A DNA stretch of 64,000 nt, taken from NCBI RefSeq assembly GCF_008274585.1, contig NZ_VTRT01000002.1, forward strand, positions 496,001-560,000, read 5' to 3'. Made by a program: the position numbers and the translations under genes. Shown piece after piece: positions 1-64,000 of this stretch; position 1 is the stretch's first letter; the number at the start of each line of letters is the position of its first letter. The notes beneath the pieces were generated by a model. It saw nothing but the letters and a program-made list of their open reading frames with translations, was not told the DNA's origin and ran no database searches. This DNA is from Pedobacter sp. BS3 (GTDB lineage: Bacteria; Bacteroidota; Bacteroidia; Sphingobacteriales; Sphingobacteriaceae).

Positions 1-727
1 CTGTTATGAGCACAATATTATTGATCCGGTCTACAATATCAGCCAATTGCTTTTTCTCTTCCAGCGATTGTTTGATCAGGGTAATGTTCTTCTGCAAAGC
101 CTCTCTCAACTGCCGTTCTGTTTCATAAGCTTGCTGTAACTGCTCTTCCTGTTTCAATTTATCTGTAACATCAACGGGCATAACCATAACACAATCCTGA
201 TTATTAAACTTTATCTTATGTGACCGGATGGAAACCAGGATAACTTCACCATTTTTTTTGATATGCCGCCAATAGTCGGTAACACGATATCCCACTGAAT
301 GCATACTGGCTACAGATTCTAACAACTTCTGTTGATCTTCACGCGGACGTATGTCCTGAATGGTCATTTGCCTGAATTCACGCCGGCTATAGCCATATTT
401 ATTGATCGCCGCCTGGTTTACTTCAATAAAACGCAAGGTTTTAATATCATATATCCAAAGTGGATCCGGGTTATTATAAAAAAGACTTTTATATTGTTTT
501 TCTGATATTATAAGGCCGGATTCTTGCTTTTTAATAAAAAAGAAAAGCAGTATTGCCGTAATCAGAACAAAAAAAAGTCCTTTCCCCGTTTGCAGAAGTT
601 CTCTATCTAACCCTGTTGTTACAGACATTTGCTGTATCAGGCCATCGCTCGCAACAATCCATACTACACTTACCAGTAAATAAAAAAGCGTTATTATAAA
701 TGGCCCTTTAGGTATTGATCTGAACAT
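1..727 (-). CDS. PAS-domain membrane sensor, N-terminal part
   Basis: This reading frame opens at the ATG at 727 and runs off the window edge, giving 242 residues. Two hydrophobic segments (about residues 9-27 and 49-65) are followed by a PAS domain (about 80-190) with a typical NPDPLWIYD start and a closing VDVTDKLKQEEQL stretch. A helical linker (190-228) leads into what looks like the start of a second PAS domain (ADIVDRINNIVLIT). This layout fits a membrane-anchored sensor histidine kinase or hybrid sensor. The kinase or output domain lies outside the window, so the output type is inferred. No signal ligand can be assigned. Confidence 0.75.
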   Translation of the reverse strand, partial: MFRSIPKGPFIITLFYLLVSVVWIVASDGLIQQMSVTTGLDRELLQTGKGLFFVLITAILLFFFIKKQESGLIISEKQYKSLFYNNPDPLWIYDIKTLRFIEVNQAAINKYGYSRREFRQMTIQDIRPREDQQKLLESVASMHSVGYRVTDYWRHIKKNGEVILVSIRSHKIKFNNQDCVMVMPVDVTDKLKQEEQLQQAYETERQLREALQKNITLIKQSLEEKKQLADIVDRINNIVLIT

Positions 728-882
728 GGTATTTTAGCCACGACATTAGTTGAGCTGCCTGCGTTATAGATAAAAGTAAGTAATTTAAACTATAAATTAT
801 AAAAAGAAATTACCTAAAGGCAATTGAAATTATAACTATAGTCCTTTGATATCCACGAAATTAGCCTGTAAATTTTAAAATA

Positions 883-1926
883 ATGGAGAACGATATACTA
901 CACCTGCGTATTGAAAAGATCATTCCCGAAACAGCAGATACCAAAAGCTATATTCTGGCTCCGCTAAACAAACGCGACATTGTTTTTTTGCCGGGACAGT
1001 TTCTTACCATCATTTTCCGGTTTGAGCACGAAACCGTCCGCCGCTCATACTCTATTGTTTCGTTACCCGGCGAACCTCTGAAAATCACGGTAAAGCGGGT
1101 AGAGAACGGCGCCGTATCACGCTTTGTGTTGATCAACTGGAAGGTTGGCGATACTGTTGAAAGCCTCGCTCCTGCCGGGCGGTTTCACCTGGCCCCCCAG
1201 ACTTCATTTCCCCGCGACTTATTTTTCTTCGCAGCCGGCAGCGGGATTGCTCCTATCATTCCCCAGGTACGATACCTGCTGCAAGCAGAAAAGCAAAGTA
1301 ATTTATACCTGTTTTACAGCAGCCGGTCAGAAGCAGATACCATCTTTTTTAACGAGGTTCAGCAATTGGCAAAAACACATCCCCGGCTCAGGGTACGTTA
1401 TTTTTTTAGCGATCCGCAACAACACTGGGAAAAGCGCATCCGGCTCAATAACGGCCTGCTCGAAGAGATCATGACCGGCCTGATTCAGCACCGGCCGGCC
1501 GATGCCGTGTTTATGATATGCGGCCCGTTTACCTACATGCGTATGATCAAGCTGACGCTTGGTTTTATGAAATTTCACAGCAAGCAAATACGCACGGAAC
1601 AGTATCTGCCGGCAATTTTACGCAGCCAGGCGCCAAAGATCTTTCACTTTCCGGATACAACTATCCGGTTAACGATAAAAGGGAAAACATACGTATTACC
1701 TGTAAAATCGAACGAAACTATACTTCGTGCAGCATTGCGCAACGGTATTGCCCTGCCTTATAGCTGCGAAGGCGGAATATGCTCTACCTGTGCTGCTAAA
1801 TGCACCCACGGCAAAGTGGAAATGAGTATTAACGAAGTGCTATCGGATGCTGAATTAAGCCAGGGTTGGATATTAACCTGCACCGGCTACCCGGCAGATC
1901 ACCAGACAATCATTACATTTGAATAA
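883..1926 (+). CDS. Ferredoxin-NAD(P)H reductase-type flavoprotein with C-terminal 2Fe-2S domain
   Basis: The 347-residue protein has the order of PaaE/Hmp-type reductases. A flavin-binding barrel has RRSYS at 53-57. A pyridine-nucleotide domain has AAGSGI at 117-122 and CGPFTYM at 213-219. A plant-type ferredoxin domain follows (about 258-347), with Cys295, Cys300 and Cys303 and the distant Cys333 as cluster ligands. It should pass electrons from NAD(P)H through flavin to the 2Fe-2S centre and on to an oxygenase or desaturase. No phenylacetate genes or partner oxygenase are adjacent, so the acceptor is unknown. It has no signal peptide and is expected to be cytoplasmic. Confidence 0.85.
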   Translation: MENDILHLRIEKIIPETADTKSYILAPLNKRDIVFLPGQFLTIIFRFEHETVRRSYSIVSLPGEPLKITVKRVENGAVSRFVLINWKVGDTVESLAPAGRFHLAPQTSFPRDLFFFAAGSGIAPIIPQVRYLLQAEKQSNLYLFYSSRSEADTIFFNEVQQLAKTHPRLRVRYFFSDPQQHWEKRIRLNNGLLEEIMTGLIQHRPADAVFMICGPFTYMRMIKLTLGFMKFHSKQIRTEQYLPAILRSQAPKIFHFPDTTIRLTIKGKTYVLPVKSNETILRAALRNGIALPYSCEGGICSTCAAKCTHGKVEMSINEVLSDAELSQGWILTCTGYPADHQTIITFE

Positions 1927-2022
1927 TTTCAATCCGGAAAAACTTTATGGTAATAACAAAACTTAATATGAATTATGATGCGCAGGCATTTTTACTTTTG
2001 AATTTTGAATTTTAACTTAATC

Positions 2023-2643
2023 ATGCTGATTAAAATATATCCCGAAAATCCAAATCCGAAGGCTATAGAACAGGTAGTTTCTATATTGCGGAAGGGCGGA
2101 CTGATCATTTACCCAACCGATACCGTTTATGGCCTGGGTTGCGATATTACTAATCAGAAAGCGATAGAGAGAGTATGCCGTCTTCGCGGGATCAAACCCG
2201 AAAAAGCTAATTTCTCTTTCATCTGTCACGATCTGAGCCATATTTCAGATTACATTAAACCTATCGACACCACCGTTTTCAGGCTGATAAAGAAAGCGCT
2301 TCCGGGCCCGTTTACATTCATCTTTAATGCAAACAACAATGTACCGAAGCTGTTGAGCAGCAACAAAAAAACGGTAGGAATACGTGTTCCAGATAATAAT
2401 ATTGCCCGCTGTATTGTCAAGGAGTTAGGCAATCCCATCATCTCCACTTCTATTCACGATGACGATGAGATCATTGAATACACCACAGACCCTGAGCTTA
2501 TCTATGAAAAATTTAAGGATACGGTAGATGCTGTCATCGACGGTGGCTATGGTGATAATATACCGTCAACTGTGGTTGATTGCACTTCCGGCGAATTTGA
2601 GGTTATCCGTCAGGGCAAAGGCCTGATCGAGGATTATGTATAG
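2023..2643 (+). CDS. tsaC: L-threonylcarbamoyladenylate synthase (Sua5/YrdC/TsaC)
   Basis: The protein makes threonylcarbamoyl-AMP from threonine, bicarbonate and ATP for the t6A37 modification of ANN-reading tRNAs. It has the YrdC fold signature [12 protein letters not shown] near residues 30-41, a following [10 protein letters not shown] stretch and a C-terminal PSTVVDC motif. At 206 residues it is the short TsaC form, without the Sua5 C-terminal domain. I chose the ATG at 2023. A TTG 18 bases upstream lies in AT-rich repeat-like spacer and would add only MNFNLI. The gene converges on the sigma factor at 2801-3394. Confidence 0.9.
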
Positions 2644-2732
2644 AAACTTACTTTTGGTATTGGGTTATTCGTCTTCGTTGTTTGTTGGACAAAACGAAAA
2701 ACCGACCCTTTGAAATTGTCCGCCTTACAGAC

Positions 2733-2776
2733 ATTGTCAATTGTCATCTGTCAATTATCAACTGTTACCTGTTAAA
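2733..2776. repeat. Short-word tandem repeat (tcaattgtcatctg type)
   Basis: The spacer between the convergent tsaC and sigma-factor genes carries near-repeats of the words tgtcaatt, gtcatctg and tcaactg. It is the first of several such stretches in this window, each with its own word set, always between genes. Confidence 0.5.
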
Positions 2777-2800
2777 GCTCCCCGAACCATCCGCTATAAC

Positions 2801-3394
2801 TTATAAACCCATTATAAACAAGCATAGCACTAAGGCAACATCCTGTATCAAAAACAGGTATTCGCGTACAGAGCGTGAACCTTTTACAATATGATCGTTA
2901 ACTGTAGAAGTTGATATCCCCAATTGCCGGCTCACTTCTTCGTAGCTTTTACCTTCAAGCTTGCAGAGTGTATAAATGTGCTTACGCTGCGGCGGAAGCT
3001 GATCTACCGCTTCGTTAATAAGCGCCAGGCTTTCTTTATTGCTGATCATTTCATCAATATGCGAGTAAAACTCGGTAGCTACAGCCATTAAATGAGCTTC
3101 GAGCTTTTTATCACAGGCTGCTTTTCTGAAAAGATCATACACCAGATTTTCGGCTATTTTAAACAGGTAAGAGCGGAAAGATCTTTGCGGATCGATGGTT
3201 TCGCGTTTGCACCATACCTTGATAAATACTTCCTGCAACAGTTCTTCGGCCAGGTCTTCTGATTTGGTCAGCTTGACCAGGTTTCCGTAGATTCTGACCT
3301 TATACCGATGATATAATTCCTCAAACGACTTTTTATCGCCACTCTGAAGCAACACCAGTAATTGTTCTTCGTCAAATTCCGGGTATAATGCCAT
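2801..3394 (-). CDS. ECF RNA polymerase sigma factor
   Basis: This 197-residue protein has sigma region 2 (about 20-90, with EELYHRYKVRIY and the LAEELLQEVFIKVWCKRE segment) and region 4 (about 130-185, with LPPQRKHIYTLCKLEGKSYEEVSRQLGIS and an HTH). This fits the FecI-like sigma-70 family that is expanded in Bacteroidota. The last 15 or so residues are strongly hydrophobic (VALVLCLFIMGL), which is often seen in FecI-type proteins of this phylum and may be a membrane or anti-sigma contact. No fecR, susC or other anti-sigma gene lies beside it, so it is an orphan here and its target is unknown. Confidence 0.9.
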   Translation of the reverse strand: MALYPEFDEEQLLVLLQSGDKKSFEELYHRYKVRIYGNLVKLTKSEDLAEELLQEVFIKVWCKRETIDPQRSFRSYLFKIAENLVYDLFRKAACDKKLEAHLMAVATEFYSHIDEMISNKESLALINEAVDQLPPQRKHIYTLCKLEGKSYEEVSRQLGISTSTVNDHIVKGSRSVREYLFLIQDVALVLCLFIMGL

Positions 3395-3712
3395 CGGTTA
3401 TTTAAAATACCTGCATATAAATATATGCAATTATTCTAAACGATATAAGAAAGTTTGATTAAAACTTATTGACAAAATCCGGCCGCAAGTATTGTGTAGT
3501 GCGTATGGAGTAGTGCGATGGCCTCACTCTAATCCTCTCCTCATTCTCTAAAGGAGTGCACGGACAAAAGAAAAAGAAACCGGGCTATGCTTCTCATCTT
3601 GTCTTTTGCTGCTATGCTCTTGTTTCTCTTTTGATAGTTCTGCCTGCAAATTATGATCTATCAGCCATTTTCCACCTTTTTACCGGAAGCTCTGCATTGA
3701 AACAACTGAACT
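3395..3712. other. Intergenic stretch without a recognisable gene
   Basis: These 318 bases separate the start of the sigma factor from the end of the sulfatase. I see no convincing reading frame. The stretch at 3533-3555 (cctctcctcattctctaaaggag) resembles, in degraded form, the palindrome that lies in frame inside fecR at 48753-48771. A weak inverted repeat, caaaagaaaaagaaac against gtttctcttttg, spans about 3552-3635. Confidence 0.4.
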
Positions 3713-5194
3713 TTATTTGCCAGATTTTCTGAAATTGATTTCACAGGGCTCACAAGCAGCGGGAAGACGCCTCCCCATTCCTTTAGCTCCTGTCAGGTCA
3801 TCACCCAGATCTGCACGGTACCGGTTAGCCAGTGCATTAAGCTGCTTTACAATATCAGGATGCTGCGCCTTTACATCGATGGTCTCACCGGGATCGATCG
3901 CTAAATTATAGAGCGCCTCTGGTTGTTTTACAGCGGCAGTAAGGCCCCGTTCCCCATCATTACCCGGAGGATATACCTTGTAGCTTTTAAATTCATGCGG
4001 AAAAACCAGCTTCCACTCATCTTTCCGGATAGCCTGCAGGTTATTACGCCTGTAATAATAAGCAAACTCGGTGCGGGGATCAGCACCGGGCTTATTCAGC
4101 AATAAGGGTAAGATATCTACTCCATCGATCTTACGTTCCGGCAGTTTTGCATTACAAATTTTTGCAATGGTTGGCAGCAGATCAATGGCGGCGGCTATCT
4201 TATTGCAAACGGTACCGACCGGTATATGTCCCGGCCATTCCATAACGCATGGTACTCGTTGCCCGCCTTCAAACGAGGTTATTTTACCTTCACGCAAACC
4301 TCCGGTATTGCCCGCCCAATTGCCGTAATTTAACCAGGGACCATTATCGCTGGTAAAAATGATCAGGGTATTTTTATCTACTCCGGCTTCCTTTAAGGCC
4401 TGCTTTATCTGCCCGACAGACCAATCAACTTCCTGCATTACATCGCCAAAAAGACCAGCTTTACTTTTTCCCCGAAAGGCCGGCGAGCAGGCTATAGGTA
4501 CGTGCACCATAGCATGTGCCAGGTACAGGAAAAACGGACGGTCTCTATTATCTTTTATGAATTTGCAGGCGTATTTTGTGTAGTCTTGTGTCAGCTCACC
4601 CTGATCCTGCATGGTATTGATATGCTTCACTACGTTGTTTCCTTCGTATAACGGCAGCAAAGGATAACGATACAGCTTATCAGCAGTATCTGTGATCAGC
4701 TTTCCGTTGCGGTCTACCGGCCACATATCGTTAGAATAAGGAACGCCGTAATATTTATCAAAACCATAGCTGAGCGGAAGATACGGTGGTAATCCGCCAA
4801 GCCCCCATTTCCCAACCATACAGGTTTGATAACCGTTTTTTTTCAAAAGCGATGCAATAGTTTCTTCCCGGGGATTCAGCGCATCTTTTGTCCAGGGACC
4901 AAATGCGCCATACATCCCTATCCTGTTAGGATAACAGCCCGTTAATATTCCGGCACGTGATGCAGTGCAAACCGGCTGAGCGGCATAGAAATTGGTAAAA
5001 CGCATACCATTGGCCGCTATCTGATCCATATTGGGAGTTGAATATCCGATACCACTGGCAAAAGCGGGATCCCCATAGCCCATATCGTCCATCAGAATAA
5101 GAATAACGTTAGGCTGCTCTTTAGCATTAGCCGACAGATGAACCGTCAGTATGACAATCACTATTCCGAGGATGAGTTTGATGGGCTTTCGCAT
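3713..5194 (-). CDS. Secreted sulfatase (type I, formylglycine)
   Basis: The 493-residue enzyme starts with a signal peptide (MRKPIKLILGIVIVILTVHL) and belongs to the alkaline-phosphatase-fold S1 sulfatases. Visible landmarks are the metal-binding DD pair at 36-37, the CTASR motif at 76-80 whose Cys is converted to formylglycine, and a later FTSDNGPW segment with further metal ligands. It should hydrolyse sulfate esters on carbohydrates in the periplasm or outside. Its overall layout resembles arylsulfatases of the GALNS type, but the substrate cannot be read from sequence. It stands alone, without other polysaccharide genes nearby. The second sulfatase of the window (23342-24799) is a different subfamily. 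Confidence 0.9.
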   Translation of the reverse strand: MRKPIKLILGIVIVILTVHLSANAKEQPNVILILMDDMGYGDPAFASGIGYSTPNMDQIAANGMRFTNFYAAQPVCTASRAGILTGCYPNRIGMYGAFGPWTKDALNPREETIASLLKKNGYQTCMVGKWGLGGLPPYLPLSYGFDKYYGVPYSNDMWPVDRNGKLITDTADKLYRYPLLPLYEGNNVVKHINTMQDQGELTQDYTKYACKFIKDNRDRPFFLYLAHAMVHVPIACSPAFRGKSKAGLFGDVMQEVDWSVGQIKQALKEAGVDKNTLIIFTSDNGPWLNYGNWAGNTGGLREGKITSFEGGQRVPCVMEWPGHIPVGTVCNKIAAAIDLLPTIAKICNAKLPERKIDGVDILPLLLNKPGADPRTEFAYYYRRNNLQAIRKDEWKLVFPHEFKSYKVYPPGNDGERGLTAAVKQPEALYNLAIDPGETIDVKAQHPDIVKQLNALANRYRADLGDDLTGAKGMGRRLPAACEPCEINFRKSGK

Positions 5195-5274
5195 GGATTT
5201 ATAAATCGGTATGGTGTTAAACAGTTATACAAAGTAGCGTAAAGCCACATTAAATAACAACTATTTGTTAAGTT

Positions 5275-5334
5275 AAAAGTTGAATCCCGTATCCCGAATC
5301 ATTCCTCTCGGGACAGACAGTACGGAAAAATCCT
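5275..5334 (-). repeat. 60-bp dispersed repeat, copy 1
   Basis: The reverse complement of this segment matches 28862-28921 at 56 of 60 positions by hand alignment. The core is a palindrome, tcccga-gaggaatga-ttcggga in the minus reading. It lies between the divergent ends of the sulfatase (start at 5194) and the sirtuin gene (end at 5405). Confidence 0.8.
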
Positions 5335-5404
5335 GATTATTCGGGGTTAAAAGTTAAGCCAAATGAAATGCCGCTTCAGCGCAGAAAATGTAAAGAATCA
5401 TGCT

Positions 5405-6106
5405 TTAATCGTTCCGGTCGAGCAATTCACGCACTATTGCCGGAACGCCTGTCACGGCCGGTTGCTGTATCACCCGGAGTTCAGGGATGTGATCAATGCC
5501 TGGAACTACCGGATCAATCAGTATTTTTTCGGCCCGAACAGGTACCACGTCTGTTAATCCCGCGGCAGGATATACTTGCAAGGATGTACCGATCACCATA
5601 AAAATATCGGCCTCTGCCGCTATGCGTGCGGCTGTTTCAATCATCGGCACAGCTTCGCCGAACCACACTACATGCGGCCGCAGCTGCGAACCGAGCTCGC
5701 ATAACTCGCCCATTTTAAGCTCCCAGCCGTCTATCGGATAAGTTAGCCGGGGATCTTTTGATGATTGCGATCGTGTAATGATACCATGCAGATGAACAGT
5801 ATGCGACGAGCCGGCCCGTTCATGCAGATCATCAATATTTTGTGTGATAACGGTTACGTCATAACCGGCTTCCAGCCCGGCCAGGGCAATATGTGCCGCA
5901 TTGGGTTTTGCCTCCAGCACCGCCTTGCGCCGCTGGTTGTAAAACTCCTGAACCATTTCCGGGTTACGCTGCCAGGCTTCGGGCGTAGCCACATCGTACA
6001 CATTATAACCTTCCCACAAACCTCCGGCATCCCTGAACGTTTGTAAGCCGCTCCCGGCAGAGATGCCGGCGCCAGTTAATACCACGACCTTTTTCATGAC
6101 GGACAT
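5405..6106 (-). CDS. cobB: Sir2-family NAD-dependent protein deacylase (CobB-like)
   Basis: The 233-residue protein removes acyl groups from lysines, using NAD+. It carries GAGIS (12-16), TFRDAGGLW (23-31), QNIDDLH (89-95) and the catalytic His107 in VHLHG. Tyr56 and Arg59 (FYNQRR) match the Y-x2-R pair of class III sirtuins such as SIRT5 and CobB, which favours succinyl or malonyl lysine. The small domain between about 108 and 150 has only one cysteine where zinc-binding family members have four, so the structural zinc site appears lost. A second in-frame ATG at codon 4 is an equally possible start. It is cytoplasmic and monocistronic. Confidence 0.9.
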   Translation of the reverse strand: MSVMKKVVVLTGAGISAGSGLQTFRDAGGLWEGYNVYDVATPEAWQRNPEMVQEFYNQRRKAVLEAKPNAAHIALAGLEAGYDVTVITQNIDDLHERAGSSHTVHLHGIITRSQSSKDPRLTYPIDGWELKMGELCELGSQLRPHVVWFGEAVPMIETAARIAAEADIFMVIGTSLQVYPAAGLTDVVPVRAEKILIDPVVPGIDHIPELRVIQQPAVTGVPAIVRELLDRND

Positions 6107-6174
6107 AATATACGAACAAAAATAGCGATGGAAATGCCTTATTGCTATTTTTTTATGAAACTAAAATGATCTTA

Positions 6175-6257
6175 GTGGAGAGTGGACAATGGAGAATGGA
6201 CAGTGGAGAGTGGACAATGGAGAATGGACAATGGACAATGGACAGTGGACAGTGGAC
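6175..6257. repeat. Short-word tandem repeat (agtggacaatggagaatggac type)
   Basis: About 83 bases consist of alternating words ggacaatgga, gaatggacag, gtggagagtgg and similar, with no other sequence between. It lies between the sirtuin start and the end of the DUF6089 gene. All frames are open through it, which creates spurious reading frames on both strands. Confidence 0.85.
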
Positions 6258-6368
6258 TGGTGTAAGGCACAATACGCAGGTGAGAAACAAGACTATAGAT
6301 GCAAGAACCAGGACGGGGGTACAACGAAGCTCCATATTCCGCCAGTCGACGGAAGTGGGGTGAGGCTT

Positions 6369-7175
6369 CTAATTCACCACCGGGCATTTTTGGGTTACAA
6401 ACGTGTAGGTAATACCTATTACGGTAAAAAAATAGGTATCGCGTTTCCGGAAATCGCCACGCTGGGTAAGCGGAGCTCCGATATGATTTACTGATGGATC
6501 CGACAGTTTTTTTCTGATTGCGGTTAGCTGTGGCGCTGTACTTAATAGATCCGCAGTCGGGTATCTTCCGCTTACATCATCCAAATAGTCTGTATATGCT
6601 GTACGATAACCGATCTCGCCGGAGAGCGACCATTTACCGGCTATGTTATATTTTATACCTAACCCATAAGGTACGGTCAGCGTATAGTTGCGGTAAGGAT
6701 TTTCTACAGATTGTCCCTCGGTTCCGAGATATCTCAATTCATATTCCCTGCCATCCATTCTGGTTTTAGGATTAAAAAATACCCCTCCTACTCCTACAAA
6801 CAGGTACGGTGTATATATTTTCCGGCTCATGGAGGGCACATATTCAAAAAAATTGAATACCAGTTGAAGGCTTGCCTCTGTAATTGGCGAATAAAAGCTG
6901 AGGTTACGCTGGCGATACTGGGCGTTATCAGAAAGTGAATCGGCAGCTTGTATTTTACCGTGGGTAATGCCCAATTTCAAACCCCATATCGCGTTAAAGT
7001 TATATTGGATCATGCCACCAAAAGCCAGGTTATTCAGTTTATACGGTTTTACCGGATTAAGATCGCCCATGTACCCTGCGCCGCCGCCAAACACACCAAG
7101 CTCCCAGGTTTGAGCAGAGCAATACAGGCAGCAACATAGCAGGATTCCGGTAAGCAGCGGACTTTTAACACGCAT
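6369..7175 (-). CDS. DUF6089-type outer-membrane beta-barrel protein
   Basis: The 268-residue protein has a signal peptide ending in CCCLYCSAQ, then WELGVFGGGAGYMGDLNP, which is typical of the DUF6089 family, and alternating amphipathic strands to the C terminus. This points to a small outer-membrane barrel. Its function is unknown. It is the last gene of a tight four-gene run (alpha/beta hydrolase, CBS protein, NAD kinase, this gene) and starts 9 bases after NAD kinase. NAD kinase next to a DUF6089 gene is, as far as I recall, a conserved pairing in Bacteroidota. Confidence 0.8.
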   Translation of the reverse strand: MRVKSPLLTGILLCCCLYCSAQTWELGVFGGGAGYMGDLNPVKPYKLNNLAFGGMIQYNFNAIWGLKLGITHGKIQAADSLSDNAQYRQRNLSFYSPITEASLQLVFNFFEYVPSMSRKIYTPYLFVGVGGVFFNPKTRMDGREYELRYLGTEGQSVENPYRNYTLTVPYGLGIKYNIAGKWSLSGEIGYRTAYTDYLDDVSGRYPTADLLSTAPQLTAIRKKLSDPSVNHIGAPLTQRGDFRKRDTYFFTVIGITYTFVTQKCPVVN

Positions 7176-7184
7176 CAGCTTTAT

Positions 7185-8090
7185 CTAATAATTGCGGGTA
7201 TCAATGCCCCAAAGCAATTTGTTTCTTAACGTAGATAAATAACTTTCATTATTTAAGCGTACTAAATTAATTGTAAAACCGGCTCGCTGCACGGTTATTT
7301 TAGCGGTATTGTTAATAATTTCGGTACGCGAATCGCATGACAGCAGGTATTTGGAACTGCGGCCTTCTATCTCAAAAGTAAGCACATTTGAGCCGGATAA
7401 AACCAATGGACGTACGTTAAGATTGTGCGGCGAAATTGGCGTAATAATGATATTATCTGACTGCGGCAGCACAATGGGGCCGCCGCAGCTTAACGAGTAA
7501 GCCGTTGACCCGGTTGGTGTGGCTACAATCAGTCCATCGGCCCAGTATGAATTTAAGAATTCATTATTAAGGTAAGCGTGAATGATCATCATGGCCGAAT
7601 TATCACGCCGGTGTATGGTAATATCGTTTAACGCGAAATTGGCATCGCCAAATAAACGGGGCGATGATTCTACGGATAGCAGAGCCCGCTTATCTATAGA
7701 AAACTGGTTATTTACCAGCATTTTTACGGCTTCGGCAATATCTTCCTTTTTAACGCTGGCCAGAAATCCCAGACGGCCAAGATTAATTCCCATGACGGGG
7801 ATACCCGAATCACGCACCAGCGCAACGGTATCCAGCATAGTACCATCGCCGCCAAGGCTCAAAAGTACATCAACATGCCCTTTAATATCCTGGTAGCTTT
7901 TAAACACATTTACCTTACCGGGAAAAAATATCTTACCGGATATAAACTGGTTAAAATCGTGATAAACGGTTACTTCTGCCTGATGCTTTGCCAGCGAATC
8001 AAATACATGCTGCACAAACGGAAGCACGCTTTTATTAAATTCCCTGCCATATAATGCAATCTTCATTTCAGATACGTGTTGCGGATTCAT
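7185..8090 (-). CDS. nadK: NAD kinase
   Basis: The enzyme phosphorylates NAD+ to NADP+. The GGDGT motif at 80-84, the following TMLDTV, and the GSTAYSLSCGGPIV segment of the NAD-binding domain are all present. The length of 301 residues (293 from the second start) is normal. The ATG at 8066 (MKIALYGREF) matches the usual N terminus of bacterial NadK better than the one at 8090, which would add MNPQHVSE. The gene begins 7 bases after the CBS-domain gene and is followed closely by the DUF6089 gene, so it is very likely co-transcribed with both. Confidence 0.95.
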   Translation of the reverse strand: MNPQHVSEMKIALYGREFNKSVLPFVQHVFDSLAKHQAEVTVYHDFNQFISGKIFFPGKVNVFKSYQDIKGHVDVLLSLGGDGTMLDTVALVRDSGIPVMGINLGRLGFLASVKKEDIAEAVKMLVNNQFSIDKRALLSVESSPRLFGDANFALNDITIHRRDNSAMMIIHAYLNNEFLNSYWADGLIVATPTGSTAYSLSCGGPIVLPQSDNIIITPISPHNLNVRPLVLSGSNVLTFEIEGRSSKYLLSCDSRTEIINNTAKITVQRAGFTINLVRLNNESYLSTLRNKLLWGIDTRNY

Positions 8091-8097
8091 CCGGTGA

Positions 8098-8760
8098 CTA
8101 AAAACTCAGGTAATTCATCAGCTGGTCGTAACGGTCGGAACTTCCATCATCAGTCCGGATATTGTTATAGGTGGCTACAACCGTATAGTCATAACGCAAA
8201 AATGTAGCGATAATGGGCGATAAATCGGTGCGGTTAACTTTTAGCGTTACCTCAAGACGTGTAGAGTCGGGAAACGACTGGATATACGAGCTTAGTATCT
8301 GTGCATTGTTTGATTCTACCACCTGGGCTATATGCGCCAGCGAATTGCTGCGGTTACCGATCTCAAGCACGATAATACCTCCCGGCTCTTTGACCGACGT
8401 TATGGTAGCAATGTGCTCCATCATGGTGTTAATGGAAATAAGTCCCAGGTAGGTATTGGAGGAATCGGTTACAGGAACAACGGTTAGCCGAAGCTCATAA
8501 AACAGCCTGATAACATCATACACATGCTGGTTCTGGTAAACAAATGCGTTATGTAATGAAAGGCTGAGATTTCCAATAGGTTCGGTATAGTCTGCTACTT
8601 CAATTAAATCGTTATCCGATACCAATCCCAGCAATTGCTCACCGTTAACAATAGGCAAATGGGCCACCCTGAACTCGGCCATACGGTCAAGTACCTTCTG
8701 AATAGTGTCAGAAGTTCTTAATGGCGGTATAGCGTCGCTTATCAGGTTACCTGCTGTCAT
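8098..8760 (-). CDS. CBS-domain protein (AcuB-like)
   Basis: The 220 residues hold a tandem CBS pair (about 1-130), with TAGNLISDAIPPLRTSDTI and LPIVNGEQLLGLVSDNDLIE in the first repeat and TVVPVTDSSNTYLGLIS in the second. An ACT-like C-terminal half (about 135-215, IVLEIGNRSNSLAHIAQVVE) follows. This resembles AcuB. CBS pairs bind adenine nucleotides, so the protein may sense energy state or NAD(P), but its target is unknown. Its ATG overlaps the hydrolase stop as ATGA, which suggests translational coupling, and nadK follows after 7 bases. Confidence 0.85.
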   Translation of the reverse strand: MTAGNLISDAIPPLRTSDTIQKVLDRMAEFRVAHLPIVNGEQLLGLVSDNDLIEVADYTEPIGNLSLSLHNAFVYQNQHVYDVIRLFYELRLTVVPVTDSSNTYLGLISINTMMEHIATITSVKEPGGIIVLEIGNRSNSLAHIAQVVESNNAQILSSYIQSFPDSTRLEVTLKVNRTDLSPIIATFLRYDYTVVATYNNIRTDDGSSDRYDQLMNYLSF

Positions 8761-9521
8761 TTTAATAATACCCGGTCTAAAAACTTGTGTAAATATTCAT
8801 TAAATTCCTTCGGATGCTCCATCATGGGTGCATGTCCGCATTCGTCGATCCAGTTCAATTCGGAGTTTGGCAGCAGCTCATGAAACTCCTTAGCCACTTC
8901 CGGCGGCGTAACCTTATCGTTTTTTCCCCATATCAGGCATACCGGAATGGTAATTTTATGTAATTCCTTAGCCATATTATGCCTGATGGCCGATTTTGCC
9001 ATAGCGAGGATACGTATCACCCGGTTACGGTCGTTAACGGTTTCAAACACTTCATCAACCAGCTCTTTAGTAGCAATAGCCGGATCGTAGAACGTGTATT
9101 CTACCTTCTCCTTTATGAAATCATAGCTCTCCCTGCGGGGAAATGAACCACCAAACGAATTTTCATACAACCCTGAGCTACCGGTAAGAACCATTGTTTT
9201 TACATCCTGCGGGTAGGTAATAGCCAGGATCAGGGCTACATGCCCTCCTAGCGAATTGCCCAGCAGGTTTACCTGCTCTAATTTTTTATACTTAATGAAC
9301 TTGTGCACATGCTTGGCCAGACTTTTCACGCCTGTTGTCAGCAAAGGCAGCTCATAAATAGGTAACATGGGGATAATTACCCGGTAATTTGCTTTAAACT
9401 CATCAATAACATCATGCCAATTGCTCAGGGCGCCCATCAGGCCGTGAAGCAATAGCAAAACCTGTCCTTCACCTTCTTCTATATACTTAAAACCATTTTC
9501 TTCTTTAATGCTATACTCCAT
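8757..9521 (-). CDS. Alpha/beta hydrolase
   Basis: The protein is 254 residues with the alpha/beta-hydrolase fold. It has an HGLMG oxyanion strand near residue 26, nucleophile Ser90 in GNSLGG, an acid Asp in WGKNDKV (near 204) and His in CGHAPMMEHP (near 233). No signal peptide is seen, so it is cytoplasmic. It resembles the MhpC/BioH-like esterases. The substrate is unknown. It is the first gene of the run that continues with the CBS protein, NAD kinase and DUF6089, and overlaps the CBS gene by four bases. Confidence 0.85.
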   Translation of the reverse strand: MEYSIKEENGFKYIEEGEGQVLLLLHGLMGALSNWHDVIDEFKANYRVIIPMLPIYELPLLTTGVKSLAKHVHKFIKYKKLEQVNLLGNSLGGHVALILAITYPQDVKTMVLTGSSGLYENSFGGSFPRRESYDFIKEKVEYTFYDPAIATKELVDEVFETVNDRNRVIRILAMAKSAIRHNMAKELHKITIPVCLIWGKNDKVTPPEVAKEFHELLPNSELNWIDECGHAPMMEHPKEFNEYLHKFLDRVLLK

Positions 9522-9617
9522 ATTGCTGGTGAATTCTATAATATTTTACCGGCATTTTACCTGCCGGATAAAATTAGTTTTTTATGTTGGATTGAAAAGA
9601 ATTGCCGGCAATAAATA

Positions 9618-10064
9618 TCAGCTTAATAATTCTTTTACAACTTCGGATATGGTTCTGCCATCGGCCCTGCCGGCAAAGGCTTTATTGGCCATTCCCATAA
9701 CCTTACCCATATCTTTTATACCCGCCGCCCCGGTTTGACTGATGATCTGTTTTACCTGCTCCGCTATTTCTTCGCGACTTAACTGTTTGGGCAGGTAACT
9801 TTCTATAACAGCCATTTCTTCGGTTTCTATTTTATAGAGATCTTCGCGATTTTGCGCCTTGTAAATATCCGCCGATTCACGACGCTGCTTTACCAGCTTC
9901 TGTAATACTTTGATCTCTGTTTCTTCGGTAATATTCTCTGAAACGCCTTTTTCTGTTTTTGCCAGTAATAAGGCTGCTTTTATGGCACGCAGGCTACGTA
10001 GCTTAACATCGTCTTTAGCCAGCATGGCGGCCTTAATATCGGTATCTATTTTTTGTTGTAACAT
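9618..10064 (-). CDS. GatB/YqeY-domain protein
   Basis: The 148-residue protein matches the YqeY family over its whole length: an N-terminal helix set (DIKAAMLAKDDVKLRSLRAIKAAL) and the C-terminal three-helix part (GIKDMGKVMGMANKAFAGRADGR) shared with the tail of the GatB/E amidotransferase subunit. The family may contact tRNA, but its cellular job is not settled. It sits downstream of the SDR gene on the same strand, separated by a spacer holding a 15-bp inverted repeat, so it is probably transcribed on its own. Confidence 0.9.
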   Translation of the reverse strand: MLQQKIDTDIKAAMLAKDDVKLRSLRAIKAALLLAKTEKGVSENITEETEIKVLQKLVKQRRESADIYKAQNREDLYKIETEEMAVIESYLPKQLSREEIAEQVKQIISQTGAAGIKDMGKVMGMANKAFAGRADGRTISEVVKELLS

Positions 10065-10093
10065 TGTTTGGTTTGTTAAATTGTTATGTGTTG

Positions 10094-10151
10094 CGAGTTA
10101 CGTGTTATGGGCTAAGATCCTCGTAACTGGTAACTAATAACACGTAACTCG
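10094..10151. repeat. 15-bp perfect inverted repeat
   Basis: The arms at 10094-10108 (cgagttacgtgttat) and 10137-10151 are exact reverse complements with 28 bases between them. The loop itself contains shorter related words (cgtaactggtaact). It lies just after the SDR stop codon and upstream of yqeY. It could end the SDR transcript, but no T-run follows. Confidence 0.8.
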
Positions 10152-10154
10152 TAT

Positions 10155-10922
10155 CTATTTCTTATTCCAGTTTGTTGCGTTGGCCTGTGCTGTGGGCATG
10201 ATCAGCATATCGTTAATATTTACATGCGGTGGACGCGAAACGGCGTACCAGATGGCATCGGCAATATCGGCCGCGACCAATGGCTCATAACCTTTGTAAA
10301 CGGCCTTTGCCCGTTCTTTGTCGCCTTTAAAACGCACCTCCGAGAACTCTGTTTCTACCGCCCCGGGATGAATGGCGGTTACCCTGATCCCGTAAGGCAA
10401 CAGATCGATGCGCATAGCCTGGCTCAGCGCATCTACAGCGTGCTTGGTAGCGCAATATACATTTCCTTTGGGATAAACTTCCTTGCCCGCAATAGAACCG
10501 ATGTTTACAATATGTCCCTTTTTCCGCCCGGTCATCCAACCTGAAACTATTTTGGTTACATACAGCAAGCCTTTTACATTGGTGTCTATCATGGTGTCCC
10601 AATCGGTCACATCGCCTTCATGTACCGGGTCTAACCCCTGACTTAAACCGGCGTTATTGATCAGCACGTCAATATTTCGCCATTCGGGTGGCAAATTATT
10701 CAGGTTATCATGAACGGCATTACGATTGCGTACATCGAAAGCGGCTTCGGCTATTTCAACGTTATACGTTTTGTTTAATTTTTCCGCCAGGCTTTTCAAC
10801 CGGTCTTTTCTCCGGCCAGTTAAAATCAGGTTATATCCGTTAGCGGCGAAGAGCTCTGCACACGCTTCGCCAATGCCAGATGTAGCGCCGGTGATCAATG
10901 CTATTTTAGACATAAGCAGCAA
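10155..10922 (-). CDS. Short-chain dehydrogenase/reductase (YdfG-like)
   Basis: This is a classical SDR of 255 residues. It has the cofactor motif TGATSGIG at 11-18, NNAG in the middle of the Rossmann fold, an active-site Ser in NIGSIAG and the catalytic YCATK. The RRKDRL that follows the second strand suggests a preference for NADP(H). It resembles YdfG/serine 3-dehydrogenase-type enzymes. The real substrate is unknown. A start at the second Met (MSKIALITG) is more usual than the MLLMSK form. It is cytoplasmic. Confidence 0.85.
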   Translation of the reverse strand: MLLMSKIALITGATSGIGEACAELFAANGYNLILTGRRKDRLKSLAEKLNKTYNVEIAEAAFDVRNRNAVHDNLNNLPPEWRNIDVLINNAGLSQGLDPVHEGDVTDWDTMIDTNVKGLLYVTKIVSGWMTGRKKGHIVNIGSIAGKEVYPKGNVYCATKHAVDALSQAMRIDLLPYGIRVTAIHPGAVETEFSEVRFKGDKERAKAVYKGYEPLVAADIADAIWYAVSRPPHVNINDMLIMPTAQANATNWNKK

Positions 10923-10977
10923 TTTTAATCGAAATTACGATAAAGCTGTAAGTTTTTATACCCTTTTTTGTTTTAGT

Positions 10978-11766
10978 TTATTCAAAAAAGAGGCTGAATT
11001 GAATGTTGCGGAGAAACAGCTTATCCAGCGGTTTGGAAAAAGGCTGGTCTTCGGGCTTTAATACACTGTTTATCGATTGCGAAAATTTGAGCTCGGGCGT
11101 CATTTTAAAAAATTCAAAATACAAGTCGAAGCCTACACCTACTTCATACGACAATATGTGTCGTTGATTTTTAACATATTTTTCTAACCAATCGTTACCA
11201 CTATCATCCAGCTTTTTCTTTGAAACAATATCAGTTGAGTACTTGATTCCGGTTAAAAAATACGCCCTGAAATTCATCAAACGGTTCGATTTTATTTTTA
11301 GCCCTAAAGGGAAATCAACCATGGTAGATGGTACTTTTTTAGTAAGAGGATTCTCTTCAAGGCTTACATAAGTGTTAGGTTCCGGTACCCCTGGATCTGT
11401 GTGAGGCCCTCCACTATTGGGATACTCATAATACAACATCCTGTCGGCAAATGACAAACCCGGTGTAAAACGGATATCGGCATTTTCACCCAGACGAAAA
11501 TTAACCACAAAACCCAGCCCAAAGCCTGTCGCACTTTTGGAATAAATACTGTTCAGCGAATCGGTAATATATTTTCCTGGGATATCCGGGTTCGGATACG
11601 GATTTCTCCAATCTGTTTTCTTCAGTATTTTGTATTCTGATGAGATATACTGAAACATAAAGCCAAAGTGCAGGGCCTCGTCATCCACTCCCCCGGCCCA
11701 GTTCTGGGCGTTTGCGGCAAAGCCGGATAATAACAAGGCATAAACTGCAATGAGACGTTTCGTCAT
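10978..11766 (-). CDS. porT: PorT-family outer-membrane protein (type IX secretion)
   Basis: The 262-residue protein has a signal peptide (cleavage after FAANA), an early region with HFGFMFQY and the even strand pattern of a small beta-barrel. PorT is an accessory protein needed for type IX secretion of cargo with C-terminal sorting domains. Its ATG overlaps the end of ubiE by four bases. The ubiE-porT order is, from memory, common in Bacteroidota and supports the call. Two likely T9SS cargos are in this window (37719-39164 and 51136-53028). No other por genes are near, as expected for this scattered system. Confidence 0.8.
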   Translation of the reverse strand: MTKRLIAVYALLLSGFAANAQNWAGGVDDEALHFGFMFQYISSEYKILKKTDWRNPYPNPDIPGKYITDSLNSIYSKSATGFGLGFVVNFRLGENADIRFTPGLSFADRMLYYEYPNSGGPHTDPGVPEPNTYVSLEENPLTKKVPSTMVDFPLGLKIKSNRLMNFRAYFLTGIKYSTDIVSKKKLDDSGNDWLEKYVKNQRHILSYEVGVGFDLYFEFFKMTPELKFSQSINSVLKPEDQPFSKPLDKLFLRNIQFSLFFE

Positions 11767-12494
11767 TTAATACCGGTATAAATCGAACAAATTCCAAACG
11801 CTAAAGGTCTGGATTTGGTATCGCGATACCCTATTTTATTCATTAAAGCCGTAAAATTTTTGCCATCGGGAAATGCCTGCACTGATTCAGGCAGATAGCT
11901 GTAGGCGTTGCTGTCTTTAGAAAACAGCTTGCCGATGGCGGGCGTAATGTAATGGAAATAGAAATTATACAACTGTTTTACCGGGAACACTTTAGGCTTT
12001 GAAAACTCTAAAATCACCGCTTTTCCGCCGGGTTTTAATACCCGGAGCATATCGGCGAGGCCTTTTTCCAGGTTCTCGAAATTGCGGACGCCATACGCAA
12101 CCGTAACTGCATCAAATGTATCGCTGTCAAACAGCAGCTTTTCGGAATCGCCTAAGCGAACTTCAAATTTATCTGCCAGATTGCGTTGTTTAATTTTCCG
12201 GGCTGCAATGTCCAGCATTCCCTGCGATATATCCACCCCGGTAATTTTTTCGGGTTTCAATATCTTCAGTGCTTCAAAAGCGAAGTCGCCGGTGCCGGTT
12301 GCCACATCCAGTATGTGCTGTGGCTTATTCTTTTTCAACTCGCCGATAGCCTTTTTACGCCAGATGATATCAATACCCAGCGACATAAAATGGTTCAGGA
12401 AATCGTATGTTTTAGAAATGCTGTTAAACATGCTGGCTACCTGCTCTTTTTTGGTAGCCTGCTGGTTTTTGTAGGGAGTTACCGGTGTTGACAT
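11763..12494 (-). CDS. ubiE: Demethylmenaquinone methyltransferase (UbiE/MenG)
   Basis: This SAM-dependent methyltransferase carries out the last step of menaquinone synthesis. Visible motifs are the SAM-binding ILDVATGTGDFAFEA, then TGVDISQGML and the family signature AYGVRNFENLEKGLADMLRVL. I chose the ATG at 12494. The GTG at 12500 overlaps a perfect TATCTTTG promoter box on the same strand (12500-12507), so it cannot be the start of that transcript. The resulting leader would be only a few bases. The end overlaps porT by four bases. It works at the inner membrane on the quinone pool. Confidence 0.92.
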   Translation of the reverse strand: MSTPVTPYKNQQATKKEQVASMFNSISKTYDFLNHFMSLGIDIIWRKKAIGELKKNKPQHILDVATGTGDFAFEALKILKPEKITGVDISQGMLDIAARKIKQRNLADKFEVRLGDSEKLLFDSDTFDAVTVAYGVRNFENLEKGLADMLRVLKPGGKAVILEFSKPKVFPVKQLYNFYFHYITPAIGKLFSKDSNAYSYLPESVQAFPDGKNFTALMNKIGYRDTKSRPLAFGICSIYTGIK

Positions 12495-12499
12495 TGGCA

Positions 12500-12507
12500 C
12501 AAAGATA
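12500..12507 (-). promoter_or_regulatory. Bacteroidota -7 promoter box for ubiE-porT
   Basis: The minus strand reads TATCTTTG, an exact match to the TAnnTTTG consensus, directly upstream of the ubiE ATG at 12494. The -33 region, 19 bases further up, reads only CTG, so that half is weak. The geometry predicts a nearly leaderless mRNA. Confidence 0.5.
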
Positions 12508-12574
12508 GCTATCGGGTATCAGATTACAGTAAAAATGATAACCTTTGCGGTTGAAACATTGTTCGCGTTAACGT

Positions 12575-13498
12575 ATGAGCCGGCAAAAACACCACATCAA
12601 TAAAGTATCCGAGTTACTCATGCTGATGCGTAAATCGGTGACCGAATTGCAAAAAAACGATCCGTTGCGCATGGCCGGCGCCACCGCCTTTTTTGCCACG
12701 TTTGCCCTGCCTCCTATGCTGATCATCCTGATACGCCTGTTTGGCCTTTTTATCAACAGGCGGGTTTTCGTGAGTGGTTTATTTGCCCGGTTACCTTCTT
12801 TGTTAGATAACTCGAGCGTGTTACAGGTAAGGGAGACCCTGCGTAATATTCGCTCCATCAATCAGCAATGGTATTTGGCATTAATCGGGTTTATATTCTT
12901 CCTGTTTGTAGCCAGCACACTGTTTAATATCATTAAAAATTCACTGGAACAGATCTGGAAAATCGCGTTACGAGGCAAAAAAAGTTTCGCGTACACGCTG
13001 AAATCACGGGCAACGTCTATTGTTATTCTTATTCTTGCCGGATTTTTATTTGTTATTACCCTGCTTACCGAAAGCATACGCACTTTATTTGGAAATTACG
13101 TGGAGCAACTGTGGCCGGTGGCCGGCAAACTGCTGAATGGCATTGCTAACGAAATACTTTTCCTGGCAACCGTTTTGATCTGGTTTACGGTCTTGTTCCG
13201 CATGCTCACTAACGGACGTCCGCAATGGAAAATATGCTTTGCAGGCGGCGCTTTAACGGCTTTCCTGTTCACGATAGGCAAATATATTGTTCGGTATTTA
13301 CTGGCACTCAGCAATATCGGCACTATTTACGGCACATCGGGCTCTGTAGTATTGATTATGCTGTTCGTGTTCTATTCATCCATTATTTTTTATTACGGAG
13401 CGTGCTTCGTTAAAGTACTTAGCGATCATAAGGCTTCGCCAATAGTGCCGGTTGAGGGTGCTTTTAATTACGAGATCCAGGAAGTGAACGCGGACTGA
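12575..13498 (+). CDS. YihY/BrkB-family membrane protein
   Basis: The 307-residue protein shows about six hydrophobic segments (near 40-60, 110-130, 155-175, 195-215, 230-250 and 260-285) with the family landmarks DPLRMAGATAFFATFALPP near residue 28 and NIGTIYGTSGSVVLIML near 255. The family was once called tRNA-processing RNase BN in error. Its role is still uncertain, with transport or envelope stability suggested. It is divergent from ubiE and precedes engB on the same strand, with a repeat-filled spacer between them. Confidence 0.85.
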   Translation: MSRQKHHINKVSELLMLMRKSVTELQKNDPLRMAGATAFFATFALPPMLIILIRLFGLFINRRVFVSGLFARLPSLLDNSSVLQVRETLRNIRSINQQWYLALIGFIFFLFVASTLFNIIKNSLEQIWKIALRGKKSFAYTLKSRATSIVILILAGFLFVITLLTESIRTLFGNYVEQLWPVAGKLLNGIANEILFLATVLIWFTVLFRMLTNGRPQWKICFAGGALTAFLFTIGKYIVRYLLALSNIGTIYGTSGSVVLIMLFVFYSSIIFYYGACFVKVLSDHKASPIVPVEGAFNYEIQEVNAD

Positions 13499-13504
13499 TT
13501 GCAA

Positions 13505-13612
13505 AATCAAAAGTCAAAAGCTAAAAGTTAAAAGTCAAAAGTCAAAAACAACAACTAACTATAATATGAAACCACACATTTTTTACTTCTGAATTTTTAC
13601 TTTTGAATTTGA
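13505..13612. repeat. Short-word tandem repeat (aaaagtcaaaag and ttttgaattt words)
   Basis: Between yihY and engB the sequence alternates aaaagtcaaaagctaaaag words (about 13505-13551) with their near complement tttttacttttgaattt (about 13580-13612), so the two halves can pair. A similar tttacttttgaattttgaatttt word stands before tsaC at about 1990-2015. Confidence 0.6.
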
Positions 13613-13615
13613 GAT

Positions 13616-14218
13616 ATGATTATTAAATCCGCCGAATTTGTTTGCAGTAATACCCGAACCGATAAATTACCCAACCCGGATTTGCCTGAATATGCGTTTA
13701 TCGGTCGTTCCAACGTAGGTAAATCATCCCTGATTAATATGCTTACGCAACGCCGCGGACTGGCAAAGACCTCGCAACAACCCGGAAAAACGCAATTGAT
13801 CAATCATTTTATCATCAATAAAAACTGGTACCTGGTAGACCTTCCAGGATATGGTTATGCCAAAACATCTAAAAGTAACCGCGAAGAATGGGAACGTTTC
13901 ATCCGTTATTACCTCAAAAACCGGCAAAATTTGCAATGCGTTTTCGTACTGATAGACAGCCGCGTTGAACCTCAGAAGCTTGACCTTGATTTTTGTGCCT
14001 GGCTGGGCGAGCACGGTATTCCTTTCGTTATTATCTATACCAAAGCCGATAAACAATCGGTGGTAAAAACTGACCAAAACGCTGCAAAATTTCGCAAAGC
14101 GATACTAAAGCAGTTTGAGGAAATGCCACCGGAATTTATCAGTTCATCCGAAACCAAACGGGGCCGCGAGGAAATTTTAGGGTTTATTGAAGAGGTGAAT
14201 ACGAGGTTTGGCGGATAG
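13616..14218 (+). CDS. engB: Ribosome-biogenesis GTPase EngB (YihA/YsxC)
   Basis: The 200-residue protein is a complete EngB: G1 P-loop GRSNVGKS at 30-37, a G2 region with TSQQPGKTQ, G3 DLPGYGYAK near 75, and G4 TKAD near 142. It acts in assembly of the large ribosomal subunit and is usually essential. The start ATG at 13616 gives the normal N terminus IIKSAEFVCS. The following region, 14256-14892, holds the toxin-antitoxin pair on the other strand. Confidence 0.95.
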   Translation: MIIKSAEFVCSNTRTDKLPNPDLPEYAFIGRSNVGKSSLINMLTQRRGLAKTSQQPGKTQLINHFIINKNWYLVDLPGYGYAKTSKSNREEWERFIRYYLKNRQNLQCVFVLIDSRVEPQKLDLDFCAWLGEHGIPFVIIYTKADKQSVVKTDQNAAKFRKAILKQFEEMPPEFISSSETKRGREEILGFIEEVNTRFGG

Positions 14219-14255
14219 CTAATGGTTCAGATTCTTTACTTTTAACGCTATCTAT

Positions 14256-14593
14256 TCACATCTTTTCCATATAAGATTCGATTTCTGCTTTTAACACAGG
14301 AAGATGATTAACCACTACATTCCATATAATAACATCGTTTACATTATCATACGCATGAATAACTTTATTTCGTAAATCAACTATCTGCCTCGCATAGGAA
14401 ATCAGGATATCTGAATTTAACTTCAGTAGCTTATTACTGCCTCTCCAATAATTTCCAGTTCCCTTTCAACAGATCTTCGTTTGGTTTTATTATTTTTATA
14501 CTCTTCATAAATCCGACGACCCTCTAAATGTTCATCTATAGAAATAATGCACTGCAAAACATCTGTAAATAGTTTTTTCTCCTCAATTGTCAT
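14256..14593 (-). pseudogene. hepT: Frameshifted HepT-like RNase toxin
   Basis: Reading from the ATG at 14593 gives MTIEEKKLFTDVLQCIISID and 56 residues before a TGA. Shifting frame near residue 53 (about 14435, in gcagtaataag) restores NKLLKLNSDI and continues to a natural stop at 14256, with RNKVIHAYD. That is the R-x4-H-x-Y motif of HEPN-type HepT toxins. The full product would be about 112 residues, the family's usual size. One A is therefore missing, which is either real inactivation or a sequencing error in a short A run. The ATG overlaps the mntA stop as ATGA, the usual order for this system. Confidence 0.8.
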
Positions 14594-14892
14594 AATACCG
14601 GAATCTTACTACGATTTATACTTTCAATAAAATACGGATTAGTAATAGTTTCCTCTGCTACCAGCTCTACTTCTCTTTTTAACAAATCCTGTAAGGAATA
14701 AAGCAAACTAAAATAGTTATTACTATAGGTGGTAAAATCTATATCATCGGTAAACCGGATGATAAAATCCACATCGCTATCGGGCTGCATCGTACCATTT
14801 GCTGCACTTCCAAATAAATACGCCTTTTTCACATTATGCTGCTGCATAAGATCGCGAATTTGGGAAAGATTACTCTGAATGATTTTTTGCAT
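14590..14892 (-). CDS. mntA: MntA-like nucleotidyltransferase antitoxin
   Basis: This 100-residue protein is a minimal polymerase-beta-fold nucleotidyltransferase with the signature GS-x10-DVD (FGSAANG then DSDVDFIIRF). In type VII toxin-antitoxin systems MntA adds AMP to a tyrosine of the HepT toxin and blocks its RNase activity. The gene overlaps hepT by four bases. Because hepT carries a frameshift, the antitoxin may now be without a partner. The coding frame itself is intact. Confidence 0.85.
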   Translation of the reverse strand: MQKIIQSNLSQIRDLMQQHNVKKAYLFGSAANGTMQPDSDVDFIIRFTDDIDFTTYSNNYFSLLYSLQDLLKREVELVAEETITNPYFIESINRSKIPVL

Positions 14893-14946
14893 ACTAAGCT
14901 TACAGTCTTTAGCAAATTTACTGAATCATTTTGATATTGGCTGATA

Positions 14947-15075
14947 ATTCAGCCGGGTGCAATTCAAATTGTCGCCGGTTGGTGGGGACACCAACCGGGG
15001 CGGAAACCGTGGGCGGTGTCCCCACCGCCCACACGAAGCAAGTAATGCGACAATTTGAAATGCACCCATTCAGCC
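14947..15075. mobile_element. 113-bp MITE-like element with 8-bp target duplication
   Basis: Terminal inverted repeats of 21 bp (14955-14975 and 15047-15067; gggtgcaattcaaattgtcgc against gggtgcatttcaaattgtcgc) match at 20 of 21 positions. The octamer attcagcc stands directly outside both ends (14947-14954 and 15068-15075). Inside are two perfect 10-bp hairpins, 14975-14998 with loop ggga and 15009-15032 with loop tccc, whose loops are complementary. There is no coding capacity, so a transposase would act in trans. The 8-bp duplication fits several IS families (for example IS1595, ISL3 or IS66), but the family cannot be fixed. Confidence 0.9.
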
Positions 15076-15141
15076 CCCATAATGAAATAGATTTTCTGCT
15101 CTAATGTCTAAAATCTGACATCTCAAATCTAACAAATACGC

Positions 15142-15149
15142 TACCTTTG
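15142..15149 (+). promoter_or_regulatory. -7 promoter box for the UbiA-type gene
   Basis: TACCTTTG matches the TAnnTTTG consensus exactly and lies 20 bases before the ATG at 15170. I found no convincing TTTG at the expected 19-base spacing upstream. The MITE ends about 75 bases upstream, so the element could have affected the distal promoter region. Confidence 0.45.
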
Positions 15150-15169
15150 CACTGCAAAACAAGCGTTTC

Positions 15170-16021
15170 ATGAAGAAATATTTTTCCTTGATATTATTTG
15201 CGCATACCATCTTTGCCATGCCGTTTGCGTTTATTGGTTTTTTTTTGGCAGTTACCACCACCGAATACACCTTTAACTGGATGAAGCTGGTATTTATGAT
15301 CTTATGTATGGTATTTGCCCGTAATTCGGCGATGGCGTTTAACCGCTACCTCGACCGCGATTTCGATGCAAAAAATCCACGTACGGCCAAGCGGGATATT
15401 CCGGCCGGGAAAATATCCGCGAAAAACGCCTTATTTTTTACGTTAACCAATTGTGTGTTATTTATTTTAACCACCTGGTTCATCAATCCGCTGTGCTTTT
15501 ACCTCTCTCCGGTTGCCCTCGCGGTGGTTTTAGGATACAGCTATACCAAACGTTTTACACCATTATGCCACCTGATATTAGGCATTGGTTTAGGATTAGC
15601 TCCGCTGGGCGCTTACCTCACAGTAACCGGTCAGTTTGCATGGCCGCCGGTTCTTTTTTCGCTGGCAGTAATTTGCTGGGTCAGCGGCTTTGACATTATT
15701 TATGCTTTACAGGATGATGAATTTGACAAAGCCCATTCACTCTATTCCATTCCGGCCTGGCTGGGACGGAAAAGAGCCCTGCAAGTATCCGTACTGTTAC
15801 ACGTATTATGCGTAATATTCGTTACCATACCTGTATTCCTGGTTCACTTGGGAGGCTTCTATATTGCAGGTATCCTGTTCTTTATCGGTCTGCTGATTTA
15901 CCAGCATCGTTTGGTTAAACCGGATGATTTGAGTCGAGTGGGACTTGCTTTCGGTACCACCAACGGCATTGCCTCGGTAATTTTTGCTGTATTCTTCCTG
16001 CTCGACCGGCTGGTGCAATAA
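15170..16021 (+). CDS. UbiA-family prenyltransferase
   Basis: The 283-residue integral membrane protein has about eight hydrophobic segments and both Asp-rich motifs of the family: N58-x3-D62-x3-D66 (NRYLDRDFD) and the second one in LQDDEFD. It attaches a polyprenyl chain to an aromatic acceptor in quinone synthesis. It resembles 4-hydroxybenzoate polyprenyltransferases. In an organism that makes menaquinone it could be the MqnP-type enzyme or a second UbiA paralogue rather than a ubiquinone enzyme. The position next to ubiE in function but not in operon gives no further clue. Confidence 0.85.
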   Translation: MKKYFSLILFAHTIFAMPFAFIGFFLAVTTTEYTFNWMKLVFMILCMVFARNSAMAFNRYLDRDFDAKNPRTAKRDIPAGKISAKNALFFTLTNCVLFILTTWFINPLCFYLSPVALAVVLGYSYTKRFTPLCHLILGIGLGLAPLGAYLTVTGQFAWPPVLFSLAVICWVSGFDIIYALQDDEFDKAHSLYSIPAWLGRKRALQVSVLLHVLCVIFVTIPVFLVHLGGFYIAGILFFIGLLIYQHRLVKPDDLSRVGLAFGTTNGIASVIFAVFFLLDRLVQ

Positions 16022-16025
16022 CGAA

Positions 16026-16112
16026 TTATGAAACTGTTGAATAGCTAAATTGTTGATTGTTCTATTGTTAAATAATCAGAACTAAACAACCAACCATCGA
16101 ACCAACTAACAA
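16026..16112. repeat. Short-word tandem repeat (attgttgattgttc and caaccaaccatc words)
   Basis: The spacer between the prenyltransferase and the M3 peptidase holds variations of ttgttgattgttctattg followed by aacaaccaaccatcgaacc, which partly complement each other. It belongs to the same class as the other intergenic short-word repeats of this window. Confidence 0.45.
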
Positions 16113-16120
16113 CCCAAAAC

Positions 16121-17830
16121 ATGATTATCCAAAAGAAACAACGTACATATATTCCTGAAAAGCTTGAAGTTAAATGGGAAACCTTAGAACCTTTATTTCT
16201 TGAACTAAAAAACCGCGATATAAACTCGGTTACTGAATTGGAGCAATGGTTACGCGACCGCAGCGAACTGGAAGCCGCACTGGAAGAAGATTTTGCATGG
16301 CGATACATCCGCATGACCTGCGATACCGCTAACGAGAAATTAGTGCAGGATTTCCAGTATTTCGCTACCGAAATTGAGCCCAAAATTGCCCCTATAAATA
16401 ATGAGCTGAATAAAAAATTTGTCGATTCTCCTTTTACGGATGAGCTTGACCAGGATAAATACTTTATCTACATCCGCAGCATCAAAAAAGCGCTCGAATT
16501 ATTCAGGGAAGAGAACATACCGCTGCAAACGGAAATTCAGGTAGAGCAGCAAAAATATCAGGCGATAGCCGGGGCGATGTCTGTAACCCTTAACGGGAAG
16601 GAATATACACTCGAACAGGCATCCGTTTTTCTGAAAGATACCGACCGTAGCATACGTCAGCAGGCATGGGAAGCCATTACGCAACGCCGCCTGCAGGATA
16701 AAGACAAGCTGGACACGTTATTTAACCTGCTTCGCGAACTGAGGCATAAAGTGGCGCTTAATGCTGGCTTTGAAAACTTCCGCGATTATATGTTCCAGGC
16801 GCTTGGCCGGTTCGACTATACACCGCATGATTGCTATAAATTCCACGAAGCCATAGAGCGTGAAATTGTGCCCGTTTTACAGGAACAGGCCGAAAAGCGT
16901 AAAGAAGCCCTAGCTTTAGACACGCTGCGACCCTGGGATATGGATGTGGATATATCCGGTAAACCGGCACTGAAGCCATTTTCCGGCGGACAGGAACTTA
17001 TCGATAAAAGTATTACCTGTTTCAATAAGCTGCATCCTTACCTCGGCGAACGCCTGCAGATTATGAAAGATAACCAGCTTTTTGATGTGGAAAGTCGTAA
17101 GGGAAAAGCGCCCGGCGGTTATAATTATCCGCTTGCCGAGACGGGAGCTCCGTTTATTTTCATGAATTCGGCCAATACCTTCAGAGACCTCACAACCATG
17201 GTTCATGAAGGCGGTCACGCAGTTCATACGTTCATTTCCTCACATCTGGAATTAAACGATTTTAAACATCTGCCATCAGAAGTGGCCGAACTGGCATCCA
17301 TGAGTATGGAGCTTATCTCCATGGATAATTGGGATGTTTTCTTCGAGAATAAGGAAGACCTCATCCGTGCCAAACGCGACCAATTGGTCGATGTACTGAA
17401 AACACTTCCCTGGGTGGCCGTTGTCGACCAGTTCCAGCACTGGATCTATACCAATCCGGATCATAACAATGAGCAACGCCGCGAAGCATGGCAGCAGATT
17501 TTCGCCCGTTTCGGGCACAATTTTGCCGATTGGTCTGGCCTGGAAGATGCCCGCGATAACCTGTGGCAAAAGCAATTGCACATTTTCGAGGTTCCGTTTT
17601 ACTATATTGAATATGGTATGGCCCAGTTAGGCGCTATCGCGATATGGAAAAACTATAAGAACAATCCGGCCGAAGGACTCGACAACTATCTTAATGCCTT
17701 AAAACTGGGATATACCAAAACCATTAAGGAAATTTATGAAACCGCAGGTATCGAGTTTAATTTCAGCGTGGAATATGTACGCGAATTAGCCTCTTTTGTT
17801 AAAGAGGAACTGGCTAAGCTGGAAGAATAA
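16121..17830 (+). CDS. M3-family oligoendopeptidase (PepF-like)
   Basis: The 569-residue zinc metallopeptidase has the catalytic HEGGH at 362-366 and a helical N-terminal region (1-200) typical of oligoendopeptidase F-type M3 enzymes. Tyr and His residues of the C-terminal part (VPFYYIEYGMAQLG near 490) fit the family's substrate-binding helix. It has no signal peptide, so it should degrade short peptides in the cytoplasm. It is followed by a palindrome that may act as terminator. Confidence 0.9.
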   Translation: MIIQKKQRTYIPEKLEVKWETLEPLFLELKNRDINSVTELEQWLRDRSELEAALEEDFAWRYIRMTCDTANEKLVQDFQYFATEIEPKIAPINNELNKKFVDSPFTDELDQDKYFIYIRSIKKALELFREENIPLQTEIQVEQQKYQAIAGAMSVTLNGKEYTLEQASVFLKDTDRSIRQQAWEAITQRRLQDKDKLDTLFNLLRELRHKVALNAGFENFRDYMFQALGRFDYTPHDCYKFHEAIEREIVPVLQEQAEKRKEALALDTLRPWDMDVDISGKPALKPFSGGQELIDKSITCFNKLHPYLGERLQIMKDNQLFDVESRKGKAPGGYNYPLAETGAPFIFMNSANTFRDLTTMVHEGGHAVHTFISSHLELNDFKHLPSEVAELASMSMELISMDNWDVFFENKEDLIRAKRDQLVDVLKTLPWVAVVDQFQHWIYTNPDHNNEQRREAWQQIFARFGHNFADWSGLEDARDNLWQKQLHIFEVPFYYIEYGMAQLGAIAIWKNYKNNPAEGLDNYLNALKLGYTKTIKEIYETAGIEFNFSVEYVRELASFVKEELAKLEE

Positions 17831-17847
17831 TTGTATGGCAATATGAA

Positions 17848-17876
17848 ACCTATAAGGTTTTGAAAACCTTATAGGT
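17848..17876. terminator. Palindrome after the M3 peptidase, possible terminator
   Basis: The 14-base arms (17848-17861 and 17863-17876) are exact complements around a central g, reading acctataaggtttt and back. The hairpin lies 18 bases after the peptidase stop with only a weak T content after it. Its design (12-16 bp arms, centre TTGAA or TTCAA) is related to the palindromes at 24734-24768 and 41181-41213, so it may be a mobile palindrome used as terminator. Confidence 0.65.
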
Positions 17877-17963
17877 CTTATATAAAAACAGATTTGTAAT
17901 CTGAAAGAGCTGCCTCAAGCACCTTGATTTCAAACATTTCCCTCGCTTTAGAGTTGTAATCCT

Positions 17964-18632
17964 ATGAAAAAGATCATCGTATTAACCGCTCTAACCTGTG
18001 TTATTTCCTTAACTACTTTCGCACAAAAATGGAAACGAGTTCATTTAGATTCCATTGTTTCAGTAGAATTACCTGCCGGATATACCAAGACCGACACCAT
18101 CAATCAAACCATTTATTCGGCAATCAGCCAGTTTGGTAACATCATTATTGTAAAAACGCCCGATGTTCCGGCAAAAATGCCCGATATCGAAAAGAAAAAG
18201 CACCTCCAAAACTACTACGACAACTACCTCAATAAAATCAAAACCAGCACTAAAGGTATGATTTCGCAAGAACGGGATACCATGCTTGGTGATTTGCATG
18301 TAAAAGATTTTACATTGGAAGTAGATAGTGGCCGCGGGAAACAATACCGCAATTTCAGGATACTTCATGAAAACTGCGCTACCTACACGTTTGAATTTCT
18401 ATACGAGGATGTCCACAAAGATTTGGGTAAAGAAGATAATGAGCATTTTTTTAATTCCATTAAATTCGCGTTTAACCCGACCGTTCAAAGTCAGTTTACA
18501 GCCCAAAGTAACGTCCAAAAACCAGAGACCAATAACACGGTTTGGATTGCAGCCGTTGCTATCCTGATTGTTATTATCATACTGATTATTATCTGGCTAT
18601 CCCGCCGCAATAAGCGAAATAAAGCAACATAA
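17964..18632 (+). CDS. Secreted membrane-anchored protein of unknown function
   Basis: I do not recognise a family. The 222 residues start with a signal peptide (MKKIIVLTALTCVISLTTFA, then Q), continue with a 165-residue soluble part (QKWKRVHLDSIVSVELPAGY) and end in one transmembrane helix (about 193-213) followed by a basic tail RRNKRNK. The soluble domain would face the periplasm with the tail in the cytoplasm. It lies alone between the M3 peptidase and a secreted esterase. Confidence 0.65.
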   Translation: MKKIIVLTALTCVISLTTFAQKWKRVHLDSIVSVELPAGYTKTDTINQTIYSAISQFGNIIIVKTPDVPAKMPDIEKKKHLQNYYDNYLNKIKTSTKGMISQERDTMLGDLHVKDFTLEVDSGRGKQYRNFRILHENCATYTFEFLYEDVHKDLGKEDNEHFFNSIKFAFNPTVQSQFTAQSNVQKPETNNTVWIAAVAILIVIIILIIIWLSRRNKRNKAT

Positions 18633-18636
18633 GTTT

Positions 18637-18667
18637 TTTGCACAGCCAAAGCAGACTGCTAACTTTG
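18637..18667 (+). promoter_or_regulatory. Complete Bacteroidota promoter for the secreted esterase
   Basis: TTTG at 18637-18640, exactly 19 bases, then TAACTTTG at 18660-18667: a full match to the TTTG-N19-TAnnTTTG consensus. It decides the start of the next gene: the TTG at 18638 is the -33 box, and the true start is the ATG at 18674. Transcription would start at or within a few bases of that ATG. Confidence 0.75.
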
Positions 18668-18673
18668 AGTGTT

Positions 18674-19666
18674 ATGACAAAACAGTTACTGGCAGCGGCC
18701 TTGTGTATTTTCAGTATTTCAGGCATCCAGGCCCAAACTGTTCTTAGCGGACTTACCGGCGTACGCGATACTTCGTATTCTAATCACTCCGCTTATAAAA
18801 AAGTGGTAAAACGTTATCCGGATATTAAACTGGTAGCTGAAGCAGCTTCTCCTGTAGTCGGCGAACAAAGAAATATCCCCTATTGCACTATCGGTAACAG
18901 AACGCTGTATCTCGATGCTTTTTATCCGCAAAGGAAGACGAAACAACGGTATCCCGGGATTTTGATCATTCACGGCGGCGGCTGGCGCAGCGGCAACCGA
19001 AGCCAGCATATTCCATTAGCACAACACCTGGCGAAACAGGGGTTTGCTTGCTATACTGTCGAATACCGGCTTTCTACCGAGGCACTCTATCCCGCAGCCA
19101 TTTATGATTTAAAGGCCGCATTACGATGGATAAAAGCCCATGCCTCCCAATTTCATACCGATACATCCAAACTTGTAGCACTCGGTTTTTCAGCCGGCGG
19201 CGAACTGGCTGCATTTGTTGGCGTAACCAATAACAACCCTGATTTTGAGCAAAAAGATTGCAACAAGGAATATTCCAGTCAGGTTCAGGCTATTGTCGAT
19301 ATTGACGGCACATTGTCGTTTGTTCATCCTGAATCTGGTGAAGGAAATGACAGTAAGTCCATTTCGGCAGCAACCTACTGGTTCGGGTACCCCAAAAAGG
19401 ATAACCCGGAACTCTGGGAACAGGCTTCGCCACTAACATACGCCGATAAAAATACGCCTCCGGTATTATTCCTGAACAGTTCTGTTGAACGGATGCATGC
19501 CGGCCGGGATGATTTCCGGGCCATCCTGAATAAAAACGGTATTTATTCTGAAGTGCACACTTTTCCCAACTCGCCGCATGATTTCTGCTTATTTGAACCC
19601 TGGTTCACACCTACCGTCGGGTATATTACCGCTTTTTTGAAGAAGGTATTTTCAAACAGCCACTGA
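18674..19666 (+). CDS. Secreted alpha/beta-hydrolase esterase
   Basis: From the ATG at 18674 the protein is 330 residues and begins with a good signal peptide (MTKQLLAAALCIFSISGIQA, then Q). HGGGW forms the oxyanion hole, GFSAGGE carries the nucleophile Ser, and the late SPHDF holds the catalytic His. This fits the BD-FAE/carboxylesterase group often found with polysaccharide degradation, for example as acetyl or feruloyl esterase. The promoter at 18637-18667 shows that the upstream in-frame TTG is not used. It is exported to the periplasm or beyond. Confidence 0.85.
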   Translation: MTKQLLAAALCIFSISGIQAQTVLSGLTGVRDTSYSNHSAYKKVVKRYPDIKLVAEAASPVVGEQRNIPYCTIGNRTLYLDAFYPQRKTKQRYPGILIIHGGGWRSGNRSQHIPLAQHLAKQGFACYTVEYRLSTEALYPAAIYDLKAALRWIKAHASQFHTDTSKLVALGFSAGGELAAFVGVTNNNPDFEQKDCNKEYSSQVQAIVDIDGTLSFVHPESGEGNDSKSISAATYWFGYPKKDNPELWEQASPLTYADKNTPPVLFLNSSVERMHAGRDDFRAILNKNGIYSEVHTFPNSPHDFCLFEPWFTPTVGYITAFLKKVFSNSH

Positions 19667-19697
19667 AAATCTGTATGTTTGATATAAAGCACAGCCA

Positions 19698-21407
19698 ATG
19701 GCGAAGAATTTACTGCGGAAAAAATCCATAGATTCAATTATTGCAGATGCCGAAACCGGCGATAGCGAAGCAACCGGCTCTACAGGCAATCTCAACCGCG
19801 TTTTACGGGTTAAAGACCTCACCTTTATGGGCATTGCCGCCGTAGTGGGCGCCGGAATTTTCTCTACTATTGGCGAGGCGGCCTATAACGGCGGCCCGGG
19901 TGTTAGCATCCTGTTTGTTATAACAGCTATAACCTGCGGATTTTCGGCCTTATGCTACGCCGAATTCGCATCGCGGGTTCCGGTGTCGGGAAGCGCCTAT
20001 ACATACGCTTATGCTTCGTTTGGCGAGCTGATAGCATGGATCATCGGCTGGGATCTGCTGATGGAATACGCCATCGGCAACATCGCGGTAGCCATTTCCT
20101 GGAGCGAATATTTCACCAACCTGCTCGAAGGCTTTAACATCCATATTCCCCCCTATCTCACCATGGATTACCTGTCTGCATCACGGGGTTTTGAGCATGC
20201 CCGCGAACTAACACAATCCGGAAAGCTGACGGAGATCACCGAACAATTAAAGATACAGGCCGTGGCCTGGAACACGGCGCCGCAAATTGGGGGATTACGG
20301 TTTATCGCCGATATCCCGGCCCTGCTTATCGTTATCCTGATAACTTACCTGGTTTATATTGGCATCCGGGAAACCAAACGGGCCACTAACGCTATGGTAT
20401 TGCTCAAAATAGGCGTTGTTATTGCCGTTATTGTTTTGGGTGCTTTTTATGTAAGCCCGGTAAACTGGTCACCTTTTCTGCCGAACGGACTTGCCGGTGT
20501 TATGAAAGGAGTTTCGGGCGTATTTTTTGCCTACATAGGTTTTGACGCTATATCAACCACGGCCGAAGAATGCGAAAACCCGCAACGCGACCTGCCCAAA
20601 GGCATGATCTATTCGCTGATCATCTGTACCGTTTTATACATATTAATTGCATTGGTGCTCACCGGTATGGTGAATTATAAAGAGCTGCAGGTTGGCGATC
20701 CGCTGGCTTTTGTGTTCCACCGTATCGGGTTGAACCACATCAGCTACATTATTTCCATTAGCGCCGTTATTGCCACAGCCAGTGTATTGCTTATCTTCCA
20801 GTTAGGACAGCCCCGCATCTGGATGAGCATGAGCCGCGATGGCTTATTACCGAAAGCATTTTCGTATGTTCATCCGAAATACAAAACACCTACGTTCTCT
20901 ACCATTATTACCGGCATTGTGGTTGCCGTTCCTGCCTTATTCATGAACCTCACCGAGGTAACCGATTTAACCAGCATCGGTACCTTGTTCGCTTTCGTAC
21001 TGGTTTGTGGTGGCGTGCTCTTATTGCCTAAAGATGAGAATACACAAGGCCGTTTCCGCATCCCTTACGTTAATTCCAGGTACATTATTCCCGCTCTTTT
21101 TATTATCGGACTGGCGGTATTTCATCAGGCTATTATCAATTTATTCCATTACTCCGGCGACTGGCATACGTATAAAGATAAGCTGCCTTATTTTTTGTTT
21201 ATCCTGCTTTCTGCCGCTATCGCATACTTATCATTCGTCAAAAGCCTGTCGCTTATTCCCGTTTTAGGCTTGCTAAGCTGTTTTTACCTGATGACCGAGC
21301 TGGGTTACACCAACTGGCTCCGTTTCCTGATATGGCTGGCTATTGGCCTGGTGGTTTATTTTACTTATAGTTATCGCAACAGCAAGCTGAATAAAAGACC
21401 GGAATAG
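19698..21407 (+). CDS. APC-family amino-acid permease
   Basis: The 569-residue protein has 12 or more transmembrane segments and the APC signature in helix 1 (FMGIAAVVGAGIFSTIGEAA). It resembles YfnA/CAT-type cationic or broad amino-acid transporters. A long loop with charged residues between helices 3 and 5 (about 150-200) and a C-terminal extension with three or four extra helices fit the CAT-like members of 14 helices. It imports amino acids across the inner membrane. Substrate preference is not deducible. The gene appears monocistronic. Confidence 0.85.
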   Translation: MAKNLLRKKSIDSIIADAETGDSEATGSTGNLNRVLRVKDLTFMGIAAVVGAGIFSTIGEAAYNGGPGVSILFVITAITCGFSALCYAEFASRVPVSGSAYTYAYASFGELIAWIIGWDLLMEYAIGNIAVAISWSEYFTNLLEGFNIHIPPYLTMDYLSASRGFEHARELTQSGKLTEITEQLKIQAVAWNTAPQIGGLRFIADIPALLIVILITYLVYIGIRETKRATNAMVLLKIGVVIAVIVLGAFYVSPVNWSPFLPNGLAGVMKGVSGVFFAYIGFDAISTTAEECENPQRDLPKGMIYSLIICTVLYILIALVLTGMVNYKELQVGDPLAFVFHRIGLNHISYIISISAVIATASVLLIFQLGQPRIWMSMSRDGLLPKAFSYVHPKYKTPTFSTIITGIVVAVPALFMNLTEVTDLTSIGTLFAFVLVCGGVLLLPKDENTQGRFRIPYVNSRYIIPALFIIGLAVFHQAIINLFHYSGDWHTYKDKLPYFLFILLSAAIAYLSFVKSLSLIPVLGLLSCFYLMTELGYTNWLRFLIWLAIGLVVYFTYSYRNSKLNKRPE

Positions 21408-21507
21408 AAGCAGTAGCAAGAGGCAGACAGCATACAGCCCGGATCTTCCTCAATCGGCAAATACCGGGAGCCAGATTTCACAATATGCACTACTCAATAC
21501 TCATCTG

Positions 21508-22674
21508 TCAGATCACCGGGTGCCGCTTAAATTCAAGATCCCTGTTAAACAAATACCGGTACGTATGATGGGTTTTATAGATCCGGCCGCCAATAAACTC
21601 TACCACACGCATCATTCTCGGGTTAAAATCACCGATCCAGTTCATTTGCAAATGCCGGTAAGGCATTAATCGCCCGTTTTGTACCACGCGGGAAGCAGCT
21701 CCGATCATAGCCAGCTCGACACCTTTACGCTGAAATTCGGGCACAACGCCAAAAACGATGCCGTAAGCCGTATCGCATTTTTTCAGGTATTTACGCCAAA
21801 ACAGTTTTAGCTTACCGATAAGATCAAGCTTTCCGTTTACATACTTCACAAAAAGCTGGTTCAATTCGGGTATACTGATAAAAAAGCCAACCGGCTCCTT
21901 TTTATAATAGGCAAACCAGATAAGCTTCTCGTCGATAACAGTTTTCATTCCGTTAACCAACGCCTGGGCCTGGTCTGAAGACATGGCTTTTACCCCATTA
22001 TGGTGTACCCATGCCTTATTATAGATCTGCCTGAAATCTTCAGCGTATTTTGGTAATTGGTTTAAGCGAAGATGGCCGAAGTGGTAATCGCCGCTTGCCA
22101 TGATACGTTCGGCCCGGTTATACAATGCTTCGGGTAAAGGCTTCATCGGATCCATATAATACGTGTATTGCTTAAAATACACTTCAAATCCATAGCTTTC
22201 AAAAAGCTCGCGATAATACGGAGGATTATAGTTGCAACAATAACAGGGCTCAGTAAACCCGTCCACCAGCAGCCCCCACCATTTATCCCGGTCGCCAAAG
22301 TTTATGGGGCCATCCATAGCCTCCATCTTCTTATTCAACAGCCATGCTTTAGCCGCATCAAACAGCATAAAGGCAGCTTCCCGGTTATTGATACATTCAA
22401 AAAAACCTGCTCCGCCGGTAGGCTGTTCAAAAGACATGGCCGTTTCGTAATGTACAAAAGCGGCAATACGCCCGATGGTTTGCCCGGCATCATCCCTTAA
22501 TATCCAGCGTATACAATCGCCGTCCAGGTACCGTTTATTTCTAAGCGGATCAAATACAGATTCAACATCATCATCCAGCGGCCGGATATAATTAGGGTCA
22601 TCTTTATATAAGGGCACTGGCATCGTTAAAAAATCCCTGGCCAGTGCGGGTGTAGTTACCTCTATTAATCTCAT
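21508..22674 (-). CDS. GNAT-like acyltransferase of unknown substrate
   Basis: The protein has 388 residues from the ATG at 22674 (MRLIEVTTPALARDFLTMP). A TTG at 22692 would overlap the TAATTTTG box and is rejected. The C-terminal half has a GNAT-like pattern (VFGVVPEFQRKGVELAMIGA resembles the acetyl-CoA pyrophosphate loop), and the N-terminal part shows a degenerate second GNAT-like fold (IRWILRDDAGQTIGRIAAF). Similar proteins are widespread in Bacteroidota without known function. A cytoplasmic acyl or aminoacyl transferase is the best guess. Confidence 0.7.
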   Translation of the reverse strand: MRLIEVTTPALARDFLTMPVPLYKDDPNYIRPLDDDVESVFDPLRNKRYLDGDCIRWILRDDAGQTIGRIAAFVHYETAMSFEQPTGGAGFFECINNREAAFMLFDAAKAWLLNKKMEAMDGPINFGDRDKWWGLLVDGFTEPCYCCNYNPPYYRELFESYGFEVYFKQYTYYMDPMKPLPEALYNRAERIMASGDYHFGHLRLNQLPKYAEDFRQIYNKAWVHHNGVKAMSSDQAQALVNGMKTVIDEKLIWFAYYKKEPVGFFISIPELNQLFVKYVNGKLDLIGKLKLFWRKYLKKCDTAYGIVFGVVPEFQRKGVELAMIGAASRVVQNGRLMPYRHLQMNWIGDFNPRMMRVVEFIGGRIYKTHHTYRYLFNRDLEFKRHPVI

Positions 22675-22689
22675 GAACGTATTTCCGGG

Positions 22690-22697
22690 CAAAATTA
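22690..22697 (-). promoter_or_regulatory. -7 promoter box for the GNAT-like gene
   Basis: The minus strand reads TAATTTTG, an exact TAnnTTTG match, ending 15 bases before the ATG at 22674. No TTTG at the ideal distance is seen. It supports the downstream ATG over the in-frame TTG at 22692. Confidence 0.4.
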
Positions 22698-22739
22698 ATC
22701 TTCAAAAGTACCCTTACTTAGCCACAAATTACATCAACA

Positions 22740-23095
22740 ATGCAACGCGTATTTATAATATGGCTAAGTATAATCCGGTTAAATTCAGCGGCACAAGTCC
22801 TTACCGATTCTGCGTACATAGCTGCTCATTATACAAAGATCGAGCGATACATACCTATGCGTAACGGTGTGAAGTTATTTACTTCTATCTATATTCCCAA
22901 AGATAAAAATCAAAATACCCCATATTATTGAGCCGGATGCCTTACAACGTGTCTCCGTACAGCGATAATCATTACAAAAACTTATCAGGGCCGTCTACGC
23001 TTTTTACCCGTGAGGGATATATTTCCGTTTACCGGGATGTACGTGGCCGCTGGATGAATGAAGGCGACAACCTGAACCAATTGTTATTTTGCTGA
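22740..23095 (+). pseudogene. Truncated and frameshifted CocE/NonD-family hydrolase
   Basis: The first frame gives a signal-like start and then YTKIERYIPMRNGVKLFTSI, typical of the N terminus of CocE/NonD (X-Pro dipeptidyl-peptidase, PF02129) hydrolases. It stops at TGA after NTPYY. One base appears lost in the c-run near 22919, since the next frame continues with ILLSRMPYNVSPY and later FTREGYISVYRDVRGRWMNEGD, the expected family order. The match ends there, before the catalytic Ser, and a stop follows at 23093. About 500 residues are missing, so it cannot be functional. The right-hand break point lies near 23070-23095. Confidence 0.8.
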
Positions 23096-23341
23096 CCATC
23101 AGCAGATTGCTTCTCCATAGGATAAACATAAAAGCTAACGAATAACCAAGCAAAGCGAGCTCATGAATACCATTGAAAAACATAAAAAACAATGAATAAC
23201 CTTTTGTTAAACCCTGTTTTGAGCAGGATTATTAATCGAACCCGGGTTATTAGCAAGAACAGACTTACGAAGCGTATTCACAAAACGATATTCTACTTTG
23301 TAAGTCAGCTAAACATTCTGACAAAGATCAGTAAAGAGCCA
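23096..23341. other. Spacer after the CocE remnant
   Basis: These 246 bases follow the break of the CocE pseudogene. The minus strand of 23100-23192 could encode a hydrophobic stretch (MFFMFFNGIHELALLGYSLA), perhaps the trace of a membrane protein, but it is too short to name. Nothing else is supported. The mix suggests an old deletion or insertion junction. Confidence 0.3.
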
Positions 23342-24799
23342 TTACAACACTGCTTTTTTCTGTTCGGCATATTGTTTACGCAGGCTTTCGAGCACGGTTT
23401 TATAGGCCGGGTTATTCGCCAGGTTGGTGGTTTCGTGCGGATCTTTCTTTATGCTGTATAATTCCTCGTAACCGTGCTCAATATAGTTGATATACTTAAA
23501 GTCTTTGGTTACTATGCCCTCGCTTTGCGGGATCTTGGGACTTTTCTGATAGGTATGCTCATAAAAGAAATAGTGCCGTTCGGGTACTTTACCGGCTACA
23601 ATGTCCAGTAAATTTTCACCCTGCATCACAGACGGCACTTTTACCCCGGCCATGTTTAAAATGGTGGGAGCAACATCAATGTTCAGCACCATTTGTTCAG
23701 CCTGTATGCCTCTTGATCTTGCAGGCAGGCGGGGATCATAAATAAACAGTGGCACCCGGATAGATTCCTCATAGGCATACCATTTACCTTCCAGCCCATG
23801 CTCGCCCAGGAAAAAGCCGTTATCGCCCATAAAAATGATGATGGTATTTTTATCCAGTCCCATTGTTTTGAGCTTTTTCACCATATCGCCTACCACATCA
23901 TCCACACCGGTTATTAAACGGTAATAGTTTTTAACCGTTTGCTGATATAATTCCGGTGTCGAAAACAGGGGCTTCCAGCGTACCCGTGCAATGTTTTGGC
24001 CGGTACGGAAAAAATCAGGAAAATTGTTCCAATATTTCGGATCGGCAGTTTCAGGCTCAGGGATAGTTACATTTTTATACAGATCCTTATACCGGGACTG
24101 TATGATATATTCCGGCGGATTACCATCCTGCTCGTGTGGCGCCTTAAAGCTTACCGAGAGGCAGAACGGCCCTTTTTTACCAAACTTATCCAGAAACTCC
24201 CGGATATCGTTACCACATTTATCCGTGTTATGGATAAAATTTCCGTTCGCGTCGGTCATTTTGTAATCCGGCTGACTCTTGGTTGTACACGTCCAGTAAT
24301 CAAAATAGGCCTTGGGCTGATCTTTTTTGCCTACCCCGAATTTGTTGATGAAACCGATATGGTATCCCGCATTTTTAAGCAAAATAGGATACGTTTTCTC
24401 AACAGCCTCTTTGGTAAAATCTGTACCAAAATCATCGATCTTATGCCGCGATTCATACTGCCCGGTTAAAATGCTGGCCCGGCTTACACAGCAAATACTG
24501 GTTGTTACATACGCATTCTTGAACAGGATGCCGGCATTGGCCAGCTTATCCAGGTTAGGCGTTTGGATGATCCGGTTACCCATAGCGCCCAGCGCATCCC
24601 AGCGATGATCATCCGTAAGCAGGAAAATAATATTAGGCTTAGCAGGCCGGATATTTTCACGGCTTACAGCCAATGCCTGTGCCCCCGAAACGCAAATTAA
24701 CAGGATACCGGCAAGCGTTTTATGAATCTGATAAAAACTTACAAAGCTTTTGAAGCTTCGTAAGTTTTTTATACATTTTTTAACAATGATCAGGTACAT
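23342..24799 (-). CDS. Secreted sulfatase, second subfamily
   Basis: The 485-residue sulfatase shows LTDDHRWDALG with the metal-binding DD and SICCVSRASILTG with the formylglycine site. It has Val where most members have Pro or Ala. Later FMGDNGFFLGEHG supplies further metal ligands. It differs from the sulfatase at 3713-5194 and resembles enzymes acting on sulfated glycans. The N-terminal 24 residues (KNLRSFKSFVSF) are encoded by a palindromic repeat placed before the hydrophobic core IHKTLAGILLICVSGAQALA. Either the signal peptide has an unusual long N region or translation starts at a non-ATG codon after the palindrome. The gene is just downstream of the GH106 gene (19-base gap), so a joint transcript is likely. 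Confidence 0.88.
   Translation of the reverse strand: MYLIIVKKCIKNLRSFKSFVSFYQIHKTLAGILLICVSGAQALAVSRENIRPAKPNIIFLLTDDHRWDALGAMGNRIIQTPNLDKLANAGILFKNAYVTTSICCVSRASILTGQYESRHKIDDFGTDFTKEAVEKTYPILLKNAGYHIGFINKFGVGKKDQPKAYFDYWTCTTKSQPDYKMTDANGNFIHNTDKCGNDIREFLDKFGKKGPFCLSVSFKAPHEQDGNPPEYIIQSRYKDLYKNVTIPEPETADPKYWNNFPDFFRTGQNIARVRWKPLFSTPELYQQTVKNYYRLITGVDDVVGDMVKKLKTMGLDKNTIIIFMGDNGFFLGEHGLEGKWYAYEESIRVPLFIYDPRLPARSRGIQAEQMVLNIDVAPTILNMAGVKVPSVMQGENLLDIVAGKVPERHYFFYEHTYQKSPKIPQSEGIVTKDFKYINYIEHGYEELYSIKKDPHETTNLANNPAYKTVLESLRKQYAEQKKAVL
24734..24768. repeat. Palindrome inside the sulfatase start region
   Basis: The 16-base arms at 24734-24749 and 24753-24768 match at 15 of 16 positions (aaaacttac[a/g]aagctt) with loop ttg. 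The same design recurs at 41181-41213, also inside the start region of a secreted enzyme and in the same reading frame, and a relative lies at 17848-17876. Confidence 0.85.
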
Positions 24800-24818
24800 G
24801 CAATTGTTGTTTATGAGA

Positions 24819-27656
24819 TCATACCACTTTTACCGGACCGATCAGACCTGCTGAATACAGCGGCTGCTTTTTCGTCCACTGCTGTGCAACCCGGTTATCT
24901 TTCAGCGATTTGGCATAATTGCCCAAAACCGTAGTGACCTTGATCTTAAGCACATTCTCACCGGATTTTAAAGCGCCTGCCAGATCGTAAAGATGCTTTC
25001 CATACCATTTAAAGCCCAGCGACCTCCCATTAAGCATTACTTCGGATATGCCGCCAACTTTACCCAGGTCAAGATAATGATAATTTGCCGGATCAGCCGC
25101 ATTAAACCGCTTTTCGTAATAAGCAACACCTCCAAAAGATCGGAGCTCCTTATCATCCTTGAAATCGACAAGCTGATCCATCTCTATTTTACGTGGCTTT
25201 TCGTACACTTTTTCAAGGGTTACCTGCCAGGGGCCGGCTATAGCCTGGGGTGAAGGATTGGCGGCTTTCTTAACCGGGTACAATTCGCCTTTTACATCTT
25301 CTGCAAAAACAATTAATACCGATTCTGCCGGGTCAAGACTGATAACGAGCTTATTTTTAGCACCGGCGGTTGGGTACCTGTACCGCTTCCCGGTTTCAGG
25401 ATTCCACAACCAGGCTGTTCTGTTATGGATATTAAAGGTAGCCGTAAACTGATGCGATTTCTCCAGGTGGTAATTGCTGATAAAAAATACATCGGCCTGC
25501 GGCGTTTTGTAATGCACCTGGTTTACATGGGTAACCGGCTTATCAAACGTAACAAACGATGGCAGCTTCAGCCTGGATTGCAGCCCGGCATACCAGTCTA
25601 TCATATTACCCTGCGGTTCAGGGCAAAGTATCACATTGTTGGGATAAGCCTTCCGGAGTGCGTCGATAGCAGAACGCACCTGATTGTCTTTAGCTTTATG
25701 ATCCAGCATTCCCGGCGACTTGACAGGAGCTTTGCCAATAAACAGGAGCTTTCCACCCGCCGCAGCAAACTGCCTGAGCGCATTTACGGTATCCGGGGCT
25801 ATCGATTCTACTTCGGGCATCATAAGCACCTGATAACCCCGGGAACCATACTGTAGCTTTCCGCCCGAAAACTTACTTTGCTTTAAAATGTACTCATTGA
25901 TATAATCGCATCCCCCGCCGTTCTGATGCACAGCTTCCCAGATATTATTGGCATATTCCGGATAAACGATCTGGGGATATTGCTGGTATTGTAACCCGAC
26001 TTTAGACCACATATCGGCCATAGGGAATAATACCGCCACATTGGCCTGCAGCTCTGCTGCCTGGAAAACGGCCGAAAGCCGGGCTTTGTAATCGATCCAT
26101 GTTCTCAGGTAAGGCCACCAGGTATTCCGCTCATTGAACAGTGTTCCATAGCGTACCCATCCCGGGAAAGGAACATCCTTGGGGCTATAATTAAAGCCAT
26201 GCAGGATAGAATGGGTAACACCCGAGAGGTTGCTCTGGTCGCCGGTGATCTTGATCCGTTCCAGGGTAGCGTTAAATACCATCGAGGTATTGGTGATCTC
26301 TTCGCAGCTAATGATCTTTTTACCGGTAAGCCGGGCCGCGGATGACACAAATTTATTGACCGGACGGTAAGCCCGGCCTGTTTTAAACGTTCTTTCCTCA
26401 AAGTCTGTACCCACATCCGGCCGAAGCCAGGTCTCACATTCGGGTATATCCAGCACCATAGCCGATTCCAGGGGATAATATTCCCTGCCGTAAGCCTGTA
26501 CCCGGGATTTAACACCGTTTTTACGACACCAGTCTACAAAGGTTTGCAGGAAACGTTCATGGAACAGCTCCAGGCGGGTGATCTCAAAATCATAACGCAC
26601 CCGCTCAATTTCATCCTGTACTGCCGGCGACAGGCTGATACTATTCTCGCCAAGCAATTGTCCGCCGTTATAGGTACTTTTCTTGTTGAGCTTGAATAAA
26701 ACAAATGGCAGGTAAGGCTCAAGCGCATACCCCCTGCGTTGCTTAAACTGCTGCTGTATGTCATTGCACCAGTTAGAGCCCCGCAGCTCCAGGCTATCCA
26801 CAAATACCGACCGGAAATAATCGCCCATACGGCCAACTTTAGCTGTTATGGCATCCGACATGCGGTTCAGGTATTTCTGTACCGCGGCCTTGTTGTAATG
26901 GTTCAACACCGGTCCGGCGGCTCCGGGCGCACCATGAGTTACTGCCGTATAGCCGGTTAATTTTACCAGGTAATGCAACACGTGCTTGCCCTGGGGCACG
27001 TCTATGGTGATGGTCTCATCATTGATCTTATCGTTCAGATCAATACCGGGTTGGAATGTATCGAGATGATCGGGAACCAACCGCAGTCCGAACAATGCTA
27101 TCGAACCGCTTTTATAGGTTCTCAGGGCTTCCATATCGGCCAGTAATTCGCTTCTTTTGAACTGGTGTTGCTGTCCGCCTGCCAGCTCTTTTGTACCGAG
27201 GGCCAGCAACTGGATCTGCTCATCTTTCTGAAGAAATTCACCGCCAAACGGCCAGCCGGAACCCACAATGATATCACAGGTGATACCGCGTTCCCTGGCT
27301 CCCTCTACCGTGGTTTTCAGCAAGCGCAACCATTCATCGCTCAGCCAGTCTACAGGCTTATATCCCATAGCATCATTCCCTTCCGGAAAAGCAATGGGGT
27401 TTATCTCCACGCCCGAAATGCCCTTTTCTTTAAGCATATCCAGCTCCCGCAGCAATTCTGCCTGCTCTACGCGAAGACCGTTCCACCACCAGCGTACAAA
27501 GGGCCGGGCGGCATTGGGCGGATTCTGAAATATCGAATACAGGGCTGTTGCCTGCACCGTTTCTTTCTCACCAGCTAATAAACGCTTAAACGGAAAGGCA
27601 TACATTAATGGTGCAAGGGAGCCCATCCTGACAAATTCTCTTCTTGATATATCCAT
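24819..27656 (-). CDS. GH106-type alpha-L-rhamnosidase
   Basis: The 945-residue protein opens with a twin-arginine signal (SRREFVRMGSLAPLMYAF), so it is probably exported folded. FQNPPNAARPFVRWWWNG and LDMLKEKGISGVEINP are typical of the N-terminal part of GH106 alpha-L-rhamnosidases. The TIM-barrel core is followed by a beta-sandwich at the C terminus (about 860-945) with YLDLGKVGGISEVMLNGRSL. It should release terminal rhamnose from pectin RG-I/RG-II, arabinogalactan or ulvan-like glycans. It is followed by the sulfatase, which would suit a sulfated rhamnose-containing substrate such as ulvan. That link is an inference. Confidence 0.85.
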   Translation of the reverse strand: MDISRREFVRMGSLAPLMYAFPFKRLLAGEKETVQATALYSIFQNPPNAARPFVRWWWNGLRVEQAELLRELDMLKEKGISGVEINPIAFPEGNDAMGYKPVDWLSDEWLRLLKTTVEGARERGITCDIIVGSGWPFGGEFLQKDEQIQLLALGTKELAGGQQHQFKRSELLADMEALRTYKSGSIALFGLRLVPDHLDTFQPGIDLNDKINDETITIDVPQGKHVLHYLVKLTGYTAVTHGAPGAAGPVLNHYNKAAVQKYLNRMSDAITAKVGRMGDYFRSVFVDSLELRGSNWCNDIQQQFKQRRGYALEPYLPFVLFKLNKKSTYNGGQLLGENSISLSPAVQDEIERVRYDFEITRLELFHERFLQTFVDWCRKNGVKSRVQAYGREYYPLESAMVLDIPECETWLRPDVGTDFEERTFKTGRAYRPVNKFVSSAARLTGKKIISCEEITNTSMVFNATLERIKITGDQSNLSGVTHSILHGFNYSPKDVPFPGWVRYGTLFNERNTWWPYLRTWIDYKARLSAVFQAAELQANVAVLFPMADMWSKVGLQYQQYPQIVYPEYANNIWEAVHQNGGGCDYINEYILKQSKFSGGKLQYGSRGYQVLMMPEVESIAPDTVNALRQFAAAGGKLLFIGKAPVKSPGMLDHKAKDNQVRSAIDALRKAYPNNVILCPEPQGNMIDWYAGLQSRLKLPSFVTFDKPVTHVNQVHYKTPQADVFFISNYHLEKSHQFTATFNIHNRTAWLWNPETGKRYRYPTAGAKNKLVISLDPAESVLIVFAEDVKGELYPVKKAANPSPQAIAGPWQVTLEKVYEKPRKIEMDQLVDFKDDKELRSFGGVAYYEKRFNAADPANYHYLDLGKVGGISEVMLNGRSLGFKWYGKHLYDLAGALKSGENVLKIKVTTVLGNYAKSLKDNRVAQQWTKKQPLYSAGLIGPVKVV

Positions 27657-27771
27657 AGATTACGATATGTTTTAACATGTCGCTGCAAACGACTATTACA
27701 ATTGGTTTTTGTTGGCTTCAGCTACTATGATAACTGAATCACCGGCAAGTTAAAACAGATCATTGATACAG

Positions 27772-28626
27772 CTATCCTGCTCTGTCCTGCAAGGAAGCAT
27801 ACCGGCTTTTCAGCATATCCATCATGTATTTATTGATCTCCCACTGATCGGCGACCGGCTTATTGCTGTAACACTGGTAAGCCATATAGGGATACGGGCC
27901 AAACTCAGGTGTGATTGTGCACTCGTCAACCTGCTTTTCTATCTGCCGTTCAATCCACCGGTCCCACCAGCTGAGATGATGAGAAAGCGCTTCAGCATTT
28001 TCGGGAGCCCGTGGATCGGTAACCTGTGGCCCTTCGATATGCCCGACACGGGCATGCAGGTGCACGGCGTGATCAATGGCCAGCTCGATTGCTTCCTGCT
28101 GATCTTCGAGATAGCTTTCTGAAACGCACACCCAATGCGACAGGTCTAAAGCAAGCTCCAATGCAGGAAACTTTTGCAGGTAAGCTTTTACCACATGCGC
28201 CGCATACGACCATTTGTTGCGATGTGTTTCCTGGATGATCTTAATGCCCGTTTTCCTGCTGATCCTGTCGCATACGTCGAAACATGCGGCTGCCTGACCG
28301 GGAGTATAATATTCGCGGCCGGTTTGCGAGGTGATGAACCGTGGCCGGATAGTGTTGGTCTGGTATTCGGCCAGTTGATATAAATTCCGTTCCAGTGCAG
28401 CCAGGTACTTGTTTATATCGTAACCTTCTTTCATTTCAGCATGCAGCAAGCTGAACTCCAGGCCGGCATCTTCCAGTTGCCGGAGCATGATGTCCTTATC
28501 TTCGGGAGTTTGCAGCGGATACACTTCAACCCCGTTGTACCCGGCGGCTTTTACATTTTTCACAAAATCAGGCCAGGGAATATGTTCTGATCCCCACCGG
28601 GGGCAATAGAATTTTATGGATAACAT
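27772..28626 (-). CDS. Xylose-isomerase-like sugar isomerase/epimerase
   Basis: The 284-residue TIM-barrel protein belongs to the AP-endonuclease-2/sugar phosphate isomerase superfamily. It has FVKNVKAAGYNGVEVYP in the first beta-alpha units, a metal-ligand Glu in IIQETHRNKW, ALDLSHWVCV, HLHARVGHIEGPQVTDP and a closing TPEFGPYPYM. There is no signal peptide, so it acts in the cytoplasm, probably on sugars or cyclitols released by the neighbouring enzymes. The exact reaction is not deducible. It lies 115 bases before the GH106 start on the same strand. Confidence 0.8.
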   Translation of the reverse strand: MLSIKFYCPRWGSEHIPWPDFVKNVKAAGYNGVEVYPLQTPEDKDIMLRQLEDAGLEFSLLHAEMKEGYDINKYLAALERNLYQLAEYQTNTIRPRFITSQTGREYYTPGQAAACFDVCDRISRKTGIKIIQETHRNKWSYAAHVVKAYLQKFPALELALDLSHWVCVSESYLEDQQEAIELAIDHAVHLHARVGHIEGPQVTDPRAPENAEALSHHLSWWDRWIERQIEKQVDECTITPEFGPYPYMAYQCYSNKPVADQWEINKYMMDMLKSRYASLQDRAG

Positions 28627-28695
28627 TTGTTAGACTTTAGTATTGAGATGTGAAATATAAGACTTTAAAGCTACTTATGTTTTGATATAAGAAAA

Positions 28696-28834
28696 GAGGG
28701 TGTCTAAAAAGCCAAAAAGCCAATAAATGAGCAGTCACGCTAACCCCGAATTCTCGGGGTCAGCATCTGTAGCAACAATGAACCAATCCTTCGACAAGCT
28801 CAGGATGACCGTCGCAGACCTTTTAGACACCCTC
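28696..28834. mobile_element. 139-bp MITE-like element, family B copy 1
   Basis: The ends gagggtgtctaaaaag (28696-28711) and cttttagacaccctc (28820-28834) are inverted repeats, identical over 15 bases apart from one A of length. The inside holds a small hairpin ccccga-attc-tcgggg (28744-28759) and the words tctgtagc, gaaccaat and cttcgacaagctc. These words recur in order in the element at 37542-37695. No target duplication is clear. Confidence 0.75.
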
Positions 28835-28861
28835 CTGGCCTTAGACTCCGGATTACCCGGG

Positions 28862-28921
28862 AGGATTTTCCCGTACTGCCTGTCCCGAGAGGAATGATTC
28901 GGGATCCGGCATTCAACTTTT
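28862..28921 (+). repeat. 60-bp dispersed repeat, copy 2
   Basis: This is the plus-strand counterpart of 5275-5334, 56 of 60 bases identical. The central tcccgagaggaatgattcggga is palindromic. It lies 28 bases from the end of the family B element. Confidence 0.8.
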
Positions 28922-28965
28922 AACCCCGAACAGTCAGGGTTTCGCTGTGCTCAACTTTTGCCTTC

Positions 28966-29781
28966 TCACCGCTTATAAATAAGCGGGTTCTGGGCATCGT
29001 CATTCAGTAAATCTCCGGGTTTAATGTGTTGAAGGTAGCTATCCGGCAGAATATTAGGCTGACCGTTGTACACATTACCGTCGGGCATGTAAGCACAGGT
29101 CATTGCCCGGCGGAAACCCGGGGTCATGTTGGCATGTGCACCGTGAATGGTAAGTCCGTTATGAAAAGAGCAGCTTCCGGCTTTCATGGGTGCCGCTACC
29201 GATTTTGAATGCCTGAACTGCGGATAGAAATCGAATATCTCACCCATGTTCTTACCAATACCCGGATTTTCGAAGGTAGTTTTGTGGTATGAACCTGGGA
29301 TAAAAAAGAGACAGCCGTTCTCTAAGGTGGCATCGTCAAGGGCTACCCATATTGACAGTGCCCGGCGGTCTGAAAACGACCAGAATGGCGTATCCAGGTG
29401 CCACGAGGTTGGGTTGGCCCAGGGGCGCTTGATCAGTGCCTGGTCATGCCAGATACGAATGCCGTCTACCCCGGCCAGGTCAGCAGCCATTTTACCGATG
29501 CGCTCATCCAGCATCAGCTCCTTTACCTTGTCATTGGTTTGCCAGAGATTCAGCAGCTGGTCAAATACATTATTAAAATAATCGGCATCTTTGTTGATAC
29601 CATCGTCTTCGCCTACTTTAACGGCTTTGCCGGGCATCTTTTGCCCGTTACGCTCTTCTACAGCTTCTGTTACAGCCGCACGCCAGTGCTCCAGCTCGTC
29701 GGGAGTTAAAAAATCATCAATTACAACAAAGCCATTCTCCTGGTAGGCCGAAATTTGTTCGGGGGTTAATTCAAAATTCAT
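28966..29781 (-). CDS. Phytanoyl-CoA dioxygenase-family Fe(II)/2-oxoglutarate oxygenase
   Basis: I chose the ATG at 29781 (MNFELTPEQISAYQENGFVV), which is the classic PhyH start. The longer frame upstream, to 29964, would run over the divergent AraC start. The 271-residue enzyme keeps the iron ligands His128 and Asp130 in WHLDTPFW and His213 in TIHGAHAN, and Arg224 as a 2-oxoglutarate ligand. In Bacteroidota such enzymes often occur in carbohydrate loci, but the substrate is unknown. It is cytoplasmic. The AraC-type regulator is divergent across 132 bases and may control it. Confidence 0.85.
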   Translation of the reverse strand: MNFELTPEQISAYQENGFVVIDDFLTPDELEHWRAAVTEAVEERNGQKMPGKAVKVGEDDGINKDADYFNNVFDQLLNLWQTNDKVKELMLDERIGKMAADLAGVDGIRIWHDQALIKRPWANPTSWHLDTPFWSFSDRRALSIWVALDDATLENGCLFFIPGSYHKTTFENPGIGKNMGEIFDFYPQFRHSKSVAAPMKAGSCSFHNGLTIHGAHANMTPGFRRAMTCAYMPDGNVYNGQPNILPDSYLQHIKPGDLLNDDAQNPLIYKR

Positions 29782-29913
29782 AAGATCAATTCGTTTAATT
29801 GGAATGGCTAAAATTAGCACTAACACCGCTTGTATACTATGGACAAATTGACTTATTTTATGCACTTTTTGACATTTATATAGCGCATTACTTTGTTTAC
29901 TTATCGTTAAGAT

Positions 29914-30795
29914 ATGGACAAAAACTACAGCAAGTACCTCACTATAACCGAATTGGAAAAACAATGGGGGTTTTACGTATTAACGGCAGGGCATTCCAGA
30001 ATTGACACGAATCAGGTTTACCCCGACAACCGGATCCACCCGGACGACCATTCGTTTACCTGGAACAAAGGGCGTATGCTTCATGGCTATTACCTGGTAT
30101 TTATCACACAGGGTGAGGGTATTTTTGATTCGGAATTAACCGGAACCCGGAACATATCGGCAGGCACCTGTTTCCTGCTGTTTCCGGGTGTATGGCATCG
30201 TTATAAACCGAATACCCGTTCGGGCTGGGAAGAATACTGGGTGGGATTTAAAGGCAGCTATCCCGATGACATGATGAATCGGTTTTTCACTCCAGAACAA
30301 CCTTTTATCCGGACGGGCCCAAATGAAATGCTGCTGGGGCTTTTCCAAAAGCTTATTCAAATCATACAGGCAGCTCCTGCCGGATATCACCAGATCATTT
30401 CGGGCATTACCTTGCAGATACTGGGGCTGGTACAAGCCGTTGCATCGCATGAAAAATTAAGCTTTGACCCTACCGAGCAGCTCATTAACAAGGCGAAATT
30501 CCTGTTGCAGGAATCGCTGGAGAGCTGGGTCAATGTTGAACAACTGGCACAGCAGCTGCCAATGGGGTATTCCAGATTCAGAAAGGCTTTTAAAGCTATT
30601 ACCGGACAATCGCCCAACCAGTACCATCTCAACCTGAAATTAAACAAGGCCAAAGATCTGTTGCTTTCTACCGCGTTATCTGTAAACGAAATCGCTTATC
30701 AAACCGGCTTTGAATCGGCTTTTTATTTCTCCAGGGCCTTCAGGAAGAAAAACGGCGTTTCGCCGAAAGTGTTCCGGCAAAAAGCTGAACATTAA
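29914..30795 (+). CDS. AraC-family transcriptional regulator
   Basis: The 293-residue protein has an N-terminal cupin-like sensor (about 40-150, with GTCFLLFPGVWHRYKP) and a C-terminal double HTH (about 195-290). The second HTH reads VNEIAYQTGFESAFYFSRAF and the GVSPKVFR ending is typical. AraC regulators with such a sensor generally bind a sugar. It is divergent from the PhyH-type gene and probably controls it and perhaps the following isomerase/GH106/sulfatase genes. A box close to TAnnTTTG (ttactttg at 29888-29895) lies upstream. Confidence 0.9.
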   Translation: MDKNYSKYLTITELEKQWGFYVLTAGHSRIDTNQVYPDNRIHPDDHSFTWNKGRMLHGYYLVFITQGEGIFDSELTGTRNISAGTCFLLFPGVWHRYKPNTRSGWEEYWVGFKGSYPDDMMNRFFTPEQPFIRTGPNEMLLGLFQKLIQIIQAAPAGYHQIISGITLQILGLVQAVASHEKLSFDPTEQLINKAKFLLQESLESWVNVEQLAQQLPMGYSRFRKAFKAITGQSPNQYHLNLKLNKAKDLLLSTALSVNEIAYQTGFESAFYFSRAFRKKNGVSPKVFRQKAEH

Positions 30796-30847
30796 GTAGG
30801 CAATAGAGACATCACCTGCTCAAATCTAACGTAAAGTTTTACGCCTG

Positions 30848-31165
30848 TTATTTATACAGGTCTTCGTTATCCGGATTTTTACCGCCAGTATCTGATTCTA
30901 AACCGGCATCCTGCTCGGCACTGTTTTTACCGGCACTTTCTATGTCCTGGTATTGCGATTCCTCTTCAATATCATCCGGATCTGCTTCATGCACCCGTTC
31001 CAGATAGCTATCAGTATCCAATTGCTCCGGGCTGGTGTCAGGCTCACCGTTATTATTCTTTTGATTGTCTTCATCCGGGTTCCGTGGGCCATTGCCCGGC
31101 GTGTTGGGCTGCTGATTTGGCACTGCTGCTCTCTGAGTACCAGTGCTGCTAAAGTTGTTTTCCAT
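30848..31165 (-). CDS. Acidic low-complexity protein of unknown function
   Basis: I do not recognise a family. The 105 residues are rich in Asp, Glu, Asn, Gln and Pro, without hydrophobic segments or a signal peptide, and begin MENNFSSTGTQRAAVPNQQP. The protein is expected to be disordered. The reading frame has no close rival on the other strand with better composition, but proof of expression is lacking. Short acidic proteins of this kind are common in Sphingobacteriaceae near stress genes. Confidence 0.5.
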   Translation of the reverse strand: MENNFSSTGTQRAAVPNQQPNTPGNGPRNPDEDNQKNNNGEPDTSPEQLDTDSYLERVHEADPDDIEEESQYQDIESAGKNSAEQDAGLESDTGGKNPDNEDLYK

Positions 31166-31301
31166 AGGTAGATGTTTGCAGGTAGATGATTATTGGAATA
31201 ACACCAATCGCGTAAGAGGGTTTATGATTAAAGGCAAAACAGGTACTTTCTGAAACCATGCAGGTATTAATACGGTGTTTACCTGGATTATGCGGCAGGC
31301 A

Positions 31302-31321
31302 ACTTCGTTTCTTCACGAAGT
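31302..31321. terminator. Small hairpin at the end of the membrane-protein gene
   Basis: acttcgt (31302-31308) and acgaagt (31315-31321) form a 7-bp stem with loop ttcttc, overlapping the stop codon region at 31313. It could help end the minus-strand transcript, but no T-run is present. Confidence 0.3.
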
Positions 31322-31813
31322 CCCGTCCCCGGGTACTGCACCTGGATGAACCTGACGCTTATCGCGACAGCGGTATGATTCAAGCGCATGATAGCCCATT
31401 GTGGCAAACGTAGCAAACACGAGGTGAGCCATTACCAGATGGCCGTAATAACGATTAAAATGTATAGCCGGTGGATTAGGATGCATCCTGAAGACTGATT
31501 TCCAGACGCCTACAGCCAATACACCATTGACAGCGCCCAGCAGCAACGCATTTTTTAAGCCGGGCCGCACGTTTTTGTTTTCCCACAAATAACTGTATGC
31601 GCCCGTAAACGCAATGCCTGCGCCGTAATGCATCGCCCAGCCGGCAGTGTGGCAATATTCATTACGTAATGCCGGCATTAATTTTTTGGTTAACTGCGAA
31701 AGCACCAGCGGCTCTTTAAAATTTTTATGCTTATGTGCCGAAACCAGGTAGGAGAACAGGGTCATTGCCGTTGTGCCAACTACTCCTCCGGAAATAATAT
31801 TTGCTGTTTTCAT
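31313..31813 (-). CDS. Small membrane protein of unknown function
   Basis: The 166-residue protein has four likely hydrophobic segments, beginning with MKTANIISGGVVGTTAMTLF and including GWAMHYGAGIAFTGAYSYLW and LVMAHLVFATFATMGY. It contains several His residues in the helices (AMHYG, VMAHL). It looks like an inner-membrane protein related to DUF1440/DUF2938-like families, but that is a loose resemblance. It is divergent from the FAD/Rieske oxidoreductase at 31937, with 123 bases between them, so the two may share regulation. Confidence 0.6.
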   Translation of the reverse strand: MKTANIISGGVVGTTAMTLFSYLVSAHKHKNFKEPLVLSQLTKKLMPALRNEYCHTAGWAMHYGAGIAFTGAYSYLWENKNVRPGLKNALLLGAVNGVLAVGVWKSVFRMHPNPPAIHFNRYYGHLVMAHLVFATFATMGYHALESYRCRDKRQVHPGAVPGDGTS

Positions 31814-31936
31814 AACAGATTGATTAACAGATACCCTGTTAAACTAACCGGGGATACCGTCAAAAGTTTGCTCAACATGGCGCTTAAACAATTATCCTGT
31901 ATAACATGTTAAACAGGTTACTCATCTGCCCCACCT

Positions 31937-33487
31937 ATGAAAGAAAAAACAACAACCTCCGGAAGGAAGAACCTTCCCCGCGACAGTTCAAACCCCAGTC
32001 CCTGGCAAAAAGGGCCGTTTGATAACCCCAAAGCACAAGCCATCCATAACCCTGAAGCTATTTATGATGTACTGGTTATCGGTGGCGGCATCACCGGTGT
32101 TACTACGGCCTTGCTATTGCAGCAACGCGGTAAAAAGGTAATCCTGGCCGAAGCGCATATCCCAGGGTTCGGCACTACCGGCGGTACCAGCGCTCACTTA
32201 AATACTTTTTTCGACGCTACTTATCCCGAAATTGAAAGCGATTTTGGCGAAGGTGCCGCTAAGCTGGTTGCTAAAGCCGGTAAAGAAGCTTTCAAAATCA
32301 TCACCAGCCTGATTGAAAAATACAATATTGATTGTGATCTGGAATATAAAGACGCGTTCCTGTTTTCGCAGGATGAAAAGGAAGATAAAGAACTGGCCTC
32401 CATACGCGACGCGTCGGCAAAGGCCGGTATCCGCGTAAAGCAGACTGCCGAAAACGGCGTACCTGTTCCATTCACCAAAGCGCTCCTTTTTCCCGGACAG
32501 GGACAGTTTCACCCGCTAAAATACCTGTACCGGCTGGCCGGGGAATTTGTAAAGCTGGGCGGAGTGCTACTGGAACATACGCCTGTAAGCGAACATAAGC
32601 TGGAAAACGGCATCCATATCGCAGGCAACAGCACCGTTCAAATACAGGCAAAGAACCTGGTATTCGCCACGCATCTTCCGCCAGGTATCAACATCATGGA
32701 CTTAACCTGTGCGCCATACCGCAGCTATGTTTTAGGCATCCGGTTAAAGGATGACAATTACCCTTCCTGCCTGGCCTATGATATGAAAGAGCCTTATCAT
32801 TATTTCAGAACGCATGAAATAGACGGGCAGAAATACCTGCTGCTTGGCGGCGAAGACCATAAAACCGGTCACGGCGATCCTGAAAAAGCGTTTGAACAAT
32901 TAGAAGCTTATGCCCGCCAGTATTATCATGTGGCCTCGGTGGCCTACAAATGGTCGTCACAATACTATGTTCCTGCCGATGGCCTCCCATATATCGGTCA
33001 GTTGCCCGGCGGTGAGGATAATACCTATATCGCTACCGGCTATAACGGAAATGGTATAACGTTCGGCACGCTGGCGGCCAGGATACTGGCGGATACGCTT
33101 TGCGGGAAGAAGAATCCGTATGCGGAGCTGCTCAAGCCTTCACGGATCAAACCACTGGCTTCTTTCGAGGCGTTTGTTAAGGAGAATGCGGATGTGGCGT
33201 ATCATTTCCTTGCCGATCGCCTTTCGCCCGATGCGTTGGAATCACTGAAATCGCTTCCTAAAGAAGAGGGAACAATCGTCAAGTACCAGGGCGAACAACT
33301 GGCGATTTATAAGGATAAACAGGGAAAGATCAGTGCCTTAAACCCGGTTTGTACCCATGCCCGCTGCATAGTGCATTTTAACCCGGCAGAAAAAAGCTGG
33401 GACTGCCCCTGCCATGGCGGCCGGTTCGACCTGAACGGTCATGTGCTGACCGGCCCACCACGCCGGGATCTGGAGAAGGTGATTTAA
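31937..33487 (+). CDS. FAD-dependent oxidoreductase with C-terminal Rieske domain
   Basis: The 516-residue protein fuses a DAO-type FAD domain (about 40-400, with VLVIGGGITGVTTALLL and ATGYNGNGITFGTLAA) to a Rieske 2Fe-2S domain (about 425-516), whose ligands are Cys472-x-His474 and Cys490-x2-His493 (CPCHGG). Such fusions are widespread in bacteria and are annotated as amine or glycine oxidoreductases. The real substrate is not known. There is no signal peptide. The Rieske part may relay electrons from FAD to a partner that is not encoded here. Confidence 0.88.
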   Translation: MKEKTTTSGRKNLPRDSSNPSPWQKGPFDNPKAQAIHNPEAIYDVLVIGGGITGVTTALLLQQRGKKVILAEAHIPGFGTTGGTSAHLNTFFDATYPEIESDFGEGAAKLVAKAGKEAFKIITSLIEKYNIDCDLEYKDAFLFSQDEKEDKELASIRDASAKAGIRVKQTAENGVPVPFTKALLFPGQGQFHPLKYLYRLAGEFVKLGGVLLEHTPVSEHKLENGIHIAGNSTVQIQAKNLVFATHLPPGINIMDLTCAPYRSYVLGIRLKDDNYPSCLAYDMKEPYHYFRTHEIDGQKYLLLGGEDHKTGHGDPEKAFEQLEAYARQYYHVASVAYKWSSQYYVPADGLPYIGQLPGGEDNTYIATGYNGNGITFGTLAARILADTLCGKKNPYAELLKPSRIKPLASFEAFVKENADVAYHFLADRLSPDALESLKSLPKEEGTIVKYQGEQLAIYKDKQGKISALNPVCTHARCIVHFNPAEKSWDCPCHGGRFDLNGHVLTGPPRRDLEKVI

Positions 33488-33552
33488 GTGAGGGTGAGGA
33501 TAAGGTTGAGAAGATCATAGGATAGCTACAACCCATAACCATAACCCTAGCC

Positions 33553-33765
33553 CTAATCGAACATAACCACGATGTGCTTCTGCTTTTCCGGGTTTCCGTT
33601 CAATGTACCGTACACCTGATCTGAGCAGCGGGTCAACCCTGCCTGGTGAAAGCGGATATAATTCTCAATGCGTGAACCGGAATCGCAATGCAGCACGGTT
33701 TCTGTGATAGTTTCACGGACACGTGACAGCTCTTCCAGGAATTCCTGCTGAAAAACCCACTGACT
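33553..33765 (-). pseudogene. C-terminal remnant of an unrecognised gene
   Basis: Between the FAD/Rieske gene and the transporter the minus strand is open for 71 codons, ending in TAG at 33553, with regular protein-like composition: EFLEELSRVRETITETVLHC, then RIENYIRFHQAGLTR and a C terminus KQKHIVVMFD. A stop (TAA at 33766) lies directly upstream in frame and there is no start codon with leader. It looks like the tail of a larger gene whose front was lost where the transporter locus now ends. I cannot name the family. Confidence 0.5.
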
Positions 33766-33794
33766 TTATTGACTAGGAATGTTTGGATATAGGG

Positions 33795-35126
33795 TTACTC
33801 CTCTTTTGGTTTCACATTCCATATTAGCAGACACAAAATAACAGACAATAACGCTGCTCCTATCCAGAAAAACAGTACTGGTGCAAAATTATAGTTTACT
33901 ACATTTCCCTGAACTGTTTTGCCTGATTCTATTAACATGCCGCTCACAATATCCTGTAGTCCTGCCCCTATATAGCTGGCAACACCAACTACGCCTATGG
34001 CTGCTCCGCTAACGCGTTTGGGTACGATATCTACTGCCATTAAACCTGCCAGGTAACAAATAAGAACGCCGATAGAGAATCCAAAAACTACCATTGCTAT
34101 ATATTCTACCCATTCATATCCAATTGGAATAAGTAAAAACAGGGCAATTGAAAGGGTATTTAATACTCCAAAAATAAATGCCGGGATATTTCGCGAACTG
34201 TTGAAGAATTTATCGCTTACCCAGCCTGAAAATATATTGCCGAATATCCCGCTGATAGAACTTATGGATATAATAAAGCTGGCATGTACAGCACCATAAC
34301 CTCTATGTTCCTGCAGAAATAACATCCCCCAGCTTGTAATGGCATAACGGCTTACGTACATCAGCGAGCTTGAAATGGCCAGAATCCAAATAGCCGGAGT
34401 TTTTAATACTTCTAACTGGAGCTTACCGATATCTTTTTTGGTGGCTGAAACCATTACAGGTGGCAGGCCTTTGGCCTCAGGAGAATCGTGAAGCCACAAA
34501 AGTACGATAATCACACCTAAAATACCGGCTATAAATGCCCCGACAAATCCCCATTGCCACCCGGCATAGGATACCAGCAATGCGGTAAAGATATAGGTAA
34601 AGGCTTCACCTATATTATGGCTGGCGCTAAAAAAGCCGTAATAGGTTCCGCGTTCTTTATTATTGAACCAACGTGACATGGACACGATGGCAGGTGGTGC
34701 GCCCATACTCTGGAACCATCCGTTAACGCCCCAAAGCACTACAAATAGTACAAAAGAATCGATAAATCCCATGCTAAGGTTGATAATGGCTGAAACGAAC
34801 AGGCCTAATGCCATAAACCTCCTGATGTTACTCCTGTCTACCAGGAATCCGTTTACAAATTTGCCAACTGCATACGAGAAAAACAGGGCTGAGCCAACAA
34901 TGCCCAGTTGGGTTTCGGTAAGTATGTGATGGTCTATCAGCGGTTTTTTGATAACGTTAAGGCTTAACCGGCATACATAGTAGAAACCGTACCCAAATGT
35001 TGCGGATAAGAAAACCTGCAAACGCAACATTTTCATCCGTACCTGCCTGTGTTCGGGTAATTCCTGTTCATCTAATGCACGAGGCGGTTCAGGCGCAAAA
35101 AACGATATGATTTGTTTAATACTCAT
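33795..35126 (-). CDS. MFS transporter, organophosphate:phosphate antiporter type (GlpT-like)
   Basis: The 443-residue protein has 12 transmembrane segments. FGYGFYYVCRLSLNVIKKPL at the start of helix 1 and the AVGKFVNGFLVDRSNIRRFM stretch are typical of the OPA family (GlpT, UhpT, PgtP). Members exchange sugar phosphates or glycerol-3-phosphate for phosphate across the inner membrane. Its ATG overlaps the stop of the glycerophosphodiesterase gene (four bases, 35123-35126), so the pair is translationally coupled. The diesterase would make glycerol-3-phosphate in the periplasm and this carrier would import it. The locus begins at the sigma factor at 50026. Confidence 0.88.
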   Translation of the reverse strand: MSIKQIISFFAPEPPRALDEQELPEHRQVRMKMLRLQVFLSATFGYGFYYVCRLSLNVIKKPLIDHHILTETQLGIVGSALFFSYAVGKFVNGFLVDRSNIRRFMALGLFVSAIINLSMGFIDSFVLFVVLWGVNGWFQSMGAPPAIVSMSRWFNNKERGTYYGFFSASHNIGEAFTYIFTALLVSYAGWQWGFVGAFIAGILGVIIVLLWLHDSPEAKGLPPVMVSATKKDIGKLQLEVLKTPAIWILAISSSLMYVSRYAITSWGMLFLQEHRGYGAVHASFIISISSISGIFGNIFSGWVSDKFFNSSRNIPAFIFGVLNTLSIALFLLIPIGYEWVEYIAMVVFGFSIGVLICYLAGLMAVDIVPKRVSGAAIGVVGVASYIGAGLQDIVSGMLIESGKTVQGNVVNYNFAPVLFFWIGAALLSVILCLLIWNVKPKEE

Positions 35127-36055
35127 TTTTTACTGCCCAAAGAATGCTTCCCCGTTTTCTCTAAATAACTGATGAGGTTTCTCGGCCGGTCGGTTTGTAT
35201 GATGTTAGCACCCTGTTTTACCAGCCAGCCCCATGTTTCATCAGGTTGGTTTTTCTCTACCGCTTTATCGTCGTCGTGGCCGCCGTTATGATCGGGCCAC
35301 AGAGCGTTCATCCAAACGCTGTTGGTTTTCCTGATTTCGGGTATTGTTTGTACTATGCCCAGTGTATCTTGCTTAAAAATAGTCTGAATAATGCTGTTGG
35401 GACGGTTTTTGTAGCTCTCAATCACTTCTTTTGCATTGGGCTTTTCCATATTGACCACCACAACCAGAAACATTTCAGATGGAATATTTGGATTTGCAGC
35501 CAATATATCTTGTAAGGGTGTATTATCTTCCACATTATAAAGCACCTGGTGGGTCATATTTCGTTTTTGCAGCATAGGTAATACCTTCTGGAAGTATGGG
35601 TAGCCTTTGTCTATATCTATCAGTATCCTGTTTTTTGCGCTGTCGAGTATTTGATCGAGTGTAGGTATTTTGTGCAGCGTTTTATGCCCCTGCCCTGCCT
35701 TCAGGAACATGGCCTTTAGCTCCTTTAGGGTATAATCTTCGGGTTTGCCCTTGCCGGTCATGGTACGATCAATGGTCTTATCGTGCATCAGCACTATTCT
35801 GCCGTCTTTGGTTTCAGCCAGATCGCACTCAAAAACATCAACTCCTATTTTAATACTGTTGAGCAATGCCTGTAAGGAATTTTCGGGGGCTTCACGCCAA
35901 TCACCACGATGTGCAGTAACCAATACGTAGCTCCGGGAGTTTTTTTTCAATGCTGCAAGCGCCGTTTCAAAACGCTGGCTGCTCTGGGCGCATATATCGC
36001 CCGAAAGGGCTACAAAGCCCAGGAATAAGCTGATTTTGATTAATTTATTTATCAT
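35123..36055 (-). CDS. Periplasmic glycerophosphodiester phosphodiesterase
   Basis: The 310-residue enzyme has a signal peptide (cleavage after DICA) and a GDPD TIM barrel with the complete active site: His49-Arg50, Glu58-Asn59 (AHRGDWREAPEN), Glu76 and Asp78 (FECDLAE), and His91-Asp92. It hydrolyses glycerophosphodiesters to glycerol-3-phosphate and an alcohol. Substrates could be deacylated phospholipids or poly-glycerolphosphate teichoic acid. The coupling to the OPA-type carrier gives a clear product route. A C-terminal QTDRPRNLISYLEK is typical of the family. Confidence 0.92.
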   Translation of the reverse strand: MINKLIKISLFLGFVALSGDICAQSSQRFETALAALKKNSRSYVLVTAHRGDWREAPENSLQALLNSIKIGVDVFECDLAETKDGRIVLMHDKTIDRTMTGKGKPEDYTLKELKAMFLKAGQGHKTLHKIPTLDQILDSAKNRILIDIDKGYPYFQKVLPMLQKRNMTHQVLYNVEDNTPLQDILAANPNIPSEMFLVVVVNMEKPNAKEVIESYKNRPNSIIQTIFKQDTLGIVQTIPEIRKTNSVWMNALWPDHNGGHDDDKAVEKNQPDETWGWLVKQGANIIQTDRPRNLISYLEKTGKHSLGSKK

Positions 36056-36127
36056 TGTTTTTTTATTATTCGTTTTTTGGTTGGTTAGTTGTTTAGACTT
36101 TTAACGCTCAACTTTTCACTTTTACTA

Positions 36128-37495
36128 TTATTGTACACCATCATACCGCCATATATTGGCCCGGCAATAATTATCAGAAACGCCTGGTTTGCTGCGTGAA
36201 GCAAAGGCGATATACAGCTTGTCGTCTTTTACTTTGATGCCTTCGGGCTCCATATACCCCGAGCTTGTTATGCCGGCAGCATTAAGCGTAGCAATATTGG
36301 CAATGGCCATTACTTTGGCCCGGGGCCGTATTAATTTCCCCTGAAGATTAAAAACGGTTACATACGTATTGGATGGGCCGTTATCAATATTATTGCTGTT
36401 ACCAACGCCCTCAAGGAAGTAAATATAATCGCCATCGATATCGAAGCCCTGAAAGCTGTATGAGTTTACATCAGCAGCCAAACTGCTTCCCTTAGGTACA
36501 AAAAATGAACCCACCGGCTTTGCCTTTGACAGGTTCCTGCCCTGTATGCTCCTATTCACCGTTTGCTCGCTAATCCCGGCTTCTTCACCGCCAATTTTTA
36601 CCGAAACATTAAATGTTTCTAAAGGAAGCTTCTTTACATCATCGAGGTTGTAGGTATAGAAATAACGTGCGCCGCCGCTTTGAGTGGCATTAACACACAA
36701 CAATTTATTCTTTGCATCAATGGCAGGGTTAAAATTGAACAGATCTGCCTTATCCAGAAAATAGGTATCTCCGCCATAACCGTCTCCATATACTTTCCCG
36801 GCCTCGTATTTTATCCGCGATATCGTCCTTGAATAATTATATTCAAATCCGGTTACCAACGCATTTTTTGTAGCGTTACTGTTGATCCATACGTATTGCT
36901 GGCCATTGTCTTCTTCCATTACCATGCCGCCACCATGCCCGAAATATTTTAGGGTCATATAATCATTGCCCGTTGCTGTGTTCGGCTGGCCTTTGATCAC
37001 ATACAGCTCATGCACTTTGGTTCTACCTACCTCATAGCTATTGGGCTGCCCGAGCTGTGAATAGTAAATATTCCCCTGTCTATCCAAATCAAAACATTGC
37101 ATTACGCTGGTAGTGGCTTTCAATAACACATTGGCACTATAAACCAGTGCACCGGAGTATGGCTGACCTAATGGACTCAGTGACAAGGGATCATTACCGA
37201 CGATAACGCTTACCTTACAGGTAGACGACGATTGTCCGGCGGTTACCTTAATATCTGCTGTACCTGTTTTTTGTGCGTTTACCAAACCTGTGCTGCTTAC
37301 GGTGACCACGGTAGGGTCTGACGAGCTCCAGCTTACCTGTCCCGTACCTGCATCGAGCTGCTTTTCCTGGCCTACAGTCAGTGTAATTTCGTGCGGCAGG
37401 CTTAACGAAACAGATGACGATTCCTTTTTTTTGCAGGCCGGCAGTATTGCCGCTAATAATAAGCTTATACCGCAAAGTTTTCTTATGTAAATCAT
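36128..37495 (-). CDS. Lipoprotein with bacterial Ig-like (BIG2) domain and propeller-like body
   Basis: The 455-residue protein is a lipoprotein (lipobox LPAC, Cys21) with a BIG2 domain at about 30-100 (ITLTVGQEKQLDAGTGQVSW). The rest (about 105-455) has repeating beta-rich blocks ending in FQGFDIDGDYIYFLEG and MEPEGIKVKDDKLYIAFAS. These resemble the propeller of helveticin-J/phytase-like esterase proteins. That resemblance is from memory and uncertain. The Lys-rich start after Cys21 (KKKESSS) may direct it to the outer surface. It sits between the T9SS cargo gene and the glycerophosphodiesterase, and is separated from the former by the family B element. Confidence 0.7.
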   Translation of the reverse strand: MIYIRKLCGISLLLAAILPACKKKESSSVSLSLPHEITLTVGQEKQLDAGTGQVSWSSSDPTVVTVSSTGLVNAQKTGTADIKVTAGQSSSTCKVSVIVGNDPLSLSPLGQPYSGALVYSANVLLKATTSVMQCFDLDRQGNIYYSQLGQPNSYEVGRTKVHELYVIKGQPNTATGNDYMTLKYFGHGGGMVMEEDNGQQYVWINSNATKNALVTGFEYNYSRTISRIKYEAGKVYGDGYGGDTYFLDKADLFNFNPAIDAKNKLLCVNATQSGGARYFYTYNLDDVKKLPLETFNVSVKIGGEEAGISEQTVNRSIQGRNLSKAKPVGSFFVPKGSSLAADVNSYSFQGFDIDGDYIYFLEGVGNSNNIDNGPSNTYVTVFNLQGKLIRPRAKVMAIANIATLNAAGITSSGYMEPEGIKVKDDKLYIAFASRSKPGVSDNYCRANIWRYDGVQ

Positions 37496-37541
37496 GATGT
37501 TTTAAACTAACATTATTAAGTAAGCGCTAGGGTAGATACGA

Positions 37542-37695
37542 GAGTGTCTGAGAAGTCGACAAAGCCATCAATTTACAGCCCAGCTGACCCGAAGTCTCGA
37601 GAAAGGCGTCTGTAGCCACTATGAACCAATGCTTCGACAGGCTCTCCAAAGGAGCCCTATGGACAGGATGATTATACCAGACTTTTCAGACACCC
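37542..37695. mobile_element. 154-bp MITE-like element, family B copy 2
   Basis: Ends gagtgtctgagaagtc (37542-37557) and gacttttcagacaccc (37680-37695) are inverted repeats, 14 of 16 matched. The ordered internal words tctgtagcc, gaaccaat and cttcgacaggctc match the copy at 28696-28834. The element sits inside the phosphodiester locus, between the T9SS cargo gene and the Ig-like lipoprotein gene, and may separate transcripts. Confidence 0.75.
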
Positions 37696-37718
37696 ATCTT
37701 AATTATCTATCAGATTGC

Positions 37719-39164
37719 TTACCTGCTGAACTTGACTGTATAATGTCCTGCTTCGGTATTTAACGACAGCACATATATCCCTTTTTGTAAGGATATGGGC
37801 AAATTCAGGCTATTACCGTCTATTAATACGGTTTGCTTAAACAGTTTGCGACCAAGCACATCGGCTATTTCAACACTTCCCTTTGTATCGGCTATGTCTT
37901 TATAAAATACAGTGACGTTTTGGTCACTACTATTTACTACAATAGCATTACTACTCAAACCGGTTTTAACGGCCACAATTTTTTCGTATTCGGCAGATTT
38001 CCCGTCGGCATCTACCTGCACCAGCTTATAATAATTGGTGCCAGCCAACGGATTACGATCGGTAAAACTATAGCTTGTTTCTACATTGGTTGTTCCGCTG
38101 CCGGTTTTATTACCAATTAATTTAAAATCTTTATTAGCCGATGCCCGGTAAATATCAAAACGGGCATTATTATGTTCAGAAGCGGTTTTCCATTCTAACT
38201 GAATTTCACCGGTTTGCTTTTGATAAGCAGCTGTAAAGGACGAGATAGTTACAGGTAATGTAACATTCTGTTCTATATCCGCCAATACCCCCCAGTTCCC
38301 ATTATTGTATAGATCTATCAGCTTTAATGTCCTTGGGCTAGTCCATGTATTTGCTGAAGGATCATACTCGCCTTCGAGCTTAAAAAATATGCCATTATCG
38401 ACACCATTAACAGTAGGCGTCATACCGGTTGGATTAAAAAAGAATGTATTTGCTCCCTGACCATAATACTGATCGGTTGTACCATCGTAATAATCATTTT
38501 TTACGGGAAGCCTGTAACCGGCAAAGTTGCCACTAACGGTTCTTGCAGCAGCAGAGCCGATTTTACTGCCATAGAAAACCACGTCTATTGGCACTGTGGT
38601 TGCTGTTACCGTTGCTCCGGCAAAAACGGCTATACCATCGGCATTATCATTATTGCTGCTTGTACCGGTTGTCCAGCCCTGTATCATATCGCCTGTTGAC
38701 GCTATTGTATTGCCCACTACATCGCCTGCCTGGGCAACATAATCGTGAACGCTTATCCATTTTGCCCGGTTGGCCTGTATAGGGGCAGTTTCGCTGATAT
38801 CTGTACTTTTAACCGTATTGCCACTTACGGTAACAGCCCCAGCGATTATCTTCTCGGTTCCGCCGATATAAAAGTACTCGCCTTTTTGTACGGTACCCGA
38901 GGTAAGGGCGAAGGAATGTACCTGATCGGCCCTTGCCCAGCCTTCAGCTTGCACACCACCGTTTCTACAGATCACCACGGTATAGCTGTTTGCTCCTGTG
39001 CCAAAAGTAATATCCTGCGTGGCCATGAGCTGTATGTATTCATAATTTCGCTCTAAATTTGCGCTTGTTCTTTTAGGGCTTGGCATAAACCCGGTAATAA
39101 TAATCTGGCTATGTGCGTTTAGAACAAAAATGCTCAATGCTAGAATAGTAATTAACTTTTTCAT
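37719..39164 (-). CDS. T9SS cargo protein with the ITGFM-type domain
   Basis: The 481-residue protein has a signal peptide (MKKLITILALSIFVLNAHS), then a domain of about 290 residues starting IIITGFMPSPKRTS, then a short fibronectin-like linker (about 325-400, ITISSFTAAYQ and FDIYRASANKDFK) and a type A sorting domain (about 405-481) ending in QKGIYVLSL and VKFSR. The ITGFM domain is clearly homologous to the C-terminal half of the DUF5689 lipoprotein (41239-42786), sharing NYEY(I/V)QLMAT, the GWA and FYxGG segments and a YRxxxxDYYD stretch. It should be secreted to the cell surface by the PorT-dependent system. The function of the domain is unknown. Confidence 0.8.
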   Translation of the reverse strand: MKKLITILALSIFVLNAHSQIIITGFMPSPKRTSANLERNYEYIQLMATQDITFGTGANSYTVVICRNGGVQAEGWARADQVHSFALTSGTVQKGEYFYIGGTEKIIAGAVTVSGNTVKSTDISETAPIQANRAKWISVHDYVAQAGDVVGNTIASTGDMIQGWTTGTSSNNDNADGIAVFAGATVTATTVPIDVVFYGSKIGSAAARTVSGNFAGYRLPVKNDYYDGTTDQYYGQGANTFFFNPTGMTPTVNGVDNGIFFKLEGEYDPSANTWTSPRTLKLIDLYNNGNWGVLADIEQNVTLPVTISSFTAAYQKQTGEIQLEWKTASEHNNARFDIYRASANKDFKLIGNKTGSGTTNVETSYSFTDRNPLAGTNYYKLVQVDADGKSAEYEKIVAVKTGLSSNAIVVNSSDQNVTVFYKDIADTKGSVEIADVLGRKLFKQTVLIDGNSLNLPISLQKGIYVLSLNTEAGHYTVKFSR

Positions 39165-39197
39165 AATTTTTGCTTTTAGATTACACGTTAATTTTTA

Positions 39198-40280
39198 TTA
39201 GTTGATATTGTACTTTTTCAAAATTTTGGTTAGCTCTCCATTAAGAAATGTGGCCATGCGGTAATACCCGAGGTCATTCGGGTGTGTGCCGTCTATAGAG
39301 CCCTCATGATCATCGCCAATAAACTTTTCTGATGTAATGAAATAAACATCCTTCATGCCTTTATTGGTAAGGCTCATTGTTTCCCTATCTATCATCGTAT
39401 TTTGATCCCTAACATATTTTGCAACCCGCTGATTAACGTAACTACTTTCCCTGATAACACTTTGCATCACTATTATCGGTGCCTTAGGGTGTTTTTCCCG
39501 GATGGTTTGAAGCAGGTATTTTGTCCGCTCCTTAATTTCTGATGGGGCAGAATTGGGCACACAATCCAGAATATAGGCATCGGCATCTACAGAAGCTACA
39601 ATATCGGCCACTTCCTTTTCCATTTTAGCCATACCGCTCAATCCAAAATTGATAAAATTCAGTCCGGTTTGCCGGGATAATTGCGCCGGATAGGCCATAC
39701 CCGGTCTACTTGTTCCTGCTCCCTGCACAATACTGGAACCATAAATCAACACCCGTTTCTTAAAGGGTTCTGGTATGGGTTCTATGATAGCCCCTGGCTT
39801 TACGCCAATTTCCAGACTTCGGATTTCATCATAAACAGGCAAGTACATGATAAACTCCTTTTCACCTTCCTCCATATTCTCTACAAGGGTCTTGGTTGAG
39901 CAAATGCCGGTTGGTGCTGCCACGCCAGCAAATTGCCATTTACCCTGTTTTTTTACATAGATATCGAAGCCTTTATTTGCAATCGGGGTTAAATACGGCA
40001 ATGGCCTTGCCGCTGTTACACACCATTTCGCGGAAATAGCGGTACTGTTAGTCTTAAATGCAATGTACATCCCGGTACCGTGAGTAAACAATTGTTTCAT
40101 TCTTGCCGGAAGATCAGGATGATCAACAGTATCTACTCTGTGAAAAGGATTTTGAGTAGGCATCATTTTCCCTCCGAGGGTTAATTCGGTTGCCGGTTTA
40201 TAAATAAACTGTGCCATTGCTCCATGGGCAAAAAGAAGCCCGAGCATAGCGATGATGAGTCTATAAGTGTTTTTGTTCAT
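39198..40280 (-). CDS. Secreted SGNH/GDSL esterase with SsfX3-like N-terminal domain
   Basis: The 360-residue protein has a signal peptide (to HGAMA) and a beta-sandwich-like N-terminal part (about 30-165), followed by the SGNH hydrolase: YGSSIVQGAGTSRPG carries the nucleophile Ser, FGLSGMAKME the Gly block and GTHPNDLGYYRMA the catalytic Asp-x-x-His. It should remove acyl groups, for example acetyl or alanyl esters, from an extracellular polymer. It is part of the locus downstream of the SusC/D genes, 48 bases after the phosphatase-fold gene, so probably co-transcribed. Confidence 0.88.
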   Translation of the reverse strand: MNKNTYRLIIAMLGLLFAHGAMAQFIYKPATELTLGGKMMPTQNPFHRVDTVDHPDLPARMKQLFTHGTGMYIAFKTNSTAISAKWCVTAARPLPYLTPIANKGFDIYVKKQGKWQFAGVAAPTGICSTKTLVENMEEGEKEFIMYLPVYDEIRSLEIGVKPGAIIEPIPEPFKKRVLIYGSSIVQGAGTSRPGMAYPAQLSRQTGLNFINFGLSGMAKMEKEVADIVASVDADAYILDCVPNSAPSEIKERTKYLLQTIREKHPKAPIIVMQSVIRESSYVNQRVAKYVRDQNTMIDRETMSLTNKGMKDVYFITSEKFIGDDHEGSIDGTHPNDLGYYRMATFLNGELTKILKKYNIN

Positions 40281-40325
40281 AGCTTGTTAGTCATTAGTTG
40301 TTAGTCGTTAGCTGTTAGCTGTCAA
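40281..40325. repeat. Short-word tandem repeat (gttagtcattagtt type)
   Basis: Five near-copies of a 10-base word (ttagtcatta, ttgttagtcg, ttagctgtta) follow each other between the phosphatase-fold gene end and the esterase start. It belongs to the same intergenic class as those at 6175-6257 and 49321-49450. Confidence 0.7.
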
Positions 40326-40327
40326 TC

Positions 40328-41242
40328 TCAATTTCTCAGTATCAATACTTGCGGATAATGGTCGGATATGCGGTTTGTCGCCGTATCTTTAATCATATAG
40401 GCATCCAGACACCGCTTTTGCATCTCTTTATTTACCAGTATGTAATCAATACGGGTAAAGTTATTGTGGCTTTTAACCTGGCTTGGGGCGCTTTTTTCGT
40501 AAGTGTTATGAAATATACGCCACGTATCAACGAAATCCTGACTTAATATCTTTTGCATGGGTACATAGTCTATATGGCCATCTCTTAAATTCCGGATGCG
40601 TTCAACCTTTTTTTCGGTATCTTCCATCATCCGTATCTTTTCCGGCCCGTATACCGTACTGTCTGCCGGCGACATATTATTAAAATCGCCCATGACCAGC
40701 ACCTGCTCTTTCTTAAATTTATGCAAGTAATTAATCAGGCTGTCCATTTCCCTGTTGCGCTGCTGCCACGTAAACGGAGCCAGGTGCACCACTACCATAC
40801 GGTAGTTTAGTATTTTGGCCGACATATAACCGTGCTGCATTCCTTTGGTTATTTTTTGCACTTCGGTAATTGGAAACCTGGACATAAAAGCAACGGAATG
40901 GCCTTTCTCTCGCTGTAAGGCACTGTATGGGAAGCCCAATTGTGTTGCAAAGGCGTTAAAACTATCTTCGGTGTAGTTTTTAATCTCCTGAAACGCAATT
41001 ACATCAGGCTTTTGCTGTCCTGTCCAATCGGCAAACAATGCTTTTATCTGCTCGCTGCCCTGAAAGCAATCGTAAACATTATACGATATGATTTTCAGCG
41101 TTTTGGGCTGCTGTGCATAAGCCTGGTTTGCACCAACAACTAATAGAAGTCCAATAATTATCAGTGCAACACTGTTTTTAAGACTTATCAAGGTTTCAAA
41201 CCTTCGTAAGTCTATCATCGCGGTTATTTTACGCCACATCAT
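40328..41242 (-). CDS. Secreted endonuclease/exonuclease/phosphatase-fold enzyme
   Basis: The 304-residue protein has the whole EEP active site: Asn55 (SYNVYDCF), Glu86 (FQEIKN), the MGDFNN block and the closing SDHYPQ (Asp294-His295). It may cleave nucleic acids, phosphoinositides or sphingomyelin-like lipids, all of which are phosphodiesters or monoesters. Starts at codon 1, 2 or 9 are possible. The first overlaps the stop of the upstream DUF5689 gene as ATGA. The N region IDLRRFETLIS is coded by a palindrome (41181-41213), followed by the hydrophobic core VALIIIGLLLVVGA and a probable cleavage after QAYA. Confidence 0.88.
   Translation of the reverse strand: MMWRKITAMIDLRRFETLISLKNSVALIIIGLLLVVGANQAYAQQPKTLKIISYNVYDCFQGSEQIKALFADWTGQQKPDVIAFQEIKNYTEDSFNAFATQLGFPYSALQREKGHSVAFMSRFPITEVQKITKGMQHGYMSAKILNYRMVVVHLAPFTWQQRNREMDSLINYLHKFKKEQVLVMGDFNNMSPADSTVYGPEKIRMMEDTEKKVERIRNLRDGHIDYVPMQKILSQDFVDTWRIFHNTYEKSAPSQVKSHNNFTRIDYILVNKEMQKRCLDAYMIKDTATNRISDHYPQVLILRN
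41181..41213. repeat. Palindrome inside the EEP-enzyme start region
   Basis: Arms at 41181-41196 and 41198-41213 match at 14 of 16 positions around a central c; the minus strand reads agacttacgaaggttt. It is a sister of 24734-24768: both are read in the same frame, LRSF or LRRF, just before the hydrophobic core of a signal peptide. Confidence 0.85.
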
Positions 41243-42786
41243 TCTTCCAGCGTTGTAATTTTACCCGTTTCAATATCACTTAGCGTAGAGTTCAGCCCTA
41301 ACAGCACGAAGGTTTGAACCCGGGCCTTAGTCCACCTGCCTAAAACAGGATTGTACGTACCACCCAGCATATTAAAGGCGCCAACGCCTGCAGTAGGATT
41401 ATAAGGAAAGCTTTGTGTATTAGAGCCGGATCTAAAAAATGGCTGTTCGGCTAATGTGATAGGATCTACCTCGTCGTAATAATCGGTATTGGCAATACGG
41501 TAGCCCTTAACCGGCGGGCCTGCTGTGTATATATTACCAGCGCTTCCTACCCAAACTACATCCATAGGTTTGGAGGCTGCCGTTACGTTAGTACCCTCAA
41601 ACACCGCTATACCGAAAGCTGCACCGCCATTTGACATTACGTTGGTTGTTTTGGTTCCAAACCCATCGCCATTAGTGGTACTGTAATCAAATGACCTTAT
41701 CCAATTGGCGCTGGTCATACTTGGGTCTGAACCGCGGCCATTGATGAGTTTAGACGAGCCACCCACATAAAAGAACGTACCTTTTGCGGCAAAGCCTGAG
41801 GTAAGGTTAAATTTAAACGACCTCTTATCGCCCGTTGCCCAGCCGTTTGCCGGGTAACCTGTTGGCGTTGATGCTGTGGCATTATTATTAATTACCAGCG
41901 AGAACGGCGTTTGAGAGAAATTAATGTCCCGTGTGGCCATGAGCTGTACGTATTCATAGTTGGCATCGGTAACATGCACGGCATTCGAGGCATCGCTCAT
42001 AAAACCAGTAATAATCACCGGACAGGATTTTATATCCGAGCTTAATGTAACCAGGTCATCTTTCGTCCGTAACCGGTGCTGCGGAACTAGTTGACCATTA
42101 TCATCATACGCATTAAAGATGATGCCATAGAAATTGGCTAATCCCGGCAACGGATCATTGGCAAAGGTTGCACCGGCTTCGGTATGCAGCGTGATTTTTC
42201 CAAACCCGTCGTTCAAGGTTTTGTTACCGGCAAATACATCGGTAGATATGGGTAACGGATCGAAACCTCCCTTTACAATGGCGACCAGAGTACTTTCATA
42301 ATTATCGGGCTTGGCAATAATAAGATTACTGTTAACCCGGTTAACCGGGATAGCATTATAGGAAGAAACTTTAGTGATGGCTGCTGCCGGAATACCGGTA
42401 ATCTCCAAAATGCCATCCACACGTTTCAGAACGCCGCCGCTAATATCAACTATAACAGAATCGCCCGGCTTGTAATTACCGGCATCCGATCCTATCGCTA
42501 TGGAGATACCTCTTAATTGCGATAAACGCCGCCTGTCTTGCATAACCAGCAAACCTGCCGGAAGGTTACCTCCCGAATGGTCGGAAACAACAATGCCGGT
42601 AATTTTATCAGAGCCGTACATATTATCGGCTGTAAGCTTAACATCCTGCCCTTTGTATATATTTCTCAAATCATATATGGCGATATATGGGCTAACGGAC
42701 GCACCCGGAAAACTACCTTTTTTACATCCTGACCATAATGCGGCTACCGAAACAGCCAGTACCATGTAAAATATAATCTTTTTCAT
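41239..42786 (-). CDS. DUF5689 lipoprotein with C-terminal ITGFM-type domain
   Basis: The 515-residue lipoprotein (lipobox near WSGC, Cys21) begins with a DUF5689-type OB-like region at about 35-245 (AIYDLRNIYKGQDVKLT, then KITGIVVSDHSGGNLPAG). A domain from 255 to the end starts CPVIITGFMSDASNA and is homologous to the body of the T9SS protein at 37719-39164. DUF5689 proteins usually follow SusD in such loci and are assumed to be surface binding proteins. The gene follows susD after 33 bases and overlaps the EEP gene by four. Confidence 0.85.
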   Translation of the reverse strand: MKKIIFYMVLAVSVAALWSGCKKGSFPGASVSPYIAIYDLRNIYKGQDVKLTADNMYGSDKITGIVVSDHSGGNLPAGLLVMQDRRRLSQLRGISIAIGSDAGNYKPGDSVIVDISGGVLKRVDGILEITGIPAAAITKVSSYNAIPVNRVNSNLIIAKPDNYESTLVAIVKGGFDPLPISTDVFAGNKTLNDGFGKITLHTEAGATFANDPLPGLANFYGIIFNAYDDNGQLVPQHRLRTKDDLVTLSSDIKSCPVIITGFMSDASNAVHVTDANYEYVQLMATRDINFSQTPFSLVINNNATASTPTGYPANGWATGDKRSFKFNLTSGFAAKGTFFYVGGSSKLINGRGSDPSMTSANWIRSFDYSTTNGDGFGTKTTNVMSNGGAAFGIAVFEGTNVTAASKPMDVVWVGSAGNIYTAGPPVKGYRIANTDYYDEVDPITLAEQPFFRSGSNTQSFPYNPTAGVGAFNMLGGTYNPVLGRWTKARVQTFVLLGLNSTLSDIETGKITTLEE

Positions 42787-42819
42787 TTTAATGAGATTAT
42801 TAATTGACTTTTATAAGAA

Positions 42820-44352
42820 TTATGGTTTCTGCCACCATACCTGGGTAGAAATTGCATCGGGTCCCTGAGATGCAATGGCTAACTTATAATTGGCCGGATT
42901 GGTCGATTGCACATAAACCGGATACCTTAACCGGGCTGGCATTATCCCGTTATTTTTCAGTCCGCTGCCTTTGGGTAAAACAGGATGCCCCGTACGACGA
43001 TATTCAAACCATTGCTGTAAATCTGTAAGGAACAGACTGTAATATTTCTGAAGATGAATTTTTTCCATCTTTTCATCCAGGCTCTCGGTATCTACCCATT
43101 GTATATCGGCATTGGCAAGATACGTTGCAACATCAACAGACCACGAGGGCAACCATAAGGTAATGCTACTTTTTGTACCGTTATTATAATACGTTTCTGG
43201 TGAACCGCTGATCCAGCCTTTTGCTGCCGCCTCTGCCAATATAAACTGCAATTCGGCATAATTCATGATCATACCGGTCATGGGCTCTGACTGTAGATTG
43301 ATTGCTGGCGGTGTTATGCCTGATACGGTTTGATCCAGTGAATAAAAATAAGACTTCTTGGCATCTCCCTGGCCTTGTGCATAGCCACTGGGAACTCCTA
43401 AAAACTCACCGCTGTATGGCGCTATTCCCCAACGGTTAACCCCACCGGTTCCATAAGTAATATTAATACGCGGATCCTGCCAACGCACCAGGTTATCAAT
43501 AAAGAAACTGCATATTGCAGGCGCCCTGAAATCTGCTGCCCTGATGGTATAATAAGGCGATATGTAAGGGGCTATACCGGTCCATCTTAAAATAGCAGAA
43601 TCATCATTGCCTGCCATTACCGGATAGGCGGGCGCATCGGTATTGACAATTTGCTTAATCTTCGCGATACAGTCACCAGCTACTTCTGCCTTACCCGACA
43701 AGCGAAGCAATAACCGTAAGTATAACGAATTGCCAAATTTCCGCCAGCGGCTGATATTACCGCTAAAAACAGGATCGCTGCCGGCTGTAATAGCGGTATT
43801 GGCTGCCAGTAAGGTGTTGGCTTCTTCCAACTTACTAAAAATGTCCAGGTAGATATCTTTCTGCTTATCAAAAGCCGGCTCATATACCTTGTCTGTCCGT
43901 GCCTTATTGGAGTCAAAATAAGGCACATCGCCAAAGGTATCTGTTAACAGGGAATATATCCATGATTGGCAAATGAGCGATATACCCATATAAGATTTGT
44001 TATAATTAGGATCTGTGCTCGAAAGCCTATAAATATCCTTGAAGTTCGTTAGCTGCGAGAACCAGCCATCCCAAAGGTAAGGTCCCAGGTTATCGCGTAT
44101 ATCATATCTGAATACCAATCCTTCCGCATCGCTGATGTTAACCGTTACCTGCATCAGCTCATTGTTGAGATTTCGGTTCCGTATCATATTATATTTCAAG
44201 GTATTGATCAACGCTGGCGCCAGAAGTTGTCGGGGAAGTGCATTGGGCGTATTATTGGAGTCTGTATTCATCTCCTCAAAATTTGTTGTGCAACCCGCTT
44301 GCACCAGGATAAATATCCCGGTTAACAACATAAGTATGTATGTCTTTCTCAT
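42820..44352 (-). CDS. SusD/RagB-family surface lipoprotein (SusD-like 2)
   Basis: From the ATG at 44352 the protein has 510 residues with a lipobox (LVQAGC, then TTNFEEMNTDSNNT). That start places it 10 bases after the SusC stop. Upstream in-frame codons would overlap susC and give no signal. The TPR-rich helical fold with RWRKFGNSLYLRLLLRLSG and AELQFILAEAAAKGW is typical. It forms the lid over the SusC barrel and captures ligand at the cell surface. The ligand is not predictable, but the companion enzymes suggest a phosphodiester-containing compound. Confidence 0.92.
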   Translation of the reverse strand: MRKTYILMLLTGIFILVQAGCTTNFEEMNTDSNNTPNALPRQLLAPALINTLKYNMIRNRNLNNELMQVTVNISDAEGLVFRYDIRDNLGPYLWDGWFSQLTNFKDIYRLSSTDPNYNKSYMGISLICQSWIYSLLTDTFGDVPYFDSNKARTDKVYEPAFDKQKDIYLDIFSKLEEANTLLAANTAITAGSDPVFSGNISRWRKFGNSLYLRLLLRLSGKAEVAGDCIAKIKQIVNTDAPAYPVMAGNDDSAILRWTGIAPYISPYYTIRAADFRAPAICSFFIDNLVRWQDPRINITYGTGGVNRWGIAPYSGEFLGVPSGYAQGQGDAKKSYFYSLDQTVSGITPPAINLQSEPMTGMIMNYAELQFILAEAAAKGWISGSPETYYNNGTKSSITLWLPSWSVDVATYLANADIQWVDTESLDEKMEKIHLQKYYSLFLTDLQQWFEYRRTGHPVLPKGSGLKNNGIMPARLRYPVYVQSTNPANYKLAIASQGPDAISTQVWWQKP

Positions 44353-44362
44353 TGTATAAAAT

Positions 44363-47300
44363 TTAAATTCCAATAACCAGGTTAACACCAAAGTTCCGCG
44401 TAGAAGGAAACTGACCAATTTCAAAACCCTGCGTAATATCCGTTCCGCTCAGCGTACCAAATTCAGGGTCGTACATTGGCCATTTAGACCAGATGTATAA
44501 ATCACGGCCATATATCCCGATGGTAGCTTTTTGCAAACGCAATTTTTTGACCAGTTTGGCTGAAAATGTATAATTCAGGCTGGCTTCACGGAATTTGACA
44601 AAATCGGTTGAATAGGTACTGCCCTCGGCATTATCTACGCCATACATCGACTGATAGAACGCATCAACATCATAAGCTATAACATCGTTTTTCCGATAGG
44701 TGCCGTCCCCATTGTCGATTACACCGTTACCAACAATACCATTGTACCTTCCGGGCAGAGTATTGGTTGTTTTCCCGGCCCTGGATAATACAGCATAGCT
44801 CATGGAATGGGCTACCCCACCAAATTGTGCATCAAACAACACATTTAGCCGGAATTGCTTATACCTGAACTGATTGTTCCATCCGGCTTTCCAGCGGGGT
44901 ATGGTATTTCCTAAATACTGTACATCAGAGCTGATCAAGGCATTACCGGTAGTAGCATTATACACTATCTGTCCATCCGGCGACCTTACAAAACCCCGGC
45001 CATATAAGGCATCCATACTGCCGCCAACCATAGCCACAATCTGCCCTCCGCCGGCAATGCCGGTTTGCAACACAACAGAGCTATCCGGTAGGTCCGCCAC
45101 CCTGTTTTTATTGGCAGAAAACGTCATGTTAGAGGCCCAGCTAAAGTTTTTGGTTATTACCGGTTTGCTGCTTAGCGCTATTTCTATGCCTCTGTTGGTT
45201 ATCTTTCCGGCATTAATAAGCAGCTTGGCATATCCCGACGAGCGATCGGCTACCCGTTGTAAGATCTGGTCTTTGGTGTTACCGGAATAAAGCGCCACAT
45301 CAACGCCTATCCGGCTTTTTAATAACCTGATGTCAGCTCCAACCTCGTATGTTGTTGTTTTCAGGGGCTTCAGATCAGGGTTAGCTAGCAACGAAGGATT
45401 CTGTAAGGCTCCGCTATACACGCTTCCCGGCGAAACATAATTAAAGGCCGTAAGATATGGGCTTGTCCCCCCACTTCCTACTACTGACGCGGAAGCCCGG
45501 AACTTCGCAAAGCTGATATAGTCCGGCAAACGAAAACGCTCTGATGCTACAAAGCTCAGACTGGCCGAAGGATAAAAGAAACCGGAATTGGCCGTGCGGT
45601 TTGCTGTTGCCAGCACACTGTTCCAGTCCTGACGGGCAGTCAAATCCAGATACAAATATCTTCTGTATTCCAAAGAGGCTAAACCATAGAAGCTGTTAAT
45701 AGCATATTTGCTTCTATACGGCCTTGTATCTAAGGGCCCTGCTGCATTAGCCATGGTATAAACGCCGGGATATATTAGAGAATCGGCCCGTACTTCGTCT
45801 TTATTATAATTGTTTCTCAGCATACTGCCACCGGCCGATATAGACAAATCAAACTCCCGGCTTATCTTTTTGGCATATTTCAAAAGAAAATCACTGCTTT
45901 GTTCCATCGAAAAAATAGACTGGGTACGGTAGCTGCCTTTCTGATAATAGGTACCGGCATCGTAAGGTCTTTTCTGAGCCCGCTGCTCCTCGACAAAATC
46001 AATGGATGTTCTTAGCTGCAAGCTCAGCTCTTTGGTGAAGTTATAAGTAGCCTGTACATTCCCGGTAAGTCCGTAACGGTTAGAACTGTTTAAATATTCA
46101 TAAGCAATGGCATATGGATTTTGCGGCTGCGTGCTAAACGGGTATTGTATAGCCACACCCTCCTGACCATATTCCCAATAATTTTTTAACCAGTTTATGT
46201 CTGCACTGGGTAGCCATGCCAAAGTCCAGTACATAATACCCTGATTACCATAACCAACCGAGGGAAGATTATCGCTCCATTTGTTGGTATAATTAATTTT
46301 AGAAGTAATGGTCAGTTTATCGCTCACTTTTGAATTTACAGCCAGAGCAACACTATTGCGCTTATAACCCGTATTGGGAATAATCCATTTGTTATTTGCA
46401 TTAGTAACAGAAAACCTGGCTGTAGTTTTGTCTGTTCCGCCATCAATACTTACCGAATTAGTAAAGGTTTGCCCTGTATTAAAATAGTCGCGTATCTGGT
46501 TGGTATAAGGAACCCAGGGTGTTCTTTCTGTTCCCTGCGCTCTTGTTACCGGATCATACTGATAAAATAGCTGACCTTCAAACCGTGGTCCATAAGCAGA
46601 ACTTGTACTACTGGTGTTAGCTCCATCTTCCGAAGCTTTATACGAGTAATAGGAAGCTCCACCTAATCCCTGCCCGTACTCATATTGAAAGTCGGGCCAC
46701 CTGTTCACTTCCTCCATAGACGAATTCGAACTGAACGTTATTCCAAGACCTTTCCTTTTGGGATTTCCTGACTTGGTAGTAATAATAATGGCGCCATTAG
46801 CACCCCGCTGGCCGTACAGTGCTGATGCGCCCGGCCCCTTTAAAACACTTACGCTTTCAATATCTTCGGGATTAATATCATCCAGCCCGCTTCCGTAATC
46901 GGCCGGCATATTTGCGCCATCAGTTCCGTTAATCGATTCGCCGCTAATAGCCGTACGGCGACCGCTCCCCTGGTTAATTACTACGCCATCTACCACAACA
47001 AGCGCCTCATTATCTCCGGTAAGATTATTCTCGCCCCTCAAAATAATTTTAATCGACCCCGTTGGCCCGCCGTTGGAGCGCACTAAATTTAGTCCTGCAA
47101 CTTTTCCGGATAAGGCATCAGTCCAGTTATTCGATAGCGCCTCTGTCAGATCTTCTCCCTTTATAGTAGAAACAGCATAACCCAGGGCTTTTTCTTCACG
47201 CTTAATACCCAACGCGGTTACTATCACGTTATCTAATACCTGTGAGTTCACTTTAAGGATTACAGATACATTACTTCGCCCTTTTACACTAATTTCCTGT

Positions 47301-47863
47301 GTAACATACCCGATATAAGATACTACCAGTATGGAATTTTCATTTGCTACCGTTATGGTAAATTCGCCTTTTGAGTTAGTAAGGGCTGCTTTACTTGAGG
47401 TCCCTTTCACCATAATGGAGGCTCCTATCAACGGTTCACCTTTTTCATCCATAACTTTACCGCTTATGGGTACAGCCGCAGGTACTGCGGCCTTACTGCC
47501 CCGGCGAATGGTTACCGTTTTATACTCATCATTAAATAATATTTCTACTCGTTGCCCTTCAAAACATTTGTGTAACACCTCATCCAGTGCCACATTATCC
47601 ATTTTTAAATTAAGCGGCCTGATACTTTTTATAAGCTCTGCATCAGTAATAAAGGTATAGCCGGTACGCTCAGTTAATCGCTGAAAAACCTGCTTAATAG
47701 ATGCATTCTTTACACTGATACTTACCTGCTGGGCAAGGCCGGTTGCGCTAACCTGCAAAAAGGCAACCATCAGTACAATAAAACTCAGTTTCATAATAAT
47801 GAGGAATTTTAAGGAGCAACAGGAATTCTTCCCGCATCGTAATGCCGTAAACTTTTTATACAT
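44363..47863 (-). CDS. SusC/RagA TonB-dependent transporter with STN signalling domain
   Basis: The 1166-residue outer-membrane protein has an extended signal peptide (a second start, MKLSFIVLMVAFLQVSATGL at codon 24, would also work). An STN domain follows (about 48-118, VKNASIKQVFQRLTERTGYT), then a carboxypeptidase-D-like domain (about 132-205, GKVMDEKGEPLIGASIMVKG), the plug (about 225-350, SVLKGPGASALYGQRGANG) and a 22-strand barrel to the end. The STN domain contacts the FecR protein encoded upstream, so the system senses its own transport substrate. It pairs with the SusD lipoprotein. Confidence 0.95.
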   Translation of the reverse strand: MYKKFTALRCGKNSCCSLKFLIIMKLSFIVLMVAFLQVSATGLAQQVSISVKNASIKQVFQRLTERTGYTFITDAELIKSIRPLNLKMDNVALDEVLHKCFEGQRVEILFNDEYKTVTIRRGSKAAVPAAVPISGKVMDEKGEPLIGASIMVKGTSSKAALTNSKGEFTITVANENSILVVSYIGYVTQEISVKGRSNVSVILKVNSQVLDNVIVTALGIKREEKALGYAVSTIKGEDLTEALSNNWTDALSGKVAGLNLVRSNGGPTGSIKIILRGENNLTGDNEALVVVDGVVINQGSGRRTAISGESINGTDGANMPADYGSGLDDINPEDIESVSVLKGPGASALYGQRGANGAIIITTKSGNPKRKGLGITFSSNSSMEEVNRWPDFQYEYGQGLGGASYYSYKASEDGANTSSTSSAYGPRFEGQLFYQYDPVTRAQGTERTPWVPYTNQIRDYFNTGQTFTNSVSIDGGTDKTTARFSVTNANNKWIIPNTGYKRNSVALAVNSKVSDKLTITSKINYTNKWSDNLPSVGYGNQGIMYWTLAWLPSADINWLKNYWEYGQEGVAIQYPFSTQPQNPYAIAYEYLNSSNRYGLTGNVQATYNFTKELSLQLRTSIDFVEEQRAQKRPYDAGTYYQKGSYRTQSIFSMEQSSDFLLKYAKKISREFDLSISAGGSMLRNNYNKDEVRADSLIYPGVYTMANAAGPLDTRPYRSKYAINSFYGLASLEYRRYLYLDLTARQDWNSVLATANRTANSGFFYPSASLSFVASERFRLPDYISFAKFRASASVVGSGGTSPYLTAFNYVSPGSVYSGALQNPSLLANPDLKPLKTTTYEVGADIRLLKSRIGVDVALYSGNTKDQILQRVADRSSGYAKLLINAGKITNRGIEIALSSKPVITKNFSWASNMTFSANKNRVADLPDSSVVLQTGIAGGGQIVAMVGGSMDALYGRGFVRSPDGQIVYNATTGNALISSDVQYLGNTIPRWKAGWNNQFRYKQFRLNVLFDAQFGGVAHSMSYAVLSRAGKTTNTLPGRYNGIVGNGVIDNGDGTYRKNDVIAYDVDAFYQSMYGVDNAEGSTYSTDFVKFREASLNYTFSAKLVKKLRLQKATIGIYGRDLYIWSKWPMYDPEFGTLSGTDITQGFEIGQFPSTRNFGVNLVIGI

Positions 47864-47915
47864 TTGGTTAGGATTAAATTTTATTGGTTGTCGTAATCAA
47901 TTTTAATATTATCCT

Positions 47916-47933
47916 CCAGCAGCCTGCTGCTGG
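47916..47933. promoter_or_regulatory. Hairpin between fecR and the SusC gene
   Basis: ccagcag and ctgctgg (47916-47922 and 47927-47933) form a 7-bp GC-rich stem with loop cctg in the 125-base spacer upstream of the SusC gene. It could be an attenuator or end the fecR transcript. There is no TAnnTTTG box here, as expected if the cognate ECF sigma drives the SusC gene. Confidence 0.4.
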
Positions 47934-47988
47934 TAAACCGGGGGTGCGCCAACACTCCTGGTTTTACTGATAATTATTTTTGGTCGTG

Positions 47989-49245
47989 TTAATTATTAGC
48001 TATAACAGTTATCCTCCTTTCGCCCTTTTCAATGCCTCCCGGCGTAGTTTTAAAATGAATTTTATTGGTTAATTCCATGGTCTTTAACAGGTTATCCAGG
48101 TTCCTTGACCGCAGATAATTTCCCTGGAAAGCAATATCCGACATATCCCCCTGATACGCTACATCAAAATTGTACCAGCGTGACAGTTTCTTCATAATAT
48201 CACGGATATTTTCATTATTGAAGATAAAATAACCGTTTTTCCAGGCAATGATATCATCCGCGTCATCCGGAGTTGTTATTTCTACTCCCGGCTTACGTAA
48301 GCTGGTAACGGCGGCCTGTCCGGGCTTTAAGATGATATCTCTAAAGCCGCTGTTTGTTGAAGATACACGTACCTTCCCTTCCAGTAAGGTTGTTTGGGTC
48401 GTCTCATCATCATGGTAAGCGCTAATGTTAAAATGTGTACCCAAAACCTCCACTTCTTGTGTGGCTGTAACCACGATAAACGGTATCCACGCCTCTTCCC
48501 GACCCTCTCCTGAGGAAAGGGAGTTGGAACTGTGGGATTTCCCCCCTTTGGGGGGATTAAGGGGGGCTTTTGCCACCTCAAAGTAAGCCTCTCCACTTAA
48601 TTCCACCCGGCGCTCACCACCGCTGAATTTGGACGGATAGCGCAATGACGAAGCGGAATTCAACCAAACCTTGGTGCCATCCGGTAGCTGAAGCTGGTAT
48701 TGCCCGCCACGGGGAACGGTTAGCGTGTTGTGTATTGTAGCCTCTCCCCCCGCCCTCTCCAAAGGAGAGGGAGCCGTTTTATAAGATAACTGCCCGTCGG
48801 CCTCCTTGGTGATTTTTGTACCGGACTGTTCGGCCAACTCGCCATTCGTGGCATCGGTCAGGTTGATTTTACTGCCATCGCCTAAGGTCAGGATGGCTTT
48901 ATTACTGCCGGGCAGAATGGCAGCAGCAATTTTAGCCGGGGCCTTAACCGGTTTTTGACTTGACGTATGATCATTCGTATAAAAATATAACCCAATGGCA
49001 ACAAACAATAAAATAGCTGCTGCAGAAGCAATACGGGGCCAGTAATTTATTCTGCGAATGTTTCTAGGCAATGGAAGCCGGCTGTAGATAATTTTTTGTA
49101 CCTGTTCATAATCCGGCTCATCAGGCATTGGTTCATGACTGTCCACAGCCTGATTATACCAGCTCTCAACAAGCCGCTTCTCCTCTGGTGAGCACTTATT
49201 TTCCAGGTACTTATTTAGCAATTCCTGCGCCTTTTCTTTCGTCAT
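47989..49245 (-). CDS. FecR-family anti-sigma regulator with in-frame palindromic inserts
   Basis: The 418-residue protein has a cytoplasmic N-terminal part, one transmembrane helix (about 69-88), the FecR domain (about 170-300, TVPRGGQYQLQLPDGTKVWL and SGEAYFEV) and a C-terminal DUF4974/STN-like domain (IIAWKNGYFIFNNENIRDIM). It relays the SusC state to the adjacent ECF sigma factor. Two segments foreign to the family interrupt the fold: residues 158-169 (PSPLERAGGEA) and about 227-253 (APLNPPKGGKSH to GREEAW). Both are encoded by GC-rich palindromes. The frame stays open, so the protein may still work. Confidence 0.92.
   Translation of the reverse strand: MTKEKAQELLNKYLENKCSPEEKRLVESWYNQAVDSHEPMPDEPDYEQVQKIIYSRLPLPRNIRRINYWPRIASAAAILLFVAIGLYFYTNDHTSSQKPVKAPAKIAAAILPGSNKAILTLGDGSKINLTDATNGELAEQSGTKITKEADGQLSYKTAPSPLERAGGEATIHNTLTVPRGGQYQLQLPDGTKVWLNSASSLRYPSKFSGGERRVELSGEAYFEVAKAPLNPPKGGKSHSSNSLSSGEGREEAWIPFIVVTATQEVEVLGTHFNISAYHDDETTQTTLLEGKVRVSSTNSGFRDIILKPGQAAVTSLRKPGVEITTPDDADDIIAWKNGYFIFNNENIRDIMKKLSRWYNFDVAYQGDMSDIAFQGNYLRSRNLDNLLKTMELTNKIHFKTTPGGIEKGERRITVIANN
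48487..48567. repeat. In-frame palindromic insert 1 in fecR
   Basis: About 81 bases with ccctctcctgaggaaaggg-like and cccccctttgggggg (48541-48555) palindromes sit between codons for FEVAK and IPFIVV, which are adjacent or nearly so in ordinary FecR proteins. The insert is a multiple of three and keeps the frame open. The resulting peptide is rich in Pro, Gly, Ser and Lys. Confidence 0.75.
48742..48778. repeat. In-frame palindromic insert 2 in fecR
   Basis: The perfect hairpin ccctctcc-aaa-ggagaggg (48753-48771) lies in a 37-base GC-rich stretch that codes for PSPLERAGGEA, between the YKTA segment and the TIHNTL start of the FecR domain. Together with insert 1 it gives this gene two mobile-palindrome-like scars. 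Confidence 0.75.
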
Positions 49246-49320
49246 AATTGGCCGGCATTAATGCCTGTTTATAGCTAAGACAATTTGATGCGGTAATGGT
49301 AGACATCGGAATTAATTTTT

Positions 49321-49450
49321 TTTTAATGACAGTTGATACAGTGGATAGTAGACAATGGACAGTTGACAATGGCTAATGGCTAGGTGGAAGGTTTAAGGCG
49401 TAAGGCAAAAAACGAACAACGAGAAACGAATGACAAAAAACGAACAACAA
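49321..49450. repeat. Short-word tandem repeats between sigma factor and fecR
   Basis: Two word families follow each other: gacagttgatacagtggatagtagacaatggacag (about 49325-49382) and aaaaaacgaacaacgagaaacgaatgac (about 49405-49450). The first uses almost the same words as the repeat at 6175-6257. Together they fill the spacer of 214 bases between the two regulatory genes. Confidence 0.65.
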
Positions 49451-49459
49451 TGCAACCAG

Positions 49460-50026
49460 TCAAAACAATAACGTAAAAAAGGATGATATTTGAGCCTTGA
49501 GTACCTTTAACGCCCTGTTAATGGTTTTTTTAACTGTATGGTCGGTGATGCTCAGTTCTTCGGCAATGGCTTTATGCGAGAGGCCTGACTTTCGGCTCAT
49601 TTCAAATATTTCACGCATTTTGGGTGGCAAATTGGCTATTTCCTGTTCAATGCGCTCCAGCAGGTCATGATATACTACCTGCTCGTCGGTGTTGTATTCG
49701 CCTTGTTCGGCAAACCTGGCTAACGACAACAGGTAAGTATCCTTCAACCGGCTGCGGTTGATTTGATTTAACGTCTGATTCCTTACTGCCGTATACAGGT
49801 ATGATTTTATCGAGGTTGTTAGTATAAGCCCGCCCGATTTTTTCCAAAGCGTAGTAAAAATATCCTGCACTACATCCATAGCCTCATCGTCATCGCGAAG
49901 CATTTTGCGGGCATGCGCATACAATACAGCCCAATACCGGTTGTAAATAGCGGTAAAAGCAGCCTCATTGCCTTCGCACAAAAAAGCAACCAGTTCCTGA
50001 TCGGTGAGAGCACTGTATGCTGACAT
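49460..50026 (-). CDS. ECF RNA polymerase sigma factor (FecI-like)
   Basis: The 188-residue sigma factor has region 2 (about 12-85, FTAIYNRYWAVLYAHARKML and DVVQDIFTTLWKK) and region 4 (about 125-178, NLPPKMREIFEMSRKSGLSH). It is the first gene of the FecR/SusC/SusD locus and probably controls SusC expression once FecR signals. Unlike the sigma factor at 2801-3394, it keeps its regulatory partners. Confidence 0.93.
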   Translation of the reverse strand: MSAYSALTDQELVAFLCEGNEAAFTAIYNRYWAVLYAHARKMLRDDDEAMDVVQDIFTTLWKKSGGLILTTSIKSYLYTAVRNQTLNQINRSRLKDTYLLSLARFAEQGEYNTDEQVVYHDLLERIEQEIANLPPKMREIFEMSRKSGLSHKAIAEELSITDHTVKKTINRALKVLKAQISSFFTLLF

Positions 50027-51135
50027 GAAGGTTAGTTATAACCACGAAGTTATAAATAAATATAAGATTACAAAAGATACTGGTTTTTAAAAAGCAAACA
50101 GTCTATAAAGTCCTTAGACTATTCTGACCACCCCAAGGGATGCCCCATCGTAGCTAACAGACGCTTCGAAAGAGTTCTGCCTGACTGCAAATGGTTTTAC
50201 AATCTCATCGGTAATAATAAACTAAGGGATGTAAACGATTTTCTTCACTTACATATTGCGATAAAAATCGCAGAACTCATACATCCGCGTTACAAACTAT
50301 CATGTATCACAATTAATTTGTCTTTTCCTCCCCCTACCCCCTCCAGCGGCTATCGTGTGTACACAAATATTATTTCGCTCTATGCCGCGGGGCATCCTAC
50401 TTTTGAGGCATCAAAAGTAGGCAAAAATGCTTGTCAATCCCACCAGGAGCCTTTATCCACATAGCCTGCGCTCATCAAAAAAACAGCGGCGCTTCGTTTT
50501 GTTCGTCAATACAGAACGAACGTTTTATGCAAACTTGTTCACAAAACCACTACATTTAAGGCTTGGCTGTGCCAAAGATACTACTCTGCAACTGTTTTTT
50601 TAATTTATCCGGCTCTTGGGGATTGACGACGTACTTCGGAAAATCTCCTACTTTTATCAAAGTAACCTGACGATTTGCTTAGTGGGCATACCGCATATAT
50701 AACCACTGGCTTCATGGCTAAGAGTGATAGGATGTGTATACATAATAGCTACCTCGCTGGCGCATCGCGTGTCGCGTGTGCCTTTCTTGTATGTTCTTCA
50801 GTCCGGCTCATGGCCCGCCGGCTGGCTGATTCTTTGATGAGCCAAAAACCACCCCCTTGTGATTATTCCAAACACCCAACTTTGTCGGAATAACAGGCTT
50901 GAGAGTGAGGATGGCTAAAAATTCTCGCCATCCCACTCACAGAATCTTTAGACAAAGTGTAACCCAGAGATCTCTACCAGAAGAACTTAGGAAAGAGATT
51001 TTACTTCGCGTTTGCTTTGCGATATCTTCCTATGATCGTCTTAATAATGGTACTTTCTGACTTTTTAGACACATCTACAACTAAAGCATAAGGCTATCCA
51101 GATATGCAGTTTTTATGCACTATATCGAAGTGGCG
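50027..51135. other. 1.1-kb stretch without a convincing gene
   Basis: I find no reading frame with protein-like composition and no family match. It contains the palindromes at 50382-50395 (atgccgcggggcat) and 50396-50421, several short C-rich runs, and near 51054-51069 the sequence gactttttagacacat. That matches the ends of the family B elements, but no partner end is seen. It may be decayed mobile DNA. Confidence 0.4.
50396..50421. repeat. 11-bp-stem palindrome in the gene-free stretch
   Basis: cctacttttga and tcaaaagtagg pair perfectly around the loop ggca, directly after the smaller palindrome atgcc-gcgg-ggcat (50382-50395). It could be a terminator, but no gene ends near it. Confidence 0.6.
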
Positions 51136-53028
51136 TTATTTAACTATCACCACTTTTGTTTTATCATGAGTTTTGTCAGCAGATTCAATTAATAAAATAT
51201 AAGTGCCCGCATTGACCGCCCTTACGTCAAGATCAAAGCCCTGTTCGGCATTTGTTTTTGTAATCTGCTTTGTTAGTAATGCATTACCTTCCAATGAAAT
51301 TAAACGAACCCGGGCTATATCAGACCGGATAGTTCCCATTTTTATCTTTAGCACGTCCTTCGCCGGATTTGGATAGACCTGAATGCCGGCTGCAGATAAA
51401 TCGAATTTTATTACTCTTATTCCTAAAACTTCTGAAGTTCCATCCTTGTCCCTTTGTAAAAGCCTGTAATAGTTATCCCCGTTTAACGGAGTACTATCCA
51501 CACAGCTATAAGACACAGACTGAGTAGTGTTGCCTTTGGATTGCACCGTGGCAATTGGATTAAAATCCTGCCTATTATTGCTGCGTTCAATCACAAATTT
51601 TTCATTATTTGATTCTGAAGCCACAATCCAGTTCAGTTCAGCACCATTACCTGTCTTTTTAACAGAGAATGATAGCAGTTCTACCGGTAAAGTTCCCTGA
51701 TATTCATAAGCACCTAAATCTACATTAGTATGTGTTTTTCGAGGATTTCCTGCTAAATCAGTTGTCAAACCATAGGTGGTTATATAGCTATTGTCACCTT
51801 TTTCGGTTGCTGCACCCTCTACCAATTGAAGGAAATTGGCGCTGCTGATATCTGTGCTTGAAAACAGGTTTGCAGGAGTTTCATCTATTATATTTTTAAA
51901 TTCTGTGCTCTCAAAACCATCCGGAGGTGTTACTTGAAACAAGTTTGAGCGTAAATCCAAAACTGCGCCGGTAATATTTCTAATGTCGGCTGAAGTTTGA
52001 TTTGATGATGACTTAGTATTTTTATTAAATATAGAATTGTAAAGGTTTAAAGTTGTATTTGCACCGTTAAAAGATAGTGCGCCATTAGTATTTGAATTAT
52101 TATAAAAAGTACAATTTACTATTGTGCTTTTAGTATAACCCGCGAGATAAATTGCTCCCCCTCCCGGAGTGTTTGAAGCCCTGTTCTCAGAAAATATCGT
52201 ATTAAAGATATTTAGTTGGGGGATATTCTCATCCGAGCCAAGCACATAAAACCCTGCACCACTGTTACCCCCGCTTCTAAAGACTTTTGAGTTTTTAACA
52301 GTTACTTTTGGTGAGCCCGAGACCGATACAAAATACATTGCGCCTCCACTGGCCGAAGTAACTTTATTCGAATCAAAAACCACATTTTCAAAGGTACAGT
52401 TTGAAGTGCCGGAAAGTGCCAGGTAAGCCCCTCCACCACTATTACCAGAACTCTGATTATCTTTAATAATCAAATTACTGAATGTAACAGAAGTGGCTTC
52501 GTTGGTAATATTAATACCGGCCCCCTGATTTCTGGCAACTCCTGCCAGTTCTGTGGCAACATTTGCAAAGCCATGCTGAATGGTAAAACCGTCTAAAACC
52601 GCACCGTTTGAATTTCCGGCAGATACTACTACGTGATACGCGTCACCATCATTTGCACTATTGCTGTTGTTCAAATCGCCACTTAATATAGTTACATTGG
52701 CTGTAACATTTCTTTCAGACAAAGATGTTTCGTTATTGCCAACAAAACCACCATAAATTTTAACGCCTGCCCTTAGAATAAACGTTTTGTCCCTGTTATC
52801 TCCGGCTACATCTAATTTTTCGGTAGGTTTATACGTTCCGGCAGCTACCCAGACTTCATCGTTTATGGCAGAAGCATTAATCATTGCCTGTAAATCTCCG
52901 GCATCATTCCAACTTGTTCCGCTACCGGAAGCACCTGGTTTTACATAACGGACATTCTGTGCCATAACATTGGCTGACAACACAACCAAAAATGCTGCGC
53001 AAATCAGGTTTAAATAGATTTTTTTCAT
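51136..53028 (-). CDS. Secreted right-handed beta-helix protein with T9SS sorting domain
   Basis: The 630-residue protein has a signal peptide (to NVMA). It begins RYVKPGASGSGTSWNDAGDL, which is the typical start of the DUF1565/choice-of-anchor-Q beta-helix group, then shows many parallel-helix repeats with Asn and Ser ladders (about 120-430). A fibronectin-like region (about 450-530, LLSFSVKKTGNGAELNWIVA) and a type A sorting domain (about 548-630, YPNPAKDVL to VIVK) follow. It is probably exported by the PorT-dependent system and stays on the surface. Whether it cleaves or only binds a polysaccharide is unclear. Confidence 0.85.
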   Translation of the reverse strand: MKKIYLNLICAAFLVVLSANVMAQNVRYVKPGASGSGTSWNDAGDLQAMINASAINDEVWVAAGTYKPTEKLDVAGDNRDKTFILRAGVKIYGGFVGNNETSLSERNVTANVTILSGDLNNSNSANDGDAYHVVVSAGNSNGAVLDGFTIQHGFANVATELAGVARNQGAGINITNEATSVTFSNLIIKDNQSSGNSGGGAYLALSGTSNCTFENVVFDSNKVTSASGGAMYFVSVSGSPKVTVKNSKVFRSGGNSGAGFYVLGSDENIPQLNIFNTIFSENRASNTPGGGAIYLAGYTKSTIVNCTFYNNSNTNGALSFNGANTTLNLYNSIFNKNTKSSSNQTSADIRNITGAVLDLRSNLFQVTPPDGFESTEFKNIIDETPANLFSSTDISSANFLQLVEGAATEKGDNSYITTYGLTTDLAGNPRKTHTNVDLGAYEYQGTLPVELLSFSVKKTGNGAELNWIVASESNNEKFVIERSNNRQDFNPIATVQSKGNTTQSVSYSCVDSTPLNGDNYYRLLQRDKDGTSEVLGIRVIKFDLSAAGIQVYPNPAKDVLKIKMGTIRSDIARVRLISLEGNALLTKQITKTNAEQGFDLDVRAVNAGTYILLIESADKTHDKTKVVIVK

Positions 53029-53141
53029 AATTTTTATTTTTAAAGTTTATAAAATAGGTATCCCTTATCTTCCGGTATATGAACGGAAAATCCATTTGAA
53101 TACATTAAAAAGCCAATAAACGGCTTGCCCGCTTTAAAGGC

Positions 53142-54983
53142 TTACCGCTCTACCAGTTCTTTTACTGTATCTCCATAATAATCAACTTTTTCTGCTTTGA
53201 TATTTAATAGTTTATACCATCTTTTGAAAGTGTTTACAAATACAATCAGCATCAGAAGCATTGCCAGTATTGCCAGAAACGCCAGCAGATACTGTTCTTT
53301 GGGCAGATAGATATTCTTAACCTGCTCATAACCTGCCCAGAAAGTTATCAATGCCATAAATACTCCCGGTATGGCTGCACATAAGGCATACTTTTTTCTG
53401 TTCATCCGGATAAGCATGGTGGTACATACAATCAATCCACAGGCTGCCAGTAACTGGTTACTGATACCAAATAACGGCCAGATGCTGCTTACGTTACCCG
53501 TATAAACCAGGTATCCCCACGAAAAAGTGAAAATCAAGCTGCTGATAATGATACCGGGAATCCAGTTTTTATCGTTAAATTTTGGGATTGCATTACCCAG
53601 CATCTCCTGCAGGAAAAACCGGCCTACCCGCGTACCGGCATCAATGGCGGTTAAAATAAAGACGGCTTCGAACATAATAGCGAAATTGTACCAATAGGCC
53701 ATTACATCGTTCATAAAGGGGATTTTATTGAAGATATGTGCCATACCGACCGCCAGCGATACGGCTCCTCCTGTTCGTCCGTGTAAATCTACTCCAATGC
53801 GCTCGCTAAAATAATTCAGGTCAACGGTATGCAGCTGAGGATGCTGGGCAAGAAAGCCATCGTATAATTCTTTAGGTGTATTGATAGCAAAATAATCACC
53901 AGGCACTAACGTACAAGCCGCAATAAGCGCCATTAAAGCCACAAAACCTTCTACCAGCATGGCACCATAGCCTACAAAAAGAATCTCTTTCTCGTTGGTA
54001 AGCATTTTTGGTGTCGTTCCGGTAGCAATTATCGCATGAAAGCCCGAAATAGCGCCACAAGCGATTACAATAAAGATGAAAGGCAATACCGGGCCACCAA
54101 TTATAGGACCGCCACCGTGTATAAACCGTGTAATTGCCGGCATTTGCAACGTAGGATGAATAAAAATTACGCCTACCGCCAGCATCAGGATAGTTCCAAT
54201 TTTCAAATAGGTCGACAAATAATCCCGGGGAACTAAAAGTAACCAGACCGGCAAAACCGATGCTAAAAAACCATATACGGCAATAGCAATTGAAATGGTA
54301 TTGATATTCCAGTAAAACAAATTACTGATTTCTTTCACCTGCATTAATTCATGCCCGCCAATAATTGCGGCAATCAGTAAAACACCGCCAATAATACTGG
54401 CTAATGTTACACTGTTTTTCCGGTAGCGCATAATCAATCCCATGATAATAGCGATAGGCATTGTCGCAAGCACGATAAACAGTGACCAGGATGCTTCGTG
54501 CATAGCGCTGATACAGGCCAACGAAAGGCCGGCAAGTGTCAGAATCAGGATAAAAAGAATGGCAAATCCCGCTATTAAGCCGGTACCTTTTCCTATTTCC
54601 CTGCCGGCTATGGTTGCCAGGCTTTCTCCTTTATGCCTTACGGATGCAAAAAGAACTACCATATCATGCACACCGCCTGCCAGCACACACCCTATCAGAA
54701 TCCACAACGCACCCGGCAAATAGCCGAACTGGGCCGCCAGTACCGGCCCTACCAATGGGCCTGCCGCAGCTATTGCCGCAAAATGATGCCCGAAAAGCAC
54801 ATTTTTATTGGTTGCTACATAATCTTTGCCATCAGCAAATTCTATGGCAGGCGTAACCCGGTTGGCATTTAACCGCAGTACTTTATTCGCCATAAAAAGA
54901 CCATAGTACCTGTAAGCAATAGCAAATACCAGCAACGCTACAAAAATCAGGGTGAGGGCATTAACGCCATTTAAAAATTCCAT
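53142..54983 (-). CDS. cstA: Carbon-starvation protein CstA (peptide/pyruvate transporter family)
   Basis: The 613-residue membrane protein has about 16 hydrophobic segments and CstA family landmarks such as DGKDYVATNKNVLFGHHFAA and CGAISGFHAIIATGTTPKM. CstA-type carriers take up peptides or pyruvate during nutrient shortage. It lies 13 bases after the FAD oxidoreductase gene on the same strand, so its expression is tied to that locus. The link to sugar use is by position only. Confidence 0.92.
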   Translation of the reverse strand: MEFLNGVNALTLIFVALLVFAIAYRYYGLFMANKVLRLNANRVTPAIEFADGKDYVATNKNVLFGHHFAAIAAAGPLVGPVLAAQFGYLPGALWILIGCVLAGGVHDMVVLFASVRHKGESLATIAGREIGKGTGLIAGFAILFILILTLAGLSLACISAMHEASWSLFIVLATMPIAIIMGLIMRYRKNSVTLASIIGGVLLIAAIIGGHELMQVKEISNLFYWNINTISIAIAVYGFLASVLPVWLLLVPRDYLSTYLKIGTILMLAVGVIFIHPTLQMPAITRFIHGGGPIIGGPVLPFIFIVIACGAISGFHAIIATGTTPKMLTNEKEILFVGYGAMLVEGFVALMALIAACTLVPGDYFAINTPKELYDGFLAQHPQLHTVDLNYFSERIGVDLHGRTGGAVSLAVGMAHIFNKIPFMNDVMAYWYNFAIMFEAVFILTAIDAGTRVGRFFLQEMLGNAIPKFNDKNWIPGIIISSLIFTFSWGYLVYTGNVSSIWPLFGISNQLLAACGLIVCTTMLIRMNRKKYALCAAIPGVFMALITFWAGYEQVKNIYLPKEQYLLAFLAILAMLLMLIVFVNTFKRWYKLLNIKAEKVDYYGDTVKELVER

Positions 54984-54996
54984 ACGTTTTAAACTA

Positions 54997-56994
54997 TTAA
55001 TCTTTAGGGACTAACAATATGGCATTGGCTGCAACTGTTCTATGGGCATAGCTTGCTACTATTTTTACATAAGGACCTGCTGCAAAATCAAAATTAAAGT
55101 CACCAATTTCTACCCATGTGCTGGTAGTTTGTCCCACTATTTTTACATCTTTCAGATTCAGAGACAACATCCGGGTCGATTTCCCATCAAACAATTCAAG
55201 ATTTGCCGTTTCGGCTTTCGAACGCAGGGCCGGTAAATAATAATAAGCGGTGTATCTACCCGGCGAAGCCAGCGAACCTAAATTAAACTTTACATATTCA
55301 TTGCTGTTGCCGGAACTGTTCTCCAGGTGATACTTGCCATAACCTTTTAGCGAAACCTTTTTCCAATCACCTTTTACTTCAACAGCTGCCGTGTCCGATA
55401 CCTGAACCAGCACATCGGGTTTCCTAAAATCGGCCTTGGGATTTGCCTTAAGGATAGCCTTAACTTCGTCGACATTGACATCCTGTACCGCTATATGTTT
55501 GTCGAGCGCTAAACAGGCTGCAACGGCTGCCGACTGTGCCAATACCATAAATACAGGTTCCATACGGATGGAACCATAAGCAATATGCGATGCCGACAGG
55601 CAAACCGGGACTAACAGATTGTTTATCTCTGTTCGCTTTGGTACGATAGACCGGTAGGAAATCGGGAAAGGCGGAAACCCTCCCACTTCCACATTGCCTT
55701 CGTTTTTAACCATTCCGTTTACCACCAAACGGTCGCAGTTGTGCGAATCCATAGTATAAGCCGCATAAGCGATATCATCTGTCACTACTTCCCTGCCCTG
55801 GCAATGGTGCTGTGTCATCACCACGTCACTTACCATCCTCCGGGCCTCACGAATGTATAATTGCGGGGTCCAATGATTGTTATTCAGGTATTCATCTTTA
55901 GGGTATCCCCACTTCTGCATTTCTTTTCGGATAAATTCCGGTACAGCAGGGTCATTACCTACAAAATATAACAGGCCTTTGGTGTAATCCTCGTGTTCCC
56001 TGATAATCTTTTTCCTTTTACGATAGTCTGCCTCCGGGTATTCCCAGTTCGCTCCGATCATATCGGTTGACATGCCGTTGCGGTTATTGATGTCGGTTTT
56101 GTTATTAGGCATCAGGCTCCAGATAAAAACATCGCTCAATCCCTTCCATGGCTGTATTTCTTTTTGTCGAACCAATAGTTCATATCTTTTTGGATCATAA
56201 TTATCGGGTTTGGTAATAGGAATTCTGTTTGCAGGATCATTCGTAAGGGCTATACGAAAATTGTATGCCTGTACTTTTTTATCTCCTGTTCCGTTAGGTT
56301 TTAATGTTTCGTTGCTGATTCCCCAAAGCAAACCACTAGAGGGATCTCCTTTTACTTTGTAAGGATCCACACCATCGGGAAGCTGATGTCCTTTAAGTAA
56401 TTGAACACCGTTTAAAGTTTCGTTATAGACTTTGTTATCCTCGCGTCCTACATGATAGCTCACTCCTGCCATAGCAAACAAATCGCCTTCGTAAGTACAG
56501 TCTAAAAACATCTTCGCCTTTATTTTCAGCCTGTCGCCGTTTTTCTCGTCTAAATTGGTAACGGTAATTTCTTTTATGTTACGTTTTTCTTTTTTTACAT
56601 CAATTAACTGCCGGTTGTATACCACATTGATGTTTGCTTTTTTGATATAATCATTGAATATCCCCAAAGCTACTTTAGGCTCGAAAACCCAGTTTTCAAG
56701 GTTTCCGTAATGTGCGCCCAATTTGCGGTAGAAATCCAATGCCAGACCGGTAACCACATATTTATTACCGATATCGGTCATTCCCAATCCTCCGGAACTC
56801 AATCCTCCCAATCTTGCGCCGGGTTCTATGATGATTACTTTTTTACCTGCTTTGGCTGCTGTATAGGCAGATATCACTCCTGCGGAAGTACCGCCGTAGA
56901 TACAAATATCAACGGAAATTTCCTTTTCAGCTTTTCCTAACACAAATGTGGGTATCGTCAATATCAGAAGAAATAATGCGAGGGTATTTTTCAT
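54997..56994 (-). CDS. Secreted FAD-dependent oxidoreductase (xanthan-lyase-annotated family)
   Basis: The 665-residue protein has a signal peptide (to VLGKA) and a strong FAD-binding start (CIYGGTSAGVISAYTAAKAG, then GARLGGLSSGGLGMTD), typical of the large FAD oxidoreductases in Bacteroidota polysaccharide loci. The C-terminal 150 residues form a beta-sandwich-like domain. The substrate is unknown; some members carry old annotations as xanthan lyase that are not supported by chemistry. It is between the GH3 gene (42-base gap) and cstA. Confidence 0.82.
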   Translation of the reverse strand: MKNTLALFLLILTIPTFVLGKAEKEISVDICIYGGTSAGVISAYTAAKAGKKVIIIEPGARLGGLSSGGLGMTDIGNKYVVTGLALDFYRKLGAHYGNLENWVFEPKVALGIFNDYIKKANINVVYNRQLIDVKKEKRNIKEITVTNLDEKNGDRLKIKAKMFLDCTYEGDLFAMAGVSYHVGREDNKVYNETLNGVQLLKGHQLPDGVDPYKVKGDPSSGLLWGISNETLKPNGTGDKKVQAYNFRIALTNDPANRIPITKPDNYDPKRYELLVRQKEIQPWKGLSDVFIWSLMPNNKTDINNRNGMSTDMIGANWEYPEADYRKRKKIIREHEDYTKGLLYFVGNDPAVPEFIRKEMQKWGYPKDEYLNNNHWTPQLYIREARRMVSDVVMTQHHCQGREVVTDDIAYAAYTMDSHNCDRLVVNGMVKNEGNVEVGGFPPFPISYRSIVPKRTEINNLLVPVCLSASHIAYGSIRMEPVFMVLAQSAAVAACLALDKHIAVQDVNVDEVKAILKANPKADFRKPDVLVQVSDTAAVEVKGDWKKVSLKGYGKYHLENSSGNSNEYVKFNLGSLASPGRYTAYYYLPALRSKAETANLELFDGKSTRMLSLNLKDVKIVGQTTSTWVEIGDFNFDFAAGPYVKIVASYAHRTVAANAILLVPKD

Positions 56995-57036
56995 TTTTAT
57001 ACTATTTATCTTTCTCTTAACTGCTTTTATTAATAC

Positions 57037-59277
57037 TTATAAAACTTCAAAAGTTGCTTCCGATCCGTTTTCACTGTTAGTTCCAACCATTACTTTAAAT
57101 TTGCCCGGCTCTACTGTTTTTTCCATTACGCTATTCCAAAAAGCCAATTCAGAAACGGGAAGATTAAAATGAACGGTCTTTATTTCTCCCGCGTTCAGTG
57201 CTACCCGTTCAAACCCTTTTAGCTCTTTAACCGGTCGGGTGACAGAACCTACCTGATCTGTGATATACAGCTGTGCGATTTCTGTTCCTGTATACTGCCC
57301 TGTATTCTTAATAACCACACTTACCGACAGCGTATCGTTTTTCTTCAACCTGGTATTTGCAATTTTCAAATCCGCATATTCAAATGAGGTATAGGACAAC
57401 CCATAACCAAAGGGATATAAAGGCTTGGAACCGATATCCAAATAGTAGGAAGAATGCCCCAACACAGACTGTTGAGCGTTTAACGGTATTTCATCCAGTG
57501 ATTTTTCGTTTCCTCTGGCCGGACGACCGGTATTTGTGTGGTTGTAATAAATCGGTATCTGTCCAACTTCTTTTGGAAATGTTACCGGTAATTTACCTGC
57601 CGGGATAGCTTTTCCGAACAGGATATCGGCTATTGCAGGACCGCCCATTGTTCCCGGATGCCAGGCATACAATACAGCATCCGACTGTTCAACCTCTTTG
57701 CCTATAGTCAAAGGCCTGCCTGCCAGAACTACTGTTACCAATGGTTTGCCTGTAGCGCTCAGTTGCTTAATTAACTCTGATTGCGCTCCCTGTAAATTCA
57801 ATGCTGCCAGGCTGTGCGCTTCTCCGGTTAAAATAGCCTCTTCACCTACAAAGGCTACAATGGCATCTACCGACCGGGCCATACGCAACACTTCATCAAA
57901 CGTTGATTGGTTCTTATCCCTGCTGTAGGTAAGTCCCGGAACCACATGTACTTTTACTTTGTTTCCATATAGGTTGGCAATGGCTTTCGCCGGAGTTTGT
58001 GTTTTACCGGGTTCGCCGTCCATGGTCCAGGTACCTAACTGGTCGTGAGGCGCATCTGCCAATGGCCCGGTTATCAAAATGCTTTTAATGTTTGCGGATA
58101 AGGGCAACGTTTTGTTCTCGTTCTTTAACAAAACAACTGACTCTTCGGCTAACTTTTTTGCTACTGCGAGATGTTTCGCGGAATAAGTTTCTTTAGGTTT
58201 ATGGATGTCGGTATAAGGCCGTTCAAAAAGCCCTAAACGATATTTTAATCTTAAAATATTCCTTACAGCATCGTCCAGCGCAGTTTCCTGAACCTTGCCT
58301 TCTGCGATCAGTTTTTCGAGATTCTGGATATAAGACTTTGATGACATTTCCACATCCAGTCCCGCATTCATGGCTATTTCCGCAGCCTGTTTCCTGTCTT
58401 CGGCAAAACCATGTCTGATCATTTCAGTTACCGATCCCCAATCTGACAATGTTACACCGTCAAACCCCCATTCCTTACGGAGAATATTTCTCAAAAGATA
58501 TTTGTTTCCTGTAGACGGGATACCGTTATTATCGTTAAACGATACCATGATACTGGCAGCCCCTGCTTCAATGCCCTGTTTAAACGGCGGAAGATACACC
58601 TGGCGAAGCTGTCTTTCGGGTATATAGGTTGAATTGTAATCACGTCCTCCTTCGGCAGCGCCGTAACCGACAAAATGTTTCAGACAGGCTGCCATAGATT
58701 GAGGATTAGCAAGATCTTCACCCTGGAAACCTTTTACTACAGCTACTGCCATCTGTCCGGTAAGGTAGGTATCTTCGCCAAAGCTTTCGGCTATACGTCC
58801 CCAACGGGCATCCCGCGAAATATCTATCATGGGAGCAAAAGACCAACGAATACCGTGTTCGGTGGCCTCAACAGCAGTTATTCTTGCCCCTTCTTTTACC
58901 AGGTCAGGATCAAAGGTAGCTGCCTGACCTAAGGGAATGGGAAGCATAGTTTTAAAACCATGTACCACATCCCGTGTAAAAATCAATGGAATTTTTGTAT
59001 GGGATTCTTTGCATGCTGCTTCCTGTAGCTGATTGACGATTTTGGGATCGGTAATGTTCATTAATGACCCCACCTCTCCTCTACGTACCAGTTCCTTTAA
59101 TTGTTCTATGGTTCCATGTATGCCTCTGCCATCTAATTGGTTTAACTGCCCTACTTTTTCACGCACAGTCATTTTTGACAGAACAGCTTCGATTTTCTGT
59201 TCTATATTTTGCCGCGACTGACCGTAAGCCGGCAAGAATGCCGATAACAGAAATAGTATATATAGATGCTTCTTCAT
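57037..59277 (-). CDS. bglX: GH3 beta-glucosidase (BglX-like)
   Basis: The 746-residue enzyme has a signal peptide (to PAYGQ), a TIM barrel with the catalytic nucleophile Asp in TLSDWGSV (near 280), an alpha/beta sandwich and a fibronectin type III domain at the end (about 640-735). It is typical of periplasmic BglX enzymes that release glucose from beta-glucosides. It is followed by the FAD oxidoreductase and preceded by a second GH3 gene of a different subgroup. Confidence 0.93.
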   Translation of the reverse strand: MKKHLYILFLLSAFLPAYGQSRQNIEQKIEAVLSKMTVREKVGQLNQLDGRGIHGTIEQLKELVRRGEVGSLMNITDPKIVNQLQEAACKESHTKIPLIFTRDVVHGFKTMLPIPLGQAATFDPDLVKEGARITAVEATEHGIRWSFAPMIDISRDARWGRIAESFGEDTYLTGQMAVAVVKGFQGEDLANPQSMAACLKHFVGYGAAEGGRDYNSTYIPERQLRQVYLPPFKQGIEAGAASIMVSFNDNNGIPSTGNKYLLRNILRKEWGFDGVTLSDWGSVTEMIRHGFAEDRKQAAEIAMNAGLDVEMSSKSYIQNLEKLIAEGKVQETALDDAVRNILRLKYRLGLFERPYTDIHKPKETYSAKHLAVAKKLAEESVVLLKNENKTLPLSANIKSILITGPLADAPHDQLGTWTMDGEPGKTQTPAKAIANLYGNKVKVHVVPGLTYSRDKNQSTFDEVLRMARSVDAIVAFVGEEAILTGEAHSLAALNLQGAQSELIKQLSATGKPLVTVVLAGRPLTIGKEVEQSDAVLYAWHPGTMGGPAIADILFGKAIPAGKLPVTFPKEVGQIPIYYNHTNTGRPARGNEKSLDEIPLNAQQSVLGHSSYYLDIGSKPLYPFGYGLSYTSFEYADLKIANTRLKKNDTLSVSVVIKNTGQYTGTEIAQLYITDQVGSVTRPVKELKGFERVALNAGEIKTVHFNLPVSELAFWNSVMEKTVEPGKFKVMVGTNSENGSEATFEVL

Positions 59278-59294
59278 TTTAATCTTCTTAAATA

Positions 59295-59371
59295 GCGCTC
59301 GTTTGCAACGAGTGCTTATTGGTGTGTCGATTGAATCGACTTACCATTTTAAGCCCTCGTTGCAAACGAGG
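59295..59371. repeat. REP-type doublet of three hairpins between two GH3 genes
   Basis: The outer hairpins (59295-59315, gcgctcgtttgcaacgagtgc, and 59355-59371, cctcgttgcaaacgagg) are inverted copies of each other around CTCGTT-TGC-AACGAG. A third hairpin (gtcgattgaatcgac, 59326-59340) stands between them. This is the pattern of a bacterial interspersed mosaic element, usually moved by a REP-associated tyrosine transposase in trans. Confidence 0.8.
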
Positions 59372-59404
59372 ACAATTGAACCGATCTTTCATCTTAACAG
59401 GCTG

Positions 59405-61738
59405 CTAATTATCCACCGTAACCTTTTGAAAAATCTGGTCTTTAGTTACAGAACTGCCCCCTGCCATCAACGTAAAGCTCCCGGGCTCGAAAACATATTT
59501 CCCTCTGCTATCATAATAGCCAAACGCTTCTTTCTCTAAAGAGAAACTTACCGTTTTCTTTTCTCCTTTTTGAAGATGAACCCGCTGAAATCCAACCAAT
59601 AACTTCACAGGCCGGGTTGTTGAACTAAAATCATCCCTCAGGTATAGCTGTACGACTTCCTCTCCTGCCATTTGTCCGGTATTTTCAACGGCAACAGTTA
59701 CTTTCAGAGGCTCGCCGTATTTGCTGTTTCCGGGACAGTTTAAGGCTGAATACTTAAAGCTGGTATAACTTAATCCATAACCGAAATTATACAGAGCGTC
59801 TTTGGCGCCGTCGATGAACGGATGAGAATACTGCGACGGTTTTTGATAATAGTAGATAGGAATTTGCCCGACATGTCTTGGAATGGTTATGGGCAATTTG
59901 CCACTTGGATTTACTTTGCCATATAATATTTCGGCAACTGCCTGTCCGCCAAAGGAACCCGGTTCCCATGCCTCTAAAATGGCGTCTGCGTTTTCTTCTA
60001 TCCAGGGCGTTGCCAGCGGCCGGCCGTTTATCAGAACCACAATAACCGGTTTCCCCGATTTTTTCAATTCTTCTACCAGGTATTGCTGTTTACCCCAAAG
60101 CGTAATATCCATTCTGTCCCGGTTTTCTCCCGCCGTCTTTTCTTTCCAATGCTGTCTGAATGAATCTTCACCTAATGCAAGGATGATTAAATCCATATTC
60201 TTAGCCATTTTAACAGCTTTTGCAATAGAATCGGTATTCAACGTCTGCAGGTTCCAGCCTACATCTACATAATTAACCTTACTTCCTGCCGACTGGCTTT
60301 TAATACCGTCTAAAACAGTTCTATAATTTTCACGAGGCTGCTCAAACACCCAATCGCCCATGATGGATTGATTATCTGCATTTGGACCTGCCACAAGGAT
60401 ATTTTTATATTTTCCGGCCGTAAGCGGAAGAATCTGATCCTTATTTTTCAGCAAAACGATGCCTTTCCTGGCAATATCCAGCGCCGTTTGCTGATGTTCT
60501 TTAGCAAATACAATTTTGGCCTGATCGCTTTTGCTGGTGTACCGGTTTTCAAAAAGCCCTAACATAAATTTAGCTTCGAGGATCTTTTCGCAAGCCTCGT
60601 TGATCCTTTCTTCCGAAAGTTTCTTTTCTGCAACCAGTTCTTTAATGCTTTCTAAAAATCCGGGCCCATGCATGTGCATATCCACACCGGCATCTACAGA
60701 AATCCGGAACGCTTCTTTTGGTGTAGGAGCAATTTTATGCTTCTGGCTCAGAGCTTCCATATCCATCCAATCGCTCACTATAAAGCCTTTAAAACCGTAT
60801 TCGTTTCTGGCTATATCTGTCATCAGCCATTTGTTACCATGCCCCGGCACACCGTTTATTTCATTATGGGCAGGCATTAAGGTAAAAGGCCTGGCCTGTT
60901 CTATAACAGCTTTAAAAGGGGCCAATATCACATTGCGCAATTCGCCTTCGCCAATCTCAACCGGCGATGCGTTTGTTCCATTATTTCCGATACCGCCGCC
61001 TGCCAGGTGTTTAATACAGGCTAATACACTTTTGTCTTTATCAAATTTATCCATCTGCAAGCCACGTACCGCAGCAATACCCATCTGCGTAACCACATAC
61101 GGATCTTCGCCAAACGTTTCTCCAACCCGTCCCCATCTGGGATCTCGTGCTATTTCAATATTGGGAGCAAATGCCCAATGCATACCGCTTGCACGCATCT
61201 CTAACGCGGTTTGACGAAATGATTTTTCTACCATACCGGGTGCGAAAGCAGATGCCATGGTAATTGGCGAGGGATAAATAGTTGAACCAGACATTAATCC
61301 GTTACCGTGTATAGCATCAATACCTATCAGTAACGGAATCTTTAACGGACTTTGCTCTGCCAGTTCTTGTAAATGGTTAGCCTCTTCAACAGTTAATACA
61401 TGTAAAAAAGAACCGATTAACCCCTGTTGCACCATCCGTTCCACTCCTGAAGAATGTAAGCCTTTATAGAACCCCCGGGCATGGCCATTCAATAATTCGT
61501 CTTCGGTTATATTTTTTTCCGCATCTCTCATGTGGGCTAATCCCACGTACTGGCACATCTGAGCTATCTTCATATCCAGGCTCATTCTGCCCATTAAATC
61601 TTTTACCCGTTCTTTTACAGGTTGGCCGGGGTCAAGATATTTAGGGGTTTGCTGCGCATCAACCGGCGAAAAAAAACATAAAAAGAGTACCAGCAGGCCT
61701 AATTTTTCAAGCCCGCTTATATATTGTCTGCTTGTCAT
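59405..61738 (-). CDS. GH3 beta-glycosidase, second subgroup
   Basis: The 777-residue enzyme has a signal peptide (to PVDAQ), GH3 barrel and sandwich domains, and the nucleophile Asp in IVSDWMDMEA (near 320). Its C-terminal fibronectin-like domain ends in SFTLMAGGSS. The different barrel loops suggest another linkage or chain length than the enzyme at 57037-59277. It starts 2 bases after the lipoprotein stop, hence co-transcribed with it. Confidence 0.92.
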   Translation of the reverse strand: MTSRQYISGLEKLGLLVLFLCFFSPVDAQQTPKYLDPGQPVKERVKDLMGRMSLDMKIAQMCQYVGLAHMRDAEKNITEDELLNGHARGFYKGLHSSGVERMVQQGLIGSFLHVLTVEEANHLQELAEQSPLKIPLLIGIDAIHGNGLMSGSTIYPSPITMASAFAPGMVEKSFRQTALEMRASGMHWAFAPNIEIARDPRWGRVGETFGEDPYVVTQMGIAAVRGLQMDKFDKDKSVLACIKHLAGGGIGNNGTNASPVEIGEGELRNVILAPFKAVIEQARPFTLMPAHNEINGVPGHGNKWLMTDIARNEYGFKGFIVSDWMDMEALSQKHKIAPTPKEAFRISVDAGVDMHMHGPGFLESIKELVAEKKLSEERINEACEKILEAKFMLGLFENRYTSKSDQAKIVFAKEHQQTALDIARKGIVLLKNKDQILPLTAGKYKNILVAGPNADNQSIMGDWVFEQPRENYRTVLDGIKSQSAGSKVNYVDVGWNLQTLNTDSIAKAVKMAKNMDLIILALGEDSFRQHWKEKTAGENRDRMDITLWGKQQYLVEELKKSGKPVIVVLINGRPLATPWIEENADAILEAWEPGSFGGQAVAEILYGKVNPSGKLPITIPRHVGQIPIYYYQKPSQYSHPFIDGAKDALYNFGYGLSYTSFKYSALNCPGNSKYGEPLKVTVAVENTGQMAGEEVVQLYLRDDFSSTTRPVKLLVGFQRVHLQKGEKKTVSFSLEKEAFGYYDSRGKYVFEPGSFTLMAGGSSVTKDQIFQKVTVDN

Positions 61739-61740
61739 GC

Positions 61741-62958
61741 TTACTTCTGAACTTTTATATCTACCGTTAAATAGCCTGTATTCGCATTGGCAGATCTGGA
61801 TTTCACGTACAGTACTCCATACTTGCCTGATGCCGTTTTAAATACGATAACATTGTTATTGGCTAAACCTCCGGAAGTTTCACTTTCCGCGACACCGGAA
61901 CCGGTGTACAAAGCTTGTATTGCCGCTGAAGAAGCTAACAAATCGAACTCTTCGCGTGTTAAGGTTATTTTCTTAATTAAGGTCTGGTTTTTCACAGACC
62001 AATTAGCCATTCCATCTTCTCCATAGGTAGCAACAGTATAAACATTGTTTGCTACCGTAGCCAAAGTTGGGGAAGTTATATTATAAGCATAGGTTGATCC
62101 ACTATAAAAATTAATTAAATCTATTCCCGCCGATTTTGCCGCGGCCCCTGTTGTTATATAGACCTCGCCATTAGACGCATTGAAAAATGGCCCAAATGCT
62201 GTTGAACGCTGCGCTCCTAAATTAACATCGGTATAGAAATTAAAATCTGCCTCCTGGGAGCGGATAATATTCAATGAGTACGTTTGTTTAACGATATTAC
62301 CCAGCACATCCATTACTTCAATTGTAAAAGAAAGTGTTTTATCCGCATCTGCCACGGTTGGCTGATAGGTGAAATGATAAGTATCTTCTTTAGGGCTTGC
62401 AAAAGTTTCTTTGGTTAAAGATGTTATTTCTGTCTGATCAAGAAATGTTTTGATGTATTTAATGTCATTCTCTGACACAACAGCGATATCAAAATTCGCA
62501 GACTCGTTATCTTTAATTTCCGTAGGAGCTTCGCCAGGAATAGCGATATTAATATCGGCCGGTGCTGACTGTATGTATACCGTCAGATCTTTATCTACAG
62601 AATTACCTTGTTCATCTGAAACCGTCAGTCTGAATATCAGGCTCTTTCCTATATCTGTGCCCGTTACCTCATACGTATATTGCAAAGTAACCTGATTAGC
62701 GTCAGATACCGTAGCAGTGTGTAAATCATTACCATCCAGACTTAAAACAGCATCTTTAATTTTATTTGCTGAATTAGAGGTAATGGTTAAATCAAATACG
62801 ATATCATCTTTTGAGGTTACCACATAAGGCAAAGCCATATTTTGTGTAACCTTTACAGAAAAGGCATTTGCCAATTGTGTATTTTCATCATCTTTTTTAC
62901 AGGCTCCCAGAGCCAGCAGGAGGATGAACATAAAAGTCTTTACTGATATATTTTTCAT
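61741..62958 (-). CDS. Surface lipoprotein with two Ig-like repeats
   Basis: The 405-residue lipoprotein (LALGAC, then KKDDE) holds two related Ig-like repeats at about 45-130 (LPYVVTSKDDIVFDLTITSN) and 150-230 (SANFDIAVVSENDIKYIKTF), then a C-terminal domain of about 170 residues (EADFNFYTDVNLGAQRSTAF). Its position between the glycosidase genes is that of a surface glycan-binding protein. Specificity is unknown. No SusC/SusD pair is seen for this locus inside the window. Confidence 0.75.
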   Translation of the reverse strand: MKNISVKTFMFILLLALGACKKDDENTQLANAFSVKVTQNMALPYVVTSKDDIVFDLTITSNSANKIKDAVLSLDGNDLHTATVSDANQVTLQYTYEVTGTDIGKSLIFRLTVSDEQGNSVDKDLTVYIQSAPADINIAIPGEAPTEIKDNESANFDIAVVSENDIKYIKTFLDQTEITSLTKETFASPKEDTYHFTYQPTVADADKTLSFTIEVMDVLGNIVKQTYSLNIIRSQEADFNFYTDVNLGAQRSTAFGPFFNASNGEVYITTGAAAKSAGIDLINFYSGSTYAYNITSPTLATVANNVYTVATYGEDGMANWSVKNQTLIKKITLTREEFDLLASSAAIQALYTGSGVAESETSGGLANNNVIVFKTASGKYGVLYVKSRSANANTGYLTVDIKVQK

Positions 62959-63050
62959 CTGTTTACTTTATAATTTAATGATCTGATGGAGTCTTTGATG
63001 ATTAAAATAGTTATTTGCTGTGTTTCAATCATACCGGGTTCATAACCAAT

Positions 63051-64000
63051 CTAATTGACATAAAATGGAATTACCGCACTCGCTACTTTCTTATTAGCAT
63101 CATCATTCACAAAAACAATTAACCGGTATGCGCCTGTCTCTGATGGCGCCTTAAAAGAAATATTGGATAGCGTATTATCGGTGATTAAACCAGCAATGCC
63201 ATCAGGCAGACTGCCATCTGCACTGGCAGTTTTCTCTTTCATAATCATCCATGAATAGGTCAGCGGGTCACCATCAGGATCAGTTGCTACCACAGAAGCG
63301 GTATTCGTCGAACTCTTATCAACCTTGATGTTATCTTCTGCTTTTTTTCCATTCATTAATACCGCATTCCTGTCCTGGATTACCGGCGCCCTGTTGGCTG
63401 GGTATGAGCCTGTCCAGGCATATTGCATTGCATCCGCTGCAGGGAAAGTATAACCTTTCTTATCTAAAAGTCCAAACCAGGTCAACACATCCCCATGGGT
63501 TTGATACCCCCATTGAAACACAAATGATCCAATACATCCATTTGCTTTATTAGCGAAGATATGATTTTGATATATCTGTAAATAATCAGCTGCTTTTTCA
63601 GTACTCGTCTGCTCTACCAGGCCGCCCCAACTTAATACCCTTGTAGGTTCCGGGCTCATCTGCCAGGTTCCTCTTGGACCAAACTCGGTAATCATGTAAG
63701 GTTTTTGCCAACCCGCTGTATTAAGATTGTCCCGTACTGAAGGCACATTGGGCGCATAGGAATTTATAGATAAAAAATCTATCTCCGGAGCCATGCTGGC
63801 TATCAATTGAACTTTAGTTACATCTGAATTAGCAAGCGCAACAGTAGTGGGATGGTTAGGATCAACCTGGTGTATATATTTTGCCACATCGTTTATTGCT
63901 GACCACAGCTTAGTATTTGTATAACTCGATTCTGCCTCATTACCTATTGACCAACATAGTAGAGCCGGATGATCTTTAAAACGAACTACATCCTGTTTCA
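63051..64000 (-). CDS. GH2/GH5-like glycoside hydrolase, C-terminal part
   Basis: The coding frame continues to the window edge (316 codons visible). The likely acid/base Glu is in LLCWSIGNEAE and the nucleophile Glu in MITEFGPRGTW, with FVFQWGYQTHGDVLTWFGLL between barrel strands. An Ig/PKD-like domain (about the last 105 residues, with VVATDPDGDPLTYSW) follows. The N-terminal signal and first half lie beyond the window. Family assignment between GH2-type TIM barrels and related clan A families is open. It stands upstream of the lipoprotein and the two GH3 enzymes, so a beta-glucan-type substrate is plausible. Confidence 0.75.
   Translation of the reverse strand, partial: KQDVVRFKDHPALLCWSIGNEAESSYTNTKLWSAINDVAKYIHQVDPNHPTTVALANSDVTKVQLIASMAPEIDFLSINSYAPNVPSVRDNLNTAGWQKPYMITEFGPRGTWQMSPEPTRVLSWGGLVEQTSTEKAADYLQIYQNHIFANKANGCIGSFVFQWGYQTHGDVLTWFGLLDKKGYTFPAADAMQYAWTGSYPANRAPVIQDRNAVLMNGKKAEDNIKVDKSSTNTASVVATDPDGDPLTYSWMIMKEKTASADGSLPDGIAGLITDNTLSNISFKAPSETGAYRLIVFVNDDANKKVASAVIPFYVN

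Follow-up and report, generated by a model that had tools for sequence, protein, structure and literature searches.

Inteins with homing endonucleases hold an endonuclease open reading frame in frame in essential genes, at repeated positions, and as regards the protein-coding palindromic repeats of Rickettsia, the mover is, to our knowledge, unclear. The Rickettsia palindromic elements (RPEs) of Ogata et al. are described as short palindromic repeats of several families lying in frame in unrelated genes (PMC10969869, PMC3733652). The REP/RAYT (REPtron) and TIRYT (TIRtron) systems, as presented in PMC3733652, comprise hairpin repeats that are mostly intergenic, with some in open reading frames, including those of tRNA synthetases, and the TIRs of TIRYT genes carry the motif GGGGWSAS. 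The ShiLan domain, according to PMC11855218, conceals an HNH endonuclease, which is encoded in a different frame and has a start and a stop of its own.

The window analysed here, a stretch of 64,000 nucleotides from a Bacteroidota-like genome, contains a fecR-type anti-sigma factor gene (47989..49245, minus strand) with two inserts, which are probably non-autonomous pieces of a DUF559-associated, inverted-repeat mobile element that enters genes in frame. Common to the RPEs and the inserts is a palindromic repeat in frame in unrelated protein genes that leaves the host gene open; the enzyme gene flanked by repeats, the intragenic copies and the GGGGWSAS-fitting tail GGGGTGAG are common with the REPtrons and TIRtrons, and the coding-gene insert without a host-frame stop, the endonuclease and the lack of a splicing domain with ShiLan. 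However, the ends seen here bound, unlike those of RPEs, a DUF559 endonuclease in the full-length members, in a Bacteroidota-like genome; unlike in REPtrons and TIRtrons, the enzyme between the ends is DUF559 instead of a Y1 transposase and full elements are found in frame inside host genes; and, unlike in ShiLan, DUF559 is in the host frame with hairpin inverted repeats as bounds. The resemblance to RPEs, proposed by the initial annotation without a DUF559 parent, is a fair description of the mode of working: the likeness is one of mode of insertion, by which the inserts are set beside the RPEs descriptively.

The window fecR is an open frame of 418 codons (418 aa) carrying FecR and FecR_C domains (PF04773, E 1.5e-16; PF16344, E 1.4e-18), flanked by the genes for a sigma-70-type (ECF-like) factor and a TonB-dependent receptor; the nearest matches of its product come from Mucilaginibacter, Pedobacter and others, and the top Foldseek match is the Parabacteroides distasonis structure 4m0h, putatively an anti-sigma factor. 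Two GC-rich hairpin inserts, lying between codons and keeping the frame open, had been annotated in it, and both are borne out by the open frame, the paralogue alignment and the hairpins, each of which is present and perfect (48753-48771, with 8-bp arms and a 3-nt loop; 48541-48555, with 6-bp arms and 7 pairs in the fold). Insert 1 (about 48740..48775, minus strand, reading APSPLERAGGEA) is a solo family-A (right-end) element, to which the covariance model R1 responds with E 3.2e-13 at 48737-48785, this copy being among the 31 from which R1 was built. Insert 2 exists as annotated in kind, but is longer, at 77 bp, and has two hairpins: it is a two-ended composite (48491..48567, minus strand, GCC...GGC, reading APLNPPKGGKSHSSNSLSSGEGREEA) of a family-B left end (48541..48567, minus strand; hairpin CCCCCCTTTGGGGGG plus a tail, plus strand ATTAAGGGGGGC), a spacer and a family-A right end, whose hairpin at 48503..48521 (minus strand, one mismatch) had been missed. 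R1 matches it with E 8.8e-10 at 48488-48535, a copy also in the R1 training set. The comparison with homologues proposed for fixing the borders succeeded for insert 2, which as read from the sequence extends from 48567 (GCC) to 48491 (GAGGC), but less surely for insert 1, because homologue length varies there.

The window fecR has 42 residues between two anchor motifs versus 18-19 in 69 of the 76 homologues that were readable among 80 loci of other Bacteroidota, the remaining 7 having 23-28. The possibility, raised at the outset, that homologues possess the same segments without palindromic DNA is not borne out in 69 of the 76 but has a counterpart, which counts in part against the initial annotation, in five (L078, L080, L087, L088, L138), with shorter extra residues in the insert-2 loop and no R1 element; in L089 and L102 the extra residues belong to the next loop. 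R1 finds no element in the FecR loci of the 80 relatives (401,697 bases, E<=0.01). The family-A pattern (<=2 mismatches) has 2 sites in the window versus a mean of 0.06 and a largest count of 1 in 100 shuffles, and the family-B pattern (<=3 mismatches) has 1 versus 0.00. The folding energies of the hairpins alone are ordinary for their composition (z -1.55 and -1.20), and therefore it is the repetition, not the fold, that constitutes the evidence. In the AlphaFold2 model of FecR (mean pLDDT 85.9), both inserts are predicted to be low-confidence loops between strands, in line with the initial expectation: residues 161-170 of the insert 1 region (pLDDT 68) between strands 152-157 and 172-177, and residues 231-250 of the insert 2 region (pLDDT 50-55) between strands 212-223 and 256-259. 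As regards FecR signalling, the simplest expectation would be a tolerated loop. The inserts are genuine, occur repeatedly and are shared with essential genes, and an assembly error behind them is unlikely, because the same repeat is found in frame in several unrelated genes.

The family-A hairpin CCCTCTCCnnnGGAGAGGG, in most cases with a GGGGtGAGGC tail after it, is found with <=1 mismatch at 35 sites of the genome, versus 0 for the reversed control; 31 aligned copies, the sole source of R1 and all from this genome, consist of the hairpin and a one-sided tail GGGGTGAGGC, and the R1 scan of the genome gives 95 matches at E<=1, many of them weak. According to a simple codon-usage gene caller of our own, used without annotation, 25 of the 35 sites are between genes, 9 inside open genes, namely fecR (6), leuS, argC and pheS, and 1 is doubtful; two more in-gene copies, one in fecR and one in leuS, appear at two mismatches, and an element near an open reading frame start (L063) was left out of the in-gene count because that start is uncertain. 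All 11 in-gene copies checked sit in one open frame (420 bases examined), reading SLSxGEG or similar in 7 and SPLER or similar in 4; in the consensus, the third sense frame has a stop and all three antisense frames are open. The consensus of the 31 copies has neither the GTAG nor the CGTC tag of REPs, and nothing in 47000-50500 matched Rfam at E<=1. Elsewhere in the window, a probable dispersed family-A copy lies between genes at 6325..6369 (plus strand; R1 E 0.019), with open reading frames ending at 6106 and beginning at 6369, and the degraded relative annotated at 3533-3555 is weakly supported as a possible degraded copy (3518..3591, minus strand), with a weak R1 match (E 0.14) and a fold no better than shuffles (z -0.24). 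The family-B pattern has 5 genome matches, all in fecR genes at the insert-2 site, so that spread among paralogues by recombination is possible; in a family-wide search of 301 genomes it is present in 14, spanning 7 of 25 genera, this genome included. Of the 13 matches outside this genome, two are in-frame copies within truA and a gene of the TIGR02757 family, and another two have DUF559 in the vicinity (L182, L183).

Some features of the dispersed copies were seen in passing. Four family-A hairpins of this genome (C1:1131681, C1:1229831, C22:392099, C23:148322) have ~27-34 extra loop bases with a sequence in common, as though another small element had inserted there. By eye, many intergenic copies (L041, L046, L049, L050, L053, L055-L057, L059) follow a shared stretch like ACATAGAAGCAAGAAACAAGATA, which may belong to a larger unit, and several intergenic copies stand directly before predicted start codons, in the direction of the gene.

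The search for the same palindromes in other coding genes, suggested by the initial annotation, was positive for leuS, argC, pheS, a carbamoyltransferase gene, whose best match is N-acetylornithine carbamoyltransferase, below the curated cut-off, and metH. In pheS, the copy is a clean 10-residue insertion versus PDB 4p71 and 2rhq; in argC, it corresponds to about 6 extra residues versus 8afu and to no net insertion versus 1vkn, two further possible argC remnants being excluded from the counts. The leuS alignment of 30 loci (29 relatives and this genome) presents both occupied and empty sites. At site 1, L270 (G009) and L274 (G305) hold DUF559, L267 (G014) has a two-ended miniature, and this genome has a longer segment that includes a right end; other extra residues occur in 4 of the 30 loci and a short linker in 22. 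Site 2, covered in 29 loci, is occupied by DUF559 in L266 (G013), by a miniature in L267, by a right end in this genome and by a right-end-like match in L272; 2 loci have other extra residues there and 23 a short linker.

DUF559 is a Vsr-like endonuclease of the PD-(D/E)XK kind. The long leuS inserts, which came up without any enzyme search, are in frame between inverted family-A-type repeats, and were identified as DUF559 (PF04480) by Pfam in L266 and L274 (E 3.9e-33 and 4e-35) and by tblastn in L270. The Pfam annotation of the L266 and L274 inserts is limited to DUF559 and REase_MTES_1575, with no Hint/intein domain. Common to inteins is the in-frame endonuclease reading frame at repeated positions of essential genes; the elements differ from inteins in that no splicing domain was found and in that the nuclease-free short forms would remain as peptides. 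In the metH of this genome, a DUF559 insert flanked by an inverted pair of repeats of this family occupies, in frame, the linker between the cap and cobalamin domains and retains the FITDL and EIDGLIH stretches, which we take to hold the catalytic residues. Other genomes also have DUF559 as a free-standing gene with such repeats on both sides (L183), and on a Pseudanabaena galeata plasmid an Eco57I-like methylase gene contains it in frame, between ends built in the same way (tail CCCTCACCCCCA, hairpin CCCCTCTCC...GGAGAGGGG).

Inverted repeats around DUF559 were assessed at 19 testable loci, L182 being outside the set: 12 scored 0/300 shuffles, 3 more 3-8/300, and 4 exceeded 8/300, namely the own metH element (56/300), whose ends were read by eye, the phage locus L281 (126/300), Azospirillum L289 (297/300) and Sinorhizobium L291 (239/300). 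Control placements at the same loci reached 0/100 shuffles in 1 of 112 and <=2/100 in 2 of 112. The plasmid and phage loci, 14 in number and none of them found by way of the repeat, were hand-chosen out of 43 records with a match, 39 from plasmids and 4 from phages, some for a long match and the rest for phylum spread, and therefore the fraction of 11 out of 14 with flanking inverted repeats (9 at 0/300, 2 at 3-8/300) is no census. For other phyla, the 13 plasmid DUF559 loci, without L281, were searched with R1, and 6 of them match (L278, L282, L284, L287, L288, L289). In the Synechocystis locus L278, the host reading does not keep a single frame through the element; harmlessness is therefore no general rule.

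The link between DUF559 and the repeats is strong as an association; that the element moves, and that DUF559 drives this mobility, is inferred. The element would move by means of a mobilising cut made by DUF559, each of its ends being composed of a GC-rich hairpin and an outer tail (GCCTCACC... / ...GGTGAGGC), with a stop-free frame of the endonuclease between the ends in the full-length members; the fecR inserts would then represent one solo end and one two-ended miniature copy. The ends have open hydrophilic frames, so that, where they enter a loop or linker in the right phase, the host protein would still be made with a peptide or the whole endonuclease domain inside; splicing would not be needed and has not been seen, and the insert would stay in the mature protein. 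The location of most repeat copies (25/35) between genes is a point against this reading. The interpretation of the initial annotation is supported, and palindromic repeats of the RPE kind acquire here a candidate nuclease-carrying parent, present in frame in essential enzymes, which opens the origin and the mobility of these repeats to testing. A role is also proposed for DUF559, a widespread domain of unknown function, and the inserts show how mobile DNA could supply working proteins with additional loops and domains.

An unlikely alternative is that the repeats are REP-like and owe their movement to a RAYT/TIRYT-type Y1 (tyrosine) transposase, with DUF559 as a frequent passenger, as might be suggested by the tail GGGGTGAG, which fits the motif of the TIRYT-gene TIRs as given in PMC3733652, and by three Y1_Tnp matches in the genome. 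However, by the REPtron/TIRtron criterion the family-A repeats flank no Y1 gene, there being no family-A hairpin (<=3 mismatches) in any of the three Y1_Tnp stretches of this genome, of 3.2-3.3 kb each, which leaves RAYT unsupported as the mover here; two RAYT-like stretches have other flanking palindromes by eye, and the three long leuS inserts, found independently of the enzyme, contain DUF559. The two stretches, L163 (G000:C25:189705-189902) and L164 (G000:C22:66028-66246), are short Y1 genes of RAYT-like length, each situated, by eye, between its own distinct palindromic repeats, which are unrelated to the fecR inserts.

It is quite unlikely that one or more old insertions in a single fecR were followed by duplication and gene conversion among the paralogues, the loop being merely tolerant. 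The genome has 33 PF04773 rows, some of which are two pieces of one gene, and 30 paralogues were aligned, with the fragment L038 left out: the loop after YFEVAK is filled by the composite in 6, decayed in L034 and with an altered right hairpin in L036 and L058f, and by a KKVEGGKAEGKRV-like filler in 5, and is unfilled in 19. The restriction of family B to fecR in this genome speaks for such a history, as do these other fillers, the short inserts in 5 of the 76 homologues, and the residues that the carriers have in common after the insert. However, in a tree made without the insert columns, although poorly resolved (5 of 27 inner branches starred), neither the composite carriers (AU p 4.7e-7) nor those of the other filler (6.7e-7) are monophyletic, and two sister pairs have different fillers, L030, the sister of the window fecR, carrying the KKVEGGKAEGKRV-like one. 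In favour of the mobile element, the left end of the window composite is identical to that of L058f in 33/33 bases and to that of L033 in 32/33, whereas downstream third positions match far less among carriers. Gene conversion was considered in view of an unusual likeness among the carriers in the 20 codons that follow insert 2 (0/5000 random sets equal, in a test with 10 of the 19 non-carriers, the 9 most divergent being omitted). The likeness is at the residue level and absent at synonymous sites, the third positions of same-residue codons just downstream matching in 46% among carriers; since there is no synonymous-site excess, a recent conversion of the fecR flanks was set aside. The same repeat family is, moreover, present in leuS, pheS, argC and metH. 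Insertion by the DUF559-associated element alone does not predict the downstream residue likeness.

No empty allele of the window fecR was found, the sole other genome of the genus having one good FecR match, 40% identical. This best FecR (L165, G001:C12:268739-269761) is itself extended in that loop, by a longer filler of its own, RDVMTGQNGRQVKKR, and together with the five homologues with other extra residues it means that the insert-2 loop tolerates insertions of other kinds too. The second, purine-rich filler like KKVEGGKAEGKRV, in the same fecR loop of L024, L025, L027, L030 and L031, has similar DNA elsewhere in the genome, e.g., at G000:C25:27187-27212; its genome matches at <=3 mismatches (11 + 9) are weaker evidence of dispersal because the reversed control also matches (3 + 1).

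Removal of the inserts at the RNA or protein level, as an unrecognised intron, intein or translational bypass, is highly implausible, since, although the left and right ends are inverted repeats that could pair and a weak DUF559-like match (E 3e-6) overlies a phage hint domain protein gene, if on the opposite strand, the 11 in-gene copies keep one open frame over 420 bases, which removal would not require, solo ends lack a pairing partner, and the two leuS inserts scanned have no intein domain by Pfam. The match concerned is by tblastn, in L281 (Vibrio phage MG592631.1), and the hint domain protein gene itself matches an intein splicing profile.

More tentatively than the reading of the fecR inserts as pieces of the DUF559-associated element, DUF559 might be the engine of widespread mobile elements, in Bacteroidota-like genomes and on plasmids of Cyanobacteriota, Deinococcota and Alphaproteobacteria, that are bounded by hairpin inverted repeats, home to preferred sites in essential or paralogous genes and are translated there as an unspliced domain, while their ends proliferate in the REP/MITE manner and feed new loops, such as those of FecR; on balance, we would not yet count on this broader generalisation. 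Across several bacterial phyla, similar pieces border the gene of DUF559, a little-studied DNA-cutting enzyme, and this is suggestive of a widespread mobile element hiding in working genes. Judged by titles and the beginnings of abstracts, with most subscription papers outside the scope, the literature on DUF559, COG2852 and PF04480 gave no link to mobile elements. Among the plasmids, free DUF559 genes with inverted repeats were also seen at different points of the hpa cluster in Deinococcus (L285, L286, L288) and between sufB and sufC in Sphingomonas (L287).
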